NCBI RefSeq assembly: GCF_000282655.1
Contig: NZ_AKIV01000074.1
Span: forward strand, 1-64,000
Direction: 5' to 3'
Source: Polaromonas sp. CF318
GTDB lineage: Bacteria; Pseudomonadota; Gammaproteobacteria; Burkholderiales; Burkholderiaceae_C
DNA: 64,000 nucleotides
A program made the position numbers and the translations under genes. This document shows, in pieces, positions 1 to 64,000 of this stretch. How positions within the stretch are numbered: position 1 is the first letter of the stretch; every line of letters starts with the position of its first letter. The notes below the pieces were generated by a model. The model made no database searches. It saw only the letters and a list, made by a program, of their open reading frames with translations, and was not told the origin of the DNA.

Positions 1-153
1 CGGCAGGGCGGCCGCAGGGCTTGCCGCTGCGCCCGCGCGGGCAACAGCCACGTCCATCACCGCTTCAGCCGCTGGCGCCGCCTGCGGCAACCACACGCGC
101 ACCCCCATCTCGCGCAGCATGGCGCGATGCCGTTTGTCGAGGTCCAGGCTCAT
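1..153 (-). CDS. Uracil-DNA glycosylase family protein, N-terminal part only
   Basis: The gene is cut by the window edge; only the first 51 codons are present. The visible product starts MSLDLDKRHRAMLREMGVR and then becomes alanine-rich, which is how the variable N-terminus of the small uracil-DNA glycosylase-like proteins next to rimI in Comamonadaceae looks; the catalytic domain lies outside. The start ATG overlaps the rimI stop by four bases (ATGA), so it is the third gene of a tsaB-rimI operon. The family call rests mainly on N-terminal resemblance and gene order, not on catalytic motifs. Confidence 0.55.
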   Translation of the reverse strand, partial: MSLDLDKRHRAMLREMGVRVWLPQAAPAAEAVMDVAVARAGAAASPAAALP

Positions 154-629
154 AGGGCCAGGCTCATGACCACGGCATCTTCGCGCGCGGATGCGCCGGC
201 CGGGTAGTAGTTGCGGCGCGTGCCGACATGGCGAAAGCCGTAGCATTCGTACACCGCCTTGGCGCGCGCATTGCTCACGCGCACCTCCAGCCACAGCCAC
301 TGCGCGCCCTGGGCACGCGACCAGATGGCCAAGCCGTCGAGCATGACACGGGCCCAGCCCTGGCGCTGGTGTTCGGGCGCGACGGTGATGTTGAGCAGGT
401 GCACCTCATCCACGCCCTTCATGGCCACGAAATAACCCAGCAACCGGGCGTCGGGGGCATTGCCGGCTGTCAACAGCTGCGCCTGGTAGCCGGCATTGAG
501 CGAGTCCAGGAAGTTGCCCTGGGTCCAGGGCTGGCTGTAGGCGCTTTGCTCCACCCGCAGCACCGCGTCCAGCCATGCGGGCGTCATGGCTTCGAACTGG
601 GCTTCCAGGGGCTTGAGGATGGCGTTCAT
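150..629 (-). CDS. rimI: Ribosomal protein S18 alanine N-acetyltransferase
   Basis: GNAT-fold acetyltransferase of 159 residues that acetylates the N-terminal alanine of ribosomal protein S18 in its family. The acetyl-CoA binding signature is visible as VAPEHQRQGWARVML (about residues 83-97), followed by the RimI-typical LEVRVSNARAKAVY segment and the C-terminal RRNYYPAG...EDAVVM block. It overlaps tsaB by four bases at its start and the glycosylase gene by four bases at its end, so the three genes should be translationally coupled. The tsaB-rimI pairing is common in proteobacteria and supports the assignment over a generic GNAT. Confidence 0.93.
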   Translation of the reverse strand: MNAILKPLEAQFEAMTPAWLDAVLRVEQSAYSQPWTQGNFLDSLNAGYQAQLLTAGNAPDARLLGYFVAMKGVDEVHLLNITVAPEHQRQGWARVMLDGLAIWSRAQGAQWLWLEVRVSNARAKAVYECYGFRHVGTRRNYYPAGASAREDAVVMSLAL

Positions 630-1375
630 GGTGAAAGGGGCGGGACTTCAGCGAGGAGCTTGGCGGCCTTGACCTGCTCGCGCTCCTCGGTGGTGAGCGC
701 TACTTTATCGCGAACGTAAAGCGGCAGGGCAAGCTCGGCGCTCACGCAGTGCCCGGCGGCGGCCAGCATGGGTGCCAGGCGCAGCAAGGCGGCGGCCGTG
801 GGCAGGGCCTCGGCCTGCGTGGGCATGGCGGCCGGCAGTCGCCCGGCGTAGACGGCAAACACATTGCCGGCCAGCAACCCGGCCGCCGCATCGGGAACAA
901 AGTCCTCGGGCCGCAACAGCTCGCATTCACCCAGCGCGCGGCACTGCCCATCGCTGAATTCAAAGCTCTGCACATACATCTCGTCCATGCGCGCGTCGAG
1001 CAGCGCCGTGACGGTGGACGGCTTGGCGCCGGGCTGCTGCGAGCGCGCCTCCTCGGCCACCGCCATCAGCGTGTCTATGGGCAGCACAGGCATGCCCGCG
1101 CCGTCCCTTGCGCCAAAGGCGAGGCCCTGGGCCACGGCGCAGGCGGTGCGCAGGCCGGTAAACGAGCCCGGGCCGCGCCCGAAGGCGATGGCATCCAGCT
1201 CGCCCAGCGCCAGCCCGGCCTCGGCCAGCAGCGCGAGGACGGCCGGGATCAGCGTGGTCGAGGCCTGCGCGCCGCCGGGACCGCTGTGCTGCCAGATCCG
1301 CGCGCCGTCGGTCACGGCCACCGACATGCGGTCGGTGCTGGTGTCAAAGGCGAGGAATTTGAGAAATGGGGGCAT
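626..1375 (-). CDS. tsaB: tRNA t6A37 threonylcarbamoyltransferase complex subunit TsaB
   Basis: TsaB is the non-catalytic ASKHA-fold partner that joins TsaD and TsaE to place threonylcarbamoyl on A37 of ANN-decoding tRNAs. The 249-residue product begins MPPFLKFLAFDTSTDRMSVA and holds the diagnostic GRGPGSFTGLRTACAVAQG segment (about residues 67-85). The frame stays open upstream for 66 codons, but homology starts at this ATG and the upstream part is low-complexity. It is the first gene of the tsaB-rimI-glycosylase operon. A sua5/tsaC gene for the preceding step of the same pathway lies 4.5 kb away. Confidence 0.95.
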   Translation of the reverse strand: MPPFLKFLAFDTSTDRMSVAVTDGARIWQHSGPGGAQASTTLIPAVLALLAEAGLALGELDAIAFGRGPGSFTGLRTACAVAQGLAFGARDGAGMPVLPIDTLMAVAEEARSQQPGAKPSTVTALLDARMDEMYVQSFEFSDGQCRALGECELLRPEDFVPDAAAGLLAGNVFAVYAGRLPAAMPTQAEALPTAAALLRLAPMLAAAGHCVSAELALPLYVRDKVALTTEEREQVKAAKLLAEVPPLSP

Positions 1376-1418
1376 GCGGTCGGTCGGGTGTATCGGGGCC
1401 GTCGGGTATCTGCACCCG

Positions 1419-1462
1419 ATTATCCCCGCCAATGGCCGGCGCGCTGCCGCGATAATCCCCGC
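1419..1462. promoter_or_regulatory. Direct repeat with -10-like element between tsaB and dacB
   Basis: Two copies of GATWATCCCCGC lie at 1419-1430 (GATTATCCCCGC) and 1451-1462 (GATAATCCCCGC), 32 bp apart, about three helical turns. The second contains GATAAT (1451-1456), which ends six bases before the dacB ATG, so a start there would give a leaderless dacB mRNA. On the minus strand the first copy also reads GATAAT and could be the -10 of tsaB with a leader of about 40 bases. No convincing -35 hexamer is seen. Either a duplicated promoter core or a regulator site. Confidence 0.4.
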
Positions 1463-2980
1463 ATGACCCAAGACCCGCCGCGACCGCGCGCGCCGCATGC
1501 CGTCGCGCGGGGCCTGCTGGCCGCCGCGCTGATCGCCGCCCTGCCCTGCATTCCCCGCACCGCCCTGGCGCAAGCCCCGCGCCTGCCCGCCCCGATTGAA
1601 AAAGCCCTGGCGCGCGCCAAGGTGCCGCGCGACGCGGTGTCCATGCTGGTGGTCGAAGCGGCCAGCGGCAAGCCGGTGCCGCGCCTGAGCTGGCGCATAG
1701 ACACGCCCATGAACCCAGCCTCGGTCATGAAGCTGGTCACCACCTATTCAGCACTCGATGCACTGGGGCGCGACTTCACCTGGAAAACCAGGGTGATGCT
1801 GGACGGCAGCACCTCGGGCGGCCTGCTTAACGGCAACTTGGTGGTGCAAGGCGGGGGAGACCCCAAACTCGTCGTGGAGCGCCTGCAGGCCCTGCTGGCC
1901 CAGGTGCAGGCCGGTGGCGCGCGGGTGATTCGCGGTGACATCGTGCTGGACCGCAGCGCCTTCAGCGTGCCCGCCACCGACCCCGGCGAGTTTGACGGCG
2001 AACCGCTGCGGCCCTACAACGCGCGGCCTGATGCGCTGCTCATCAACTTCAAGTCCATCGTGATGACTTTCACACCGGACCTGCCCAGCGGCCGCGCGCT
2101 GGTGCGCTACGAGCCGCCGCTGGCGGGCGTGCAGGTGGGCACCAGCGTGCCCATGGTGCGCGTGGCGCGCTGCGGCGACTGGCGCAGCGAGCTGCGCGCC
2201 AGCGTCGAGAACCCGCTCAACATCGAGTTCCTGGGCACTTATTCGTCGGCCTGCGGCGAAAAAGTCTGGCCCAGCGCCTATGCCGACCCGGCCAGCTTTG
2301 CCGCTCGCGCCATCGAGGGCTCGTGGCGGCAGCTGGGCGGCCTGCTGACCGGCACGGCGCGCGACGCGACGCCGCAGGAACTGGCCATGCTGCGCAGCAC
2401 CGGCACGCTCTCGGGCGAAAAAGCCTCTATACGGTTTGAGCACCAGTCGCCGCCGCTGCTGGATGTGGTGCGCGACATCAACAAATACTCGAACAACGTG
2501 ATGGCCCAACACGTCTTTTTGACGCTGGGCCTGCATGCCGGCCTGGGCCAGCCCAAAGCCGGCACGCTCGAATCGGCCCACGCCGCGCTGGCCGCCTGGT
2601 GGAAAAAAAACCTGCCGGGCACGGCGCCGCCCTTGATGGACAACGGATCGGGCCTGAGCCGTCAGGAGCGTGTGACGGCGGCGGCCCTGTCGGCCCTGCT
2701 GCTGCATGCCGCCAGAAGCCCGCTGGCCGCGGACTTTGCCGATTCGCTACCCGTGGCGGGTGTGGACGGCACGCTGCGCGAGCGCGGCAAGAACGTGGCG
2801 GGGCTGGCCTTCCTGAAGACCGGTTCACTGCGCGACGTGAGCGCGATCGCGGGTTACGCCAACGGCCACAGCGGCGCGCGCTATATCGTGGTGGGGCTCA
2901 TCAACCACCCGAACGCCGGCGCCGCGCGCCCGGCGTTGGACGCGCTGCTGGAATGGACTGTGAAAGAAGCGGCCCGCTAG
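1463..2980 (+). CDS. dacB: D-alanyl-D-alanine carboxypeptidase/endopeptidase (PBP4, DacB)
   Basis: Class C low-molecular-weight penicillin-binding protein of 505 residues that trims or cleaves peptidoglycan cross-links in the periplasm. An Arg-rich N-terminus and hydrophobic stretch ending near ALAQA (residues 34-38) form a signal peptide. The three serine-transpeptidase motifs are present: SVMK (residues 87-90), a YSNN segment in DINKYSNNVMAQH, and KTG in LKTGSLRDVSAIAGY. The frame is open far upstream over tsaB, but signal peptide and homology begin at this ATG. No Shine-Dalgarno sequence precedes it; a -10-like GATAAT lies six bases before the ATG. Confidence 0.93.
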   Translation: MTQDPPRPRAPHAVARGLLAAALIAALPCIPRTALAQAPRLPAPIEKALARAKVPRDAVSMLVVEAASGKPVPRLSWRIDTPMNPASVMKLVTTYSALDALGRDFTWKTRVMLDGSTSGGLLNGNLVVQGGGDPKLVVERLQALLAQVQAGGARVIRGDIVLDRSAFSVPATDPGEFDGEPLRPYNARPDALLINFKSIVMTFTPDLPSGRALVRYEPPLAGVQVGTSVPMVRVARCGDWRSELRASVENPLNIEFLGTYSSACGEKVWPSAYADPASFAARAIEGSWRQLGGLLTGTARDATPQELAMLRSTGTLSGEKASIRFEHQSPPLLDVVRDINKYSNNVMAQHVFLTLGLHAGLGQPKAGTLESAHAALAAWWKKNLPGTAPPLMDNGSGLSRQERVTAAALSALLLHAARSPLAADFADSLPVAGVDGTLRERGKNVAGLAFLKTGSLRDVSAIAGYANGHSGARYIVVGLINHPNAGAARPALDALLEWTVKEAAR

Positions 2981-2987
2981 GGGGTTT

Positions 2988-3003
2988 CCTGCCTCGGGGC
3001 AGG
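2988..3003 (+). terminator. Short GC hairpin after dacB
   Basis: CCTGCC and GGCAGG form a perfect 6-bp stem around a TCGG tetraloop eight bases after the dacB stop codon. There is no T-run, so a weak or Rho-assisted terminator is the most that can be said. Confidence 0.3.
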
Positions 3004-3148
3004 CAAGTTATCCCTGAGGGGTGTGGACAAAGCTGTTGATGACCCCGGGGCTTGAGGGCCAAAACCCCATCTGGCGCGGCTTGCGCCACAATGCCTGAAA
3101 TTTGGGCAGCCGCCTGTCCGGCGTGGCAGGCTGAACCGGAGCCTCATC

Positions 3149-3538
3149 ATGCAAGCAAGCAGCCATTCCCCCACCAGCCAACAGGTGTATTGCCTGGTGC
3201 TGACCACAACCGCCACGGCGCAGGAAGCGCAAAACCTGGCCCAAGGCATTGTCGAGGCCCGATTGGGCGCCTGCGTGCAGATCCAGCCCATCCAGAGCAT
3301 TTACCGCTGGCAGGGCAGGCTGTGCAACGAAACCGAATTTCGCCTGACGGTCAAAGCGCCGCAGGCGCGCTACGAGGCGTTGGAGCGCTTTATCCGCGCG
3401 CACCACAGCTATGAAACGCCGGAGATAGTGCAGATACCGATCTCCGCGGGCTCCGCGGCCTATTTGCAGTGGCTTGACGAGACAACGCAGGGCGGGCCGG
3501 ACGAGCCGGAGCCCGAGGGGCAGTTCGCGCTGCCTTAA
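3149..3538 (+). CDS. cutA: Divalent cation tolerance protein CutA
   Basis: Small PII-like trimeric protein of 129 residues; the family binds divalent metals and has been linked to copper tolerance, but its true role is unsettled. Core elements seen are VYCLVLTTTATAQEAQNLAQ, GACVQIQPIQSIYRWQG, ETEFRLTVKA and the signature HHSYETPEIVQIPIS (about residues 90-104). A Shine-Dalgarno-like CGGAG lies seven bases before the ATG. The C-terminal tail after WLDETTQ is acidic and poorly conserved. It converges on the LysE-type gene with only nine bases between them. Confidence 0.92.
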   Translation: MQASSHSPTSQQVYCLVLTTTATAQEAQNLAQGIVEARLGACVQIQPIQSIYRWQGRLCNETEFRLTVKAPQARYEALERFIRAHHSYETPEIVQIPISAGSAAYLQWLDETTQGGPDEPEPEGQFALP

Positions 3539-3547
3539 AAACAGGCT

Positions 3548-4171
3548 CTAAGAGCGCGCCTCGCGCAAGGACGCCGTTAGCAGCCCCAGGCCCAAGGCGC
3601 CCACAGCCACCGAAGCGATGCGGTCGGCCGTGCCCCTTGTGCGGGCATAGGCCAGCCGCACCCGCTCGCGCGAAAACAAATAAGCCAGCAGCGTATGCCA
3701 GCACAACGCGTTGACCACGATCATGGCCACCGCCGCGGTCTGCAAAGCCGGGCTGGGCGAAGCCGGAAACGATGCGGCAAACACGCTGCCGAAAAACAGC
3801 GCCGACTTGGGGTTGGTGATATTGGTCAGAAAACCAAGCCGGAAAGCCGCCGGCGAAGACACCGTGGGACCGGTATTGCCCAACGCCATACCGCCGGAGC
3901 GCCAGAGCCGGCTGGCGACATAAAGCAGGTACAGGCCGCCGGCCACCTGAAGCGCCAGGCGCAGCCCTGGAAAAACTTGAAAGACCGCATTGACACCCAG
4001 CACCGCGCAGAGCGCCCAGATCGCGGCCCCCGCCGTCACGCCCAGGGCCGCGAACACCGCGCTGCGCGCGCGGTCGCTGGCCGCGAGCTGCGACACCAGC
4101 AGGACGTTGGCGCCGGGGCTCATCATGGCCGCGACGTGGAGAAACCAGATGGTGATGAGGATGGAAAGCAT
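3548..4171 (-). CDS. LysE/RhtB family amino-acid exporter
   Basis: Inner-membrane exporter of 207 residues with about six hydrophobic helices. The family hallmark appears at the N-terminus: a first helix followed by MSPGANVLLVSQLAASDRAR, then a G-rich second helix and the NPKSALFFGSVFAASFP segment in the middle. RhtB/LysE proteins export amino acids such as threonine, homoserine or lysine by proton exchange; the substrate cannot be told from sequence. An AGGA sequence lies seven bases before the ATG. Neighbours give no pathway hint. Confidence 0.88.
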   Translation of the reverse strand: MLSILITIWFLHVAAMMSPGANVLLVSQLAASDRARSAVFAALGVTAGAAIWALCAVLGVNAVFQVFPGLRLALQVAGGLYLLYVASRLWRSGGMALGNTGPTVSSPAAFRLGFLTNITNPKSALFFGSVFAASFPASPSPALQTAAVAMIVVNALCWHTLLAYLFSRERVRLAYARTRGTADRIASVAVGALGLGLLTASLREARS

Positions 4172-4216
4172 GGTCGTCCTAAGTGCAGTGATGTCGATAG
4201 CGCGGGCGCCTTCCGA

Positions 4217-5764
4217 TCAAGGCGCCGCCGGCAGGTCGCTTCTTTGCAGCAGCACGGCCCGCTGGTCCATGGCCCGGATGGTCCAGCGCCCGCTGGTCCA
4301 ACTCGGCAGTTTTTCAACCATCCTGAAATCCCGGTGGCTCAGGAGCATGTAGCGTACATCGTACTTTTGCACGTAGTCAACCAGCAGCGCGTCATCCTGG
4401 AAAAGGCGGCCATTGAGCCATGTGTAGGCGCCTCCATAGGAGTCGATTCGTGAATCGATGGAAGGACGAAGCCGTGGATAGGCGCGATAAACCAATTCCG
4501 CTCCAAGCTCGTATGAATTGATCACGTTGCCCCGCAAATCAGGGGCGCTCAACTTCTTGATCATGAAGCTGGTATAGCTCGGGCTGATCCCCAGCGCCGA
4601 ATGCGGAAAGGCGCCGAAGGCGTTGCCGAATTGCGAAGCCAGCCCCAACACCAGCGCTGCCGCGAAAGTACAAACCGCATAGATCCGGATGGAGGTCTTT
4701 GCGCCTTGCTGTCCCGCCGTCGCCAGCGCCGAAAGTACAAATGCCGCGACCATGCCCTGATAGACGAGGAACCGGACGGTTTTCAGCGCCAGGATCAGGA
4801 ACATCAGATACAGCAGCGCGTCTACCGCGCTGAGCCTGCGCCATTGAACCAACATCACCGTAGCCGTGGCGGCCGCGCAACCAAGCCCCATCCACACTGC
4901 GGGGACTTCATACCAGCCCGGGCTAAAAGTTGGCATCCATTCATTGATGATCAATTTGTCCGTATCGGCGTGCCCGAAGTTCACGACAAACTGCAGGAGG
5001 TCCAGGCCGAAGGGGTTGACCAGGCACGCGGCCAGGGTGGCGATGGTGAAAATGGCGAATGCCTTGGGAATTTGCTTTTGGCGCAGATCCCCCGCAGTAC
5101 CTGAACGAAGCCCGTCCAGCCACAGGCCCACGGCATAGATCGCCGCGATGATGGGCGCCAGGATAAAGGAGCCATGTGTGTTGGCCCAAAGAACCACCAC
5201 CAGCAACGCACCGGCCCACGCGAGTACCCGCGGCCTTTGTCGGCAAGCTTCCAGCAGGAGCCAGTAAAAACCCAGAAGGAACAGCGAAACAAGCTCGGGA
5301 CGCAGGAAATGGCGCTGGTTTTCAATGCCCACGGCCAGAAGGCCCAGCAGCAAGGCGATCGGCAAATTCTTGCCGCTGCGCCGATAGGCAAGCCAGGCCA
5401 TAAGGCAGAACAGCGCGACCCCGGCGGCACCCATGGCCAAGGGGAGTCCATCCTCGCCAACCAGGCCGATGAGCCAGTAGAACATCAGGGACGGCAACCA
5501 TTCGTGCGCATTGAAACGGGCGTCGCGTATCTCCGTGAAGGGAAACAGAATGGTCTTCGGGATGGCATGGTCCCGGGCGATGAGCTCTCCCACCTTGGCC
5601 TGCAGCCAGAAGTCATTGGACACCTGCGGCACAACGCTGATGAAGACCACCGCGATGATGATCATCGCCAAGGCCGACATGCGCCAGATCTTTAGCCAGG
5701 GGCTTGCATGTGAAGCACTCGCTGACGCGCTGTCCAGGGGGTGTTGTGACGCGGAGTGCTCCAA
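4217..5764 (-). CDS. Polytopic membrane protein with GT-C glycosyltransferase-like N-terminus
   Basis: A 515-residue protein with about ten to twelve hydrophobic helices. After the first helix comes a loop reading NDFWLQAKVGELIARDHAIP and, further on, HEWLPSLMFYWL. This matches the loop of a broad family of uncharacterised GT-C-fold membrane proteins, where an acidic residue before W and the downstream HEW are conserved. The C-terminal 100 residues (SYELGAELVYRAYPRLRPSIDSR...) look extracytoplasmic. The start used is TTG with GGGAAG six bases before it; an ATG at 5680 would remove 28 polar residues. Codon use looks less GC-biased than in the neighbours, hinting at later acquisition. Substrate unknown. 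Confidence 0.6.
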   Translation of the reverse strand: MEHSASQHPLDSASASASHASPWLKIWRMSALAMIIIAVVFISVVPQVSNDFWLQAKVGELIARDHAIPKTILFPFTEIRDARFNAHEWLPSLMFYWLIGLVGEDGLPLAMGAAGVALFCLMAWLAYRRSGKNLPIALLLGLLAVGIENQRHFLRPELVSLFLLGFYWLLLEACRQRPRVLAWAGALLVVVLWANTHGSFILAPIIAAIYAVGLWLDGLRSGTAGDLRQKQIPKAFAIFTIATLAACLVNPFGLDLLQFVVNFGHADTDKLIINEWMPTFSPGWYEVPAVWMGLGCAAATATVMLVQWRRLSAVDALLYLMFLILALKTVRFLVYQGMVAAFVLSALATAGQQGAKTSIRIYAVCTFAAALVLGLASQFGNAFGAFPHSALGISPSYTSFMIKKLSAPDLRGNVINSYELGAELVYRAYPRLRPSIDSRIDSYGGAYTWLNGRLFQDDALLVDYVQKYDVRYMLLSHRDFRMVEKLPSWTSGRWTIRAMDQRAVLLQRSDLPAAP

Positions 5765-5888
5765 AATACGCTTCCCATTTAAGTGTTGACTGAACCGCTT
5801 TTCGGCACAGCGCGTTCATTCCTGCGCAGCGACCGCCCCTGTTGGCGGAGCCTCGTTTATACCCCGGCGCGCCGCGGCATGGCGTGCC

Positions 5889-6887
5889 TCAGCTCGCGGC
5901 GGCACGCCCCAACCGGTCGCGCACGCCGTCCCATTCGGCGCCCAGCGGCGGGTTTTCCACCCAGATCAGCTTGACGCCCTTGGCGTCGAAATCGCGCAGC
6001 ACGGCAAACAGCTGCTGGGCCGTGGCCAGCGCATCGTCGGGCATGCGGCGGTATAGCACCTTGTCGGACTTGATGCGCACGATGCTCCGCGCATAGACCG
6101 CGATGTGGGCCGCGTCGGCGCCCAGCAGGTCCAGCGCGGTCTGTATCGGCCCGGCATCCATCAAGCGCAGTTTGGCGTTGGGGGCGTAATGCGCCTCCAG
6201 TGTGCCGGAGGCGCGCGGCGCTTCACCCACAAGGTCCAGGGCCTGCTGCTCGAATTCATCCTTGCCCAGCACGGCTTCGCCGCAGGCCGCTTCCAGCTGC
6301 GCGCGCGTGAGCACGCCAGGGCGCAGCAGCACGGGCCGACCGCGCGTGCAGTCGACGATGCTGGACTCGATGCCGACATCGCAGGGGCCGCCGTCCAGCA
6401 CCAGCAGGCCGTCGCCGAACTCCTGCCGCACATGCTGCGCGGTGGTGGGGCTGACGCGGCCGAAACGGTTGGCGCTGGGACCGGCCACGCCGGTGTTGCA
6501 GGCCTTGAGGAAAGCCAGCGCGACGGGGTGCGAGGGGCAGCGCAGGCCTATGGAATCCTGGCCGCCGGCGGCGGCCGCGGCGACGCCCGGCTTGCGCGGC
6601 AGGATCACCGTGAGCGGCCCGGGCCAGAGGGTTTTCATCAGGCGTGCGGCAAAAGGCGGCACGCCGCTCGCGTAAAGCTCTACGTGCGCGGCGTCGGCCA
6701 CATGCACGATGAGCGGATGGTCGGCCGGCCGGCCCTTGGCCGCAAAAATGCCGGCGACAGCGTGATCGCTGGACGCGTCGGCGCCCAGGCCGTACACCGT
6801 TTCGGTCGGGAAGCCGACCATCTCGCCCGCCTGGATGCGGCGGGCGGCCTCAGCAATGGCCTGTGGATCGGTGCCGGACAGAATCAT
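5889..6887 (-). CDS. tsaC: L-threonylcarbamoyladenylate synthase, Sua5/TsaC2 type
   Basis: Makes threonylcarbamoyl-AMP from threonine, bicarbonate and ATP, the donor for tRNA t6A. The YrdC domain fills about residues 1-205: GEMVGFPTETVYGLGADA, KGRPADHPLIVHV, TLWPGPLTVIL and the SxN-type GPSANRFGRVSPT motif. The 332-residue length and the C-terminal region (HYAPNAKLRLMDAG onward) place it with the two-domain Sua5 form rather than short TsaC. Its ATG shares one base with the purK stop (TGATG), so it is the last gene of a purE-purK-sua5 operon. Confidence 0.94.
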   Translation of the reverse strand: MILSGTDPQAIAEAARRIQAGEMVGFPTETVYGLGADASSDHAVAGIFAAKGRPADHPLIVHVADAAHVELYASGVPPFAARLMKTLWPGPLTVILPRKPGVAAAAAGGQDSIGLRCPSHPVALAFLKACNTGVAGPSANRFGRVSPTTAQHVRQEFGDGLLVLDGGPCDVGIESSIVDCTRGRPVLLRPGVLTRAQLEAACGEAVLGKDEFEQQALDLVGEAPRASGTLEAHYAPNAKLRLMDAGPIQTALDLLGADAAHIAVYARSIVRIKSDKVLYRRMPDDALATAQQLFAVLRDFDAKGVKLIWVENPPLGAEWDGVRDRLGRAAAS

Positions 6888-8128
6888 CAGATGTCTTCAA
6901 GGCCGGGCAGCCCCAGGATGGCGGCCGCCTGGCGCGCCGTGGCCTGGACCGCGGCGATATCGGCGCCGGTGACATTGAGGTGGCCCATTTTGCGGCCGGC
7001 GCGCGCTTCGGTCTTGCCGTAAAGGTGCAGGTGTGTGCCCGGCAGCGCCAGCACGGCCTGCCAGTCGGGCGTGCGCGCCCGGCCATGGGCATCGAACCAG
7101 ACATCGCCGAGCAGGTTGAGCATGATGGCCGGCGAATGCTGGCGCGGCTGCGGCAGCGGCAAGCCGGCCATGGCGTGGACCTGCAGGTCGAACTGCGACA
7201 CGTCGCAGGCATCCATCGTGTAATGGCCGCTGTTGTGCGGGCGCGGCGCCATTTCATTGACGACCAGTGCGCCGTCGGTGCTGCCGTCGTCGACCAGGAA
7301 AAACTCGACGCAGAGCACGCCCACATAGCCGACGTGGTGGGCGATGGTGTGGGTGGCGGCCAGCGCGCGTTGCGCCAGGGTGGCCGGCATATTGCCCTCA
7401 TAGGCCTGGGTGACGGCCAGGATGCCGTCGACGTGCACATTGCGCTGCGGCGCGAAGCTCACGATACGGCCGTCCCAGCCGCGCGCCACGATGACCGAGC
7501 ACTCGGCCTTGAGCGGCAGCATTTTTTCGAGCACACAGGACGCCTGCTTGAGGCCCGCCCAGGCGGTGGCGAGTTCGGCCGCGTTCTTGACGCGGACCTG
7601 GCCCTTGCCGTCATAACCCATGCGCGCGGTTTTTAAAATGCCGGGCAACAGGTCGGCCGGCACTGCAATGAGCTGCGCCTCGGTTTCTATGACCGCGTAG
7701 GGCGCGCAGCCAACCCCGGCCAGCGCACCCGACTCGGCGGCGCTGGCGGTGAAGTGGGATTTTTCCTCGATGCGGTTTTGCGCGATGGCAACGGCGGCCG
7801 CGCCCGGTGCCACGGGGCGGCTGGCGGCCAGGGCCTGCAGGGCGCCCGCAGGCACGTTCTCAAATTCGGTGGTGATGGCGGCGCACAGCGCGGCCAGTTG
7901 CTTGAGGCCTTGCTCGTCGGCGTAGCCGGTCTGGATGTGGTGGTGGCTGACCAGGCCCGCCGGGCTTTGCGCGTCGGGGTCCAGCACGGCGGTGAAATAG
8001 CCCAGGCGCTGCGCGGCATGCACAAACATGCGGCCCAGTTGGCCGCCGCCCATCACGCCCAGCGTGGCGGGCTGGCCGGAGGCGGAAACAGTGCCGGGAA
8101 AAACGGGGAGACCGGAAGGAAGGCTCAT
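6887..8128 (-). CDS. purK: 5-(carboxyamino)imidazole ribonucleotide synthase
   Basis: ATP-grasp enzyme of 413 residues that carboxylates AIR to N5-CAIR in purine synthesis; PurE then rearranges the product. The nucleotide-binding start [21 protein letters not shown] is seen near residue 25, preceded by an N-terminal extension of about 20 residues compared with the E. coli protein. [12 protein letters not shown] and [22 protein letters not shown] are the expected ATP-grasp and PurK blocks. It overlaps purE by four bases (ATGA) and sua5 by one base, so the operon is tightly coupled. Confidence 0.96.
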
Positions 8129-8631
8129 GCGGGCGGCAGGGTCATGGCGTGCGCGGCGGCGGTCTGCTCGGCGCGAAAGGCCTGCAGTTTGGCGGCCAGC
8201 GCCTTGTCGTGCAGGGCCAGCATGGCGACGGCGAACAGGGCCGCATTGGCGGCGCCGGCGTTGCCGATGGCGAAGGTGGCGACGGGAATGCCCTTGGGCA
8301 TTTGCACGATGCTGTGCAGCGAATCGACGCCTTGCAGGTGCTTGCTGGCCACCGGCACGCCCAGCACCGGCACTACCGTCTTGGCGGCCAGCATGCCGGG
8401 CAGGTGGGCCGCACCACCGGCGCCGGCGATGATGGCCTGCAGACCGCGGCCCGAGGCGGCTTCGGCATAGGCGAATAACTCGTCGGGCATGCGGTGGGCC
8501 GACACCACGCGCGCTTCATGCGCCACGCCGAACTGCGTGAGGATCTGCACCGCGTGCTGCATGGTCTCCCAGTCGCTGCTGGAGCCCATCACCACGCCTA
8601 CCAGGGCGGCCGGATTGTTTGTCGTCGTCAT
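8125..8631 (-). CDS. purE: N5-carboxyaminoimidazole ribonucleotide mutase
   Basis: Class I PurE of 168 residues that converts N5-CAIR to CAIR. The signature [17 protein letters not shown] lies near residues 12-28, followed by [13 protein letters not shown] and [14 protein letters not shown], which build the active site of the octamer. Leader gene of the purE-purK-sua5 operon, with an AAGG five bases before the ATG. It faces the cnoX-like gene across a 178-base intergenic stretch, where I see no clear operator. Confidence 0.97.
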
Positions 8632-8809
8632 TGGGACCTTCTGGGTCTTGGGTTGCAGGCCGTTCGCCCGTAACCCCTGATTTTAAGGGTTGGGCGCGCG
8701 GGCGGCGGCAAACAGGCCCTGCATGCTATCGTTTGGGCCTGCTCCCGGGCCACGCCGGCCGCGCCGCGGCGGTTGAAACCCCTTATTCCAGCCCCACTTT
8801 CACTGAATC

Positions 8810-9700
8810 ATGATAGACGTCACCATTGCCAATTTCGAAGCGGAAGTCGTTGCCGCTTCCATGACCACCCCCGTGCTGATCGACTTCTGGGCGCCGTGGT
8901 GCGGCCCCTGCAAGTCGCTGGGCCCGATTCTGGAAAAGGTGGAAGTGGAATACGCCGGGCGCTTCAAGCTCGTGAAGATCGACTCCGACCAGGAGCAGCA
9001 GCTGGGCGCGGCCTTCGGCATACGCAGCATCCCGACCTGCATCCTGATGATGAACGGCCAGCCGGTAGACGGCTTTGCCGGCGCCCTGCCCGAGGGCAAG
9101 GTCAAGGAGTTCCTGGACAAGCACCTGCCGCCGGCAGAGGAGGCAGAAGAGCCGGAACTGGCGCTCGAGGAAGAAAGCACAGACCCGGCCGCCGTGCTCG
9201 AAAAACTGCAGCACGCCGTGGCCGCCAACCCGGCCGACGACAACGCGCGCTTCGACTACGTGAAGCTGCTGCTGCAGATGGGTCGCGAGGACGATGCCAA
9301 AGTGGCGTTTGCACCCGTGATCGCGCAGACCACGGTGGTGCGGCGTTTTGACTCGCTCAAGCGCTGGATGGACGCCATGGATTTTGCCGCCACGCAGGGT
9401 GCGGGCGACGCTGCCGGCCTGGACGCCAGGATTACGGCCAACAAGCGCGACTTTGAGGCGCGTTTTGACAAGGCGCGCGGGCTGATGGTGCAGCAGCGCT
9501 GGACCGACGCTCTTGACGAGCTGCTGGAAATCCTGATGCGCGACAAGGCCTGGAACGAGGAGCTCGCGCGCAGGACCTATATCGCCATCCTCGACATCAT
9601 GGAAGCCCCCAAACCCAAGGTGGCCGACGGGCAGATCCCGCCCGAGGACCCGGTTGTGGTGACCTACCGCCGCCGCCTCAGCAGCGTGGTGTTGAGTTGA
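8810..9700 (+). CDS. cnoX: Thioredoxin-TPR co-chaperone of the CnoX/YbbN family
   Basis: A 296-residue protein with an N-terminal thioredoxin fold (about residues 1-108) and a C-terminal TPR region (about 118-290). The redox site WAPWCGPCKS (Cys31, Cys34) is a full CXXC; E. coli CnoX has lost the first cysteine, so this form could still act as an oxidoreductase. The family holds aggregation-prone or chlorinated clients and hands them to GroEL or DnaK. A short acidic linker (AEEAEEPELALEEES) joins the two halves. It converges on the small membrane protein gene next door. Confidence 0.88.
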   Translation: MIDVTIANFEAEVVAASMTTPVLIDFWAPWCGPCKSLGPILEKVEVEYAGRFKLVKIDSDQEQQLGAAFGIRSIPTCILMMNGQPVDGFAGALPEGKVKEFLDKHLPPAEEAEEPELALEEESTDPAAVLEKLQHAVAANPADDNARFDYVKLLLQMGREDDAKVAFAPVIAQTTVVRRFDSLKRWMDAMDFAATQGAGDAAGLDARITANKRDFEARFDKARGLMVQQRWTDALDELLEILMRDKAWNEELARRTYIAILDIMEAPKPKVADGQIPPEDPVVVTYRRRLSSVVLS

Positions 9701-9712
9701 GCCAAGTCCCGC

Positions 9713-10102
9713 TCACGAGCCAAAAAGCCAGCGGGTCAGGGCAAAAGCAAAACCGAAGAGCGCGGCGTAGCCGGCAACCTCCACACTGAATTCGCGGCGC
9801 GATTCGCGCCAGGCGCGCAGCCGCTCGACCAGCAGGCCCGCCATCACGGGCGCCAGCAGCAGGTTGAGGATTTGCAGCCAGTGCAGGCGTATTGCCAGGT
9901 GGGGTACGACCAGCACGGTCAAGATGCCGGCGGCAATGCCGGTCATGACGGACCATGCCGTTTCCTGCGCCGCCGTCAATTCATGGTCGCGCCCGCGCAG
10001 CTTGTACCAGGCGGCCTTGAACGCACCCCCGAACATCTCGCCAAAAAGCTGCAGAAACAGCTCGCCGAAAAACTCGAACAGCAGTTCCAGCAGGAATTCC
10101 AT
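9713..10102 (-). CDS. Small membrane protein of unknown function
   Basis: A 129-residue product without a recognised domain. Its first 25 residues are an amphipathic run of Phe, Leu and Glu (MEFLLELLFEFFGELF), followed by a polar stretch with KLRGRDHELTAAQ and then three hydrophobic helices (about residues 48-68, 72-88 and 108-126). It sits 25 bases downstream of purC on the same strand and could be co-transcribed with it, but no functional link is evident. Confidence 0.6.
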   Translation of the reverse strand: MEFLLELLFEFFGELFLQLFGEMFGGAFKAAWYKLRGRDHELTAAQETAWSVMTGIAAGILTVLVVPHLAIRLHWLQILNLLLAPVMAGLLVERLRAWRESRREFSVEVAGYAALFGFAFALTRWLFGS

Positions 10103-10127
10103 CGCGGCGCCGGGCTGGGCCTGGGCT

Positions 10128-11036
10128 TCAGGCCGTCAACCGGGTCAGCGCTTCCTGGTATTTGGCGGCCGTCTTGGCGACCACATCGGCCGGCAGGTGC
10201 GGCGACGGCGGGGTCTTGTCCCAGGGCTTGCCGTTGATGCGCACGGCCTCCAGCCAGTCGCGCACGAACTGCTTGTCGTAACTGGGCGGATTCAGGCCAG
10301 CCGCATAGGCGGCTTCATAGCCCTCGATGGGCCAGTAGCGCGAGGAATCGGGCGTCAGCACCTCGTCCATCAGGGTCAGCGTGCCGTTTTCGTCGAGTCC
10401 GAACTCGAACTTGGTGTCGGCAATGATGATGCCCTTGGTCAGCGCGAAGGCTGCTGCGGTGCTGTAGATCTCTATGCTGATTTTTTTGATCTGCGCGGCA
10501 AGCTCGGGGCCGACGACCTTGACCACCTGTTCATAGCTGATGTTTTCGTCGTGCTCGCCGGCTTCGGCCTTGGCGGCCGGCGTGAAGATGGGTTCGGGCA
10601 GCTTGCCGGCGTTCTTCAGGCCCGCGGGCAGGGGCACGCCGCAGACGGCCTGGCTCTCCTGGTATTCCTTCCAGCCGCTACCGGCCAGGTAGCCGCGCAC
10701 CACAGCCTCGACCGGGATGGGCTTGAGGCGTTTGACCAGCATGGAGCGGTTCACCACCTGCGGCACTTCGGCCGGGGTGACCACGCTCTCGGGCGCCTCG
10801 CCGGTCAGGTGGTTGGGGCAGATATGGCCCAGCTTGGCGAACCAAAACAGCGCCATCTGCGTAAGCAGCGCGCCCTTGCCGGGAATCGGCTCGCCCAGGA
10901 TGACGTCGAAGGCGCTGAGCCGGTCGCTGGCCACCATCAGCAGCCTGTCCTTGCCCACGGCGTAGTTGTCGCGCACCTTGCCGCGCGCGAGCAGGGGCAG
11001 GGAGGTCAGGGCGGAGGTATGGAGTGCTTGGGTCAT
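10128..11036 (-). CDS. purC: Phosphoribosylaminoimidazole-succinocarboxamide synthase
   Basis: SAICAR synthetase of 302 residues, the ATP-dependent step that joins CAIR with aspartate in purine synthesis. [14 protein letters not shown] near residues 16-29 is the nucleotide-binding start of the family, and [33 protein letters not shown] and [15 protein letters not shown] are the central catalytic blocks. The length fits the eukaryote-like longer form found in betaproteobacteria. It follows fba on the same strand but a strong hairpin terminator separates them, so it probably has its own promoter. Confidence 0.96.
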
Positions 11037-11065
11037 GGTGCAGGCGTGGGAGAGGGAGTCAACGT

Positions 11066-11099
11066 AAAAAGCCCGCGACTCGCAAGAGCCACGGGCTTT
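11066..11099 (-). terminator. Rho-independent terminator after fba
   Basis: On the minus strand an AAAGCCCG arm and a CGGGCTTT arm enclose an inner GGCTC-TTGC-GAGTC pairing, and the stem runs straight into TTTTT (complement of 11066-11070). It begins 50 bases after the fba stop and ends about 30 bases before the purC start, so it separates the two genes. Confidence 0.85.
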
Positions 11100-11148
11100 G
11101 AATTATCGCCAATCCGCGCGGGCGGTTGGCGGGTTTATTCACGCCGTC

Positions 11149-12213
11149 TTAATGGACGACCTGGGCCAGCTCGCCCTTGGCGTATTTGGCGGCCACGACC
11201 TGCAGGGCGTCGCCCTTGATCTTGGCGCCCTGGCCTTCGCATCCGAACTGGATGTAGCGCTGCTTGCAGATCTGCTTGGCGGCTTCGCGGGCGGGCTTGA
11301 GCCATTCGCGGGCATCAAATTTTTCGGGGTTTTCGGCCAGGAACTTGCGCACCGCGGCCGTCATGGCCAGGCGGATGTCGGTGTCGATGTTGATCTTGCG
11401 CACGCCGTGCTTGATGGCTTCCTGGATTTCCTCGACGGGCACGCCGTAGGTTTCCTTCATGTTGCCGCCGTACTGGCGAATCTGGGCCAGCAGTTCCTGC
11501 GGCACCGAGGAGGATCCGTGCATCACCAGGTGGGTACTGGGAATGCGCTTGTGGATTTCCTTGATGCGGTCAATCGCCAGGATGTCGCCGGTGGGCTTGC
11601 GGGTGAATTTGTAGGCACCGTGGCTGGTGCCGATGGCGATCGCCAGCGCGTCGATCTGGGTGCGCTTGACGAAGTCGGCGGCCTGCTCGGGATCGGTCAG
11701 CAGCTGCTCGCGCGTCATGGTCGCATCGGTCCCGTGGCCGTCTTCCTTGTCGCCCTTCATGGTTTCCAGCGAACCAAGGCAGCCGAGTTCGCCTTCCACA
11801 GTGACACCGTATTTGTGGGCCAGCTGCGAAACCTTTTTCGTCACCTCGACGTTGTAGTCGTAGCTGGCGATGGTTTTGCCGTCGGCCTCGAGCGAGCCGT
11901 CCATCATCACGGACGAAAAGCCGAGGTCTATGGCGCCCTGGCAGACGTCGGGGTTCTGGCCGTGATCCTGGTGCATGACCAGGGGGATGTTGGGATACAT
12001 CTCGATGGCCGCCTGGATCAGGTGCTTGATGAAGGGCTCACCGGCATATTTGCGCGCGCCGGCGCTGGCTTGCAGGATGACGGGCGCGCCGGTCTCCTTG
12101 GCCGCTTCCATGACGGCCTGCACCTGCTCGAGGTTGTTGACGTTAAAAGCCGGAATGCCGTAGCCGTTGACTGCCGCATGGTCCAGCAGCTCGCGCATCG
12201 AAACGAGTGCCAT
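11149..12213 (-). CDS. fba: Class II fructose-1,6-bisphosphate aldolase
   Basis: Zinc-dependent aldolase of 354 residues that interconverts fructose-1,6-bisphosphate with dihydroxyacetone phosphate and glyceraldehyde-3-phosphate. Zinc and substrate residues are visible in [17 protein letters not shown], the VMMDGSLE strand, VEGELGCLG and the [15 protein letters not shown] block. The start is [20 protein letters not shown]; upstream codons in the same frame do not match the family. It is followed by a strong terminator. In Burkholderiales the same enzyme type (CbbA) also serves the Calvin cycle, but no cbb genes are present here. Confidence 0.96.
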
Positions 12214-12357
12214 GATCAGAATCCCCAGAAAGTTAAAAACGCTGCCAGAAAAGGCGGGTTCCCGGCGGAAGGCCGTGCAACACGAGGGCTGCCTGGTGGG
12301 CCGTAACCGCGAAGTAACCGAAGGCCTCATTCTACCGGCTGCGTAAAGACCATTTAT

Positions 12358-13695
12358 TTAAGAAGTTAGCGGCAGAATCATGCGGTAACACCGTGTAAAA
12401 GGCACGGGCGCGGGTGTCTGCCCAAAGTGGCCGCCGTGCACGTCCATCACTCGGCCCACGATTTTGTGGCCCAGACCCAGTCTTTCGGTGGAAGGCGCCG
12501 CGGCGCCCAGACGGGCCTGACCGTCGTCGCAGACCTGCAGCCATGCGCCGCTGCCATCACGGCCCCACTGGACACAGACGGCCGTGCCCCGGGCCGTGTG
12601 CTGCAGCGCGTTATCGACGAGGTTGCGCAGGGCCAGTTCGAGCAGCAGCGGATGGGCCAGTATCTCGATGCCGTCCTCGCCCTGCACGCTGAGTGTGTGG
12701 CCGCTTTCCCAGGAGGCCTGCGCATAGCCGGCCACCACCTGCCCGACCAGGGCACCCAGGTCCAGGCGCTGCATCTGCTGCTGCAGGTCGGCGCGGCTGG
12801 CCCGCGCCAGCGCCAGCAACTGGGTAATGACGTGCCCGGCGCGCATCGCGTCGGCGCCTACCTGCGCGAGCGCCTGTTCGCGCGCGCGGGGTGAAAGCTC
12901 CCCGCGCAGCGAGGCCGCCTGCAGGGCAATGGAGGACAGCGGAGTGCGCAATTCATGGGCCACCTCGCTGGCCAGTTGTCGCTCGCGCTCCAGCGAAGCC
13001 TGCTGCTGGCCCACCAGCGTGTTGATGGAACGCACGACCGAGTTGAACTCGCGGTAGGGGTGGCGGGCCTCAAGGCGCTCGGCCTTGTCGACCTCAAGTT
13101 CGGCCACGTCACGCGACAGCGCCTGCAAGGGTCGCAAGCCGCGCCAGATGGCCGCGCCCAGCGCGAGCGCCACCACAGGCAGCAGCCACAGGCCCGGCTC
13201 CGCCAATTGCCCGGCGACGTCGGCGGCCATCTCGTCGCGCTCATCGGCGCGAACCAGCACGGTGACCTGCCGCGCGTGCGGGGTGTCCCACTGTGAAAAG
13301 CTGCGCCACGTGGCCGGCGGCGTGCCCAGTTCGAGGTCGGCGAAACCGGACTGTTCACTGAAAGGCGGCACAGGCGCATCGCCCGAGCGGGCCAGCAGCC
13401 GGCCGTCGGCGCCGCGCACCAGCACGCTTAGGGAAGGCTGGTAGTCATGGCTCTTGAGCGTGGGAATGGCGGGACGGACGGTCTCCCTCGCCGCGCCGAC
13501 AAAGGGCGGCAGGTCCAGGTTGAGCATCAGGGCAGCGGTGCCGGCCAGGTGCCCGTCGGTCAGCTCGCCCGCCTCATGGATTCCGGTCCGGTAGCCCACC
13601 GCCACGAAGCCGGCCCAGACCAGCAGCAGCGCCGCCAGCACCCACAGCAGCAGGCGGCGCGTGAGCGACGCCTGCGCACGCACCGCGGGCTTCAT
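12358..13695 (-). CDS. Sensor histidine kinase of QseC/PmrB type
   Basis: Membrane sensor of 445 residues. Helix 1 is at about residues 14-34, followed by a periplasmic domain of about 130 residues, helix 2 at about 169-185, a HAMP-like segment, and the phosphoacceptor ASEVAHELRTPLSS with His247. The N-box is ALRNLVDNALQHT. The ATP lid is very short: CDDGQARLG is followed after about nine residues by RLGLGHKIVGRVMDVHGG, so the F-box is missing. It overlaps the response regulator gene by four bases (ATGA) and should phosphorylate that regulator. The signal sensed is unknown. Confidence 0.9.
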   Translation of the reverse strand: MKPAVRAQASLTRRLLLWVLAALLLVWAGFVAVGYRTGIHEAGELTDGHLAGTAALMLNLDLPPFVGAARETVRPAIPTLKSHDYQPSLSVLVRGADGRLLARSGDAPVPPFSEQSGFADLELGTPPATWRSFSQWDTPHARQVTVLVRADERDEMAADVAGQLAEPGLWLLPVVALALGAAIWRGLRPLQALSRDVAELEVDKAERLEARHPYREFNSVVRSINTLVGQQQASLERERQLASEVAHELRTPLSSIALQAASLRGELSPRAREQALAQVGADAMRAGHVITQLLALARASRADLQQQMQRLDLGALVGQVVAGYAQASWESGHTLSVQGEDGIEILAHPLLLELALRNLVDNALQHTARGTAVCVQWGRDGSGAWLQVCDDGQARLGAAAPSTERLGLGHKIVGRVMDVHGGHFGQTPAPVPFTRCYRMILPLTS

Positions 13696-14387
13696 GCGCC
13701 ATCCTCCCGCGGTATGAAGTAGCCGACACCGCGCAGGGTCTGGATCAGGCCCTCGCCCAGCTTGCGCCGCAGGTGGTGCACATGTACCTCGACTGCATTG
13801 CTGCCGACGGCGTCCTGCCAGTTGTAGAGGCGCGCCTCGAGCTGCTGGCGCGACAGCACCCGGCCGCGCGACTCCAGCAGCAGGCGCAACAGGGCGAACT
13901 CGCGCGGCGCCAATTCAATGGCCTGCCCCGCGCGCACCACCGTGCGGGCCGCCGGGTCTATCACCAGTTCGCCGTGGGCCAGCAGCGGATGGGCGCGGCC
14001 GGCCGCGCGCCGCAGCAGCGCGCGCATGCGCGCCTCGAGTTCGTCGAGGTCAAAAGGCTTGACCAGGTAGTCGTCGGCGCCCAGGTTCAGGCCCGAGATG
14101 CGGTCGGCGACCTGGTCGCGCGCGGTCATGATGAGCACCGGCGTCAGCGGGTCGGGCAGCGCCCCGGGCGCGCCCGCGCGGACTTGGCGCAGCCGCAGCA
14201 GCAGGTCGCCGCCATCGCCATCCGCCAGCCCCAGGTCCAGCAGCACGAGGTCAAACGGCTCGCTGGACAGGGCCGACCAGGCCGACGCCAGGCTGGCGCA
14301 GGTATCCACCGCATAGCCCCTCTGCTGCAGGTTGGTCCGCAGGCCCAGGGCGATGCCGGCATCGTCTTCGACCACCAGGATTCGCAT
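13692..14387 (-). CDS. OmpR-family response regulator of QseB/PmrA type
   Basis: A 231-residue regulator with a receiver domain (about 1-120; acidic pair EDD at 7-9, phosphorylation site Asp51 in LVLLDLGLADGDGG, Lys in DYLVKPFDLDELEARMRALLRR) and a winged-helix DNA-binding domain (about 135-225) ending in SNAVEVHVHHLRRKLGEG. It is the first gene of a kinase-regulator operon and faces the PAP2 phosphatase gene. A CTTAAG-N5-GTTAAG box in the shared intergenic region matches the PmrA/QseB recognition pattern, so autoregulation and control of the phosphatase are likely. Confidence 0.92.
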   Translation of the reverse strand: MRILVVEDDAGIALGLRTNLQQRGYAVDTCASLASAWSALSSEPFDLVLLDLGLADGDGGDLLLRLRQVRAGAPGALPDPLTPVLIMTARDQVADRISGLNLGADDYLVKPFDLDELEARMRALLRRAAGRAHPLLAHGELVIDPAARTVVRAGQAIELAPREFALLRLLLESRGRVLSRQQLEARLYNWQDAVGSNAVEVHVHHLRRKLGEGLIQTLRGVGYFIPREDGA

Positions 14388-14445
14388 CGCGCCATTGTCG
14401 GCGCTTCGGACGGCGGCAGGGTGTACCGCGGGGCGCCCGCAAGGC

Positions 14446-14462
14446 CTTAAGGATGAGTTAAG
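14446..14462. promoter_or_regulatory. PmrA/QseB-like box between regulator and PAP2 gene
   Basis: CTTAAG (14446-14451), GATGA (14452-14456) and GTTAAG (14457-14462) form a direct repeat of TTAAG with 11-bp period. This fits the published PmrA box pattern YTTAAK-N5-YTTAAK. It sits 57 bases before the PAP2 start and 58 bases before the regulator start, so one site could serve both directions. Confidence 0.7.
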
Positions 14463-14519
14463 ACGCCCCCTCTATCTTGCGGCCTCCCCTGCCTGGATCA
14501 CACCCCACTTCCGAATCCC

Positions 14520-15263
14520 ATGACCGCTACTCCCTTTACCGGCGACATTACTCCCCTTGTGTCGCGTGTTCGCCTGGGAACGCTGCTCGGCCTCGCGCTG
14601 CTCATTGCCTGGGACCATTCAGGCCTGGACCTGTGGATGGCGCACTGGTTCGGATCTTCGTCGGGATTTCCGCTGGAGGACCACTGGTTCTGGCGCGGCA
14701 CGCTGCACGACGACATACGCTGGCTGCCATGGGTAGTCGAACTGGCGCTGCTGGCGGCCGTGGCGCGGCCCTTCGGTGCCCTGCGACGGCTGGCCGCCGA
14801 GCGCCGCGTCCAGCTGGCGCTGACCACCCTGGTCTCGCTGCTGGTGATATCCACCCTCAAGCTGCACAGCCTCACAAGCTGCCCCTGGGAGCTACGCGAG
14901 TTCGGCGGTACCGTGGCCTATGTGTCGCACTGGGCTTGGGGCGTGCGCGACGGCGGCAGCGGCGGCTGCTTTCCGGCCGGCCATGCCTCGGCGGGTTTTG
15001 CGTTTATCGGCGGTTTTTTTGCGTTCCGCCACGCCCTGCCCCGGACAGCGCGGCGCTGGCTGGCCGGCGCCCTGCTGGCGGGTCTGGTGCTGGGCCTGGC
15101 GCAACAGGTGCGCGGCGCCCACTACATGAGCCACACGCTCTGGACCGCCTGGCTCTGCTGGGCCTCGGCGGCGCTGGTGGACAACATCGTCAGCCAGGTG
15201 CTTTCACAAAGGCCGTCGCCGGCTCAGGCCCGGGTGCCTGCGCTCGCAACACTGAAGCCGTAG
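14520..15263 (+). CDS. PAP2-family membrane phosphatase
   Basis: A 247-residue membrane protein with about six helices. PAP2 motifs are present in altered form: KLHSLTSCPWEL for the KX6RP block, FPAGHASAGFAF (the second block, usually PSGH) and QVRGAHYMSHTLWTAW for the third, in which the usual Asp after HYxS is His. Enzymes of this family remove phosphate from lipid A, undecaprenyl pyrophosphate or phosphatidic acid. Its position opposite a PmrA/QseB-like system, with a matching box between them, favours lipid A or another envelope lipid as substrate, but this is inference. Confidence 0.8.
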   Translation: MTATPFTGDITPLVSRVRLGTLLGLALLIAWDHSGLDLWMAHWFGSSSGFPLEDHWFWRGTLHDDIRWLPWVVELALLAAVARPFGALRRLAAERRVQLALTTLVSLLVISTLKLHSLTSCPWELREFGGTVAYVSHWAWGVRDGGSGGCFPAGHASAGFAFIGGFFAFRHALPRTARRWLAGALLAGLVLGLAQQVRGAHYMSHTLWTAWLCWASAALVDNIVSQVLSQRPSPAQARVPALATLKP

Positions 15264-15324
15264 ATCCCGGGCGCGAAGCTCTTAACCTAGCAGGGGCCGC
15301 GGAACGGGCTTTGCCCGGCCGCAG

Positions 15325-15382
15325 GCGCAGCGGCCCCCTCGGGGGGCAGGGAGCTACACGAAGTGAGCGACCGTGGGGGTCA
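15325..15382. repeat. Interspersed-type GC repeat between convergent genes
   Basis: The stretch holds a perfect GCCCCC-TCG-GGGGGC hairpin (15333-15347) followed by GGGAGCTACACGAAGTGAGC and a GTGGGGGTC tail. From general knowledge, similar strings (run of C, run of G, then ACGAAGTGAGC) recur between genes in Comamonadaceae, often beside convergent ends as here (PAP2 and pyk). It may act as a two-way terminator. Only this one copy was recognised in the window. Confidence 0.5.
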
Positions 15383-15387
15383 TATAT

Positions 15388-16821
15388 CTAGGCCACCCGG
15401 CAAATTTTCAGCATGTTGGTGCCGCCCGGCGCGCCCATGGGCTCGCCGCAGGTGATGGCATAGACGTCGCCGCTTTGCACGATGTTGCGGCGCAGCAGGT
15501 GGCCTTCGGCCTGCTCGAGCGCGGTATCGCGATCGGCACTGGTGTCCATGAGCAAGGGCCGCACGTTGCGGTAGATCGCCATCTTGCGCTGCGTGGCCAG
15601 GCGCGGCGTGAGCGCGTAGATCGGCACGCGGATGTCGTGGCGACTCATCCATAGGGGCGTGGAGCCGCTGTCGGTCAGCGCGACGATGGCCTTGGCGCCC
15701 AGGTGGTGGGCGGTGAACAGCGCGCCCATGGCGATGGACTGGTCGATGCGGCTGAAGGTCTTGCCGGAGAAATCGCCTTCGAGTTCCTTGTATTCGGCTT
15801 TCTCGGCTTCCTCGCAGATCTTGGCCATTTCCTCCACCGTCTCCAGCGGGTACTTGCCGGCGGCGGTTTCGGCGCTGAGCATCACCGCATCGGTGCCGTC
15901 CAGCACCGCGTTGGCGACGTCGCTGACCTCGGCGCGCGTGGGCACCGGGTTGACGATCATGGACTCCATCATCTGCGTGGCGGTGATGACGACCTTGTCG
16001 CCGGCACGCGCCATCTTGATCATGCGTTTTTGCAGGGCCGGCACGGCGGCATTGCCGACCTCGACGGCCAGGTCGCCGCGGGCCACCATGATGCCGTCGC
16101 TGACCTGCAGGATTTCCTCGAGCTTGGGAATCGCTTCGGCGCGCTCGATCTTGGCGATCAGGCCGGGCTTGTGTTTGTAAGGCGCGGCGGCCACGTTGCA
16201 CAGCTGGCGCGCCATTTCCATGTCGGTGGCGTTTTTGGGAAAGCTCACGGCCACGTAGTCGGCCTGGAAGCTCATGGCCGTCTTGATGTCTTCCATGTCC
16301 TTGGCGGTCAGCGCCGGGGCGGTCAGGCCGCCGCCCTGCTTGTTGATGCCCTTGTTGTTGGACAGCTCGCCGCCCAGCTTGACGGTGGTGTGCACTTCTT
16401 CGCCACGCACCATGTCGACGGTCAGCACGATCAGGCCGTCGTTAAGCAGCAGCACGTCGCCGGGTTTCACGTCGCGCGGCAATTCCTTGTAGTCCAGGCC
16501 CACGCCCTTCAAGTCGCCGGGTTCGGTGCGGGAGGCGTCGAGGATGAATTTCTCGCCGGGCTCGAGCTGGACCTTGCCTTCGGCGAACTTGCCGACGCGG
16601 ATCTTGGGGCCCTGCAGGTCGGCCATGATGGCGACTTCGCGGCCGGCGCGCTGGGCGGCTTCGCGCACGAGCTGGGCCCGGTCCACATGGTCCTGGGCCG
16701 TGCCGTGGCTGAAATTGAGGCGCACCACGTTGACGCCGGCGCGGATCATTTTCTCCAGCAGTGCGGGGTCGCTGGAGGCGGGTCCGAGGGTGGCAACGAT
16801 CTTGGTGGCGCGACGCGGCAT
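15388..16821 (-). CDS. pyk: Pyruvate kinase
   Basis: Converts phosphoenolpyruvate and ADP to pyruvate and ATP; 477 residues. RRATKIVATLGPASSD at the N-terminus, VVRLNFSHGTAQDHVDRA, MVARGDLAVEVG and the SAETAAGKYPLETV block of the A domain are all present, with a B domain near residues 70-170 and an allosteric C domain after about 345. MPRRAT is chosen as the start because GGAG stands nine bases before it; an ATG five codons upstream would place the ribosome site inside the gene. An inverted repeat lies just upstream. Confidence 0.96.
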   Translation of the reverse strand: MPRRATKIVATLGPASSDPALLEKMIRAGVNVVRLNFSHGTAQDHVDRAQLVREAAQRAGREVAIMADLQGPKIRVGKFAEGKVQLEPGEKFILDASRTEPGDLKGVGLDYKELPRDVKPGDVLLLNDGLIVLTVDMVRGEEVHTTVKLGGELSNNKGINKQGGGLTAPALTAKDMEDIKTAMSFQADYVAVSFPKNATDMEMARQLCNVAAAPYKHKPGLIAKIERAEAIPKLEEILQVSDGIMVARGDLAVEVGNAAVPALQKRMIKMARAGDKVVITATQMMESMIVNPVPTRAEVSDVANAVLDGTDAVMLSAETAAGKYPLETVEEMAKICEEAEKAEYKELEGDFSGKTFSRIDQSIAMGALFTAHHLGAKAIVALTDSGSTPLWMSRHDIRVPIYALTPRLATQRKMAIYRNVRPLLMDTSADRDTALEQAEGHLLRRNIVQSGDVYAITCGEPMGAPGGTNMLKICRVA

Positions 16822-16844
16822 AGTGAATGTCTCCATGTAATTTA

Positions 16845-16867
16845 GTTTCCGATTTTCACACGGAAAC
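16845..16867. promoter_or_regulatory. Inverted repeat upstream of pyk
   Basis: GTTTCCG (16845-16851) and CGGAAAC (16861-16867) are perfect 7-bp arms around a 9-base AT-rich spacer, starting 24 bases before the pyk ATG. The size and spacing fit a dimeric repressor or activator site; it does not match the published HexR consensus. Confidence 0.45.
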
Positions 16868-16937
16868 AGTTACAAAGGCGTTACCAATTCGCGCCAGGGG
16901 GTCATCCCCCGGCCCGCGCGGCGGGAAAAGCAGGCGC

Positions 16938-18131
16938 TCAGCCCGCGGCGCGTTTCTGCAAAATTTCAAAGGCCGGCAGCGTCTTGCCTTCCAGCACTTC
17001 GAGGAAGGCGCCGCCGCCAGTGGAAATGTAGCCCACCTGCTTTTCGATGCCGTACTTGGCGATCGCGGCCAGCGTATCGCCGCCGCCGGCGATGGAAAAC
17101 GCGCTGCTTTCTGCGATGGCGCGCGCAATGCCTTCGGTGCCCTTGGCGAAGGCGTCGAACTCGAACACGCCGACCGGGCCGTTCCAGACGATGGTGCCGG
17201 CAGCCTTGAGCTGCGCGGCCAGCCGCGCCGTGGTTTGCGGGCCTATGTCGAGGATCAGGTCGTCATCGGCCACGTCGGTGGCGGCCTTGACGGTGGCCGG
17301 CGCATCGGCGGCAAAGCTCTTGGCGGTGACCACGTCGGTCGGGATCGGCACCTCGGCGCCGCGCGCTTTCATGGCGTCAATCACGGCCTTGGCTTCGGCC
17401 AGCAAATCGGCTTCGGCAAGGCTTTTGCCAATCTTCAGGCCGGCGGCCAGCATAAAGGTGTTGGCGATGCCGCCGCCCACAATGAGCTGATCGACGTTGG
17501 CGGCCAGCGACTTGAGGATGGTCAGCTTGGTGGATACCTTGCTGCCGGCCACGATGGCGACCAGCGGCCGGCGCGGGCTGGACAGCGCCTTGGAGATCGC
17601 GTCCATTTCGGCGGCCAGCAGCGGGCCGGCGCTGGCCACGGGCGCGTACTGCGCGATGCCGTAGGTGGAGGCCTCGGCGCGGTGGGCGGTGCCGAAGGCG
17701 TCATGCACAAAGATGTCGCAGAGCGCGGCCATCTTGCGCGCGAGTTCTTCGCTGTTTTTCTTCTCGCCCTTGTTGAGGCGACAGTTCTCCAGCAGCGCCA
17801 GTTGGCCGGGTTTGATGTCCACGCCGTCCACCCAGTTGGGCACCAGGTTCACTTCGCGCCCCATGAGTTCGCCCAGCCGTTTGGCCACGGGCGCCAGCGA
17901 ATCGGCCGGCTTGAACTCACCCTCGACGGGCCGCCCGAGGTGGGAAGTCACCATCACCGCGGCGCCCGCGTCCAGCGCCATCTGTATGCAGGGGATGGAG
18001 GCGCGCACGCGCGTGTCTTCGGTGATGTTGCCGGCGTCATCCTGCGGCACATTGAGATCGGCACGGATGAACACGCGCTTGCCGGCAACTTTGCCGCTGG
18101 CGCACAGGTCGGAAAAACGGATGAAATTCAT
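16938..18131 (-). CDS. pgk: Phosphoglycerate kinase
   Basis: Catalyses the reversible phosphate transfer between 1,3-bisphosphoglycerate and ADP; 397 residues, the usual bacterial length. The N-domain signature [19 protein letters not shown] (about residues 19-37), [13 protein letters not shown], the hinge and [20 protein letters not shown] are clear, as is the C-terminal nucleotide motif [19 protein letters not shown]. It lies upstream of pyk on the same strand with 116 bases between, including a GGGGG-ATGA-CCCCC hairpin, so separate transcription is likely. Confidence 0.97.
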
Positions 18132-18158
18132 GGAAAGGCTCGCAAGGGAAGTGAAATT

Positions 18159-18178
18159 TCAGGCCGGTGCCGGCCTGA
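18159..18178. promoter_or_regulatory. Palindrome upstream of pgk
   Basis: TCAGGCCGG and CCGGCCTGA are perfect 9-bp arms with a 2-base centre, starting 28 bases before the pgk start codon. It could be an operator or fold as a hairpin in the pgk leader. Confidence 0.4.
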
Positions 18179-18250
18179 GCTGCCGCAATTGTAGGCGGGC
18201 GTTTTTCCTGCAAGCCCCACTGCGAGGCGCCTTTGCGTTTGCTTACCTGC

Positions 18251-18586
18251 CTACCATCCCAAATAGATGTGCAGCGGCAGGTAAACCGCCATGCCGGCCA
18301 GGATAGTTCCCAGCACGCCATGGCGCCAGTAATACCAGGCCGTACCCGCGACGACGGCAAACAAGCGGGCGTCCTTCCAGGTGGCGATCAAATGGCCCTG
18401 GCTCATCACCATTTCGGGGATGATGACCGCCGCCAGGGCGGCGATGGGCGCGTAATGCAGGCCGCGCTGGGCCCAGGCCGGCAGGGTCCAGGGTTTGTCC
18501 GACAGGAAAAAGAAGCTGCGCGTGATGACGGTGATGGCCGTCATGCCGAGTATGGTGGCCACGGTCCAGAGATCGGTCTGGTTCAT
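18251..18586 (-). CDS. azlD: AzlD-family branched-chain amino acid transport subunit
   Basis: A 111-residue membrane protein with about four helices: TVATILGMTAITVITRSFFF, YAPIAALAAVIIPEMV, ARLFAVVAGTAWYYW and a C-terminal GTILAGMAVYLPLHIYLGW. AzlD is the small partner of AzlC in export of branched-chain amino acids or analogues. Its ATG overlaps the azlC stop by four bases (ATGA). Last gene of a def-fmt-azlC-azlD run. Confidence 0.9.
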   Translation of the reverse strand: MNQTDLWTVATILGMTAITVITRSFFFLSDKPWTLPAWAQRGLHYAPIAALAAVIIPEMVMSQGHLIATWKDARLFAVVAGTAWYYWRHGVLGTILAGMAVYLPLHIYLGW

Positions 18587-19320
18587 GCGGCGTCTCCGGG
18601 GGCGGGTGCTGCGGGTTTGGCCGCCGGTTTTTCCAGCAGCAGGCAGACGGCAACTGCGGCGGCGATGGCCACCAGGATATTCAGCTTGAGCGGCAGGGCG
18701 AAGGTGGCCACGGCGGCTGCGCCGGCGATGGCCGCCGACACCGCGCGCAGACGGGTGGTGGCCAGCGAGCACATGATGCCCAACAAGGCCAGGATGCCGG
18801 CAAAGCCCAGGCCCCACGACAGCGGAATGGAATTGGCCAGCACGATGCCCAGCAGGCTGGCGCCCACCCAGCTCACCCAGCCGGTCGCGCAGTTCCCTAT
18901 CCAATAGGCTTCCTGCGCTGCAATGACGGCGGGGTCTGTGCCGGGATGCGGGAAACGCCTGGTGAACAGCACGTAATTCAAGTCAGCCATCAGATATCCG
19001 TGGGCCAGGCGTTTGCAAAGGCTCTGGTGCATGACATAAGGCCGCAAATGTGCGCTGAACACCATAAAGCGCAGATTGACGCAGAACGCAGTGGCCAGAA
19101 TCACCCACATCGGGGCGCCGGCGACGATGAGCGGAAGAGCGGCCAGCTGTGAGCTGCCGGCAAACACCAGGATGGCCATCAGCAGCACCTCAACGAGGCT
19201 CATGCCCGACTTGATCATGGCCACACCCGTCATCAGCCCCCAGGCCGCGATGCCAGGCGCGACCGCCGCCATGTCGTTGACGCCCGCCCGGAAATCCGGA
19301 TGCTTGAACAATCTTTTCAC
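18583..19320 (-). CDS. azlC: AzlC-family branched-chain amino acid exporter
   Basis: Large membrane subunit of 245 residues with the family's VFAGSSQLAALPLIVAGAP and ATAFCVNLRFMVFSAHLRP segments; about seven helices. The start is set at a GTG because a GAGGG sequence stands four bases before it and homology begins at VKRLFKHPDFRAGV; the open frame upstream runs into fmt. It follows the fmt stop by seven bases, so it is co-transcribed with def-fmt. Substrate specificity cannot be read from the sequence. Confidence 0.9.
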   Translation of the reverse strand: MKRLFKHPDFRAGVNDMAAVAPGIAAWGLMTGVAMIKSGMSLVEVLLMAILVFAGSSQLAALPLIVAGAPMWVILATAFCVNLRFMVFSAHLRPYVMHQSLCKRLAHGYLMADLNYVLFTRRFPHPGTDPAVIAAQEAYWIGNCATGWVSWVGASLLGIVLANSIPLSWGLGFAGILALLGIMCSLATTRLRAVSAAIAGAAAVATFALPLKLNILVAIAAAVAVCLLLEKPAAKPAAPAPGDAA

Positions 19321-19327
19321 AAAACCC

Positions 19328-20314
19328 TCATTCCTGTTGATCTGCCGACGCGTGGCTGAACACCATGCCGGGCCGGATATCGAAGCCGCGCAAAAAATCG
19401 GCCGCATCCAGCGCCTTGCCGCCGGCTTTTTGCAGGCGGCTCACGCGCAGCACGCCATCCACCGCGGCGATATCTATGCCTTGCGCACTGGCAGCCAGCA
19501 CCTGGCCCGCCCCGGCATCAGCGGGCCGGACCGCGTCGGCCAGGATTTCGGCGCGCCAGAACTTGAGGGTCTGGCCCGCCAGCACGCCGGCCGCACCGGG
19601 AAAGGGGTTGAAGGCACGGATTCGGCGCTCCAGCACGGCGGCGCCTTGCGTCCAGTCCGTCATGGCTTCGTGTTTTTCAATCTTGTGGGCGTAAGTCACA
19701 CCTTCGGCCGGCTGGGGCGTGGCAGTCAAGCCGCCGCAGGCCGCCAGTTCCAGCGCCTCCACGATAAGCCGCCCGCCCAGCCCCGCCAGGCGGTCATGAA
19801 GAGACCCCGTGGTGTCACCGGCGGCGATCGGCAGCTTGTCCACCAGCAGCATGTCGCCGGTGTCCAGGCCCGCATCCATTTGCATGATAGTGATGCCGGT
19901 TTCCGCATCACCGGCCTCGATGGCGCGGTGAATCGGCGCGGCGCCGCGCCAGCGCGGCAGCAAGGATGCATGGATATTGAGGCAACCCAACCGGGGGGTG
20001 TCCAGCACCCACTGCGGAAGGATCAGCCCATAGGCGGCAACGACCATGACGTCCGCTTTGGCGGCCAGGATGGCCTCACGGGCTGAAGCCGCGTCATCGG
20101 GGAATTTGCCGTCCAGCCGCAGGCTGCGCGGCTGGGCGACGGGGATGTGGGCGCTTGCCGCCCACTGTTTGACGGGGGAAGCCTGCAGTTTCATGCCGCG
20201 GCCGGCGGGGCGGTCGGGCTGGGTCAGGACCAGGGAGATCTCAAAACCGGCTGCGTGCAATCTTTCGAGGGCCACGCGGGCGAACTCAGGGGTACCGGCA
20301 AATATGACGCGCAT
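19328..20314 (-). CDS. fmt: Methionyl-tRNA formyltransferase
   Basis: Formylates initiator Met-tRNA using 10-formyl-tetrahydrofolate; 328 residues. [19 protein letters not shown] opens the formyltransferase domain, and the catalytic block [20 protein letters not shown] (Asn, His) with the Asp of [13 protein letters not shown] lies near residues 105-150. The C-terminal OB-like domain follows after about 205. MRVIF is taken as the start over an in-frame codon 14 positions upstream. It follows def at 74 bases on the same strand, the classic pairing of the two enzymes for formyl-methionine. Confidence 0.97.
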
Positions 20315-20388
20315 GGCGCCTGATTCTAAAGACCCCTGGGGAAATCCCGGGGTCACGGCGGCAAAGCCCGCATCCCCGGCGGCTGGGA

Positions 20389-20910
20389 TCAGCCGGCGGA
20401 CTCGCGCTCTTCGTCCTTTTTCTGCTTGATCATCTTGGTTTTGATGCGGTTGCGCTTCAGGGGAGAGAGATATTCGACAAACACCTTGCCCAATAGGTGG
20501 TCCATTTCATGCTGGATGCAGACCGCCAGCATGCCTTCGGCCTCATAGACCTGGGGCTTGCCGTCCAGGTCCAGGGCCTGGACCTTGATGGCGATGGAGC
20601 GCTCCACCCCGTCATAGATACCGGGCACCGACAGGCAGCCTTCGTCGCCGACACGCTTTTCCTCGCTGGCCCAGAGGATTTCGGGGTTGATCAGCACCAT
20701 GGGCTGGTTGCGGTCTTCACTCACGTCGATGACGATCAGGCGCTCGTGCACATTGACCTGGGTGGCGGCCAGGCCTATGCCGGAGGCCTCGTACATGGTT
20801 TCAAACATGTCGTCGGCCAGCTTGCGCAGGCGTGCATCAACGGCGGCCACGGGTTTGGCCACCGTGTGCAGGCGGGGGTCGGGGTAACGAAGAATGGTCA
20901 GCTGGCTCAT
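20389..20910 (-). CDS. def: Peptide deformylase
   Basis: Iron or zinc hydrolase of 173 residues that removes the formyl group from nascent proteins. All three motifs are present: GIGLAATQ (about 47-54), EGCLSVPG with the metal Cys (about 92-99) and QHEMDHLLG with the two His ligands (about 134-142). The C-terminus is basic ([14 protein letters not shown]). The ATG before [11 protein letters not shown] is used; a TTG four codons earlier is possible but no ribosome site supports either. It heads def-fmt-azlC-azlD and faces the LysM gene across 230 bases. Confidence 0.96.
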
Positions 20911-21140
20911 GGGGGAAAGCAAGGGGAAATGAAGGCCCGGGGGGGAGATGTCGCTATTTTCGCCACTTTTCTCGGTTTTTCGGCATCCTGATATTCCCAG
21001 AATCGCGTATTCGTTGCTTAATCAAGGGCTTAGGTACAAAATCGTTAGTAATTTATCAAGATATGACACGGTCTTTTCCGCCTGATTCCGTTGCGGATCG
21101 CGCCGTGCCAGTCCTCTAAAAGCGCCGAAGGCCTACAAAG

Positions 21141-22364
21141 ATGCAAACAATTTTTGGTCGTTTCAGTCAAATTTCAATAGCCGCCACCGCCCTCCTGGGC
21201 ATCGCCGGCGGCCTGCATGCCCAGAATTTCCCCATCACACCGGGCCAAAAAGCAACAGCCACCCAGGTGGCCCAGGCCGGGGTCCCTCTCAGTGAGTTGG
21301 CGCCCAATGCACCGGACGAGTACACGGTCAAGCGCGGCGACACGCTGTGGGCCATTTCCGGTATGTTCCTCAAAAGCCCGTGGCGCTGGCCGGAGCTGTG
21401 GGGCATGAACCTGCAGGACATCCGCAACCCGCACCGCATTTATCCAGGGCAGCATCTTTACCTGGACAAAACCGGCGGCCGCGCCACCCTGCGCACGCGC
21501 CAGGCCTCCAGCGACGGCCCACCGACCGACACGGTACGCGTGTCGCCCCGCACCCGTTATGAGTCCCTGGCGGACAACTCCATTCCCACGCTGTCGCCCA
21601 ACGCCATCGAGCCCTTCCTCTCGGAAGCCGTCCTGGTGGACGACGCGACCTTCTCAAGGGCTCCCCGCATCGTCGCAGCCCAGGAAGGCCGCGTGCTGCT
21701 CAGCCGCGGGGACCGCGCCTATGCGCGCGGCGAATACGTAGGCGGCGTGGCCACCGGCAACCCCCTGAGCGATGCCAAGGACCAGCCGCTGGACTACCGC
21801 GTCTATCGCAATGCCACCCCCCTGAAAGACCCGACCACCCAGCAGATTCTGGGCTACGAGGCACAATACATCGGCAAGGCCGAATTGATGCGCGGCGAAT
21901 CCGTCATGCAGGTGCCGGGCAAGGACGGCAAGCCTCAATCGGAAATCGTGCCAGCCACGATTGACATCGTTTCCACCAAGGAAGAGATGCGGGTCGGAGA
22001 CCGCCTGCTTCCCGACCCGCCCCGGGAACTGGTCAGCTACGTTCCGCACGCACCCGCCACCCCGGTCACGGGCCAGATCGTGTCGATTTACGGCAGCGCC
22101 GTGGCGAACGCGGCCGAAAACCAGGTCGTGGTGATTAATCGCGGCGCCAAGGACGGCCTTGAACGCGGCCACGTCATGGCCATCCTCAAGGACGGCGAGC
22201 GGCTGGCCGACAAGACCGACAGCGCGCGGCCGCAAATCAAGCTGCCCAATGAGCGCAACGGCCTGATGATGGTGTTCCGCACCTTCGACAAGCTCTCCTA
22301 CGCGCTGATCTTGCAGATTACCGACGGCGTGAAGGTCGGCGACCGCTTCACCAACCCGAACTAA
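21141..22364 (+). CDS. LysM-domain envelope protein
   Basis: A 407-residue exported protein with a signal peptide ending near GLHAQN (residues 24-29). One LysM peptidoglycan-binding domain covers about residues 60-108 (YTVKRGDTLWAISG ... NPHRIYPGQHLYL). The remaining 300 residues have no known domain, but a repeated pattern of GQIVSIYGS and INRGAKDGLERGHVM suggests a beta-rich region like that of FlgA/SAF or secretory adaptors. In betaproteobacteria this gene commonly lies just upstream of dprA. A GAAGG lies ten bases before the ATG. Confidence 0.82.
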   Translation: MQTIFGRFSQISIAATALLGIAGGLHAQNFPITPGQKATATQVAQAGVPLSELAPNAPDEYTVKRGDTLWAISGMFLKSPWRWPELWGMNLQDIRNPHRIYPGQHLYLDKTGGRATLRTRQASSDGPPTDTVRVSPRTRYESLADNSIPTLSPNAIEPFLSEAVLVDDATFSRAPRIVAAQEGRVLLSRGDRAYARGEYVGGVATGNPLSDAKDQPLDYRVYRNATPLKDPTTQQILGYEAQYIGKAELMRGESVMQVPGKDGKPQSEIVPATIDIVSTKEEMRVGDRLLPDPPRELVSYVPHAPATPVTGQIVSIYGSAVANAAENQVVVINRGAKDGLERGHVMAILKDGERLADKTDSARPQIKLPNERNGLMMVFRTFDKLSYALILQITDGVKVGDRFTNPN

Positions 22365-22368
22365 GGGC

Positions 22369-22411
22369 GCTGCCTGCGGCCGGGCGCGCTGCGGCGCGGC
22401 CCACCGGCAGC
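22369..22411 (+). terminator. GC-rich hairpin between LysM gene and dprA
   Basis: GCTGCC (22369-22374) pairs with GGCAGC (22406-22411), with further GCGCGC/GCGCG pairing inside. There is no T-run. It could attenuate read-through into dprA. Confidence 0.35.
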
Positions 22412-22436
22412 GGCCTCCCTGTCCGTCCAGACCGAC

Positions 22437-23543
22437 GTGGATACCCAAGAGCTTCAGGCCTGGTTGCGGCTGACGCTTTCCCCCGGTGTAGGAAACGACA
22501 CCGCGCGCAAGCTGCTGGCCGCTTTTGGCTCGGCGCAGGCCGTCTTTGGCCAGAGCGCGGCCACCCTCAGGCAACTCGGCACCGAAAAGCTGGCCAAAGC
22601 CATCCTCGAAGAGCCGCCGGCGCTGGCAGCCCAGTTGCAGCTCACCCTCGAATGGCTGCAGGCCGGCGACGACAGGCAGGTCGCCACGCTGGGCGACACC
22701 GCCTACCCGGCGGCCTTGCTCGACATCGAAGACCCGCCATTGATGCTTTACATGCTGGGCACGCTGGCCGGAAAGCCGGCGACAGCGCCCCACATCGCCA
22801 TCGTGGGCAGCCGCAACCCGACGCCGCAGGGTGAAGCCAACGCCCGGCAGTTCGCCAAGGCCTTCGGCGGCGCCGGGCTTTGCGTGGTGTCGGGGCTGGC
22901 CCTGGGCGTTGACGGCGCGGCGCACGACGGCGCCCTGCTGGGCGGCGGCGAAACGATTGCGGTGGTAGGCACCGGCCTGGACAGGGTCTATCCCAAAAAA
23001 CATCTTGCGCTGGCGCACCGGATCGCGCAGCAGGGCATGATCGTCAGCGAATTTCCCCTCGGCACGCCGCCGCTGGCGGCCAATTTCCCGCGGCGCAACC
23101 GCATCATTTCGGGCCTCTCCCGCGGCACCCTGGTCGTGGAGGCTGCGCTGCAATCGGGCTCGCTGATCACGGCTCGGCTGGCGGCCGAGCAGGGCAAGGA
23201 GGTCTTTGCGATTCCCGGCTCCATCCACTCGCCCCAGTCACGCGGCTGCCATGCGCTGATCAAGCAGGGCGCCAAGCTGGTGGAAGTAGCGCAGGATGTC
23301 CTGGAAGAGCTGGAGCTCTCCACCGCAGGCCGCGCGCCCGGCGGCGGTGATGTGGCGGCCGAGCCGCACGCCGCTGATCCGCTGGTCGCGGCCCTGGGCT
23401 TTGACCCCGTGAGCCTGGACGCCTTGCAGGCGCGCACCGGGCTGGACACCTCGCGGCTGCAGGCCGGCCTGCTGGAACTTGAACTGTGCGGGCAGGTGGT
23501 GCGCTTGCCGGGCGGGCTGTTCCAGCGTCTGGCCGCTGGTTAA
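22437..23543 (+). CDS. dprA: DNA-processing protein DprA
   Basis: Loads RecA on incoming single-stranded DNA during natural transformation; 368 residues. A helix-hairpin-helix-like N-terminal part (about 1-75) precedes the Rossmann-type core with IVGSRNPTPQGEANARQFAK, VVSGLALGVDGAAHDGAL, GTGLDRVYPKKH, and ISGLSRGTLVVEAALQSGSL ending in GSIHSPQSRGCHALIKQGA. A winged-helix tail (about 305-365) completes it. The start is GTG, in the sequence GTGGATACCCAAGAG; no strong ribosome site is seen. It lies between the LysM gene and smg, a usual order. Confidence 0.95.
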   Translation: MDTQELQAWLRLTLSPGVGNDTARKLLAAFGSAQAVFGQSAATLRQLGTEKLAKAILEEPPALAAQLQLTLEWLQAGDDRQVATLGDTAYPAALLDIEDPPLMLYMLGTLAGKPATAPHIAIVGSRNPTPQGEANARQFAKAFGGAGLCVVSGLALGVDGAAHDGALLGGGETIAVVGTGLDRVYPKKHLALAHRIAQQGMIVSEFPLGTPPLAANFPRRNRIISGLSRGTLVVEAALQSGSLITARLAAEQGKEVFAIPGSIHSPQSRGCHALIKQGAKLVEVAQDVLEELELSTAGRAPGGGDVAAEPHAADPLVAALGFDPVSLDALQARTGLDTSRLQAGLLELELCGQVVRLPGGLFQRLAAG

Positions 23544-23594
23544 GGTCCGTGGGGCCTGCGGATTTTCCGCGCACCGTGGACTCCGGCCGGAGGT

Positions 23595-23625
23595 TTGACA
23601 CGGCCGGTGGCATCTGCGTTATATT
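23595..23625 (+). promoter_or_regulatory. Sigma70-type promoter of smg
   Basis: A perfect TTGACA (23595-23600) is followed after 19 bases by TATATT (23620-23625); reading the -10 as TTATAT gives 18. The -10 ends six bases before the smg ATG, placing the expected transcript start at or within a base of the A of ATG. Confidence 0.6.
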
Positions 23626-23631
23626 GGGTGC

Positions 23632-24147
23632 ATGTTTGAAGTACTGGTGTACGTCTACGAGAATTACTGGCAAGGTGACGCTTGCCCCGAACTCCACCGA
23701 CTGAGCCGCAAACTCACCGCGGCGGGATTCGATGCCGAGGAAATCCAGGCAGCCCTGGTCTGGCTCGACGGCCTGAATGTCGCAGCCCAGGGCACGCAGA
23801 TCAGCCTGCCGGCCAAAACCCCGCAGTCAAGTGGTGAATCCCCCGCAAGCTCTTCCGCCATTCAGCCGCAATCGGCCGCCAGCCTGCGTGTGTACTCCGT
23901 CGCCGAGCAGGACCATCTGGGCGCGCAAAGCCTGGGTTTTGTGAGCTTTCTTGAATCCTCCGGCGTGCTGCCGCCGCACATGCGCGAAATCGTCATAGAC
24001 CGCGCCATGGCAGCCCCCGGCGACCCGGTGACGCTGGACGACCTCAAAATCATCGTCCTCATGGTGTACTGGAGTTTTGGCGAAGAGCCCGACGCGCTGG
24101 TGCTCGACGAACTGTGCGACGACACGGAGTTCCGCCTGGCCCACTGA
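23632..24147 (+). CDS. smg: Smg family protein (DUF494)
   Basis: A 171-residue protein of unknown biochemical function found next to dprA and topA in many proteobacteria. The N-terminal MFEVLVYVYENYWQ and RKLTAAGFDAEEIQAALVWLDGL, and the C-terminal LDDLKIIVLMVYWSFGEEPDALVLDELCDD blocks are those of the family; a variable linker (about residues 55-85) separates them. No Shine-Dalgarno sequence is present; the promoter lies directly against the ATG. topA, the usual next gene, is absent here. Confidence 0.9.
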   Translation: MFEVLVYVYENYWQGDACPELHRLSRKLTAAGFDAEEIQAALVWLDGLNVAAQGTQISLPAKTPQSSGESPASSSAIQPQSAASLRVYSVAEQDHLGAQSLGFVSFLESSGVLPPHMREIVIDRAMAAPGDPVTLDDLKIIVLMVYWSFGEEPDALVLDELCDDTEFRLAH

Positions 24148-24219
24148 ACGCTGCACACCGCGTGCCGGCGGCCCGGCCCCGCGCGCCAGGGGCTCTTCCC
24201 CAATACGGAATTTAAAGGC

Positions 24220-26910
24220 CTAACCCAGCAGGCGCTCGGGGTTGGCGTCCAGCTTGGCCAGCGCGTCGCGTGTGGCGCGCACCGTCAGCGCCTCTTCTTC
24301 CGTCGGCACCAGCAAGCCCGCCTGCAGATAAGCGGCCAGGCGACGCGCCTGGATCAGGAAATTGCGGCCGTCGGCCGAAGCGAACAGGTGCAACTGCTTG
24401 CGGCCACTGCACCAGGCGAACTGCACATGGCTGACCTTGCCGTTGTGGTCCAGGCTGAACCAGGAACCCAGCTGCAATTCCTTGGCCCAGGCGCGCATGG
24501 CCTCCGTGGGGTGGCTGCCGCCGTCGGCGATCACCTCGATGTCGGTGGCGTCTATGCCTATCATGGTCACCAGGCTGTCGGTGTCCAGAGGCAGGTCCCC
24601 GACATCCTCATCGGACAGGTAATCCTCGAGGTTGGTCAGGCGCTTGGCCATGGCCTCCACCTTCTCCACGGGAATGGCGTCGGTCTTGGACATGAAGGCA
24701 TCGGCCAGCGTGTCGCTGATGATTTTCAGGTGCCCGTCCTGGTCGGCGACACCCAGGCCCAGCATGGACATTCCCAGGCGCAGCAGCTGCAGCAGCTTGG
24801 GCAGGTCGGCGATGACACGCGCGCGGTCATTGCGGTTGGGTTTGGCGCTTGCCGCCCACACCAGATCGACGGCGGCCCGCTTGAGCGTGAGGGTCTCTTC
24901 ATGCTGCGGGCCGTTCTTCATGGCGGCGATCGCCAGCACTTCGGCCCATACCTTGAACAGGAACTCGCGGATCTCATCGCGCACCGACATGTCATTGAGC
25001 ATGTTGCGCATCTCAATGGTGTACTGGATGGTCATGGTCTCTTTTTGCTCGACCTGCTGGGCCACGCTCACCACGCGGGCGGCGTTGCCGTGCTCCGAAA
25101 GAAACCGGGACAGGAATTTGTCGAATTCATCGTAGACGAGCTGGAACACCCGGCGACCGGTTTCGGGGTATTGCTCGATCACCTGCACAACGCGTTTGAT
25201 CTCGGCCTCCAGCACGCCGCCCGCCACCGTGACGTCGAAGCCGAGCACGCAGGAACCCATGCGGTCTATCAGCCGGCGCGCGGGATGCTGCAGGGACTCG
25301 AAGAACTCGGGCTCCGAGATCGCCACGCGCAGCACCGGCATCTGCAGGCGCGCGAACCAGACACGGATCACCGCGGGAATCCGGTCTTCCGCGAGGATGC
25401 TCTGGAACATCAGGGCCACGATTTCAATCGTCGCCTTTTCGGAGGAGGTGGACGCGGCCTCCTTGAGCTTGGTGGTACGTTCGCGCAAGACGCCGACGGC
25501 GTGGTCCACCTGCGCCTGGCCGTAGACCTGTCCCGGCGCATCCACCAGCAGCGTGCGTTCCCCGCCGGTTTCCTGCACGCGCTCCACGCTGGCCATGGCC
25601 TGCGCCAGCTGCGGCGAAGCCTGGCTGGGCCGCGTATCGTCGAAGCCCGCCGCCTGGTTTGACAGCAGTCGCTTGAGTTGCCCCATCACGCCCTGGGCGC
25701 GCATGCGCGCCCGGGCCAGGGGTGTGGTCGCGGTCTGCAGGCGGGTTTCATCGTACACCCCCTGGCCGGGACCGGTGGTGGCTTCCGGGCCTTTTTGCGC
25801 ATTGGGCTGGCCGGTGTGGGCGCCGTTGCCGGAGCCGCCCTGGAAACTCGGGCCGCCCACGCCGCCGGAACCCGCCGCGCCAGTGCCCATAAATCGGCCG
25901 CCACCCTGCCCGCTCCGCGGACCGCCGCCAGCCGCCGCACCTGCCGCGCCTCGCGCAGCGCCACCGCTGCCGCCATAGGTGGATTCAGCGCCGCCGACCC
26001 TGGACGAAGCCACGCCGGAAGCACCTCCCCGGGCGACGCCGCCCCGGCCGCCACCCATGGCGCCCGGGCCGCGGCCGCCGGATAAGGACGGGCCTGCCCC
26101 TCCCGTGGATTCACCATAAGAAGGGGAAGCGTTGCTACCGCCAGCGCCGCCATAAGCCGCGCCGCCGACCATGCCGGACCCGGCCGGGTTGCCTTCGCCC
26201 TGCGGAGCTTTCCCTTTTTGCGCGTCGGGCGCTGTTTTGGCCGGGGCACCGGTGCCGGCGGCCGAGGGCGTGCGCTTGACCAGCGGCCTCAGGTCGATCT
26301 CGGCCATCACGCCCTGCTGCACCAGGAATTCGTTGGTGGCATGGTAGGTTTCGAGCAGGTGCTCGCCCATGTCCTTCTGGATGCCGCTCTGGACCGCGAG
26401 CCAGACCTCGCGCGGCAGGCCGGCCTTGCCCCATTGCTCCACCAGGTGCTGGGCGAGTACTTCGGGGCGCAGGATGTCCTGCTTGTGGAGTTCGGTGATC
26501 CCCTCCAGGTTCTGGATGCGCAAGCGAAGGTCGTTGAGCTCCCAGCTCGCGAAATCGAGCAGGCGCAAGGCCAGACGTGAGGCCAGGATCTTGTCCTCCA
26601 TCACGTCGTTGTCCATCAGTTCGAATTTTCCGCTGTCCAGGAAGCGAGCCGGTGAATTGGCCGCGGGTATGGCCTGCGCGTTGGCCCAGGCGGCGGCGGT
26701 GCCGCGGACCCATGCATCGCCGCTTTTCTGGAAAGCCATCCAGCCGTCCCGCCGCTCCTGCATGTCGCGGGCGCTGCCCGGCTGGTCGACCAGCGCGGAC
26801 AGCTTGTCTTGAATGGTTTTGGCCAGCACGGGCAATATCCGTGCTGCACGCTCCGTAAACAGCGCGCGAGCCTGCTCGACCAGAAGACTGTTATTTTTGT
26901 TGCTTGGCAC
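24220..26910 (-). CDS. DUF1631 family protein with long glycine-rich linker
   Basis: An 896-residue protein of a family known mainly from beta- and gammaproteobacteria, without assigned function. An alpha-helical N-terminal part (about 1-212) with MPSNKNNSLLVEQARALF is joined by a linker of about 170 residues (214-384) made largely of Gly, Ala and Ser to the conserved C-terminal domain (about 388-896), which ends in HVQFAWCSGRKQLHLFAS, similar in pattern to PilZ-associated beta modules. The start is GTG. No signal peptide, so cytosolic. It converges on smg. Confidence 0.85.
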   Translation of the reverse strand: MPSNKNNSLLVEQARALFTERAARILPVLAKTIQDKLSALVDQPGSARDMQERRDGWMAFQKSGDAWVRGTAAAWANAQAIPAANSPARFLDSGKFELMDNDVMEDKILASRLALRLLDFASWELNDLRLRIQNLEGITELHKQDILRPEVLAQHLVEQWGKAGLPREVWLAVQSGIQKDMGEHLLETYHATNEFLVQQGVMAEIDLRPLVKRTPSAAGTGAPAKTAPDAQKGKAPQGEGNPAGSGMVGGAAYGGAGGSNASPSYGESTGGAGPSLSGGRGPGAMGGGRGGVARGGASGVASSRVGGAESTYGGSGGAARGAAGAAAGGGPRSGQGGGRFMGTGAAGSGGVGGPSFQGGSGNGAHTGQPNAQKGPEATTGPGQGVYDETRLQTATTPLARARMRAQGVMGQLKRLLSNQAAGFDDTRPSQASPQLAQAMASVERVQETGGERTLLVDAPGQVYGQAQVDHAVGVLRERTTKLKEAASTSSEKATIEIVALMFQSILAEDRIPAVIRVWFARLQMPVLRVAISEPEFFESLQHPARRLIDRMGSCVLGFDVTVAGGVLEAEIKRVVQVIEQYPETGRRVFQLVYDEFDKFLSRFLSEHGNAARVVSVAQQVEQKETMTIQYTIEMRNMLNDMSVRDEIREFLFKVWAEVLAIAAMKNGPQHEETLTLKRAAVDLVWAASAKPNRNDRARVIADLPKLLQLLRLGMSMLGLGVADQDGHLKIISDTLADAFMSKTDAIPVEKVEAMAKRLTNLEDYLSDEDVGDLPLDTDSLVTMIGIDATDIEVIADGGSHPTEAMRAWAKELQLGSWFSLDHNGKVSHVQFAWCSGRKQLHLFASADGRNFLIQARRLAAYLQAGLLVPTEEEALTVRATRDALAKLDANPERLLG

Positions 26911-26937
26911 GACCGCCCTGGGTGATTAGCCTATAGC

Positions 26938-27891
26938 TTACACCGTAGCCCCTGCGTTGGGGTCATTCGGATCTTCGCCTTTTTTGGCCGGCGCCTTGAC
27001 CAGGTCTTCCCGCTTGATGCCCAGCCACATTGCGATGGCGGCGGCCACAAAAACCGAGGAATAAATACCGAACAGGATGCCTATGGTCAGGGCCAGGGCG
27101 AAGTAAAACAGCGTCGGGCCACCGAACAGCAACATGGACAACACCATGATCTGGGTCGAGCCGTGGGTGATGATGGTGCGGCTGATGGTGGAAGTGATCG
27201 CGTTGTCGATGATCTCTATGGTGTTCATCTTGCGGTAGCGGCGGAAGTTCTCGCGGATCCGGTCGAAGATCACCACCGACTCATTGACGGAATAGCCCAG
27301 CACCGCCAGCACGGCGGCCAGCACGGCCAGCGAAAACTCCCACTGGAAGAACGCGAAGAAGCCCAGGATGATGACAACGTCGTGCAAGTTCGCGATGATG
27401 GCCGCCACCGCATACTTCCATTCAAAACGGAAGGCCAGATAGACCATGATGCCGAACACCACCATGGCCAGCGCCTTCAACCCGTCATGGGCCAGTTCCT
27501 CGCCGACCTGCGGACCGACAAACTCGGTGCGGCGCAGCGTCACCTCGGGGCCGGCCGCTTTCAGGGCCGCCAGCACCTTGTCGCTTTGCTGGGCGGTGCT
27601 CACGCCCTTTTGCGCCGGCAGACGGATCATCACGTCGCGCGAGGTGCCGAAGTTCTGCACCTGCACGTCGGCAAAGCCAAGGCCGGCCACGGTGTCGCGG
27701 ATTTTGCCGACATCGGCGGCCTGGGTGTAGTTCACCTCCATCAGGGTGCCGCCGGTGAACTCCACCGACAGGTGCAGGCCGCGCGTGATCAGGAAGAAGA
27801 CGGCCAGCGCGAAGGTCGCAAAACTGATGACATTAAAAATCAGGGCATGCCGCATGAACGGGATGTCGCGCCGGATTTTGAAGAATTCCAT
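26938..27891 (-). CDS. secF: Protein translocase subunit SecF
   Basis: RND-type auxiliary subunit that works with SecD to use the proton gradient in late protein export; 317 residues. Helix 1 near residues 17-37, a periplasmic domain to about 130, then five helices with the hallmark GYSVNESVVIFDRIRENFR (about 207-225) and SRTIITHGSTQIMVLSMLLFGG. The C-terminus is cytosolic and charged. It follows secD by 40 bases in a yajC-secD-secF operon. Confidence 0.97.
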   Translation of the reverse strand: MEFFKIRRDIPFMRHALIFNVISFATFALAVFFLITRGLHLSVEFTGGTLMEVNYTQAADVGKIRDTVAGLGFADVQVQNFGTSRDVMIRLPAQKGVSTAQQSDKVLAALKAAGPEVTLRRTEFVGPQVGEELAHDGLKALAMVVFGIMVYLAFRFEWKYAVAAIIANLHDVVIILGFFAFFQWEFSLAVLAAVLAVLGYSVNESVVIFDRIRENFRRYRKMNTIEIIDNAITSTISRTIITHGSTQIMVLSMLLFGGPTLFYFALALTIGILFGIYSSVFVAAAIAMWLGIKREDLVKAPAKKGEDPNDPNAGATV

Positions 27892-27931
27892 CTGGGGTCC
27901 TTGGGAAACTCGGGGAGAGGAAAGGCCGGGG

Positions 27932-29809
27932 TTACTTGGCCGCCACGGCGCCGGACGCGGCAGGCCGCCACACGGTGCCGATGGAGACCGACTTGAGCTT
28001 TTTCTGGCGGCCGTACCAGAGGTTGACCAGGCCGCGCGAGAAAAACACCGCCGAGAACATGCTGGTCAAAATGCCGATGCAGTGCACCACCGCAAAGCCG
28101 CGCACCGGGCCGGAGCCGAAGGCCAGCAATGCCAGGCCGGCGATCAGCGTCGAGATGTTGGAGTCCAGGATGGTGGCCCAGGCCCGCTCGTAGCCCGCAT
28201 GGATGGCCGCCTGCGGTGACGCCCCGCTGCGCAGCTCTTCACGCACACGCTCGTTGATCAGCACGTTGGAGTCGATGGCCATGCCCAGCGCCAGCGCCAT
28301 GGCCGCCATGCCGGGCAAGGTCAGGGTCGCCTGCAGCATGGACAGCACCGCCACCAGCAGCAGCAGGTTGACGGCCAGCGCCAGGCCGGAGAACAGGCCG
28401 AACAGCATGTAATAGGCGGCCATGAAGGCGACGATCACGACAAAGCCCCAGGACACGCTGTGAAAGCCCTTGGAGATGTTGTCGGCACCCAGGGTCGGGC
28501 CAATGGTGCGCTCCTCGATGATTTCCATGGGCGCAGCCAGCGAGCCGGCGCGCAGCAGCAGCGCGAGGTCATTGGCTTCGACGACGCTCATGGAGCCGGA
28601 AATCTGGAAGCGGTTGCCGAGCTCGCCCTGGATGACGGGCGCGGTCAGCACTTCGCCCTTGCCTTTTTCGAACAGCAAAATGGCCATGCGCTTTTTGATG
28701 TTCTCGCGGCTGGTGTCGCGCATGATGCGCCCACCCTTGGCGTCGACCGTGAGGTCCACCTTGGGCTGCTGGTTCTGCGAGTCAAAGCCGGGTTGCGCAT
28801 CCGTCAGGCTTTCGCCGGTCAGGATCACCTGCTTCTTGACGATCACCGCCTGGCCATTGCGCTCGAAGAAGCGCTCGTCACCGAAAGGAACGGCGCCGGT
28901 ATTGTTCGCGGCGGCCCGGGCTTCGGCGCTGTCGTCCACCAGGCGCATTTCCAGCGTGGCGGTGCGGCCCAGGATGTCCTTGGCCTTGGCCGTGTCCTGC
29001 ACGCCGGGCAGCTGCACCACGATGCGGTCTATGCCTTGCTGCTGGATCACCGGCTCGGCCACGCCCAGCTCATTGATACGGTTGTGCAGGGTCACAATGT
29101 TCTGCTTGAGCGCCTGGTCCTGGATGCGGCGCGCGGCTTCGGGCTTGATGGAGGCCGTCAGCTTGTACTCCGCGCCGTCCGGCGCATCAACGGTCTGCAG
29201 GTCGGCGAACTGGTCCTGGATCAACGCCTTGGTGGAGGCCAGGGTGGCGGAATCGCGCAACCTGATTTCAATGGTTTGCCCGTTGCGGCTGATGCCGCCG
29301 TGGCGGATGTTCTTTTCCCGCAAGGACAGGCGAATGTCGCCGGCCAGGGACTCGGTTCTCTTGGTCAGCGCCGCCTGCATGTCCACCTGCAGCATGAAGT
29401 GAACGCCGCCGCGCAGGTCCAGCCCCAGGTACATCGGGAAAGCGTGCAGCGAGGTCAACCAGGCGGGCGAGCGCGACAGCAGGTTGAGCGCGACCACGTA
29501 GGCCGGGTCGTTCGCGTCGGGCGAAAGGGCTTTCTGGATCGCGTCCTTGGCCTTGAGCTGCGTGTCGGTGTCACCGAAACGCGCCTTGATCGAACTGCCC
29601 TCGAGCGTGATGGCGTCGGCCGCGATGCTGGCATCCTTGAGGGCCTGCTCGACCTTGGCCAGCGTCGTGCTGTCGACCTTGATGGTGGATTTGCTGCTGG
29701 ACACCTGAACAGCAGGCGCTTCGCCGAAGAAATTGGGCAGCGTGTACAAAGCCGCGATCAGCAGCGCGACCACGATGATGGCGTACTTCCAGGCCGGATA
29801 ACGATTCAT
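27932..29809 (-). CDS. secD: Protein translocase subunit SecD
   Basis: Larger SecDF subunit, 625 residues. MNRYPAWKYAIIVVALLIAALY forms helix 1; the periplasmic P1 region holds MYLGLDLRGGVHFMLQVDMQ (about 127-146); the membrane part carries GMAIDSNVLINERVREEL (about 520-537), the proton-path signature. MNRYPAW is chosen over an in-frame codon 30 positions upstream because helix 1 starts here and the upstream part is in the leader after yajC. A stable hairpin lies between yajC and this gene. Confidence 0.97.
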   Translation of the reverse strand: MNRYPAWKYAIIVVALLIAALYTLPNFFGEAPAVQVSSSKSTIKVDSTTLAKVEQALKDASIAADAITLEGSSIKARFGDTDTQLKAKDAIQKALSPDANDPAYVVALNLLSRSPAWLTSLHAFPMYLGLDLRGGVHFMLQVDMQAALTKRTESLAGDIRLSLREKNIRHGGISRNGQTIEIRLRDSATLASTKALIQDQFADLQTVDAPDGAEYKLTASIKPEAARRIQDQALKQNIVTLHNRINELGVAEPVIQQQGIDRIVVQLPGVQDTAKAKDILGRTATLEMRLVDDSAEARAAANNTGAVPFGDERFFERNGQAVIVKKQVILTGESLTDAQPGFDSQNQQPKVDLTVDAKGGRIMRDTSRENIKKRMAILLFEKGKGEVLTAPVIQGELGNRFQISGSMSVVEANDLALLLRAGSLAAPMEIIEERTIGPTLGADNISKGFHSVSWGFVVIVAFMAAYYMLFGLFSGLALAVNLLLLVAVLSMLQATLTLPGMAAMALALGMAIDSNVLINERVREELRSGASPQAAIHAGYERAWATILDSNISTLIAGLALLAFGSGPVRGFAVVHCIGILTSMFSAVFFSRGLVNLWYGRQKKLKSVSIGTVWRPAASGAVAAK

Positions 29810-29883
29810 GGGAGGGCTGTTCCTGGTGGACAAATGAACAAAAGGGGCGCCCGCATCAGCAGCAGCCCCGATATACCGAAAAT

Positions 29884-29903
29884 CCCTGTGAACCCTCACA
29901 GGG
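29884..29903 (-). terminator. Intercistronic hairpin yajC-secD
   Basis: CCCTGTGA and TCACAGGG are perfect 8-bp arms with a 4-base loop; on the minus strand the stem is followed by ATTTTC. It lies ten bases after the yajC stop and 75 bases before secD, so it could be a partial terminator or mRNA-stabilising stem that makes yajC more abundant than secDF. Confidence 0.6.
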
Positions 29904-29913
29904 CCTTGAAGAC

Positions 29914-30255
29914 TTACTTGGCTGTGCTGATCGCGCCCTTGGGCAGGACCTGGATGATGGCGCTGCGCTGCAGCTGCACTTCGACGCCGGGGGCCAGTTC
30001 CAGGGTCAGGTAGGCGTCGCCCAGCTTGGTCACCTTGCCGAGCAGGCCGCCGGCCGTCGCGACTTCATCGCCCTTGGCCAGCGCGTCGATCATGGCGCGG
30101 TGCTCTTTCTGCTTTTTCATCTGCGGGCGGATCATGACGAAATACAGCACCACAAACATCAGCACCAGGGGCAGCATACCCGTCAGCGAGGACATCATGT
30201 CACCACCGGCGGCTGCAGCGGGAGCGGTTTGGGCAAAGGCGGAAGAAATGAACAC
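29914..30255 (-). CDS. yajC: Preprotein translocase subunit YajC
   Basis: Small SecDF-associated membrane protein of 113 residues with one helix (LPLVLMFVVLYFVMIRPQ) followed by the family signature MIRPQMKKQKEHRAMIDALAKGDEVATAGGLLGKV as a charged cytosolic tail. The start is GTG: GGAG stands six bases before it, and homology begins at FISSAFAQTAPA. In most proteobacteria tgt and queA lie upstream; here that place is taken by the ferredoxin oxidoreductase gene. Confidence 0.94.
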   Translation of the reverse strand: MFISSAFAQTAPAAAAGGDMMSSLTGMLPLVLMFVVLYFVMIRPQMKKQKEHRAMIDALAKGDEVATAGGLLGKVTKLGDAYLTLELAPGVEVQLQRSAIIQVLPKGAISTAK

Positions 30256-30452
30256 GGCTAACTCCACAACATAAAAAAACACTGGCGCGCGCAATCCAGC
30301 ACGGACAGCGCGCAGAGCCCACGATTGTATGCGGCGGGGCAGCCGCACAAGGAGGTAACTGGCGCGCTCCAGGGGCTTTTCAAGCCGGGTTTACGCGCAA
30401 GGGGCCACCGCAGGCATGGCTGCGGGGCCAACTTCTCGGGGAAAGGCCGGGG

Positions 30453-30467
30453 CCGGGGCGGCCCCGG
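30453..30467 (-). terminator. GC hairpin after the ferredoxin oxidoreductase gene
   Basis: CCGGGG and CCCCGG arms with a 3-base loop lie three bases past the stop codon. No T-run follows; terminator function is only possible. Confidence 0.3.
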
Positions 30468-30469
30468 GC

Positions 30470-33400
30470 TCAGGCCGCTTTCCGCTGGACGGTAGATCCG
30501 AGGCTACGAAAGGCTTGCATCAAGGCGGCCCACTGCGGGCGAGCGGCGGCCAGGTGGCGTGCCTTGACATGGCCATACCCCTTGATCATTTCGGGAATCC
30601 GGGCGATTTCCAGCGCCGTGGCGTGGTTTTCAGCCGTCAGCCCCGCCAGCACTTCCTGCAGGCTGGCCTTGTATTCCTCGATCAGGGCTCGCTCCGTGCG
30701 CCGCTCTTCGGTGCGGCCGAACACATCCAGCGGCGTGCCGCGCAAGCCCTTGAGGCGGGCCAGCAGCTTGAACGCGCCCAGCATCCAGGGTCCGAACTGC
30801 TTTTTCTGCAGCTCGCCCTTGTCGTTTTTGGACGCGATCAAGGGCGGCGCCAGGTGGTAGTGCAGTTTGAAGTCGCCTTCAAACATGGCGTTGACCTTGC
30901 CCAGGAAGGCCGTGTCGGTGTGCAGGCGCGCCACTTCGTACTCGTCCTTGTAGGCCATCAGCTTGAACAGGTAGCGCGCCACGGCTTCTGTCAGCGTCGT
31001 CTTGCCCAGCACCGCCTCGGCACCCCGGACTTGTTCAACAAAGGACTGATAGGCCTGGGCGTAGGCGGCATTCTGGTAGGCCGTGAGGAAGTCCACGCGC
31101 TTGGCCAGCATTTCGGCCAGGGCCGGTTTCTTCACGAATTCGATGACCTGAGCCGCCTTGAACAGCGCCTGCACCGAGGCCAGGTCATGCGCGCAGCGGC
31201 GGCCCCATTCAAAAGCCGCCTTGTTGTTGTCGACCTGCACGCCATTGAGCTCGATGGCCCGCATCAGCGCGGCATGCGACAGCGGCACACGCCCTTTTTG
31301 CCAGGCAAAGCCCAGCATCAGCGGGTTGGTGTAAATCGAGTCGCCCACCAGTTGCACCGCCACCTGCTCGGCATCGAAGCTGCCCAGCAAGTCAGCGCCC
31401 ACTGCGGAAGTCACGGCGCTTTCGCAGTTGCCACCGGGAAACTGCCAAGCCGGGTTCTTCACAAAGGCTGCCGTCGGCGTGCCGTGCGAATTCATGGCCA
31501 CATAGGTGCGGCCCGGCTGCATGACGGTCAGCGTGTATTTGCTGGCGGCCACGATGGGGTCGCAGCCTATGACCAGGTCGGCCTTGGCGGTGTCCACCTT
31601 GGTGGTGTAAATCGCCTCGGGCCGGTTGGCGATCTGGATGTGGCTCCAGGTGGCGCCGCCTTTTTGCGCCAGGCCGCCCGCGTCCTGCGTGACCACGCCC
31701 TTACCTTCCATGTGGGCCGCCATGCCCAGCAGCTGGCCTATGGTGATGACGCCGGTGCCGCCCACGCCGCCCACCACGATGCCCCAGGCGTGTTCGGCCA
31801 CGGGCAGGACGGGTTCGGGAACCGGTGGCAGGCTGGAGAGGCCGCCCTTCTTTTCTTTTTTCGGTTTCTTCAGCTGCCCGCCCTCGACGGTGATGAAGCT
31901 GGGGCAAAAGCCCTTCACGCAGGAGTAATCCTTGTTGCAGGTGTTCTGGTTGATGCGGCGCTTGCGGCCGAATTCGGTTTCCAGCGGCTCCACCGACAGG
32001 CAGTTGGACTGCACCGAGCAGTCGCCGCAACCCTCGCAGACCAGTTCGTTGATGACAACGCGCTTTTCCGGGTCGGCCATGGTGCCCCGTTTGCGGCGCC
32101 GGCGTTTTTCGGTCGCGCAGGTCTGGTCGTAAATGATGGCGGTCGTGCCCTTGAGTTCGCGGAACTCGCGTTGGAGCTTGTCGAGTTCGTCGCGGTGGAA
32201 GACCTCGACGCCAGGCGGCAGGTCGTTGAGCAGCTCGGCATGGCCGACACGTGCCGCGCTGCTATCCACGGTATGCGTGCGGCCGTGGTATTTCTCGGGC
32301 TCGTCGGTGACCACGACCAGCTTGACCACGCCCTCGGCCCGCAGGCTGTGTGCAATCTGCGCCACCGAATGGCCCTCGGGCCGCTCGCCGACCTGCTGGC
32401 CGCCCGTCATGGCGACCGCGTCGTTGTAGAGAATCTTGTAGGTGATGTTCACGCCCGAGGCGATGGCCTGGCGTATCGCCAGCAGCCCGCTGTGGAAGTA
32501 GGTGCCGTCGCCGAGGTTGGCAAAGATATGCTGGTCGGTGGTGAAGGCCGCCTGGCCCACCCAGGTCACGCCTTCACCGCCCATCTGCGTGAAAGTGGAG
32601 GTGGAGCGGTCCATCCAGGTCGCCATGTAATGGCAGCCTATGCCGGCCACGGCGCGCGAGCCTTCGGGCACGCGCGTGCTGGTGTTGTGCGGGCAGCCGC
32701 TGCAAAACCAGGGCGCGCGCTCGCCGGTATCGGCCTTGGCTTCGGCCAGGGCCCGTTCGCGCGCCTCGATCACGGCCAGGCGCTCGTCCATGCGCGAGGC
32801 CACATCGGCCGGCACGCCCAGTTTTTTCAGGCGCTTGGCGATCGCCTTGGCGATGATGGCCGGCGTCAGGTCGGCCTTGGCACGCAGCAGCCAGTTGTCG
32901 CTGGGGTTGGAGCGGCCCCATTCGCCGCCCGACTGGTCGCCTTCGGGCTCGTCGAACTTGCCCAGCACATTGGGCCGCACGTCGGCGCGCCAGTTGTAAA
33001 GCTCTTCCTTGAGCTGGTATTCGATGACCTGGCGCTTTTCCTCGACCACCAGGATTTCCTGCAGGCCCTCGGCGAAGTCGCGAGTGATGGTGGCCTCCAG
33101 CGGCCAGACCACATTGACCTTGTGCAGGCGTATGCCCAGTTGGTGGCAGGTTTGTTCATCCAGCCCGAGGTCGGCCAGGGCCTGGCGCGTATCGTTGAAG
33201 GCCTTGCCGCTGGCGATCAGGCCGAAGCGGTCCTTGGGGCCGGCGATGACGTTGTAATTGAGCTTGTTGGCGCGGATGTACGCGAGCGCCGCATACCATT
33301 TGTAGTCCATCAGCCGGGCTTCCTGCTCCAGCGGCGCGTCAGGCCAGCGAATGTGCAGGCCGCCGGGCGGCATTTCGAAATCCTCGGGGAGGATGATCTT

Positions 33401-34090
33401 GACGCGATCGGGGTCGACCAGGATGGAACTCGACGACTCCACGACTTCCTGGATGGTTTTCATGCCCGACCAGACGCCCGAAAAACGGCTCATGGCAAAC
33501 GCATGCAGGCCCATGTCCAGGATGTCCTGCACATTGGACGGGAAAAACACCGGCAGGCCGCAGGCCTTGAAGATGTGGTCGCTCTGGTGGGCGGCGGTGG
33601 AGCTCTTGGAGACATGGTCGTCGCCGGCAATCGCGATCACGCCGCCGTGTTTCGCGGTGCCCGCCATGTTGGCGTGCTTGAAGACATCCGAGCAGCGGTC
33701 CACGCCCGGGCCCTTGCCGTACCAGATGCCGAACACGCCGTCGAATTTTTTGCTTTGCGGGTACAGGTCCAGTTGCTGGGTGCCCCAGACGGCGGTGGCG
33801 CCCAGTTCCTCGTTGACGCCGGGCTGGAACACGATGTTCTGCGCGGCCAGGTGTTTTTTGGCGGCCCACAGCGCCTGGTCATAACCACCCAGCGGCGAGC
33901 CGCGGTAGCCGCTGACAAAACCCGCCGTGTTCAGGCCCTCGATGGCGTCGCGCGTGCGCTGCAGCATGGGCAGGCGGACCAGCGCCTGGACGCCGCTCAT
34001 GAAAGCGCGGCCACGCCCTAAGGAATATTTATCGTCGAGCGTGACGGTTTCCAGGGCCTTGCGGATGTGTTCAGGTAGGGGGGCGTTCAT
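30470..34090 (-). CDS. Indolepyruvate ferredoxin oxidoreductase, fused IorA-IorB type
   Basis: A 1206-residue fusion that oxidatively decarboxylates arylpyruvates or branched-chain 2-oxoacids to acyl-CoA with ferredoxin as acceptor. The N-terminal part (about 1-430) is the PFOR-like domain (TAGFVSGYRGSPLGGYDQ). Thiamine-binding GDGTYFHSGLLAIRQA follows near 530, a 4Fe-4S ferredoxin-like stretch CEGCGDC...CVKGFCPSF near 683-730, and the gamma domain with VGGVGGTGVITIGQLLG near 765. GGAG lies ten bases before the ATG. An Lrp-type regulator is divergently transcribed 174 bases away and is the obvious candidate controller. Confidence 0.92.
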   Translation of the reverse strand: MNAPLPEHIRKALETVTLDDKYSLGRGRAFMSGVQALVRLPMLQRTRDAIEGLNTAGFVSGYRGSPLGGYDQALWAAKKHLAAQNIVFQPGVNEELGATAVWGTQQLDLYPQSKKFDGVFGIWYGKGPGVDRCSDVFKHANMAGTAKHGGVIAIAGDDHVSKSSTAAHQSDHIFKACGLPVFFPSNVQDILDMGLHAFAMSRFSGVWSGMKTIQEVVESSSSILVDPDRVKIILPEDFEMPPGGLHIRWPDAPLEQEARLMDYKWYAALAYIRANKLNYNVIAGPKDRFGLIASGKAFNDTRQALADLGLDEQTCHQLGIRLHKVNVVWPLEATITRDFAEGLQEILVVEEKRQVIEYQLKEELYNWRADVRPNVLGKFDEPEGDQSGGEWGRSNPSDNWLLRAKADLTPAIIAKAIAKRLKKLGVPADVASRMDERLAVIEARERALAEAKADTGERAPWFCSGCPHNTSTRVPEGSRAVAGIGCHYMATWMDRSTSTFTQMGGEGVTWVGQAAFTTDQHIFANLGDGTYFHSGLLAIRQAIASGVNITYKILYNDAVAMTGGQQVGERPEGHSVAQIAHSLRAEGVVKLVVVTDEPEKYHGRTHTVDSSAARVGHAELLNDLPPGVEVFHRDELDKLQREFRELKGTTAIIYDQTCATEKRRRRKRGTMADPEKRVVINELVCEGCGDCSVQSNCLSVEPLETEFGRKRRINQNTCNKDYSCVKGFCPSFITVEGGQLKKPKKEKKGGLSSLPPVPEPVLPVAEHAWGIVVGGVGGTGVITIGQLLGMAAHMEGKGVVTQDAGGLAQKGGATWSHIQIANRPEAIYTTKVDTAKADLVIGCDPIVAASKYTLTVMQPGRTYVAMNSHGTPTAAFVKNPAWQFPGGNCESAVTSAVGADLLGSFDAEQVAVQLVGDSIYTNPLMLGFAWQKGRVPLSHAALMRAIELNGVQVDNNKAAFEWGRRCAHDLASVQALFKAAQVIEFVKKPALAEMLAKRVDFLTAYQNAAYAQAYQSFVEQVRGAEAVLGKTTLTEAVARYLFKLMAYKDEYEVARLHTDTAFLGKVNAMFEGDFKLHYHLAPPLIASKNDKGELQKKQFGPWMLGAFKLLARLKGLRGTPLDVFGRTEERRTERALIEEYKASLQEVLAGLTAENHATALEIARIPEMIKGYGHVKARHLAAARPQWAALMQAFRSLGSTVQRKAA

Positions 34091-34264
34091 GTTCGTGGGT
34101 CTCCAGGACTGTTTTTAGTACCGCCTCGTGGGCAGGCTGCAAAAGGCTTAAGCCCGGTTAGGGCCGGCCCTCTATATGCATGCAAAGTGTATGCCGCCGG
34201 CCCTGATATGTCTTTGCTTTGTTTGCCCTATTTAGCCTACTTCCAGAAAGAATCTTGCTGCAAA

Positions 34265-34747
34265 ATGGCAAATATGGAAACATTAGACAAGTTTGACATC
34301 GCCATCCTGAATGAGTTGCAGCGCGACGCGCGGCTGACCAACACCGAACTGGCCTCGCGCGTGGGCCTGTCGGCCGCGCCCTGCTGGCGGCGCGTGCGGG
34401 CACTCGAAGAATCGGGCTTTATCACCGGCTACCGGGCCGAGATCAACCGCCACAAGATAGGGCTGGGGGTGCTGGCTTTTGTGCGGCTGGACGCCGATCG
34501 CAACAGCGGCGACGCCACGCGCCAGCTTGAGGAAGCCATCAAGAAGCTGCCGGAAATCGTGTCCTGCCACTACATCAGCGGCACCGGCACTTTTGAACTG
34601 CAGGTGGTGGCACAGGACCTGGAGGCCTTCAGCAAGTTCGCGCTGCAAAACCTGATCAACCTGCCCAATGTGAAGGACCTGCACACCAGTTTTTCCCTGG
34701 GGGAGGTCAAGGCCAGCAGCGCGCTGCCGCTGGGGCATCTGGCCTGA
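34265..34747 (+). CDS. Lrp/AsnC family transcriptional regulator
   Basis: A 160-residue regulator: N-terminal helix-turn-helix (LTNTELASRVGLSAAPCWRRVRALEESG, about residues 21-48) and C-terminal ligand-binding RAM domain (FVRLDADRN ... VSCHYISGTGTFELQVVA). Lrp-type proteins sense amino acids; divergence from the 2-oxoacid ferredoxin oxidoreductase gene suggests control of amino-acid catabolism. An ATG at 34274 is equally plausible as start; neither has a good ribosome site. The intergenic region holds a GGGCCGGCCC palindrome and an AT-rich stretch with TATATGCATGCA. Confidence 0.9.
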   Translation: MANMETLDKFDIAILNELQRDARLTNTELASRVGLSAAPCWRRVRALEESGFITGYRAEINRHKIGLGVLAFVRLDADRNSGDATRQLEEAIKKLPEIVSCHYISGTGTFELQVVAQDLEAFSKFALQNLINLPNVKDLHTSFSLGEVKASSALPLGHLA

Positions 34748-34760
34748 ATGACTGAAGGCG

Positions 34761-35108
34761 TTACTTGTCGGTTTTGACCAGGTTGCCGTCCACCGTGATG
34801 TACCACATGCCTTCAGCCCCGTACGCGACGATGGTGTGGCAACGGGAGGGGGAAGAAGAGGTGCAGAGTAAAAACTGCGCCAGCCCGTCCGAGGTGCTGT
34901 TTTTGAAAAACCAGGACGACCACCACTTGAAGCGAATCGGCTTGTTTGCCCCGTCGGACTTGGTAGCAACGAGGTAGGCCGCCAATCCTTTCTCGGCCAG
35001 CGGAAACATTTCCGAAGAGACGATGCGATAGGCGCCCACGCCGACGCTGGCGGCATACGCGGCAAGAATGCCGAAAATCCAGGCGATAACTTTTGCTTTT
35101 GGGCTCAT
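34761..35108 (-). CDS. Hypothetical membrane-anchored protein
   Basis: A 115-residue product I do not recognise. A single N-terminal helix (IAWIFGILAAYAASVGVGAY, about residues 8-27) is followed by a soluble part with FKWWSSWFFKN and a C-terminal MWYITVDGNLVKTDK, probably periplasmic. Two Cys (about 82 and 90) could form a disulfide. Base composition looks lower in GC than the flanking genes. It converges on the Lrp-type gene with 13 bases between. Confidence 0.55.
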   Translation of the reverse strand: MSPKAKVIAWIFGILAAYAASVGVGAYRIVSSEMFPLAEKGLAAYLVATKSDGANKPIRFKWWSSWFFKNSTSDGLAQFLLCTSSSPSRCHTIVAYGAEGMWYITVDGNLVKTDK

Positions 35109-35293
35109 GGGATATGGGGTTGACCACGGCGCTCACAACCCTTGATGGCGTTAAGCGGCGGAGGAACAGCGGACTTCAGTACCATGTTAGCTTGCCTTCA
35201 GAAGAAAGCGCCCTTTTTAAATGAGGGCGCCCTTGCACCGTGGCAACGCTCCTTCCTCTGTTGCTCTCATCCCAGTTGCCCATGGAGACCGCC

Positions 35294-35953
35294 ATGACGA
35301 AATTCCGAAATATCTTTTGCGCCCTTTGCCTGGCACCATTGACATTCGCGCCTGCCTGGCTGATGGCCCAGCCAATGGCCAATTCAGGCGCAGGACCCGA
35401 GGCACTGCCCATGCGCAACCTGCAGATCGAAGTGCGGCAGGCCGGTAGCAGCCTGCGCTCCCAGAGTGCCCTGGGCGCGCAGGGCGGGATCGTGCTGCAG
35501 CCGGGCCGCTCGGGCGCCAATGCCCACATCACAGCCCAGGACAGCCAGCGCAGCGACACGCGCGACCTGGTGCAGCGGGTGCTGGTGCTCAACGGCCGCC
35601 CCGCCAACATCAACCTGGGCAACAGCCAGCCGCTGCGGCTGGTGCAGGGGCGCCAGGCCGCCACCGTGTTCATCGATGCCAACAGCGGGTTTTCGGCCCG
35701 CCCGCTCTGGTACGGCGGCGACAGCGTCGAGCTGGAACTGGCCGCGGGGCAGGCCAGCCGCACGGGCTCATCGCCGCTCGCGCCATTGTCCTCATCGTCC
35801 ACCAGCACGTCGCTGAGCGTGCGCCTCGGGGAATGGGTCACCGTGGCGGAGTCTGACGACGCGAGCGCCGGCAGCAGCAGCGGCATCGCCGACAGCCGGC
35901 AATCCACCCGGCGGGATGGGATGCGGGTGGAAGTCCGCCTCTCTGTGCGCTAA
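35294..35953 (+). CDS. Secreted hypothetical protein, beta-rich, secretin-like pattern
   Basis: A 219-residue product with signal peptide ending near WLMAQP (residues 20-25). The segment QRVLVLNGRPANINLGNSQPLRL and the later SVRLGEWVTVAES resemble strands of type II/III secretin domains, but length and neighbours exclude a complete secretin; I do not assign a function. A low-complexity linker of Ser and Ala (about 165-182) precedes the final strands. The start is set by GGAG six bases before the ATG; an upstream ATG four codons earlier overlaps this ribosome site. Confidence 0.6.
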   Translation: MTKFRNIFCALCLAPLTFAPAWLMAQPMANSGAGPEALPMRNLQIEVRQAGSSLRSQSALGAQGGIVLQPGRSGANAHITAQDSQRSDTRDLVQRVLVLNGRPANINLGNSQPLRLVQGRQAATVFIDANSGFSARPLWYGGDSVELELAAGQASRTGSSPLAPLSSSSTSTSLSVRLGEWVTVAESDDASAGSSSGIADSRQSTRRDGMRVEVRLSVR

Positions 35954-35961
35954 AAGAAAGT

Positions 35962-36288
35962 TCAGTCGCGCACGCAGCGCGCCACCAGGGGCAACAGCGG
36001 ATAACGCAACACCGCCTCGCGCCCGCTGGCGCCCAGGCCGAATTCGGCCCGCATGCGCGGATTGCTGTAAACCGTCTGCCGCGGCCCCTCGCCGCCGGCG
36101 TCACGCTGCAGCAGGTCCTGACCGCCGGGGCCCTCCAGCACCGCCGTGTCGTCGATGAATTTGACGCGGAACTCTATGCCGTGCTCGCAGCGGTACAGCG
36201 GGCCGTCGGCCTGCCAGTTGCCGCCGGCGCAGCCGCCCAATACCGCCGCGGCCAGCAGCGCCGCACAGATGTTCCATGGCTTGGTCAT
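35962..36288 (-). CDS. MliC-like lipoprotein (C-type lysozyme inhibitor family)
   Basis: A 108-residue lipoprotein: signal with lipobox VLGGC (Cys20), then a single beta domain with YRCEHGIEFRVKFIDDTAVLEG, a central SNPRMRAEFGLGASGREAVLRY and a final Cys in VARCVRD. This arrangement, with a Cys pair at the ends, matches MliC domains that plug the active site of host lysozyme. It starts 20 bases after mltA, so a lysozyme-inhibitor-like protein is co-transcribed with a lytic transglycosylase. The SxxGARY inhibitory loop is not clearly conserved. Confidence 0.65.
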   Translation of the reverse strand: MTKPWNICAALLAAAVLGGCAGGNWQADGPLYRCEHGIEFRVKFIDDTAVLEGPGGQDLLQRDAGGEGPRQTVYSNPRMRAEFGLGASGREAVLRYPLLPLVARCVRD

Positions 36289-36308
36289 GATGGCTCCAGG
36301 AAGGTGGT

Positions 36309-37454
36309 TTAACGCGGCCAGAGCACCCACAGCCGCAGCGGCTGGTTCATGCGCGCGGCGAACTGGCCGGCTTCGGGCCCGGTGCCGGCGAAATAGTCGG
36401 CCCGCACAGCACCCACGATGGCGCTGCCGGTATCCTGGGCCAGCACCAGTTTTTGCAGGCTGCCGGCCCCGCCGCGCGAGGCCAGCCACACGGGCGTGCC
36501 GTAGGGAATGCTGCCCGGGTCAACCGCGATGGAGCGTCCCGGCGTCAGCGCCACGCCCTGCGCGCCCTTGGGGCCGAAGGCGGCGTCAAGTTCACTCAAG
36601 GGCTGCTCCTGGAAAAAGGTGTAGCGCGGATTGCTCCAGAGCATCTGCTGCACGCGCTGCGGCGGGTTTCTCGCGGCCCAGGCCTTGGTGGACTCGACCC
36701 AGGGCGTCGTCATGCGGCCTTCGCCCTGGTCCAGCAACCATTGGGTGACGCTGCGAAAGGGCTGCTCGTTGGAGCCGGCATAGGCCACGCGCACCATGCG
36801 CTGCGAACCGTCGGCCTCGGTCAGGCTGAGCCGGCCCGAGCCCTGGATGTGCAGCGACATCGCCTCGACCGGGTCGGCCAGCCAGGCGATCTCGCGGCCG
36901 CGCAGCGCCGTCCTGGCTTCGGGCAAGGTATCGATTTCCTGGCGCGAGTACCAGGGCTTGCGGCTGGCCAGCGAGGCCGGCGGGCGGTACAGCGGCACCT
37001 CGTAGCCGGCGCCGGCCTGGCGGCTGGCCTTGAGCACGGGTTCGTAATAGCTGGTCAGCAGTCCCTCGGCCGCGCCCTGCAGGCTCTCGACCCGGTAGGG
37101 CTGCAGCCGGCTCACCATCCAGCTGCGCTGCGCTTCGGCCGAGGCAATGCTCAGGCGCCGGACCTCGGCGCACAGCGGCGCAAACACCGGGCCCGGCCGC
37201 TCGCAGCTCTTGAGCCAGGCGTTCCAGCCCTCGAACAGCGCGTCCTCTTCAAAGCCCGGCAGCTCGGCCCAGCGCACCGCGACCCAGCGGCTTTTGCCTT
37301 GCAGCATGGGCGCAGGCAAGGAGCCGGAATCGCCTGGGCGGCTGCCGGCGGCGCCGGGCTCTCCCGGTGCCGACAAAGGCGGCAGCGGCGGGCTGGCGCA
37401 GGAGGCCAGCAAAGCCGTGATGGCGATAATCGTCCCCATCCGCATGGAGCGCAT
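36309..37454 (-). CDS. mltA: Membrane-bound lytic murein transglycosylase A
   Basis: Outer-membrane lipoprotein of 381 residues that cleaves glycan strands to 1,6-anhydro ends. Lipobox LLASC with Cys19. The MltA domain contains GLLTSYYEPVLKASRQ, DPVEAMSLHIQGSGRL and ends with the 3D region holding the catalytic Asp in LAQDTGSAIVGAVRADYF. The start ATG has AAGG six bases before it; the long upstream extension lacks homology. Operon with the MliC-like gene; the promoter region is only 49 bases and shared with the small gene at 37504. Confidence 0.94.
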   Translation of the reverse strand: MRSMRMGTIIAITALLASCASPPLPPLSAPGEPGAAGSRPGDSGSLPAPMLQGKSRWVAVRWAELPGFEEDALFEGWNAWLKSCERPGPVFAPLCAEVRRLSIASAEAQRSWMVSRLQPYRVESLQGAAEGLLTSYYEPVLKASRQAGAGYEVPLYRPPASLASRKPWYSRQEIDTLPEARTALRGREIAWLADPVEAMSLHIQGSGRLSLTEADGSQRMVRVAYAGSNEQPFRSVTQWLLDQGEGRMTTPWVESTKAWAARNPPQRVQQMLWSNPRYTFFQEQPLSELDAAFGPKGAQGVALTPGRSIAVDPGSIPYGTPVWLASRGGAGSLQKLVLAQDTGSAIVGAVRADYFAGTGPEAGQFAARMNQPLRLWVLWPR

Positions 37455-37503
37455 GGAACGCCTTTCATGCCTGGCGCGTATCGACGGAATCCAAGGAAAT
37501 GTC

Positions 37504-37647
37504 ATGGCCTTACTTTTGCTGGAAGCCCTGGGGGCTTTGCTGCTGCTGGTGTTCATTGTGTGGTGGACGATGTTTTCAGGCCGCAAGAACGGTGAACTGA
37601 AGGACCCGGAACAGCCGGCGCCCGACGCGCAATCCCGCAAGAAATAA
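37504..37647 (+). CDS. 47-residue single-helix membrane protein
   Basis: A short product, MALLLLEALGALLLLVFIVW followed by WTMFSGRKNGELKDPEQ and a basic end. One membrane helix at the N-terminus and a charged cytosolic tail. An AAGGA ribosome site lies seven bases before the ATG, which makes translation likely in spite of the size. It is divergent from mltA and converges with the FixJ-type regulator gene. Function unknown. Confidence 0.6.
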   Translation: MALLLLEALGALLLLVFIVWWTMFSGRKNGELKDPEQPAPDAQSRKK

Positions 37648-37662
37648 ACCCGGCCTGCGGCA

Positions 37663-38289
37663 CTACAGATTGCGCAGCAGATTGGCGAGCTCCACCGCCG
37701 ATTTGACACCCATTTTGTCAAACACCCGCGCGCGGTGGACTTCCACGGTGCGCACACTGATGTCCAGCTGGTCCGCCACCAGCTTGTTGGGCAGGCCGCC
37801 CACGACCAGCCGCATCACGTCGCGCTCGCGATCGGTGAGGCCGTCGATGCGGGACTGCAGGCCGGTGGACTCGCTGTGCTGCGCCAGCGCCGCGGCGGAA
37901 TGCTTGAGCGCCTGCTCGATGCGGTCCACCAGCGCGTTGTCCGAAAACGGCTTTTCGCAAAAATCAAAGGCCCCGCGCTTGACGGCATCGACGGCGGTGG
38001 GGACGTCGGCATGGCCTGTGAGAAAAATCACCGGCAGGGTCGGCAGCAAGCCGTAGCCGATCAGTTTTTCAAACATGGCCAAGCCGCTCAGGCCGGCCAT
38101 GCGCACATCCAGCAGCAGGCATGAGGGCGAGCGCACCTCGAAGCCCTTGGACACCCGGGCGTCGAAGGCCTCGGCGCTGTCGAAGGTCTCGCTCAGCAGG
38201 CGGCGCGAGCGCAGCAGCCAGGCCAGCGCGTCGCGCACGCTGGCGTCGTCGTCGACGATGTAGACCGTGGCATTGTGGATGGGTTCCAT
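37663..38289 (-). CDS. FixJ/NarL-type response regulator
   Basis: A 208-residue regulator with receiver domain (acidic DDD at 13-15, Asp61 in CLLLDVRMAGLSG, Lys in FCEKPF near residue 108) and a C-terminal LuxR-type helix-turn-helix (LTDRERDVMRLVVGGLPNKLVADQLDISVRTVEVHRARV). Partner of the kinase gene eight bases upstream. Last gene of the yhdP-nitrilase-kinase-regulator run. Target genes are not evident here. Confidence 0.9.
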   Translation of the reverse strand: MEPIHNATVYIVDDDASVRDALAWLLRSRRLLSETFDSAEAFDARVSKGFEVRSPSCLLLDVRMAGLSGLAMFEKLIGYGLLPTLPVIFLTGHADVPTAVDAVKRGAFDFCEKPFSDNALVDRIEQALKHSAAALAQHSESTGLQSRIDGLTDRERDVMRLVVGGLPNKLVADQLDISVRTVEVHRARVFDKMGVKSAVELANLLRNL

Positions 38290-38297
38290 GCTGTCCT

Positions 38298-40391
38298 TCA
38301 AGCTTGCGCGGATGCGCCGTCCCGGGCCGGCGCCGCGGGCAGGGTGAAACTGAAAATCGTACCTTGCGGCTCGGCCGCCTCAAACCCGAGGAAACCGCCG
38401 TGCTGTTCTATCACGGTACGGCACAGGCTGAGCCCCAGGCCCATGCCCTCTTCCTTGGTGGTGAAAAAAGGTGTGAACAGCCGTTCCGCGACGTCGCCGG
38501 CAATGCCCTCGCCGCGGTCTATCACCGAGAACTCGACCCAGCGGCTGTGCGCGTTGGAAGCGGCCGGGCGTATGCGCAGGGTCAGCACTTTTTCAGGCAG
38601 CACCGCGCTGGCGCCAGGCTGCGCGCCTTCGGGCTGTACCTGCATGGCCTGCATGCCGTTGCGCGAGAGGTTGAGCAGCACCTGCTCGACCATGGTGCGG
38701 TCGCACAGCACGGGCTCGCAGGCTTCATCGACCTCGATCACGACGCGCACGCCGAGCTTGCGGGCCTGCAGGCTCACCAGCGGCATGATGGCGTCGAGCA
38801 GCGCGCGCGGCTGGACCGCCTCGCGCACCTGGTCGCGCCGGCGCACGAAGTCGTGCACGCTTTTGATGACCTTGCCGGCACGCTCGGCCTGCTCGGCGAT
38901 GCGTCGCATGGCCAGCTGCAGGTCTTCGGACAGCGGGGCCGGCGTCGGGGCGGCCGCGTGGGCCCGGTCCGCGCCGGTTTCCTCCTGCAGCAGGTTGAGC
39001 GATCCGGTGGCGTAACTCGAGATGGCCGCCAGCGGCTGGTTGAGTTCGTGGCTCAGCAGCGAGGCCATTTCACCGACCATGGCCAGTCTGGCCGTGGCTT
39101 GCAGGCGGTCCTGGCTGGCGCGCGAAAGCTCCTCGACCCGGCGCTGTTCGCTCACGTCCAGGATGGCGCTCATCCAGCCGGTGTGCTTGCCCACGGCGTT
39201 GATCAGCGGCGCTTCCATGATCAGCACCGGAAAGCGCGTGCCGTCGCGCCGCATGAACACCGACTCGTGGCCTTCGCGCGGCAGGTTGCTGCCCGCCAGC
39301 CGGATTTCCTGGCGCTGCTGGTAAACGCCGGCGAGCTCCGGCGGCCAGTAGGGCGAAGGAAAGCTCTGGTTCAGCAAATCCTTGGCTTCCACACCCACCA
39401 TCTTGCAAAAAGCCGGGTTCACGTAGGTGATGCGGCCCTGCAGGTCGCGCGCGCGCAGCCCGGTCAGCACCGAGTCCTCCATGGCCTTGCGAAAGGCCAG
39501 CGCCTCGCCCAGGTCGTGCTCGACCTTGAGCCTGCGCCGCATGTCCCTGGCCAGCAGGAAGAGCACCGCCATCAGCGCCAGCGACATGGCGGTCACCAGC
39601 GCGGTCAGCACATTGGGAAACAGGGCCGGCGTGCCCAGCCGGCTCTCCATGCGCACGACCAGCGTGTTGCCAGGCAGGTCCAGCAGTTGCTGCGCGATGT
39701 AGATGCGGTTGCCGCGCGAGGGCACGCCGTGCAGCGCCAGCCGCGTGCCGTCGGCCTCGGTGAAGGACAAGCCCACGCCGCGCGCCAGTTGGCGGCCCAC
39801 CAGCTCGCCCAGGATGTCCTGCAGCGAATAGGTAGCGACGGTGTAACCCGCGAGGCGGCCGGCCACGACGATAGGCAGGCACATGTCCAGCACTTCCAGG
39901 CCCAAGCCGTCAGGTTGCGGCATGAAATAGCTGGTGGAGTAGGCAGAACCGCTCAGGCGCCGGGCCGTGGTGCAGGTCAGGGCCACGTCGGCCTGCATGC
40001 TGGCCCTGCCCAGCCGCTCGAACACCGAGGTGCGATAGGGGGTTTCGACAAAGGCCAGCACGTCCAGCGACTCGCTGCGCCATTCGAGCCGCATGATCTC
40101 GCGGTGCTCGCGCAGCACTTCGGCGGCCGGCGCATGCCATGCCCCGGGTGTGCGCTCGCCGGACTGCAGCGCCTGGAAAGTCTGGATGTTGCGCGTGAGG
40201 CCCGAGCGGATGTCGGTGACGGTTTCGGCGGCGTCGTGCTCGAGCCGGCTTTGCACCATGCTGGACTCGTAGCGCCCCGACAGCCACACCAGGATGCCCA
40301 GCAAGGCCACCACCAGCGCCACCAGCAGGGCCCACAGCGACCAGCGCCGGCTGGCCCGGCTCATCACGCCCTTGACACGCGGAAACTTCAC
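38298..40391 (-). CDS. PAS-domain sensor histidine kinase (FixL/DctB-like)
   Basis: A 697-residue membrane kinase. Helices at about 17-37 and 260-281 flank an extracytoplasmic sensor domain of about 220 residues; a PAS domain (about 300-415: LQGRITYVNPAFCKMVG) follows, then the phosphoacceptor MVGEMASLLSHELNQPLAAI with His448, N-box LLNLSRNGMQAM and the G-box EGMGLGLSLCRTVIEQHGG. A GTG start is used: GAGGAGG lies eight bases before it, overlapping the nitrilase stop; an ATG nine codons later has no such site. DctB-like layout suggests sensing of a small carboxylate or aromatic outside the cell. Confidence 0.9.
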   Translation of the reverse strand: MKFPRVKGVMSRASRRWSLWALLVALVVALLGILVWLSGRYESSMVQSRLEHDAAETVTDIRSGLTRNIQTFQALQSGERTPGAWHAPAAEVLREHREIMRLEWRSESLDVLAFVETPYRTSVFERLGRASMQADVALTCTTARRLSGSAYSTSYFMPQPDGLGLEVLDMCLPIVVAGRLAGYTVATYSLQDILGELVGRQLARGVGLSFTEADGTRLALHGVPSRGNRIYIAQQLLDLPGNTLVVRMESRLGTPALFPNVLTALVTAMSLALMAVLFLLARDMRRRLKVEHDLGEALAFRKAMEDSVLTGLRARDLQGRITYVNPAFCKMVGVEAKDLLNQSFPSPYWPPELAGVYQQRQEIRLAGSNLPREGHESVFMRRDGTRFPVLIMEAPLINAVGKHTGWMSAILDVSEQRRVEELSRASQDRLQATARLAMVGEMASLLSHELNQPLAAISSYATGSLNLLQEETGADRAHAAAPTPAPLSEDLQLAMRRIAEQAERAGKVIKSVHDFVRRRDQVREAVQPRALLDAIMPLVSLQARKLGVRVVIEVDEACEPVLCDRTMVEQVLLNLSRNGMQAMQVQPEGAQPGASAVLPEKVLTLRIRPAASNAHSRWVEFSVIDRGEGIAGDVAERLFTPFFTTKEEGMGLGLSLCRTVIEQHGGFLGFEAAEPQGTIFSFTLPAAPARDGASAQA

Positions 40392-40399
40392 GCCCGGCG

Positions 40400-40406
40400 C
40401 CTCCTC
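40400..40406 (-). promoter_or_regulatory. Ribosome binding site deciding the GTG start of the kinase
   Basis: GAGGAGG on the minus strand, eight bases before the GTG at 40391 and overlapping the stop codon of the nitrilase gene, so the two genes are probably coupled in translation. Confidence 0.7.
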
Positions 40407-41211
40407 ACAGCACGCGGTGGGCCAGGGCCGGCAGGCGGCCGCGCACGCCCTGCTGCTCGTCCTTCAGGATCTCGGCCATCACCAGGCCGGCACCTTCCGC
40501 GCGCTCGGCCAGGACCTGGCCCCAGGGGTCGACCACCATGCTGTGGCCCCAGGTATGGCGCCCGTTCTCATGGATGCCGCCCTGGGCCGCGGCCAGCACA
40601 TAGGCCTGGTTTTCGATGGCGCGCGCGCGCAGCAGGACTTCCCAGTGCGCCTGACCGGTGGTGTAGGTGAAGGCGCTGGGCACCAGCAGCAGGTCGGCCG
40701 CCAGGGCGCGGTACAGCTCGGGAAAGCGCAGGTCGTAGCAGACGCTCATACCTATGGTGTAGACATGGCCGTCGCGCGACGCAAGCTCGAAACGCACCGG
40801 CTGCGTGCCGGGCTCCAGCACGCGCCTTTCGTCGTAGTCTTCCTGGCCCTGGGCGAAGCGAAACAGATGGATCTTGTCGTAGCGGGCCGCGCTTTCCCCC
40901 GAAGGCGCGTAGGCCAGCGAGCAGTTGCGCGCGCGGCCGGGATTATCCGTGGCCATGGGCAGGGTGCCGCCCACGATCCACAGCCCGAATTCGCGCGCCG
41001 AGCGGCTCAGGAAATCCTGGATGGGGCCCTGCCCCGGGGACTCCTGGAACTGCAGCTTGTCGGTGTCCTTGCGGCCCATGACGCAGAAGTACTCGGGCAG
41101 CACCGCCAGCTCGGCACCTTGCGTCGCGGCTTGCCCGAGCAACTGGCGGGCCACCTCGAGGTTGTCCTCGATGCGGGTGCCCGACACCATTTGAATAGCG
41201 GCTACTTTCAT
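40405..41211 (-). CDS. Carbon-nitrogen hydrolase (Nit family, deaminated-glutathione amidase-like)
   Basis: A 268-residue amidase with the full catalytic set: Glu in AVLPEYFCVMG (about residue 40), Lys in ARYDKIHLFRF (about 115) and Cys in GMSVCYDLRFPELYRAL (about 150). It belongs with the Nit1/YbeM group that repairs deaminated glutathione, though other omega-amidases look similar. Start ATG two bases after the yhdP stop. The yhdP-nitrilase pairing is common in betaproteobacteria. Confidence 0.88.
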   Translation of the reverse strand: MKVAAIQMVSGTRIEDNLEVARQLLGQAATQGAELAVLPEYFCVMGRKDTDKLQFQESPGQGPIQDFLSRSAREFGLWIVGGTLPMATDNPGRARNCSLAYAPSGESAARYDKIHLFRFAQGQEDYDERRVLEPGTQPVRFELASRDGHVYTIGMSVCYDLRFPELYRALAADLLLVPSAFTYTTGQAHWEVLLRARAIENQAYVLAAAQGGIHENGRHTWGHSMVVDPWGQVLAERAEGAGLVMAEILKDEQQGVRGRLPALAHRVL

Positions 41212-41213
41212 GG

Positions 41214-44200
41214 TCAGCGCGTCTCCGTGGAAGCCTGGCTGGGCTTGTTGTCGGCCTGGGCCTTGCGGTCCAGCTTGGTGACCCGGGGGTCGGACCAGGT
41301 GCCGTCGATGTGGAACTCCTGGGTGGCCGCCTGTATCAGGGGCCGGCGCAAAAACATCTGCGCCAGGAAGCTGCCCAGCCCGATGGCCGGGTTGATGGCC
41401 GTGGCGATCAGCGAGGCCGTGCCGGCGTTGATCTCCGGCACCACCACGACCTTGATGTCCTGCGTCTCCCTGGCGATGTCGGCCGAGCCCTCCATGAGCA
41501 CGGCGGCATTGACGCCGCGCATCTGCAGGTTGTTGGTATAAGCCACACCCTGGTTGATGTTGACGTCGCCGCGCACGAAGTCGAAGGCGAAGCCCTCGGA
41601 AAAGACGTCGCGAAAATCCAGCGCCAGCCGCCGCGGCAGGGACTGCAGGCTCAGCACGCCGAGCAGCTTGGCGATGCCGGGGTCGGCCTTGACGAATTGC
41701 CCAGACTCGACATTGACGTTGAATTGCCCGCTCATGGACGGATAGTCGAAGCTCAGCGGCGAGCCCACCCAGGCCACCTGGCCTTCGAGCTTGCCCTTGC
41801 CGCGGCGAATCACCTCGCCCATGCCGAAACGCTTGAGCAGGGCGCCCGAGTCGGCGATTTCGAGCTTGAAATTCATCACCGTGCGGCGGCGTTCGGCGGC
41901 CACGCGCGCGGCGCGGTTGCTGCCCGCGGCAGCAGCGGCCTGCGCGTTCAGGGCCACCCAGTTGCCGTTGGCCGTCAGCACGGCCTCGGGCAGGATCACG
42001 TTGAATTTGTTCAGCCGCCATTCGCGCACGCCCTCGCGCGCCGCGCTTGAAGCGCCGCGATTGACGGCGTCGATCTCCACCCGTCCCAGCTTCTTGCCGC
42101 GCAGCTCCAGGTCTTCCACGACGATGTCCAGGGCCGGGATGCTGGCCGGCTGCTCGTTCAGGATGGCTTCCACCTCGTTGGCCGTGCCGGGTTCCAGGCT
42201 CAGGCGCGAGAGCCGCGCGTAGACGCGCCCGGCGCCTATGCCGCCGGGCTGGCGGAATTCAACATAACCGTTGAGCTCGGTGGCGTCGATGTTGGCGCGC
42301 CAGGTCAGGCCTTCGCGCGAACCGCCCACCACCACGTTGTTGAGCTTGCGCCCTTCCACCACCAGCTCGCGGGCGCGTATGGCCATGGTGGTCGGCAGGT
42401 AGCTCATGGCGGCGTTCGCGGCGGCGCGGTTGAGCGCCGCGGACGCCGCCGGCGGGGCGGTCTGCAGCGTGCCGCCCACCGTGGAGTCCCCCAGCAACTT
42501 CTGCCAGGCGTCGAGGTCCACATGGGCCAGGTTGATGTTGGCCGCCACGCCGGCTTCCTGCATGGGCGCGGCCTCGCCCGGCTCCAGGCCCACGGCGATG
42601 CCGCCGCGAATCACGCGCGGCTCGTTGCCGCTCAGGTCGCGCACGTAGACCACAGAGGCGGTGCGCCCTATCGAGACCGACAGCTGGTCTTCAAGTTTTT
42701 GCCCCGGACCCATGGAGGCCTGCAGCAAAGCATTTTCAAAGCGCAGCGGCAGCATCGCGTCGGCGGTTTTGTTCAGGGGCGCGGGCAGGTTCAGCGCCAT
42801 GCCCTGCAGGTTGCTGGAAATCGCCAGCTCCGGCACGCCGCGGCGAAACCCGAGTGTCGCGGTGTAGGCCGTGCTGCCGCTGGCGTTTTGCGCCATGCGC
42901 GCCAGCGGGCCCAGCTCCCTGGCCTGGCGCAAGCCTTCGGCGCTCACGCTGCCTTGCGCCTTGAAGGTCGCGACGGTTTCCGTCTCTGCGCTGCCCGTGG
43001 CACGCGGATGCGTGCTCAGGCCGCCGTCAAAGCGCACATCGCCGCCCAGCAGTTTGGCCTGGCCGCCGGCGACGGAGAAACCCTTTTCGCTGACATTCAC
43101 CACGCCCTTGAGTTTTGCCAGCATGGGCGCGGCCGCCGCGAACTGCACGTCATTGCCGGGCAGCGTGACCGTGCCTTCGACGCGGGATTTGTCGATCGAA
43201 TGGATGGGCAGCTCCATGTGGAAACGGTAGTCGGCCGTGCCGCCGGCCTTGGCCCCGGCCAGCGCGTGGCTGGTCATGCTGCCCACCGGCGACTGGTTGA
43301 CGAAGCCCAGCGCGTCGGCCAGCGCCCCCTTGAGGTCCACGTTCACATGGACCGTCGAATCATGGGTCAGGTCCGGAATGCGGGCTTCGCCCTTGGCCAG
43401 CTGCAGGCCCGGCAGGCCGGCGACCTTGCCGCTGGCGCCGTTCACTTCGAGCGAGGCGCGGTCAAAGACCAGTTCACCGCCCAGCTCGGTCAGGGCCGGC
43501 CAGGGCGCCGCGCCGGCCGGCTGTATGGTTTTGGGCACATAGGCGAAGTGGCCATTGCGGATTTTGGCGGAGACGCGGAAATCCCCCTGCGCCGGGTTGG
43601 TGAAGGGCAGGTGCTCGAGCGGGCCTTTGACCTTGAACTTCACGTCGCTGACCTGGCCCTGCACCACCGCGTCGCGCACATAGTGGCGGACCTGGTCGGG
43701 CAGCACCAGAGGCAGGTAGCGATGCACCCGCGCGCCGTCGCCCCGGCTCAGGCTGCCCTGCAGGTCGAGTACGCCGGGAAAACGCGGGTCGGGCGCGCCC
43801 GCGGCGGCCGGGCCGGCCGCGTCGCCCGTGCGCCAGCTGGCCTGCGCCTGGCCCTGTGCGTCGGCATTGGCGAACTGCAGGTTGCGCAGTTGCGCCTCGA
43901 TTTTGCGACCCGAAAATTTCCATTGGGCATCGACAGCCAGCTGGTCAAACGGCACCAGCGAATCCTCAAAGACGCCGGGCAGGTCGAGCGCGCCGTTGGC
44001 GATCTTGACCTTGGCCTGCCCGCCCTCGTGGGTGAGGTCAAAGTCAATCGCGGCGCCGCTGATGCCCGGCCTGCCGGGCCTGGGATGCGCCGCGGCGGAG
44101 GCGGCCGCCGCCGGTGGCTGGGGCGCCGGCAGCGCCGCAACGCTCAGGCCGGCCACCCGGCCTTTCGCGGCATAGGTGCTGGGCGCGGCGATGGGTCCTT

Positions 44201-45437
44201 GCCAGCGCGCCTCGACAGTCTCCACCAGCCCCTTGGGCGCGAAGGAGGCGATGAAACCGTGTGTGGCGGCATCAAGCGGCAGGCGGTTGGCGATCTGCGC
44301 GAGCGCGGCCAGGTCGAGCTTGTCGGCCTTGAGCTCGGTGTGCTGCGACACGCCGGCCCCGTCGCCGGTGTGCGCCAGGGCCACATTACCGCCCGGCCAC
44401 TGCAGGCCGTCGCGGGTGCGAAAGCGCAAGCCCTCGGTGCTGAAGTCAAAGCCGTTGTCGCGCTGGCCGCCGCCTATGCGCCCCGCGACGGATTCAAAGG
44501 CCAGCGGCTGGAGCTTGGCGCCGAAGCGCGCATCCACGTCCTGCAGCGCCACGTCGGCGGTGCCGCCGGTAATACGGCCCTTGCTCACATCCGCCCAGGC
44601 GCGCAACGCGCCGTTGCCGCGCGCCAGTTCCACACCCAGCGTGTCCACGCTGACGTACTGCCGGATGCGCGATGCGTCCACGCGGGCGAAGTCGGCGAAC
44701 AGCTGCCCCGTCCAGGCGTCGAAGTCGCCGGCGCTGCCGGACAGCAGCGATTGCCGGAAGATGCCCCTGACGCTGAAGCGGTCACCCCATTCCGGCGGCG
44801 GCGTGGCATCCAGGCGCAGCAGGTGGCGGCGCCGCGCGTTGCGCATGACCCAGTCGACCTGTGTAAGCGCCAGCGGCGGCGCCCGCTGCAATTCGTCGGT
44901 CCAGCGCACGGTGCCGCCGCGTATGGCGAACTCGGTTTGCGAAAAAAACCAGTCGGCCGCGGCGCTCTGGCCGCCGGCGCGATCCTGCGAGACGTCCAGC
45001 CCGCCCACATAGATTTTCCCGTCCGCGGCGCGGCGTATGTCCAGTTCGGGCCTGTCGATGTAGATCTGCTCAAAGCCCAGCCCCCAGATCGAGGAAGGCG
45101 ACAGGGCGCCCAGCACGCGCGGCAGCCTCAGGGCTTCGCGGCCCTGCGCGTCCAGCAGGGTGACGTCGCTCAACTCGAAGGAAGGGATCATGCCCTGGGA
45201 ATGCGCGGTGATGCCGCCTATGCGCACAGGCACCCCCAAGGCCTTGCTGGCCTCTATTTCCAGGCGCGGACGGAATTCGCCGATTCGCGGCACAATCCAG
45301 CCATGCAGCACGAACCAGCTCAGGCCAAAGAGCAGCCAGGCCGCGCCGACGAGCCACAACAGAATGCGCAGGATCAAGGCAAGCCAGTGCAGGCGGCGCG
45401 GCGGCAGGGGGGACAGGCTGGGAATCGTTGGCTCCAT
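41214..45437 (-). CDS. yhdP: YhdP family AsmA-like envelope protein
   Basis: A 1407-residue protein: N-terminal helix (LALILRILLWLVGAAWLLFGL, about 16-36) and a very long periplasmic part rich in beta strands, the shape of AsmA-like bridge proteins that carry phospholipids between the membranes. The DUF3971 part is in the middle and the AsmA-type C-terminus ends with QFNVNVESGQFVKADPGIAKLLG and FHIDGTWSDPRVTKL, which is highly conserved in the family. It heads the run yhdP-nitrilase-kinase-regulator and is divergent from glnE. A CATAAT on the minus strand lies ten bases before the ATG. Confidence 0.92.
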   Translation of the reverse strand: MEPTIPSLSPLPPRRLHWLALILRILLWLVGAAWLLFGLSWFVLHGWIVPRIGEFRPRLEIEASKALGVPVRIGGITAHSQGMIPSFELSDVTLLDAQGREALRLPRVLGALSPSSIWGLGFEQIYIDRPELDIRRAADGKIYVGGLDVSQDRAGGQSAAADWFFSQTEFAIRGGTVRWTDELQRAPPLALTQVDWVMRNARRRHLLRLDATPPPEWGDRFSVRGIFRQSLLSGSAGDFDAWTGQLFADFARVDASRIRQYVSVDTLGVELARGNGALRAWADVSKGRITGGTADVALQDVDARFGAKLQPLAFESVAGRIGGGQRDNGFDFSTEGLRFRTRDGLQWPGGNVALAHTGDGAGVSQHTELKADKLDLAALAQIANRLPLDAATHGFIASFAPKGLVETVEARWQGPIAAPSTYAAKGRVAGLSVAALPAPQPPAAAASAAAHPRPGRPGISGAAIDFDLTHEGGQAKVKIANGALDLPGVFEDSLVPFDQLAVDAQWKFSGRKIEAQLRNLQFANADAQGQAQASWRTGDAAGPAAAGAPDPRFPGVLDLQGSLSRGDGARVHRYLPLVLPDQVRHYVRDAVVQGQVSDVKFKVKGPLEHLPFTNPAQGDFRVSAKIRNGHFAYVPKTIQPAGAAPWPALTELGGELVFDRASLEVNGASGKVAGLPGLQLAKGEARIPDLTHDSTVHVNVDLKGALADALGFVNQSPVGSMTSHALAGAKAGGTADYRFHMELPIHSIDKSRVEGTVTLPGNDVQFAAAAPMLAKLKGVVNVSEKGFSVAGGQAKLLGGDVRFDGGLSTHPRATGSAETETVATFKAQGSVSAEGLRQARELGPLARMAQNASGSTAYTATLGFRRGVPELAISSNLQGMALNLPAPLNKTADAMLPLRFENALLQASMGPGQKLEDQLSVSIGRTASVVYVRDLSGNEPRVIRGGIAVGLEPGEAAPMQEAGVAANINLAHVDLDAWQKLLGDSTVGGTLQTAPPAASAALNRAAANAAMSYLPTTMAIRARELVVEGRKLNNVVVGGSREGLTWRANIDATELNGYVEFRQPGGIGAGRVYARLSRLSLEPGTANEVEAILNEQPASIPALDIVVEDLELRGKKLGRVEIDAVNRGASSAAREGVREWRLNKFNVILPEAVLTANGNWVALNAQAAAAAGSNRAARVAAERRRTVMNFKLEIADSGALLKRFGMGEVIRRGKGKLEGQVAWVGSPLSFDYPSMSGQFNVNVESGQFVKADPGIAKLLGVLSLQSLPRRLALDFRDVFSEGFAFDFVRGDVNINQGVAYTNNLQMRGVNAAVLMEGSADIARETQDIKVVVVPEINAGTASLIATAINPAIGLGSFLAQMFLRRPLIQAATQEFHIDGTWSDPRVTKLDRKAQADNKPSQASTETR

Positions 45438-45454
45438 TGACCAGAGAATTATGA

Positions 45455-45481
45455 CCGCCGGGGCGCTTATCCGCCCGGCGG
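45455..45481. promoter_or_regulatory. Imperfect inverted repeat between yhdP and glnE
   Basis: CCGCCGGGGCG (45455-45465) and CGCCCGGCGG (45472-45481) pair with one bulged G around a CTTATC centre. It lies in the 73-base divergent region and could be an operator or a hairpin in either leader. Confidence 0.35.
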
Positions 45482-45510
45482 GGGACCATGAAGTTTTGTG
45501 AAGTAGTGTG

Positions 45511-48273
45511 ATGACCGTTGCCCTGACCGCCAGCCCTGAATCTCCCTCCGCCGCCGGGCCGGCCGCGTCAGGTTATTCCCGCTTCGTCCAGCGCGTGCGC
45601 CGCCGCTATGCCGAATGGCTTGCGCTGCTGCCCCCCGGGGCGCCGGTGCGCGCCGGCATGCAAACCGCCCTGGATGCCCTGCTGGCGCAGGGGCTGGAAA
45701 CCGGCGCCGCGCTGCGGGTGTTGCGCCAGCTGGTGATGGAAAGGTTGGTGGTGCTCGATTGCGACGGCGCCAGCGAAGACCAGGCGCCGCTGAAGGTCGT
45801 GACCTGCGCCATGACCGAATTGGCGGAGCTGGCCCTCGACGTGGCCATGCGGGAGTCGGCCCGCACGCTTGACGCCCAGCACGGCGCGCCGCAGGCTCCC
45901 GGCGGGGAGCGCGCCCGGATGTGGGTGGTCGGCATGGGCAAGCTGGGAGCGCGCGAACTCAATGTCTCCAGCGACATCGACCTGATCTATGTCTACGACC
46001 ACAACGGTGAAACCGCCGGGCGCAGCGACGGACGCGGCCAGATATCGAACCACGAATACTTCGCGCACCAGGTCAAGGCCGTCTTCAGCCTGATCGGCGA
46101 TGCCACCGAGCACGGCTTTGTTTTCCGGGTTGACCTGGCGCTCAGGCCCAACGGCAATTCCGGCCCGGCCGCCGTCTCGCTCAGCGCGCTGGAAGAATAT
46201 TTCCAGGCGCAAGGCCGCGAATGGGAGCGTTTCGCCTGGCTCAAAAGCCGTGTGGTGGCACCGCTGGCGTGCGTGCAAAGCGGCGCCGCGCAGGCGCTGC
46301 GCGGCCCGGTGCTGCCCTTTGTGTTCAGGCGCTACCTCGACTACAACGTATTCGACGCGCTGCGCACGCTGCACCGGCAGATCCGCGAGCATGCGGCCAA
46401 ACGTTGCGCCGGCCATCCCGAACGCGCCAACGACGTCAAGATGTCGCGCGGCGGCATACGCGAAATTGAATTCACCGTGCAGTTGCTGCAGGTGGTGCGC
46501 GGTGGGCAATTCCCGGAACTGCGCACCCGCCCCACGGTGGACGCCCTGCAACGCGTGGCCCGCGCCGGCCTGATGCCGCAGGAAACGGCCGACGCGCTGG
46601 CGCGGGCCTACGATTTCCTGCGCCGGGTGGAGCACCGCATCCAGTACCTGGACGACCAGCAGACCCATGTGCTGCCCACGCGCGACGACGACCTGGCCTG
46701 GATCGCCGAAACACTGGGCTACGGCAACTGCTGCCCCTTTCTCAGCGAACTCGACGCGCATCGGGAACTGGTGGCCGGCGAGTTTGACAAGCTGCTGGGC
46801 GGCAAGCCCGACTGCAAGGGCTGCGGCGGTAAAGCCAAGGCCCCACCGCAGCAACTCGATGACCTGCTGGAGCAGCTTTCCGAGCAATGGCCCGAACAGT
46901 TCCGCGCGCGCCTGGCGCTGTGGCGCCAGCATCCCCGCGTGCTGGGCCTGCGCGAGGATTCACGCGCGCGCCTGACGCGGCTGGTGCAGCGCACCGCCGC
47001 CTGGCTGGCCGAGGGTACGGTGACGGAAGAGGCCGCCGTGCGCATCATCGACTGGATAGAACCCCTGCTCAGGCGCGAAAGCTACCTGGCGCTGCTGCTG
47101 GAGCGGCCGGCCGTGCATGAGCGCCTGCTGCGCCTGCTGGGCGCGGCCAAATGGCCCGCGCGCTACCTGCTGCTGCATCCCGGCGTGATCGACGAGCTGG
47201 CCAGCGACGAGCTGCTCAAGGAACGCTTTGACGGCGCGGCTTTCGCCCGCGACGTGGAGCAACGACTGGCTGCCCTGCGCAGCACCGGCGAGGACGACGA
47301 GGAAACCTGCCTGAACCTGCTGCGCCGCGCCCACCATGCCGAGGTCTTTCGCACGCTGGCGCGTGACCTCGAAGGCGTGCTCACGGTCGAGCAGGTGGCC
47401 GACGACCTGAGCGCTCTGGCCGAAGCGATCCTGGACATCACCGCGCGCTGGTGCTGGCAGCGCCTGAAAAACCGCCATCGTGACACGCCGCAGTTCGCCA
47501 TCATTGCCTACGGCAAGCTGGGCGGCAAGGAGCTCGGCTACGGCAGCGACCTGGACATCGTGTTCGTCTACGAGGACGAGGACGAACGCGCGCCCGAGGT
47601 CTATGCGGCCTTTGTGCGCAAGCTGATCAACTGGCTGACCATCAAGACCGGCGAGGGCGACCTGTTCGAGATCGACACGGCCCTGCGCCCCAACGGCAAT
47701 TCGGGCCTGCTGGTCACCAGCTTCGAGGCCTACACCCGCTACCAGCAGCAGCGCGGCAGCAACACCGCCTGGACCTGGGAACACCAGGCCATGACACGCG
47801 CGCGCTGCGTGCTCGGCGGCGATTCGCTGCGCCAGCGCTTTGACCAGGTGCGCGAGACCGTCATCACCGCCCCGCGCGATACCGCGGCGCTGCGCAGCGA
47901 GATCGTCGCCATGCGCGAGAAGGTGCGCAGCGCCCGACCGGTGCGGGGCGACAAATTCGACGTGAAACACAGCCCCGGCGGCATGGTGGACGCCGAGTTC
48001 GCCGTGCAATTCCTGGTGCTGTCCGAATCCGCGCGGCACCCGGAGCTGATCGCCAACGTGGGCAACATCTCCCTGCTGCAGCGCGCCGAAGCCGCCGGCC
48101 TGCTGCCGCCCGGCGTGGGCCAGCGCGCGGCCGCCGCCTACCGCGAGCTGCGGCGCGTGCAGCACCGCGCCCGCCTCAACGAGGAGCCGACCCAGGTCAG
48201 CCCGCCGGCGCTGCAGGCCGAGTGCGACGCCATCCGGCAGCTGTGGATTTCCACCTTCAAATCAAACGATTGA
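45511..48273 (+). CDS. glnE: Glutamine synthetase adenylyltransferase/adenylyl-removing enzyme
   Basis: Bifunctional enzyme of about 920 residues that adds and removes AMP on glutamine synthetase in answer to PII and glutamine. Two nucleotidyltransferase domains are visible: SSDIDLIYVYDH near residue 155 (adenylyl-removing half) and YGSDLDIVFVYEDEDE near 675 (adenylylating half), each followed by its helical domain with SRGGIREIEFTVQLLQ and SPGGMVDAEFAVQFLVL. ATG at 45511 is used; a GTG directly before it is possible. No good ribosome site. Its stop codon lies inside the palindrome of the next gene. Confidence 0.96.
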   Translation: MTVALTASPESPSAAGPAASGYSRFVQRVRRRYAEWLALLPPGAPVRAGMQTALDALLAQGLETGAALRVLRQLVMERLVVLDCDGASEDQAPLKVVTCAMTELAELALDVAMRESARTLDAQHGAPQAPGGERARMWVVGMGKLGARELNVSSDIDLIYVYDHNGETAGRSDGRGQISNHEYFAHQVKAVFSLIGDATEHGFVFRVDLALRPNGNSGPAAVSLSALEEYFQAQGREWERFAWLKSRVVAPLACVQSGAAQALRGPVLPFVFRRYLDYNVFDALRTLHRQIREHAAKRCAGHPERANDVKMSRGGIREIEFTVQLLQVVRGGQFPELRTRPTVDALQRVARAGLMPQETADALARAYDFLRRVEHRIQYLDDQQTHVLPTRDDDLAWIAETLGYGNCCPFLSELDAHRELVAGEFDKLLGGKPDCKGCGGKAKAPPQQLDDLLEQLSEQWPEQFRARLALWRQHPRVLGLREDSRARLTRLVQRTAAWLAEGTVTEEAAVRIIDWIEPLLRRESYLALLLERPAVHERLLRLLGAAKWPARYLLLHPGVIDELASDELLKERFDGAAFARDVEQRLAALRSTGEDDEETCLNLLRRAHHAEVFRTLARDLEGVLTVEQVADDLSALAEAILDITARWCWQRLKNRHRDTPQFAIIAYGKLGGKELGYGSDLDIVFVYEDEDERAPEVYAAFVRKLINWLTIKTGEGDLFEIDTALRPNGNSGLLVTSFEAYTRYQQQRGSNTAWTWEHQAMTRARCVLGGDSLRQRFDQVRETVITAPRDTAALRSEIVAMREKVRSARPVRGDKFDVKHSPGGMVDAEFAVQFLVLSESARHPELIANVGNISLLQRAEAAGLLPPGVGQRAAAAYRELRRVQHRARLNEEPTQVSPPALQAECDAIRQLWISTFKSND

Positions 48274-48286
48274 TTTAATTCAATCG
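48267..48286. promoter_or_regulatory. Palindromic operator candidate for the TetR-type regulator
   Basis: CGATTGA (48267-48273) and TCAATCG (48280-48286) are perfect arms around TTTAAT; the symmetry extends outward as ATCAAAC and GTTTGAT with different spacing. A -10-like TCTAAT (48305-48310) lies 18 bases further, so the palindrome covers the -35 region of the regulator promoter. The left arm overlaps the last codons of glnE. Confidence 0.6.
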
Positions 48287-48317
48287 CTTGTTTGATTCAT
48301 GTGCTCTAATGCGGCAC

Positions 48318-49076
48318 ATGAATGCCGATCCCCGCCCCAAAACTGTATCGCGCGCCTCCGGCACTGAAGGCGAAGCCCGCAAGCAGCGCTCCGACGGCGC
48401 TCACGCCAGGGCGCACCTGCTGCACGCGGCGCTGCGCCTGTTCTCCGAGAAGGGTTTTGCCAAGACTTCGATACGCGACATCGCCCAGGCCGCGGGGGCC
48501 AACGTGGCGGCCATCAGCTATTATTTCGGCGACAAGGCGGGGCTGTACCGCGCCGTGTTCACCGAACCGCTGGGCAGCGCGCGCGACGACATCGCGCTGT
48601 ACAACCAGCCGCACTTCACGCTGCGCCAGTCACTGGAGGGGTTTTTCTCGGGTTTCCTGGAGCCCCTGCGCCAGGGCGAACTGGTCCAGCTGTCGACCCG
48701 GCTGCATTTTCGCGAGATGCTGGAGCCCACGGGCCTGTGGGCCGAAGAAATCGACAACGGCATCAAGCCCGCACACGCGGCCCTGGTAAAGGTGCTGTGC
48801 CGCCACCTGGGGCTGTCCAAGGCCGATGACGAGGTGCACAGGCTGGCCTTTTCCATCACCGGCCTGGCCATTCACATGTTCATCAGCCGCGAGGTGGTGG
48901 ACGCGATCCGGCCCCAGCTGTTCGGCACCCCCGACGCCGTGGAGCAGTGGGCCTCCAGCCTGGTGGCCTATGCCGAAGCCATGGTCGCCGTCGAAACGGC
49001 GCGCCGGAGCCACCTTCCAGACCATCCCGCGGCCGGCGCGCCGCAACTGAAAACCGCAAGCCATGAAAAAACCTGA
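48318..49076 (+). CDS. TetR-family repressor with CerR-type C-terminal domain
   Basis: A 252-residue regulator: N-terminal TetR helix-turn-helix (LLHAALRLFSEKGFAKTSIRDIAQAAGANVAAISYYFGDKAGLY) and a C-terminal CerR-like ligand domain (YNQPHFTLRQSLEGFFSGFLEPL ... FSITGLAIHMFIS). It leads an efflux operon and overlaps the outer-membrane factor gene by 14 bases, so it probably represses its own transcript. ATG at 48309 is an alternative start, but the -10-like TCTAAT covers it, which favours 48318. Confidence 0.9.
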   Translation: MNADPRPKTVSRASGTEGEARKQRSDGAHARAHLLHAALRLFSEKGFAKTSIRDIAQAAGANVAAISYYFGDKAGLYRAVFTEPLGSARDDIALYNQPHFTLRQSLEGFFSGFLEPLRQGELVQLSTRLHFREMLEPTGLWAEEIDNGIKPAHAALVKVLCRHLGLSKADDEVHRLAFSITGLAIHMFISREVVDAIRPQLFGTPDAVEQWASSLVAYAEAMVAVETARRSHLPDHPAAGAPQLKTASHEKT

Positions 49077-50592
49077 TTCCCAGCGCAAGCCGTCCCGCCT
49101 GACGGCACCGGGACTTTTGGCCGCCTGTGCGCTGCTGCTGGCCGGCTGCGCCACGGACCTTCCCCACAACACACCCGCCGCCCCCGTCCCGACGCAGTGG
49201 CAGGCGCCCGTGCCGGCTGCCGCGCCAGGCACCACCGCCGCCCTGCCCCACAACGGCAGCCTGGCCGGGCTGTCCCGCTGGTGGGGGCAGCAGAACGACC
49301 CCTTGCTGGTGGAACTGATCATGGCGGCGGAGGCCGTCAGCCCCAGCGTCTCGACGGCACGTTCCAACATCGAGCAGGCGCGGGCTTCGCGCGTGGCTTC
49401 CGGCGCGGCGATGCTGCCCACGCTGGACGCCATCGGCAGTGCCAGCCGCGGGCGCTCGGCGCCTGTCAACCGGGCGACGCCGCCGATCGCCACGACGCTG
49501 GAGGCGGGCCTGCAGGCGTCCTGGGAGATCGACCTGTTCGGCCAGTACGCGGCCAGCCGCGATGCCGACCAGCAGCGCTTTGAGGGCTCGCAGGCGACCT
49601 GGCATGCCGCGCGCGTGTCCATGGCCGCCGAAGTCGCGACGCAGTATTACAGCCTGCGCGCCTGCGAGAAGCTGCTGGAGGTCGCGCGCGCCGACGCCGC
49701 CTCGCGGGCCGAAACCTCGCGGCTCGCGGAACTGAGCACCAAGGCCGGCTTCCAGGCGCCCGCCACTGCGGCATTGGCCCAGGCCAGCGCCGCGGAAGGG
49801 CACGGCAACGCCATCCAGCAGCGCACGCTCTGCGACCTGGACATCAAGGCGCTGGTGGCGCTGACGGCCATTGACGAGCCCGCGCTGCGGCAAAAACTGG
49901 CCGCCAATCCCGTCGACCTGACACAGGAATCCATGGCACCGGTCATCAGCGTGCCCGCCGAGGTGCTGGCCCAGCGGCCCGACATCTTCAACGCAGCGCG
50001 CGAGGTGGACGCGGCCCACCTGGAAGTAGGCAGTGCGCGCGCGCAACGCTTTCCGAGGCTGAGCCTGAGCGGCTCGGTGTTCACCACCAAGTCGCGCACC
50101 AGCGCCTCCACGCAGCGTTTTGACACCTGGACGGTCGGGCCGCTGCAGCTGACGGTTCCGCTGTTTGACGGCGGCGCCAGCGAAGCCAATGTGGAGGCCG
50201 CCAAGGCCCGCTACGAGGACGCCGTGGCCCAGTACCGCGCCAGCGTGCGCAAAGCCGTGCAGGAGGTGGAGGAAGCACTGGTCAAGCTGCAAAGCACCGC
50301 CGAGCGCAACGAGGACGCGCGGGTCGCCGCGCAAGGCTACCGCGCCTCCTTCACCGGCACCGAGGCCCGCTACAAGAGCGGGCTGGCCAGCCTGGTCGAG
50401 CTCGAGGACGCCCGCCGCACGCTGCTGGCGGCGCAGAGCAATGTGGTCGCGCTGCAGCGCGAGCGCCGCAGCGCCTGGGTTGCCCTGTACCGCGCGCTGG
50501 GCGGCGGCTGGACCACGGCCGAGCCGCCGGTGCAACCCCTGGTGTCTAACGTCTCGGCGCCCGTCACGCCCGCTGCCATCACGGCGCCCTGA
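49063..50592 (+). CDS. RND efflux outer-membrane factor (NodT/OprM family)
   Basis: A 509-residue outer-membrane channel lipoprotein: lipobox LLLAGC with Cys29, then two OEP repeats. Typical blocks are WEIDLFGQYAASRDAD, AQRPDIFNAAREVDAAHLEVGSARAQRFP and GPLQLTVPLFDGGASEANVEAAKARYEDAV. It forms the exit duct for the adaptor and pump encoded next. It begins inside the regulator gene, in another frame, with a 14-base overlap. Confidence 0.93.
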   Translation: MKKPDSQRKPSRLTAPGLLAACALLLAGCATDLPHNTPAAPVPTQWQAPVPAAAPGTTAALPHNGSLAGLSRWWGQQNDPLLVELIMAAEAVSPSVSTARSNIEQARASRVASGAAMLPTLDAIGSASRGRSAPVNRATPPIATTLEAGLQASWEIDLFGQYAASRDADQQRFEGSQATWHAARVSMAAEVATQYYSLRACEKLLEVARADAASRAETSRLAELSTKAGFQAPATAALAQASAAEGHGNAIQQRTLCDLDIKALVALTAIDEPALRQKLAANPVDLTQESMAPVISVPAEVLAQRPDIFNAAREVDAAHLEVGSARAQRFPRLSLSGSVFTTKSRTSASTQRFDTWTVGPLQLTVPLFDGGASEANVEAAKARYEDAVAQYRASVRKAVQEVEEALVKLQSTAERNEDARVAAQGYRASFTGTEARYKSGLASLVELEDARRTLLAAQSNVVALQRERRSAWVALYRALGGGWTTAEPPVQPLVSNVSAPVTPAAITAP

Positions 50593-50620
50593 AGCCGCAA
50601 GCCCATCACTTTCGCCACTC

Positions 50621-51805
50621 ATGACAGAGCCCTCGCACACCATGCCAAAACTCAAGCCCACCCCTTTTGCCATTGCCTTGATTGCCGCTGCCGTGCTGGT
50701 GGCGGGAGGCGCCGCCTTTTTCTTCTCCAAATCGCAGGCCAAAGGCGACACCCCGCCCACCGCCAAGCCGGCCCTGACCGTCGCCACGGCACTGCCGCGG
50801 CAGATGACCCTGCCGGTCAGGCTCAACGCCAACGGCAACATCACGGCCTGGCAGGAGGCCGTGATCGGTTCCGAGTCCAACGGCTTGCGGCTGGTGCAGG
50901 TGCAGGCCAATGTCGGCGACCAGGTCAAGGCCGGGCAGGTGCTGGCGGTGTTCTCGGGCGACAGCGTGCTGGCCGACACCGCGCAGGCCCGCGCCAGCCT
51001 GATCGAGGCGCAGGCCAACGCCGCCGACGCAGCCGACAACGCGGCGCGCGCGCGCACCCTGGCCAGCTCGGGTGCGCTGAGCGACCAGCAGATCAACCAG
51101 TACAACACCGCCGAGCAGACCGCCAAGGCGCGTGTCGAGGCGGCCAAGGCCGTGCTCGACGCGCAGCAGCTGCGCGGCAAAAACACCCAGGTACTGGCGC
51201 CCGACAGCGGCGTGATCTCCGCGCGCACCGCGACGGTGGGTTCGGTGGTGCCCCAGGGAACCGAGTTGTTCCGCTTGATACGCGGCGGGCGCCTCGAGTG
51301 GCGCGCGGAGGTGACCTCGGCCGAACTGGGCCGCATCAAGGCCGGCACCACGGCCAGGGTGGTGGCCGCCAGCGGCGCCGAACTCAAGGGCCGGGTGCGC
51401 ATGATCGCCCCCAGCGTGGATCCGCAAACCCGCGCGGCACTGGTCTATGTGGACCTGCCGGTTTCCGCCGGCATGGCGTCGCCGGCCAAGGCCGGCATGT
51501 TCGCGCGCGGGGAGTTCGAGCTGGGCGAGACGCCCGCGCTGACCGTGCCGCAGCCGGCGCTGGTGGTGCGCGATGGCTTTAACTACCTGTTTCGCCTCAA
51601 TGCCGACAACCGCGTCAGCCAGCTCAAGGTGCAGACCGGCCGGCTGGCCGGAGACCGGGTCGAAATCACTTCCGGCCTGGCCGCGGACGCGCGCATCATC
51701 GTCAACGGCGCGGGTTTCCTGAACGACGGCGACCTGGTCAGGGTCAGCGACGCCGTCCCCGCCGCACCGGCCACCGCCAGGCCGGCGACGGCCGCCAGCA
51801 AATAA
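50621..51805 (+). CDS. RND efflux periplasmic adaptor (membrane fusion protein)
   Basis: A 394-residue adaptor: N-terminal helix (FAIALIAAAVLVAGGAAFFF), lipoyl-like halves around a coiled hairpin (LRLVQVQANVGDQVKAGQVL ... TQVLAPDSGVISARTATVGSVV), then beta-barrel and membrane-proximal domains (AGMFARGEFELGE). It links pump and outer-membrane channel. Start at 50621 is the first ATG after the previous stop; a second ATG at 50642 (MPKLKP) would also keep the helix. The next gene starts 11 bases after its stop. Confidence 0.92.
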   Translation: MTEPSHTMPKLKPTPFAIALIAAAVLVAGGAAFFFSKSQAKGDTPPTAKPALTVATALPRQMTLPVRLNANGNITAWQEAVIGSESNGLRLVQVQANVGDQVKAGQVLAVFSGDSVLADTAQARASLIEAQANAADAADNAARARTLASSGALSDQQINQYNTAEQTAKARVEAAKAVLDAQQLRGKNTQVLAPDSGVISARTATVGSVVPQGTELFRLIRGGRLEWRAEVTSAELGRIKAGTTARVVAASGAELKGRVRMIAPSVDPQTRAALVYVDLPVSAGMASPAKAGMFARGEFELGETPALTVPQPALVVRDGFNYLFRLNADNRVSQLKVQTGRLAGDRVEITSGLAADARIIVNGAGFLNDGDLVRVSDAVPAAPATARPATAASK

Positions 51806-51816
51806 GGAGCAGGCCC

Positions 51817-54800
51817 ATGAACGTCTCCTCCTGGTCGATCAAGAACCCGATTCCGGCGGTCATGCTGTTTGTGCTGCTGACCTTTGCCGGCATGCTGTCC
51901 TTCAAGGCGATGAAGGTACAGAACTTTCCCGATATCGACCTGCCCACAGTGACGGTGTCTGCCTCTCTGCCGGGCGCGGCGCCCGCCCAGCTTGAAACCG
52001 AAGTGGCGCGCAAGCTGGAAAACTCCATCGCCACGGTGCAGGGCCTCAAACACATCTATACCAAGGTGCAGGACGGCGGCGCCACCATCACGGCCGAGTT
52101 CCGGCTCGAAAAACCCGTGCAGGAAGCCGTGGACGACGTGCGCGCCGCGGTGTCCAAGGTGCGCAGCGAGCTGCCCGCCGACGTGCGCGAACCGGTGGTC
52201 TCCAAGATGGACCTGGCTGGCCAGCCCGTGCTGGCCTTCACCATCAGTTCGCCGCGCATGGACGAGGAAGCGCTGTCCTGGTTCGTCGACAACGACGTCT
52301 CGCGCAAGCTGCTGGCGGTGCGCGGCGTGGGCGCGGTCAACCGCGTGGGCGGCGTTTCGCGCGAGGTGCGCGTGGCGCTGGATCCGTCGCGCCTGCAGGC
52401 CCTGGGCGCCACGGCGTCCGACATTTCCCGCCAGTTGCGCCAGGTGCAGACGGAGAGCGCCGGCGGGCGCGCCGACCTGGGCGGCAGCGAGCAGCCCATG
52501 CGCACCCTGGCGACGGTGAAATCAGCCGCGGAACTGGCCAACATAGAGCTGGCCCTGAGCGACGGCCGGCGCATACGGCTGGACCAGGTCGCCACCGTGA
52601 CCGACACCACCGCCGAGCCGCGCGCGGCGGCGCTGCTGGACGGCAAACCCGTGGTCGGGTTCGAGGTCGCGCGCAGCCGCGGCGAAAGCGAGGTCGCGGT
52701 GGGTGCCGCCGTGCAGGCCGCACTGGCCGAACTCAAGCGGCAATACCCCGACGTGGAACTCGTCGAGGCCTTCAACTTCGTCAAGCCGGTGCAGGAGGAA
52801 TACGACGGCTCCATGCACCTGCTCTACGAGGGCGGCATCCTGGCCGTGCTGGTGGTGTGGCTGTTCCTGCGCGACTGGCGCGCCACCTTCGTCTCCGCGG
52901 TGGCGCTGCCGCTGTCGGTGATCCCGGCCTTCATCGGCATGCACATGCTGGGTTTTTCCATCAATGTGATCACGCTGCTGGCGCTCTCGCTGGTGATAGG
53001 CATCCTGGTGGACGACGCCATCGTCGAGGTGGAAAACATCGTGCGCCACCTGCGCATGGGGAAAACGCCTTATGAGGCCGCGATGGAAGCGGCCGACGAA
53101 ATCGGCCTGGCGGTCGTGGCCACCACCTTCACGCTGATCGCGGTGTTCCTGCCCACCGCCTTCATGAGCGGCGTGGCCGGCAAGTTCTTCAAGCAGTTCG
53201 GCTGGACGGCCTCGCTGGCCGTTTTCGCCTCGCTGGTGGTGGCGCGGGTGCTCACGCCCATGATGGCGGCCTACATCCTCAAGCCCGTGGTGGGCACGCA
53301 CAGCGACCCGGGCTGGATGAAGTGGTATATGCGGGCCGCCTCGTGGTGCCTGCATCACCGCCTGAAGACCATGATCCTGGCCACGCTGTTTTTCTTCGGC
53401 TCGGTGGCCCTGATCCCGCTGCTGTCCACGGGCTTCATCCCGGCCGACGACAACTCGCAGACCCAGGTCTACCTGGAATTGCCACCCGGCGCGACGCTGG
53501 CCCAGACCAGGGCCTCGGCCGAGCATGCGCGCCAGCTCATCAGCAAGGTCGAGCACGTCAAGAACGTCTACACCACCATAGGCGGGGGCACGGCCGGCGG
53601 CGACCCCTTCGCCATGCAGGGCGCGGCGGAAACCCGCAAGGCCACGCTGACCGTGCTGCTCGACGAGCGCAACGAACGCCCGCGCAAGCAGGGCATCGAG
53701 AACAAAATGCGCGCGGCCCTGGAATCCTTGCCCGGCGTGCGCAGCAAGGTCGGCCTGGGCGGATCCGGCGAAGCCTATATCCTGGTGCTGACGGCCGAGG
53801 ACGCCAACGCCTTGCAGGCCGCCGCGATGGCGGTGGAAAAAGATTTGCGGACCATTCCCGGCCTGGGCAATATTTCATCCAGCGCCAGCCTGGTGCGGCC
53901 TGAAATCGCCATCAAGCCGGACTTCGCGCGTGCGGCCGACCTGGGCGTGACCAGCGCGGCCATGGGCGAGACGCTGCGTATCGCGACGGTCGGCGACTAC
54001 GAGGAATCGCTGCCCAAGCTCAACCTCTCGCAGCGCCAGGTGCCCATCGTCGTCAAGCTCGACGACGCGGCCCGCAAGGACCTGAGCGTGCTCGAGCGCC
54101 TGGCCGTGCCCAGCGTCAAGCCCGGCGTCGGCCCGGTCATGCTGGGCCAGGTGGCCACGCTGGAAATCACCGGCGGTCCGGCGGTCATAGACCGCTACGA
54201 CCGATCGCGCAACGTCAAATTCGAGATCGAACTCTCGGGGCGAGCCTTGGGCGACATCACCGAGGCGGTGAAATTGCTGCCGGCCGTCAAGAACCTGCCG
54301 GCGGGTGTCAAGGTGGTGGAAATCGGCGATGCCGAAGTCATGGGCGAACTGTTTGGCAGCTTCCTGCTGGCCATGGCAACCGGCGTGCTGTGCATCTACA
54401 TCGTGCTGGTGCTGCTGTTCAAGGACTTCCTGCACCCGGTGACCATCCTGGCGGCCCTGCCGCTGTCGCTGGGCGGCGCCTTCGTCGGCCTGCTGATCGC
54501 GCAGAAGAGCTTTTCCATGCCCTCGCTGATCGGCCTCGTCATGCTGATGGGCATCGCCACCAAGAACTCCATCCTGCTGGTGGAGTACGCCATCGTGGCA
54601 CGGCGCGACCACAATATGTCGCGCTGGGACGCGCTGCTGGACGCCTGCCACAAGCGCGCGCGGCCCATCATCATGACCACGCTGGCCATGGGCGCCGGCA
54701 TGATGCCTATCGCCCTGGGCCTGGGCGCCGCCGACCCGAGCTTTCGCTCGCCGATGTCGATCGCCGTGATCGGCGGCCTGATCACCTCCACCGTGCTCAG

Positions 54801-54924
54801 CCTGCTGGTGGTGCCCGCGGTGTTCACCTATATCGATGACCTGGAGCACTTCATCCGGCGCACCAGCAGGCGATTGCGCGGCCGGCAGGGCGAAACCCCC
54901 GCTCCGGCGCAAGCCGGGGAATAG
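51817..54924 (+). CDS. RND efflux permease (AcrB/HAE1-like)
   Basis: Inner-membrane proton-driven pump of 1035 residues with the RND plan of two six-helix halves and two large periplasmic loops. Opening MNVSSWSIKNPIPAVMLFVLL is typical. The paired acidic residues of the proton relay are in VIGILVDDAIVEVENIVRHL (about residues 392-411), and the second-half signature GLVMLMGIATKNSILLVEYA lies near 906-925. A GGAG stands seven bases before the ATG. Substrates cannot be told; regulator, channel, adaptor and pump make a complete tripartite system. Confidence 0.95.
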   Translation: MNVSSWSIKNPIPAVMLFVLLTFAGMLSFKAMKVQNFPDIDLPTVTVSASLPGAAPAQLETEVARKLENSIATVQGLKHIYTKVQDGGATITAEFRLEKPVQEAVDDVRAAVSKVRSELPADVREPVVSKMDLAGQPVLAFTISSPRMDEEALSWFVDNDVSRKLLAVRGVGAVNRVGGVSREVRVALDPSRLQALGATASDISRQLRQVQTESAGGRADLGGSEQPMRTLATVKSAAELANIELALSDGRRIRLDQVATVTDTTAEPRAAALLDGKPVVGFEVARSRGESEVAVGAAVQAALAELKRQYPDVELVEAFNFVKPVQEEYDGSMHLLYEGGILAVLVVWLFLRDWRATFVSAVALPLSVIPAFIGMHMLGFSINVITLLALSLVIGILVDDAIVEVENIVRHLRMGKTPYEAAMEAADEIGLAVVATTFTLIAVFLPTAFMSGVAGKFFKQFGWTASLAVFASLVVARVLTPMMAAYILKPVVGTHSDPGWMKWYMRAASWCLHHRLKTMILATLFFFGSVALIPLLSTGFIPADDNSQTQVYLELPPGATLAQTRASAEHARQLISKVEHVKNVYTTIGGGTAGGDPFAMQGAAETRKATLTVLLDERNERPRKQGIENKMRAALESLPGVRSKVGLGGSGEAYILVLTAEDANALQAAAMAVEKDLRTIPGLGNISSSASLVRPEIAIKPDFARAADLGVTSAAMGETLRIATVGDYEESLPKLNLSQRQVPIVVKLDDAARKDLSVLERLAVPSVKPGVGPVMLGQVATLEITGGPAVIDRYDRSRNVKFEIELSGRALGDITEAVKLLPAVKNLPAGVKVVEIGDAEVMGELFGSFLLAMATGVLCIYIVLVLLFKDFLHPVTILAALPLSLGGAFVGLLIAQKSFSMPSLIGLVMLMGIATKNSILLVEYAIVARRDHNMSRWDALLDACHKRARPIIMTTLAMGAGMMPIALGLGAADPSFRSPMSIAVIGGLITSTVLSLLVVPAVFTYIDDLEHFIRRTSRRLRGRQGETPAPAQAGE

Positions 54925-54944
54925 ACCAGGGATGGGCCGGGTGC

Positions 54945-54968
54945 GGCGAGGGGAACTTGCCCCCCGCC
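54945..54968 (+). terminator. Hairpin after the efflux operon
   Basis: GGCG-A-GGGG pairs with CCCC-C-CGCC around AACTTG, 20 bases after the permease stop; an outer GGCCGGG/CCCGGCC pair is also possible. An A-run, not a T-run, follows, so it is a weak candidate. Confidence 0.4.
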
Positions 54969-55085
54969 AAAAAAGCCCGGCCGGCGTGCGATTGTGCTGA
55001 TTTAGACGGTTTCGCCCACGGGGGTTTTACAAGCGTGTCATATAGGCTGGCTTATACTCCCGGGTTCAGCTTTACATTTCTTCAC

Positions 55086-56132
55086 ATGTCTAAACGCGTA
55101 CTGCTTTCGGGCGCAACCGGCCTGATTGGCGGCGAGTTAATGCTTCTTCTGGCCGCGCGCGGCATCTACAGCACCGCTGTGGTGCGCGCCGCCGATTCGA
55201 ACCAAGCCCGTGACCGCCTCCTGGAGCGCCTCAAAAAGAGCGTTCTGTGGAAACCCGAGTTCGCCGAGATGGTGTCCGCCGAAGCCGGCGACGTCATAGA
55301 GCCCAACTTCGGCCTGAGCACGGCCGTGCTGCAGTCCGCCGACGTGATCCTGCATTCGGCGGCCAGCACTTCCTTCAAGCCCGGCGCAGGGGTTTACCCT
55401 ATCAATATCAAGGCGGCCGAACAGTTTTCCGGCATCCTCAAAAACCTGGCCCCCTCGCAGCGCGGCTTTTTCGTCGGCACCGCGGCGGTCACCACCGAAC
55501 CGCGCGGCGTGATCACGGAAGACATGCCCTTCGCCGGCTATGCCAATGACTACATTCGGTCCAAGCGCGACGCTGAAACCCTGTTGCGCGCCGCAGGCAG
55601 CCCCTTTGTCAGCCTGCGCCCCGGCATTGTGCTGTCGCGCGGCATTGACGACGCCAAGCTTTCCCGCAACATGCTGTGGTCGATTCCCGTGATGGCCGAA
55701 TTGGGGGACGTTCCCCTGGATCCCCAGGCCAGGCTCGATTTCGCGCCGGTGGACTTCATCGCCGGCGCTTTCGCCGAAATGCTGCTCAAGGGCGAACTGG
55801 CCCACGACTGCTACCACGTGTCAACCGGCGAAGACTCCATGACGTTCAAAGTGCTGGCCGATGAGTTGACGGCCACCATGCCGGGCATAGGCAAGCTGGT
55901 GATGCGGGGGCGCGACTTCGTGCCGACACCCAAATTCGCCCGCCAGCGCTGGATGTTCGAGGCACTGCAACCCTACCTGCCTTTTTTGACAGCCGATGCG
56001 GTGTTCAGCAACGCGCGTTTGCGCGCTGAAATCGGCGCGGCGGCCGTTGCACCGGCGCCGGTCAGCTATTTAGGGGAGCTCCTGGGAACGTTCAGCCTGT
56101 CGGATGCCGTCCGGCAGATGTACACCCCCTGA
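55086..56132 (+). CDS. SDR-family protein resembling thioester reductases
   Basis: A 348-residue NAD(P)-dependent protein. The Rossmann signature GATGLIG is at residues 9-15, the partner DVILHSAASTSFKPG and NIKAAEQFSGIL blocks resemble the NAD_binding_4 (fatty acyl/thioester reductase) group, and YIRSK supplies the YxxxK catalytic pair. The C-terminal 120 residues bind substrate and are not diagnostic. The ACP and ketoacyl synthase genes directly downstream suggest an acyl-ACP or ketoacyl-ACP substrate. The start MSKRVLLSGATG is used; a -10-like TACATT ends seven bases before it and no ribosome site is seen. Confidence 0.7.
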   Translation: MSKRVLLSGATGLIGGELMLLLAARGIYSTAVVRAADSNQARDRLLERLKKSVLWKPEFAEMVSAEAGDVIEPNFGLSTAVLQSADVILHSAASTSFKPGAGVYPINIKAAEQFSGILKNLAPSQRGFFVGTAAVTTEPRGVITEDMPFAGYANDYIRSKRDAETLLRAAGSPFVSLRPGIVLSRGIDDAKLSRNMLWSIPVMAELGDVPLDPQARLDFAPVDFIAGAFAEMLLKGELAHDCYHVSTGEDSMTFKVLADELTATMPGIGKLVMRGRDFVPTPKFARQRWMFEALQPYLPFLTADAVFSNARLRAEIGAAAVAPAPVSYLGELLGTFSLSDAVRQMYTP

Positions 56133-56159
56133 AGCACAAAAACAACGCCACCGCTTTTG

Positions 56160-56165
56160 TAGAAT
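56160..56165 (+). promoter_or_regulatory. -10-like element before the ACP gene
   Basis: TAGAAT, 80 bases before the ACP start, lies at the right edge of an ACAAAA/TTTTGT inverted pair (56136-56141 and 56155-56160). No good -35 is found. It suggests that acp and the synthase can be transcribed apart from the reductase gene. Confidence 0.35.
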
Positions 56166-56245
56166 GACCTCGAGGTTTGAACAAAGGTCAGCCGTCACGG
56201 CGATGGTGGGACAATGACGCTTTGCATATACGTACTGGTTGGGTG

Positions 56246-56485
56246 ATGAATTCTGATTTGATCAAACTTTTTGCCGAGACATTTGGCATCAGCGAGGAAA
56301 AACTGCTGCCTGATGCCACGCTGGAAAGCCTTGGATTGGACTCCTTGGCGGTCATCGAATTCCTCTTCCAGATCGAAGACCAGTTCGGCATCCAGATTCC
56401 CGACCAGGCCAATCCGCCCCGGACCCTGGCTGAAATGGTTCAACTGATCGAGCCTTTGCTGCCATCGGGCAAGCCCGCCGCTTGA
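56246..56485 (+). CDS. Stand-alone acyl carrier protein
   Basis: A 79-residue ACP. The phosphopantetheine site is Ser33 in ESLGLDSLAVIEFLFQIEDQ, followed by the usual acidic helix and a Pro-rich C-terminus. It differs from the housekeeping AcpP signature (GADSLDTVELVM), so it is a specialised carrier. It lies 27 bases before the ketoacyl synthase gene and 113 bases after the reductase gene. The ATG is preceded by GGTTGGGTG, a weak ribosome site; a GTG directly before it is possible. Confidence 0.85.
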   Translation: MNSDLIKLFAETFGISEEKLLPDATLESLGLDSLAVIEFLFQIEDQFGIQIPDQANPPRTLAEMVQLIEPLLPSGKPAA

Positions 56486-56512
56486 GCCCCTGGCGGGCGC
56501 CCCAGGACATCC

Positions 56513-57757
56513 ATGCGTCGCGTTGCCATCACGGGTCTGGGCGTCATCTCCGCCGTGGGGACCGGCACCCCGGCTTTTTTTGACGCCCTGCTGACCGCCC
56601 GCTCCGGCATCCGCGCCGTAGACATTCCCTTTCCCACCGGCACCGAAAGCGTGCTGGCCGGCGCGATCGATTTTGATCCCGACCCTCATTTCCCGCGCGC
56701 CCGGCTGCTGACCATGGACCGGGTCAGCCAGTTTGCGCTGGTGGCGGGCCGCGAAGCCATGTCGCAGGCCGGCCTGGGGGACCCCGCCGCCGTACACAAC
56801 AGCTTCGCCGCCGAGCGCTTTGGCGTGTCCCTGGGCACGGGCAGCGGCGGCGCGAGTTCCACCGATGTGGCTTACACGGCCCTGCTCGAGCAAAAGGTTG
56901 CCCGCCTGCGCCCCATGACCGTGGTGCTGGCGATGAACAACGCGATTGCCGCCCATGTATCCATGGAGTTCGGCCTGAAGGGGCCGAGCAGCACCATCTC
57001 CAACGCCTGCGCCTCCTCGGCCGCCTCCATCGGCGAGGCCTTCCGGCAAATCCGCCACGGCTATGCCGACGCCATGCTGGCCGGCGGCTCGGAGGCGCTG
57101 CTCAACCGCGGCACCATCAAGGCCTGGCAGGCCATGCACACCCTGGCCAAACCCCACCCCGAAGGCCCCGAAACATCCTGCCGCCCATTCTCTTCCGACC
57201 GCAGCGGCCTGGTGCTGGCCGAAGGCGCCGCCATGCTGGTGCTGGAAGAGTGGGAGAGCGCCAAACGCCGCGGCGCCACCATCCTGGCCGAGCTGTGCGG
57301 CTACGCCTCCACCACCGACGCCCACCACCTGACCCAGCCCGATGCCCAGGGCCAGGCGCGTGCCATGACGCTGGCACTGGCCGACGCGGAAATGCGGGCC
57401 TCCGACATCGGCTACCTCAATGCCCACGGTACCGCGACCGACGTGGGTGACGTGGTGGAAACCAGCGCCATCAAGCTGGCCTTCCAGGAACTGGCCTGGA
57501 GCCTGCCCATCAGCTCCAGCAAGGGCGTGCACGGCCATGCCATGGGCGCGGCTGGCGCCATGGAATTCATCGCGAGCGTGATGGCCCTGCGCGCCGGGCA
57601 ACTGCCGCCCACGGCTTTTTTGCACCATCCCGATCCGCGCTGCGACCTGGACTACGTCCCGCTGACGCCACGCGGCGCCAAGGGCCTGCGCGCGGTGATG
57701 TCCAATTCCTTTGCCTTCGGCGGCTCCAATGCCGTGCTGATCGCCAGGAACGCCTGA
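56513..57757 (+). CDS. Beta-ketoacyl-ACP synthase, FabF-like
   Basis: A 414-residue condensing enzyme with the complete triad: Cys166 in TISNACASSAASIGEAF, His305 in YLNAHGTATDVGD and His342 in SSKGVHGHAMGAAGAMEF. Sequence between residues 90 and 130 (SFAAERFGVSLGTGSGGASSTDVAYTA) departs from housekeeping FabF, and the gene sits with its own ACP instead of fabD/fabG. It should extend an acyl chain on the neighbouring ACP; the chain and product are unknown. No acyltransferase, ketoreductase or dehydratase gene is nearby apart from the SDR gene. Confidence 0.85.
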   Translation: MRRVAITGLGVISAVGTGTPAFFDALLTARSGIRAVDIPFPTGTESVLAGAIDFDPDPHFPRARLLTMDRVSQFALVAGREAMSQAGLGDPAAVHNSFAAERFGVSLGTGSGGASSTDVAYTALLEQKVARLRPMTVVLAMNNAIAAHVSMEFGLKGPSSTISNACASSAASIGEAFRQIRHGYADAMLAGGSEALLNRGTIKAWQAMHTLAKPHPEGPETSCRPFSSDRSGLVLAEGAAMLVLEEWESAKRRGATILAELCGYASTTDAHHLTQPDAQGQARAMTLALADAEMRASDIGYLNAHGTATDVGDVVETSAIKLAFQELAWSLPISSSKGVHGHAMGAAGAMEFIASVMALRAGQLPPTAFLHHPDPRCDLDYVPLTPRGAKGLRAVMSNSFAFGGSNAVLIARNA

Positions 57758-57773
57758 GGCCGCCGCACCGGCC

Positions 57774-58277
57774 TCAAGCGCCGCCCGCGGCCCTGATTTT
57801 TTTCACCAGCGCGGTGGTCGAATAGCCGTCCACAAACGGGATCGCCCGGGCATCGCCGCCATAGGCCCTGACCACCGCAGTTTCCGCGAGCTTGTCCATG
57901 TCGTAGTCGCCGCCCTTGACCAGCAGGTCGGGCCGCAGCTCGGAAATCAGCTCCAGCGGCGTGTCCTCGTCGAACCAGGTGACCAGGCTCACGGACTCGA
58001 GCGCGGCCATCATGATGGCGCGGTCCTGCTCGTTGTTGAGCGGCCGGTCCGGGCCTTTGCCGAGCCGCCGGGCCGAAGCGTCGGTGTTCAGGGCCACCAC
58101 CAGGCTGCCGCCCAGCGCGCGCGCCTGGGCCAGGTAGCTGGCATGCCCGCGGTGCAGCACGTCAAACACCCCATTGGTGAAGACGACAGGGCGGGGCAGC
58201 GCAGCCAGGCGCTGTGGCGCCTCCTCTCGGGAGACGATTTTTTTCAGGAATTCGGGGGGCTGGGGATGGCTGGGCAT
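57774..58277 (-). CDS. rfaE2: D-glycero-beta-D-manno-heptose 1-phosphate adenylyltransferase
   Basis: A 167-residue nucleotidyltransferase equal to the C-terminal half of HldE; it makes ADP-heptose for the lipopolysaccharide core. FTNGVFDVLHRGHASYLAQA carries the HxGH motif (about residues 42-45), and ELISELRPDLLVKGGDYDMDKL and the C-terminal GYSTTALVKKI are the family ends. As usual in betaproteobacteria the kinase domain is encoded elsewhere. It follows the RidA-like gene by nine bases and converges on the ketoacyl synthase gene. Confidence 0.94.
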   Translation of the reverse strand: MPSHPQPPEFLKKIVSREEAPQRLAALPRPVVFTNGVFDVLHRGHASYLAQARALGGSLVVALNTDASARRLGKGPDRPLNNEQDRAIMMAALESVSLVTWFDEDTPLELISELRPDLLVKGGDYDMDKLAETAVVRAYGGDARAIPFVDGYSTTALVKKIRAAGGA

Positions 58278-58286
58278 CCCGCGACT

Positions 58287-58640
58287 TTAACGGAAGGCCT
58301 GGGCCACGATCTCGACCAGCAGGCCGCCGTCCAACTGGGCGCCCACCACGGCGCGCTGGGGCCAGGCGGTGCTGTCCTCGCCTATCCACGCACGCCAGGC
58401 GGTGTCCAGATGCTTTTTGTGCCGCATGTCGGCCAGGAAGATCTGCACGCTCAGCAGCGATGCGCGCGAAGCACCCACGTGCGCCAGGTGGGCGTCAAGC
58501 ATCTCCAGCGTCTGCAAAAGCTGTCCATCGAAATCCAGCTTGGCGTCGCTGGCGTTCGCCACCGCGAACACCTGCGCGCCGCGGGCAACCACCCGACTCC
58601 TGCCGCCGGCGCTGCTCGGCCAGCGCAGGTCCTGCATCAT
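58287..58640 (-). CDS. RidA/YjgF family protein
   Basis: A 117-residue trimeric-type protein. Family RidA hydrolyses reactive enamines and imines; the Arg in AWPQRAVVGAQL and the Glu in LLVEIVAQAF that shape that site are present. Many relatives have other roles. Its ATG overlaps the stop of the diiron gene by four bases (ATGA), so it is translationally coupled to it, which suggests a reactive product that needs clearing. Confidence 0.88.
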   Translation of the reverse strand: MMQDLRWPSSAGGRSRVVARGAQVFAVANASDAKLDFDGQLLQTLEMLDAHLAHVGASRASLLSVQIFLADMRHKKHLDTAWRAWIGEDSTAWPQRAVVGAQLDGGLLVEIVAQAFR

Positions 58641-59509
58641 GCGCCGGCGGGCGAGGGCTTGGCGGCGGCGATGGAGTCGGCAAGCTCCTTGCCGATTTCC
58701 TTGCGGTAGCGGTTGAGCTCCTGCACGGTCTTGAAGCTCTGGTTCATCAACAGGCTCAGGTTGTGCAGGATGCGCTCAACCACCTTGCCCTCCCACACCG
58801 CGTCGAACTTGATCTGCGTGTCCAGCCAGTGCTCCAGCCATTCCGGGTTGGGCAGGCGGCTCTGGATGGTGTCGCGCGGAAACAGGCTCTTATTCACGTG
58901 CAGATTTGTCGGGTGCAGGGCCTGCGCCGTGCGGCGGGCGCTGGCCATCAGCACGCCGACCTTGGTGAAGGCGGTCTTCGCTTCATTGCCGAAATTGTTG
59001 ATGGCGCGTTTCATGTAGCGCAGGTAAGCGCCGCCGTGGCGCGCTTCGTCCTGGCTCAGCTGGGTGTAAATCTGCTTGATGACCGGCTCGGTGTGCCACT
59101 CACTGGCACGGCGATACCAGTGGTTCAGGCGGATCTCGCCGCAAAAATGCAGCATCAGGGTTTCCAGCGCCGGAGCGGGCTCGAACTCGAAGCGAACCTC
59201 ATGCAACTCTTTTTCGGTGGGCGCCAGGTCGGGCCGGAAGCGCTTGAGGTATTCCATCAGCACCAGCGAGTGCTTTTGCTCCTCGAAGAACCAGATCGAC
59301 ATGAAGGCCGAGAAATCGCTGTCATCCTTGTTGTCGCGCAGGAACATTTCCGTGGCGGGCAATGCGGACCATTCGGTGATGGCATTCATCTTGATGGTCT
59401 GGGCCTGCTCATCGGTCAGCTTGGCCGGGTCAAAACTGGCCCATGGAATGTCTTTGTCCATGTCCCAACGGACGGATTCAAGTTGTTTGAACAGTTCAGG
59501 GTAAAGCAT
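58637..59509 (-). CDS. Ferritin-like diiron protein of unknown reaction
   Basis: A 290-residue helical protein with a complete six-ligand carboxylate-bridged diiron set: Glu46 (AITEW), Glu77 and His80 (FFEEQKHS), Glu125 (CGEIRLNHWYRR), Glu155 and His158 (SQDEARHGG). This fits the two ExxH pairs of the ferritin-like oxygenase/desaturase superfamily rather than iron-storage ferritin. Length and motifs do not identify the substrate. A perfect AAGGAG lies five bases before the ATG. First gene of a diiron-ridA-rfaE2 operon, opposite the ACP cluster. Confidence 0.75.
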   Translation of the reverse strand: MLYPELFKQLESVRWDMDKDIPWASFDPAKLTDEQAQTIKMNAITEWSALPATEMFLRDNKDDSDFSAFMSIWFFEEQKHSLVLMEYLKRFRPDLAPTEKELHEVRFEFEPAPALETLMLHFCGEIRLNHWYRRASEWHTEPVIKQIYTQLSQDEARHGGAYLRYMKRAINNFGNEAKTAFTKVGVLMASARRTAQALHPTNLHVNKSLFPRDTIQSRLPNPEWLEHWLDTQIKFDAVWEGKVVERILHNLSLLMNQSFKTVQELNRYRKEIGKELADSIAAAKPSPAGA

Positions 59510-59613
59510 ATGAACTCCTTCGCGATCAAATTCGCGGATAAATCTGCCTTGGATACTGTTAGGCGCATCCTGGGTATTGGGGGTGATTTTAGGCGGCTAA
59601 TGTGACAACTTGC

Positions 59614-59640
59614 GATTTGTCGGCAATTTACCGGCAAATC
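59614..59640. promoter_or_regulatory. Inverted repeat upstream of the diiron operon
   Basis: GATTTGTCGG (59614-59623) and CCGGCAAATC (59631-59640) match as inverted arms with one mismatch around CAATTTA, 105 bases before the diiron gene and about 200 before the peroxidase gene. The rest of the 332-base gap (59510-59841) holds no supported gene; the peroxidase frame is open across most of it but without homology. Confidence 0.5.
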
Positions 59641-59841
59641 AGGCAAATTCAGGCCCATTCCGGCGTGTTTGCCTACGTGAGGCTCGATTCCGGCCGCATT
59701 TTTCACTCAAAAAGGCTTGAATCCCACAAGTGCCGCAACGCCTGCAGTGGGGTCTCCCGTCCAGGCGATTTGTGCCGCCAACCGAACAGCGCCAGAATGG
59801 ACCGCCGTCAACCCACCGCCCCATTGCCCGTGAGTTTAACC

Positions 59842-60432
59842 ATGCCCGCCTTCAAGCCCCGAAACCCCATGTGGGCCATGTTTTATGGCGGCGCCCTGCT
59901 GGCCGCCTCCCTCGCGTCGGCCGCTCCGGCTGGCCCGGCGCCCACCGCCTGCCCCGGTCTTTTGCAACAAAACTTTTTGCGCCTGCAGGACGAAAAGCCG
60001 CAGTCGCTGTGCCAGTACAGCGGAAAAGTGGTGGTCGTGGTCAATACCGCCAGTTTCTGCGGCTTCACGCCTCAATACCAGGGGCTGGAGGCGCTTTACG
60101 CCAGATACAAGGACCGGGGGCTGGTGGTGCTGGGCTTTCCTTCCAACGACTTTTCGCAGGAAACCGGCAGCAACAAGGAGATCGCGGACTTCTGCGAAAA
60201 CACCTTCGGGGTGAAATTTCCGATGTTCACCAAGACCAGCGTAACCGGCAAAGACGCCAATCCGCTTTTCAAGCAGCTGGCGGCCAAAACAGGCACCACG
60301 CCGCGCTGGAATTTCTACAAATACGTGATCGCGCGGGATGGCAGCAGCGTCACCAGTTTCAACTCCACGGCCGATCCGGGCGGCCGATCCTTCATTCAGG
60401 AGATCGAGAAGCAACTTGTGGTGGCGCCATGA
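59842..60432 (+). CDS. Exported glutathione peroxidase family protein
   Basis: A 196-residue thiol peroxidase with a signal peptide ending near ASLASAAPA (residues 22-30), so probably periplasmic. Active Cys73 in VVNTASFCGFTPQYQGLEAL replaces selenocysteine; the Gln/Asn partners lie in GFPSNDFSQETGSNKEI and the Trp-Asn pair in TPRWNFYKYVI. Bacterial Cys-type enzymes usually use thioredoxin; an exported one would need a periplasmic reductant. ATG at 59842 is chosen because the signal peptide starts here; ATG at 59797 is possible. No good ribosome site. Confidence 0.88.
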   Translation: MPAFKPRNPMWAMFYGGALLAASLASAAPAGPAPTACPGLLQQNFLRLQDEKPQSLCQYSGKVVVVVNTASFCGFTPQYQGLEALYARYKDRGLVVLGFPSNDFSQETGSNKEIADFCENTFGVKFPMFTKTSVTGKDANPLFKQLAAKTGTTPRWNFYKYVIARDGSSVTSFNSTADPGGRSFIQEIEKQLVVAP

Positions 60433-60824
60433 AGTGCGATGCCGTCCGAGGCCGTTTCGGCATGCCACACCGGCCGCTGCGTCGTTAACAAAAATTTACC
60501 TGATGCAGTGTGGCCGCGGGGAACTCCGGGCCGCTTGTGCGCTCATACTTAGGCAAGCGCATATTTGCTGTCACAAGCAGCGCTGGCACAAAACAGTTTC
60601 ATTGTTGCGAAGCCTTCTGAGCCGTCCAGGCTTAGCTGCAATCCCGGGGCGCTCCTCCTCCTCCCTCCCTCCCTCGTTCGCGCCGGGGCGCTTCGCAGCA
60701 TTTTTATATTCCAGCCAGCAAGGCCCCGCCCATGGGCGGCGTGCCCTTGCGCGTTGCGGTCCTTTGGCTGCGGGTGCTCACCCTCTGTTGCGGCGAGCGA
60801 CCGGGCGGAAGCTCCCCTGTCTGA
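60433..60824. other. Gene-free stretch with pyrimidine tract and short direct repeats
   Basis: Nothing with coding support was found in these 392 bases. Visible structures are an ATGCCG/CGGCAT inverted pair at 60439-60463 just after the peroxidase gene, a pure C/T tract at 60652-60675 made of CTC and CCTC units, and a 10-bp direct repeat CCGGGGCGCT at 60644-60653 and 60683-60692 flanking that tract. The region from 60690 on looks like the GC-rich intergenic repeats of this bacterial family, but I cannot prove that. Confidence 0.5.
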
Positions 60825-61442
60825 TCAGCCCGGCGGAATCGTTTCCGCGAAGCTGGGGCGCTGCATCAGCTTGTCCTGCAGCCGGGTCAGGTTGGGATAG
60901 AGTTCGCGCCAGTTGACCTGCGTGAAGCGCAGATCAAGATAACCCAGCGCGCAGCCGACCGCCACGTCCGAGAGGCTGAAGTGGATGCCGCTGCAAAAGG
61001 CCTTGTCACCCAGGCCGGTGCTCATGGCCTTGAGGGTGGCGTCAATCTTGCCCATCTGGCGGTCAATCCAGGCGTCGCTGCGCTGCTTGGCGCCGCGGCC
61101 GCTCCAGGTGGCTTCCAGGCGCGCCAGGATGGCGGCGTCAATAAGGCCGTCGGCCAGGGCTTCCCAGGTCTTGACCTCGGCACGCTCACGGCCCTGGGTC
61201 GGAGTCAGCTTGCCGACAGGCGACAGGGTGTCCAGGTATTCGACGATCACGCGGGAATCGAACACGGCTTCGCCGCCTTCCATGACCAGGCAGGGCACCT
61301 TGCCCAGGGGGTTGGACGCGCTGATGGTGGTGTTCGCCGCCCAGACATCTTCCAGGATGAACTGGAAGTCGAGCTTTTTCTCGGCCATTACGATGCGCAC
61401 TTTGCGCACATAGGGGCTGGTGGCGGATCCGATGAGTTTCAT
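60825..61442 (-). CDS. Glutathione S-transferase family protein
   Basis: A 205-residue cytosolic enzyme. N-terminal thioredoxin-like domain (MKLIGSATSPYVRKVRIVMAEKK, with the catalytic Ser in SATSPY and GKVPCLVMEGGEAVFDSRVIVEYLD that binds glutathione) and a helical C-terminal domain with SLSDVAVGCALGYLDLRF. Substrate unknown; the short form resembles E. coli YibF. A TAGAAT on the minus strand (61475-61480) stands about 30 bases before the start as -10 candidate. Confidence 0.92.
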   Translation of the reverse strand: MKLIGSATSPYVRKVRIVMAEKKLDFQFILEDVWAANTTISASNPLGKVPCLVMEGGEAVFDSRVIVEYLDTLSPVGKLTPTQGRERAEVKTWEALADGLIDAAILARLEATWSGRGAKQRSDAWIDRQMGKIDATLKAMSTGLGDKAFCSGIHFSLSDVAVGCALGYLDLRFTQVNWRELYPNLTRLQDKLMQRPSFAETIPPG

Positions 61443-61474
61443 GGTGGTGTGAGATCGTGGTCCGAGGGAAGTGC

Positions 61475-61480
61475 ATTCTA
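61475..61480 (-). promoter_or_regulatory. -10-like element of the glutathione transferase gene
   Basis: TAGAAT on the minus strand, preceded by CGA, 32 bases before the ATG; a -35 hexamer at the right distance is not clear. Confidence 0.35.
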
Positions 61481-61505
61481 TCGAGTAAGCCCGGGCCCCG
61501 GCTGA

Positions 61506-63286
<1,781 letters not shown>

Positions 63287-63350
63287 GCAGGCAGTGTAGC
63301 CCGCTTCACAATCGCTCGCTACCAAATTGATAGCTGTTCTACCCGCGAAA

Positions 63351-63788
63351 TCAGGTCTTTTCGTCGGCCGGGGCCGGCGCTTTCCCCTCCAGCGCCCGGT
63401 CGGCGTAGCGGCCGAAGCGCCAGGCGCTCGCCTCCTGTGTGATGCGCCGCCAGGTGGCACGCTTTTCGCCCGGCGTCATTTCGGGCCAGTGCTGCACTTC
63501 GTCGAAGGTACGGCCGCAGCCCTTGCACAGGGCGTCGCCCTGGCTGGTTGAGCAGATGGCGATGCAGGGCGTGTCGGCGGTGGTGTCGTACCAGGCCCGC
63601 CAGGCCGCGAGCGCCTTGGGCGGAAAGGTTTTTTCGTCGGCTTCATCCTCATGGTAGAAAACCATGAGCGCATAAACCTCGGCCAGGGCGCGCAGCTCGG
63701 GCGCCAACGTCACGCCGTCGGGCGAGGGCTTTTTGTCGCGCCAATAATTGATGGCGGCTTCGATATCGGTGATGTGGATGCCGGGCAT
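63351..63788 (-). CDS. DUF3717 plus DUF1289 domain protein
   Basis: A 145-residue protein with an N-terminal DUF3717 part (HITDIEAAINYWRDKKPS ... LAEVYALMVFY) and a C-terminal DUF1289 part with four Cys (TPCIAIC and ALCKGCGRTFDEVQHW) that probably bind iron or zinc. Both are uncharacterised; DUF3717 is seen mainly in Burkholderiales. It lies 64 bases upstream of the DUF2007 gene on the same strand and may be co-transcribed with it. Confidence 0.8.
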   Translation of the reverse strand: MPGIHITDIEAAINYWRDKKPSPDGVTLAPELRALAEVYALMVFYHEDEADEKTFPPKALAAWRAWYDTTADTPCIAICSTSQGDALCKGCGRTFDEVQHWPEMTPGEKRATWRRITQEASAWRFGRYADRALEGKAPAPADEKT

Positions 63789-63915
63789 GGGAAATAAGGT
63801 ACCAAATTAGGGGGCTGGCCGCGTCAAGGAAGAAGGATGCGCGAAGCTGCAGAGCCGGGCCGTTCATTATCAGCCAGACGCCAAAATCGCTTTCCCCGCG
63901 CGGGTTTAGCCGCCA

Positions 63916-64000
63916 TCAGCGAGATCGGGCTCCCAATCCCCAGAGGAATAGGGCCCCACAACCCAGCAGCCCCACCCACTTGGCCAGCGCCGCCACCGTC
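63916..64000 (-). CDS. C-terminal fragment of a gene cut by the window edge
   Basis: An open frame enters from the window end and stops at 63916. The visible 27 residues, TVAALAKWVGLLGCGALFLW and a basic tail ending ARSR, look like a last membrane helix with positive cytosolic end. Too short to identify; it may also be chance. Confidence 0.35.
   Translation of the reverse strand, partial: TVAALAKWVGLLGCGALFLWGLGARSR

Follow-up and report, generated by a model that had tools for sequence, protein, structure and literature searches.

The question raised by this locus is whether a short repeat between two divergent genes, one for a two-component response regulator and one for a PAP2-family membrane phosphatase, is a binding site for that regulator and, if so, which of the two genes it serves. 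The repeat, CTTAAG-GATGA-GTTAAG, was present at positions 14446-14462 of the window (the whole 64,000-nucleotide stretch of Polaromonas sp. CF318 DNA that was analysed), in the gap that separates the start of the regulator gene on the minus strand (14387) from that of the PAP2 gene on the plus strand (14520), where the first-pass annotation had placed it. That annotation had described it as a PmrA/QseB-like box fitting YTTAAK-N5-YTTAAK and centred between the two starts. The centring was found in the window, where the box centre and the midpoint of the gap both fall at 14454, but was not conserved in other loci. The fit to the pattern proved inexact: each strand has one mismatch, a G where the pattern asks for Y (plus) and a C where it asks for K (minus). 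The repeat does agree with the looser description of a PmrA box, two TTAA half-sites in direct repeat with an 11-bp period. Coordinates are collected in Table 1.

Table 1. Features at the regulator-PAP2 locus, in window coordinates
Feature	Position	Strand	Basis or remark
Sensor histidine kinase, N-terminal 2CSK_N domain, degenerate ATP-lid stretch	12358-13695	-	Best NCBIfam model QseC, below cut-off
OmpR-family response regulator, PmrA/QseB-like, recognition helix SNAVEVHVHHLRRKLG	13692-14387	-	Pfam, NCBIfam, alignment
ACAAT, possible -10 of regulator promoter	14394-14398	-	Just upstream of regulator start; distance to box not conserved
Predicted regulator box TTAAG-N6-TTAAG, two direct half-sites (14447-14451 and 14458-14462), 11-bp period	14447-14462	+	Oriented to PAP2
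Predicted -10 element TATCTT of PAP2 promoter	14473-14478	+	Hexamer starts 26 bases after box start; box in place of -35
PAP2-family membrane phosphatase, variant motifs K-x6-CPW, PAGH, RGAHYMSHT	14520-15263 (predicted start)	+	Pfam, alignments

The pattern by itself was weak evidence for the box. With up to two mismatches allowed, YTTAAK-N5-YTTAAK occurred five times in the window (two of these were the box itself), against 4.24 expected, which is no excess. The exact word TTAAG-N6-TTAAG was found twice in the 5.0-Mb host genome, against three times for a reversed control, and 103 times in 61 genomes of the genus, against 219 for the control, and was thus not enriched. Because the box word alone was not enriched genome-wide, position and conservation were used as criteria instead.

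Conservation was examined in these 61 genomes, the host's included. PAP2 matches were found in 37 of them, and 30 of the 38 matches were read; the match in Polaromonas sp. JS666 was at 88%. An exact TTAA-N7-TTAA lay upstream of PAP2 in 24 of the 30 loci, the window's own among them. A divergent regulator adjoined PAP2 in 12 loci, all 12 of which had the exact box; 18 had no adjacent regulator, and the box was still kept in 12 of those. Loss of the box from relatives that keep the gene pair, which the first-pass annotation had named as grounds for abandoning its proposal, was therefore not seen in the genus. The conserved form of the box is TTAAG-N6-TTAAG, read towards PAP2. The loci without an exact box near the PAP2 start were L015, L019 (one mismatch), L022, L024, L031 (at a contig edge), and L032. 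At another locus (L007) the sequence upstream of PAP2 resembled the window near 12210, at the start of gene 11149-12330, which by eye we take to be aldolase-like; the regulator pair thus seems to be missing there between the aldolase-like gene and PAP2. Locus L025 (G002:C137) contained tandem identical 11-bp TTAAG units forming four overlapping exact boxes, 96-129 bases before the inferred PAP2 start.

The adjacent regulator belongs to the OmpR family, with PF00072 (83.1 bits) and PF00486 (79.8 bits) both over the cut-off. It scored 230.2 of the 330 bits set for PmrA (NF007928) and 219.2 of 345 for QseB (NF007663), and the sensor scored 139.6 of 475 for QseC (NF007664) and 102.8 of 314 for PmrB (NF008025). 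Formal membership in PmrA or QseB fails, and the label "QseC/PmrB-like" given earlier to the sensor is inexact: QseC is indeed its best model, yet both proteins fall below all four cut-offs. The G1/ATP-lid stretch of the sensor is degenerate (CDDGQARLG...LGLGHKIV), as in the named relatives, and Pfam HATPase_c was marginally below its cut-off (26.2 of 26.4).

Which regulator reads the box was approached through loci of the wider family. A family search gave 72 further loci (one of them, L157, in the same genus), of which 21 had an adjacent type-1 regulator, 12 a type-2 regulator, and 39 neither. The TTAA box was present in 18 of the 21 type-1 loci and none of the 12 type-2 loci (Fisher 1.3e-6), and TTCA-N7-TTCA in 1 of 21 and 12 of 12, respectively (Fisher 3.7e-8), although both values overstate the association because the regulator tree has long branches and only two changes of box type. 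The 39 loci lacking such a neighbor comprised 4 with TTAA, 2 with TTCA, and 33 with neither. Pooling with the named and order-level loci gave 212 loci and 182 distinct intergenic strings, in which a genome under two names may count twice. The order-level search contributed one new locus (L314) with an adjacent regulator of either kind. Among the distinct strings, those beside a regulator with a recognition helix of the form ...HH had TTAA in 51 of 55 cases, neither box in 4, and TTCA in none; those beside helices ...SR, ...SS, ...AN, or ...HR had TTCA in 37 of 38, neither in 1, and TTAA in none. The one string whose regulator helix could not be read had TTAA, and strings with no adjacent regulator were divided among TTAA (26), TTCA (4), and neither (58). 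All four HH exceptions (L181, L187, L233, and L236) carried a TTAAG-type box one base off, and the exception of the other class (L294, helix FVSR) carried a mixed TTCAG-N6-TTAAT. In a tree of 45 regulators built with the helix columns left out, the two changes of box type both coincided with a change of helix; a sign test on two pairs cannot reach significance, and long branches meet in this tree. Within these limits, box type appears to follow the neighboring regulator, and the covariation supports that regulator as the reader.

Differences between the subfamilies fall at the residues corresponding to His195 and Asn196 of Klebsiella PmrA. The available part of the report on that protein crystallized with DNA assigns base-specific contacts to Asn188 and Asn196 and describes Thr187, Val192, and His195 as touching bases (PMC4660055). 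With this numbering transferred through an alignment to Escherichia coli BasR, the single type-1 regulator with a TTCA box (L165) had Gly for Val at 192, Arg at 196, and His at 195; in the TTCA-type subfamilies, residue 195 is Ser or Ala. The loci nearest L165 (30 of 34 matches read, window included) had TTAA in 26 cases, TTCA in 1 (L165 itself), and neither within 400 bases in 3. No sister species was available for dating the switch in L165, whose genus consists of one genome. Residue 196 was considered as the sole determinant of TTAA versus TTCA and rejected, because two regulators with altered helices, L408 (HIHR) and L412 (HVHR), have Arg there and keep TTAA. Literature listings and the openings of abstracts yielded nothing on box specificity.

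The covariation has to be weighed against the host's other PmrA/QseB-like regulators, of which one (for example, that of G000:C59 or C27) could be the main reader of the box, with the neighbor incidental or sharing it. These two paralogues are 53-54% identical to the window's regulator and share the start of its helix, SNAVEV. Paralogue scores of 234.4/222.3 and 237.6/248.6 bits on the PmrA/QseB models, against 230.2/219.2 for the window's regulator, put them on a par with it, which makes us slightly less confident that the adjacent regulator is the reader. In 11 of 12 loci, the host's included, TTAAG-N6-CTAAG precedes the gene of the C59-type regulator itself. In addition, the PAP2 box persists in the 12 of 18 genus loci noted above as having no adjacent regulator; among the candidates scored in those 12 genomes, no regulator exceeded 55% identity at E 1e-60, and the box is therefore presumably open to use by another regulator. 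Against this stand the tracking of box type with the type of the adjacent regulator and the second half-site itself, which is CTAAG in the paralogue boxes and TTAAG in the PAP2 boxes. We consider a paralogue as main reader possible but rather unlikely.

The position of the box relative to a -10-like element bears on which gene it serves. Of the 50 HH loci long enough to score (of 51), 47 had NANNNT at offset 26 from the box, and no other offset between 16 and 39 had it in more than 2. The same offset was occupied in 34 of 37 TTCA-type loci, 15 of which also had NANNNT at offset 21, and in 16 of 26 loci with no adjacent regulator, where offset 27 accounted for 10. Because this element is fixed at offset 26, the box occupies the place of a -35, as do the sites of PmrA- and PhoB-type activators. 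Position, conservation, and the -10-like element at a fixed distance make the box real, and it looks like an activator site directed at PAP2. The choice of the membrane phosphatase as target, made in the first-pass annotation, is supported as likely.

On the regulator side, 45 of 51 HH loci had [CG]ACAAT no more than about 30 nt from the start of the gene. One could suppose that the box serves both divergent promoters, activating PAP2 and autoregulating the regulator, and the autoregulation had in fact been predicted. Many half-sites are CTTAAG, which can be read on both strands, and in 9 of the 45 loci the box ends 11-13 bases from ACAAT. Otherwise the distance varied, being 5-91 nt in 40 HH loci, 682-794 nt in 5, and 48 bases in the window, and the highest NANNNT count at any offset on this side was 7 of 51 HH loci; there was no fixed spacing. 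Because a fixed -10 exists only on the PAP2 side, autoregulation through the box is not supported, and the dual role is doubtful. An AT-rich word arising by chance, or an ordinary sigma-70 promoter with no regulator, would agree with the lack of enrichment of the pattern in the window and the genomes, but is highly improbable given the conservation, the spacing, the association with regulator type, and single-base shuffles of the intergenic strings of the 21 family type-1 loci, which gave 0.0 TTAA boxes expected against 18 observed.

Our preferred explanation, to which we assign a probability of about 0.8, is that the neighboring PmrA/QseB-like response regulator binds at the box and thereby activates PAP2. 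What carries it directly is the sequence, its conservation, the fixed spacing, and the association between box and regulator type. In response to a presumed signal, the sensor kinase would phosphorylate the regulator, a dimer of which would sit head to tail on the paired TTAAG half-sites, where a -35 would otherwise be, and transcription of PAP2 would be activated from the -10 element ten bases downstream of the box. The eptA gene may come under the same control, by a presumed action of the regulator at a slightly degenerate copy of the box. For the two box types, we lean towards the view that, within one bacterial family, two OmpR-type subfamilies exchanged control of the same lipid A phosphatase and transferase genes and that the promoter followed by a single base per half-site, from TTAAG to TTCAG, while neither the 11-bp period nor the spacing to the -10 changed. 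If this is true, the loci represent a natural swap of regulator and site that exposes how PmrA-type specificity is read.

The extension to eptA comes from a search of 29 hand-chosen, non-random genomes, all of which had matches at E 1e-20; 30 of the 34 matches were read. TTAAG-N6-NTAAG preceded eptA in 18 of these 30 loci, with TTAAG as the second half-site in 9 of the 18, and all 18 had NANNNT at offset 26 or 27. Four of the 12 unboxed eptA genes (G017, G039, G050, and G057) directly follow PAP2, beside the divergent regulator. The host's own eptA (G000:C62:65699-67378) scored 584.6 bits on the model for phosphoethanolamine-lipid A transferases, above its cut-off of 500, and 545 of the 660 bits set for the EptA equivalog. 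It is preceded by CTTAAGGACCACATAAG, in which the second half-site is one base off, and then by TACAAT at offset 27. The suggestion that other envelope genes might have the same box was thus borne out by eptA, which has this box or one close to it in 18 of 30 loci, the host's among them. PAP2 and eptA together probably form a PmrA-like lipid A modification regulon; the envelope regulon first proposed stands in outline, but formal PmrA/QseB membership fails and autoregulation is not supported.

By hand count, the exact TTAAG-N6-TTAAG occupied 84 distinct places in the 61 genus genomes: 24 at PAP2, 10 at eptA-like genes, 2 at mipA-like genes, and 48 elsewhere. One of the eptA-like boxes (G010) and both mipA-like ones were in reverse orientation. 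A pattern combining box and -10 gave 98 matches against 34 for its control in the 61 genomes, although it had been drawn up after some of the loci were seen, and 5 exact matches against 0 in the host genome; with one mismatch allowed, the host count was 14 against 18 and thus not enriched. It was rejected as a regulon predictor, being post hoc, unenriched with one mismatch, and blind to the host's own eptA, whose -10 is at 27.

Several further boxes were noted. The only other exact TTAAG-N6-TTAAG of the host genome (G000:C149:37499, L093) lies reversed upstream of a mipA-like gene that adjoins a QseC-like kinase and a regulator; G032:C11:223258 (L094) has the same box in a comparable setting. 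The box of the C59 paralogue (G000:C59:9990) is followed at offset 26 by a -10, and about 2 kb downstream lies another box (C59:12091); box pairs about 2 kb apart recur in the genus. At G000:C27:21349, TTAAG-N6-CTAAG with a -10 precedes a putative cytochrome-c-like gene (CASCHG), near another PmrA/QseB-like regulator. Similar strings, TTAAGAAA...CATCAT, were found in nine other genus genomes.

The PAP2 protein belongs to the PAP2 superfamily (PF01569, 42.9 bits; cut-off 27.2) and scored 71.7 of the 275 bits set for the NCBIfam PAP2 family lipid A phosphatase model (PAP2_lipid_A, NF028538). Canonical PAP2 phosphatases have the motifs KX6RP, PSGH, and SRX5HX3D, and the window's protein does not match them. 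Its variants recur in the 30 genus loci: K-x6-CPW in 30, PAGH in 28, and RGAHxxSHT in 29. A search for relatives in the PDB gave three matches, at E 0.039 or worse, all to unrelated proteins. In the accessible part of one report, the MCR-linked hPAP2 is proposed to regenerate lipid A monophosphate from the 1-diphosphate so that phosphoethanolamine can be added, and an LpxE-like role is thought to be ruled out (PMC7559476). By analogy, and with low certainty, a lipid A phosphate, in support of EptA, is favored as substrate over undecaprenyl pyrophosphate.

Among known systems, the closest is the PmrA (BasR) regulon of Enterobacteriaceae, which shares the direct repeat of TTAA half-sites with five bases between hexamers. 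According to the parts of the reports available, the Salmonella PmrA box consists of CTTAAG and XTTAAT, with CCTAAG as the second half-site at pbgP (PMC3973317), and PmrAB of E. coli upregulates ybjG, the gene for a PAP2-type undecaprenyl pyrophosphate phosphatase, with eptA also a PmrA target (PMC7559476). The present system differs in that regulator and sensor fall under the PmrA and PmrB cut-offs and the regulator is divergent from PAP2; moreover, the host's eptA is on another contig, which means that an eptA-pmrA-pmrB operon is absent. QseB/QseC is the second-best regulator model and the best sensor model, and the sensor has a 2CSK_N domain, but the scores lie far below the cut-offs, as given above. 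Literature listings and abstract openings contained nothing on such a system in Comamonadaceae, and the new element, as read from these sequences, is the association of a regulator subfamily with a box at one target. If the preferred reading is true, PmrA-type control of lipid A chemistry extends to Polaromonas and its relatives, and matched pairs of regulator and site become available for direct tests of OmpR-type DNA specificity. The mcr-1/hpap2 pair is alike in linking a PAP2 enzyme with a phosphoethanolamine transferase, and hPAP2, too, departs from the PAP2 catalytic triad at its central residue, as far as the available text of the two reports goes (PMC7559476; PMC10285318). Here, by contrast, the gene is chromosomal and stands beside a two-component pair with a box, and its product scored 51.9 of 475 bits on the PAP2_near_MCR1 model. 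On the preferred reading, the MCR-associated sort of PAP2 enzyme would gain a regulated chromosomal home with eptA.
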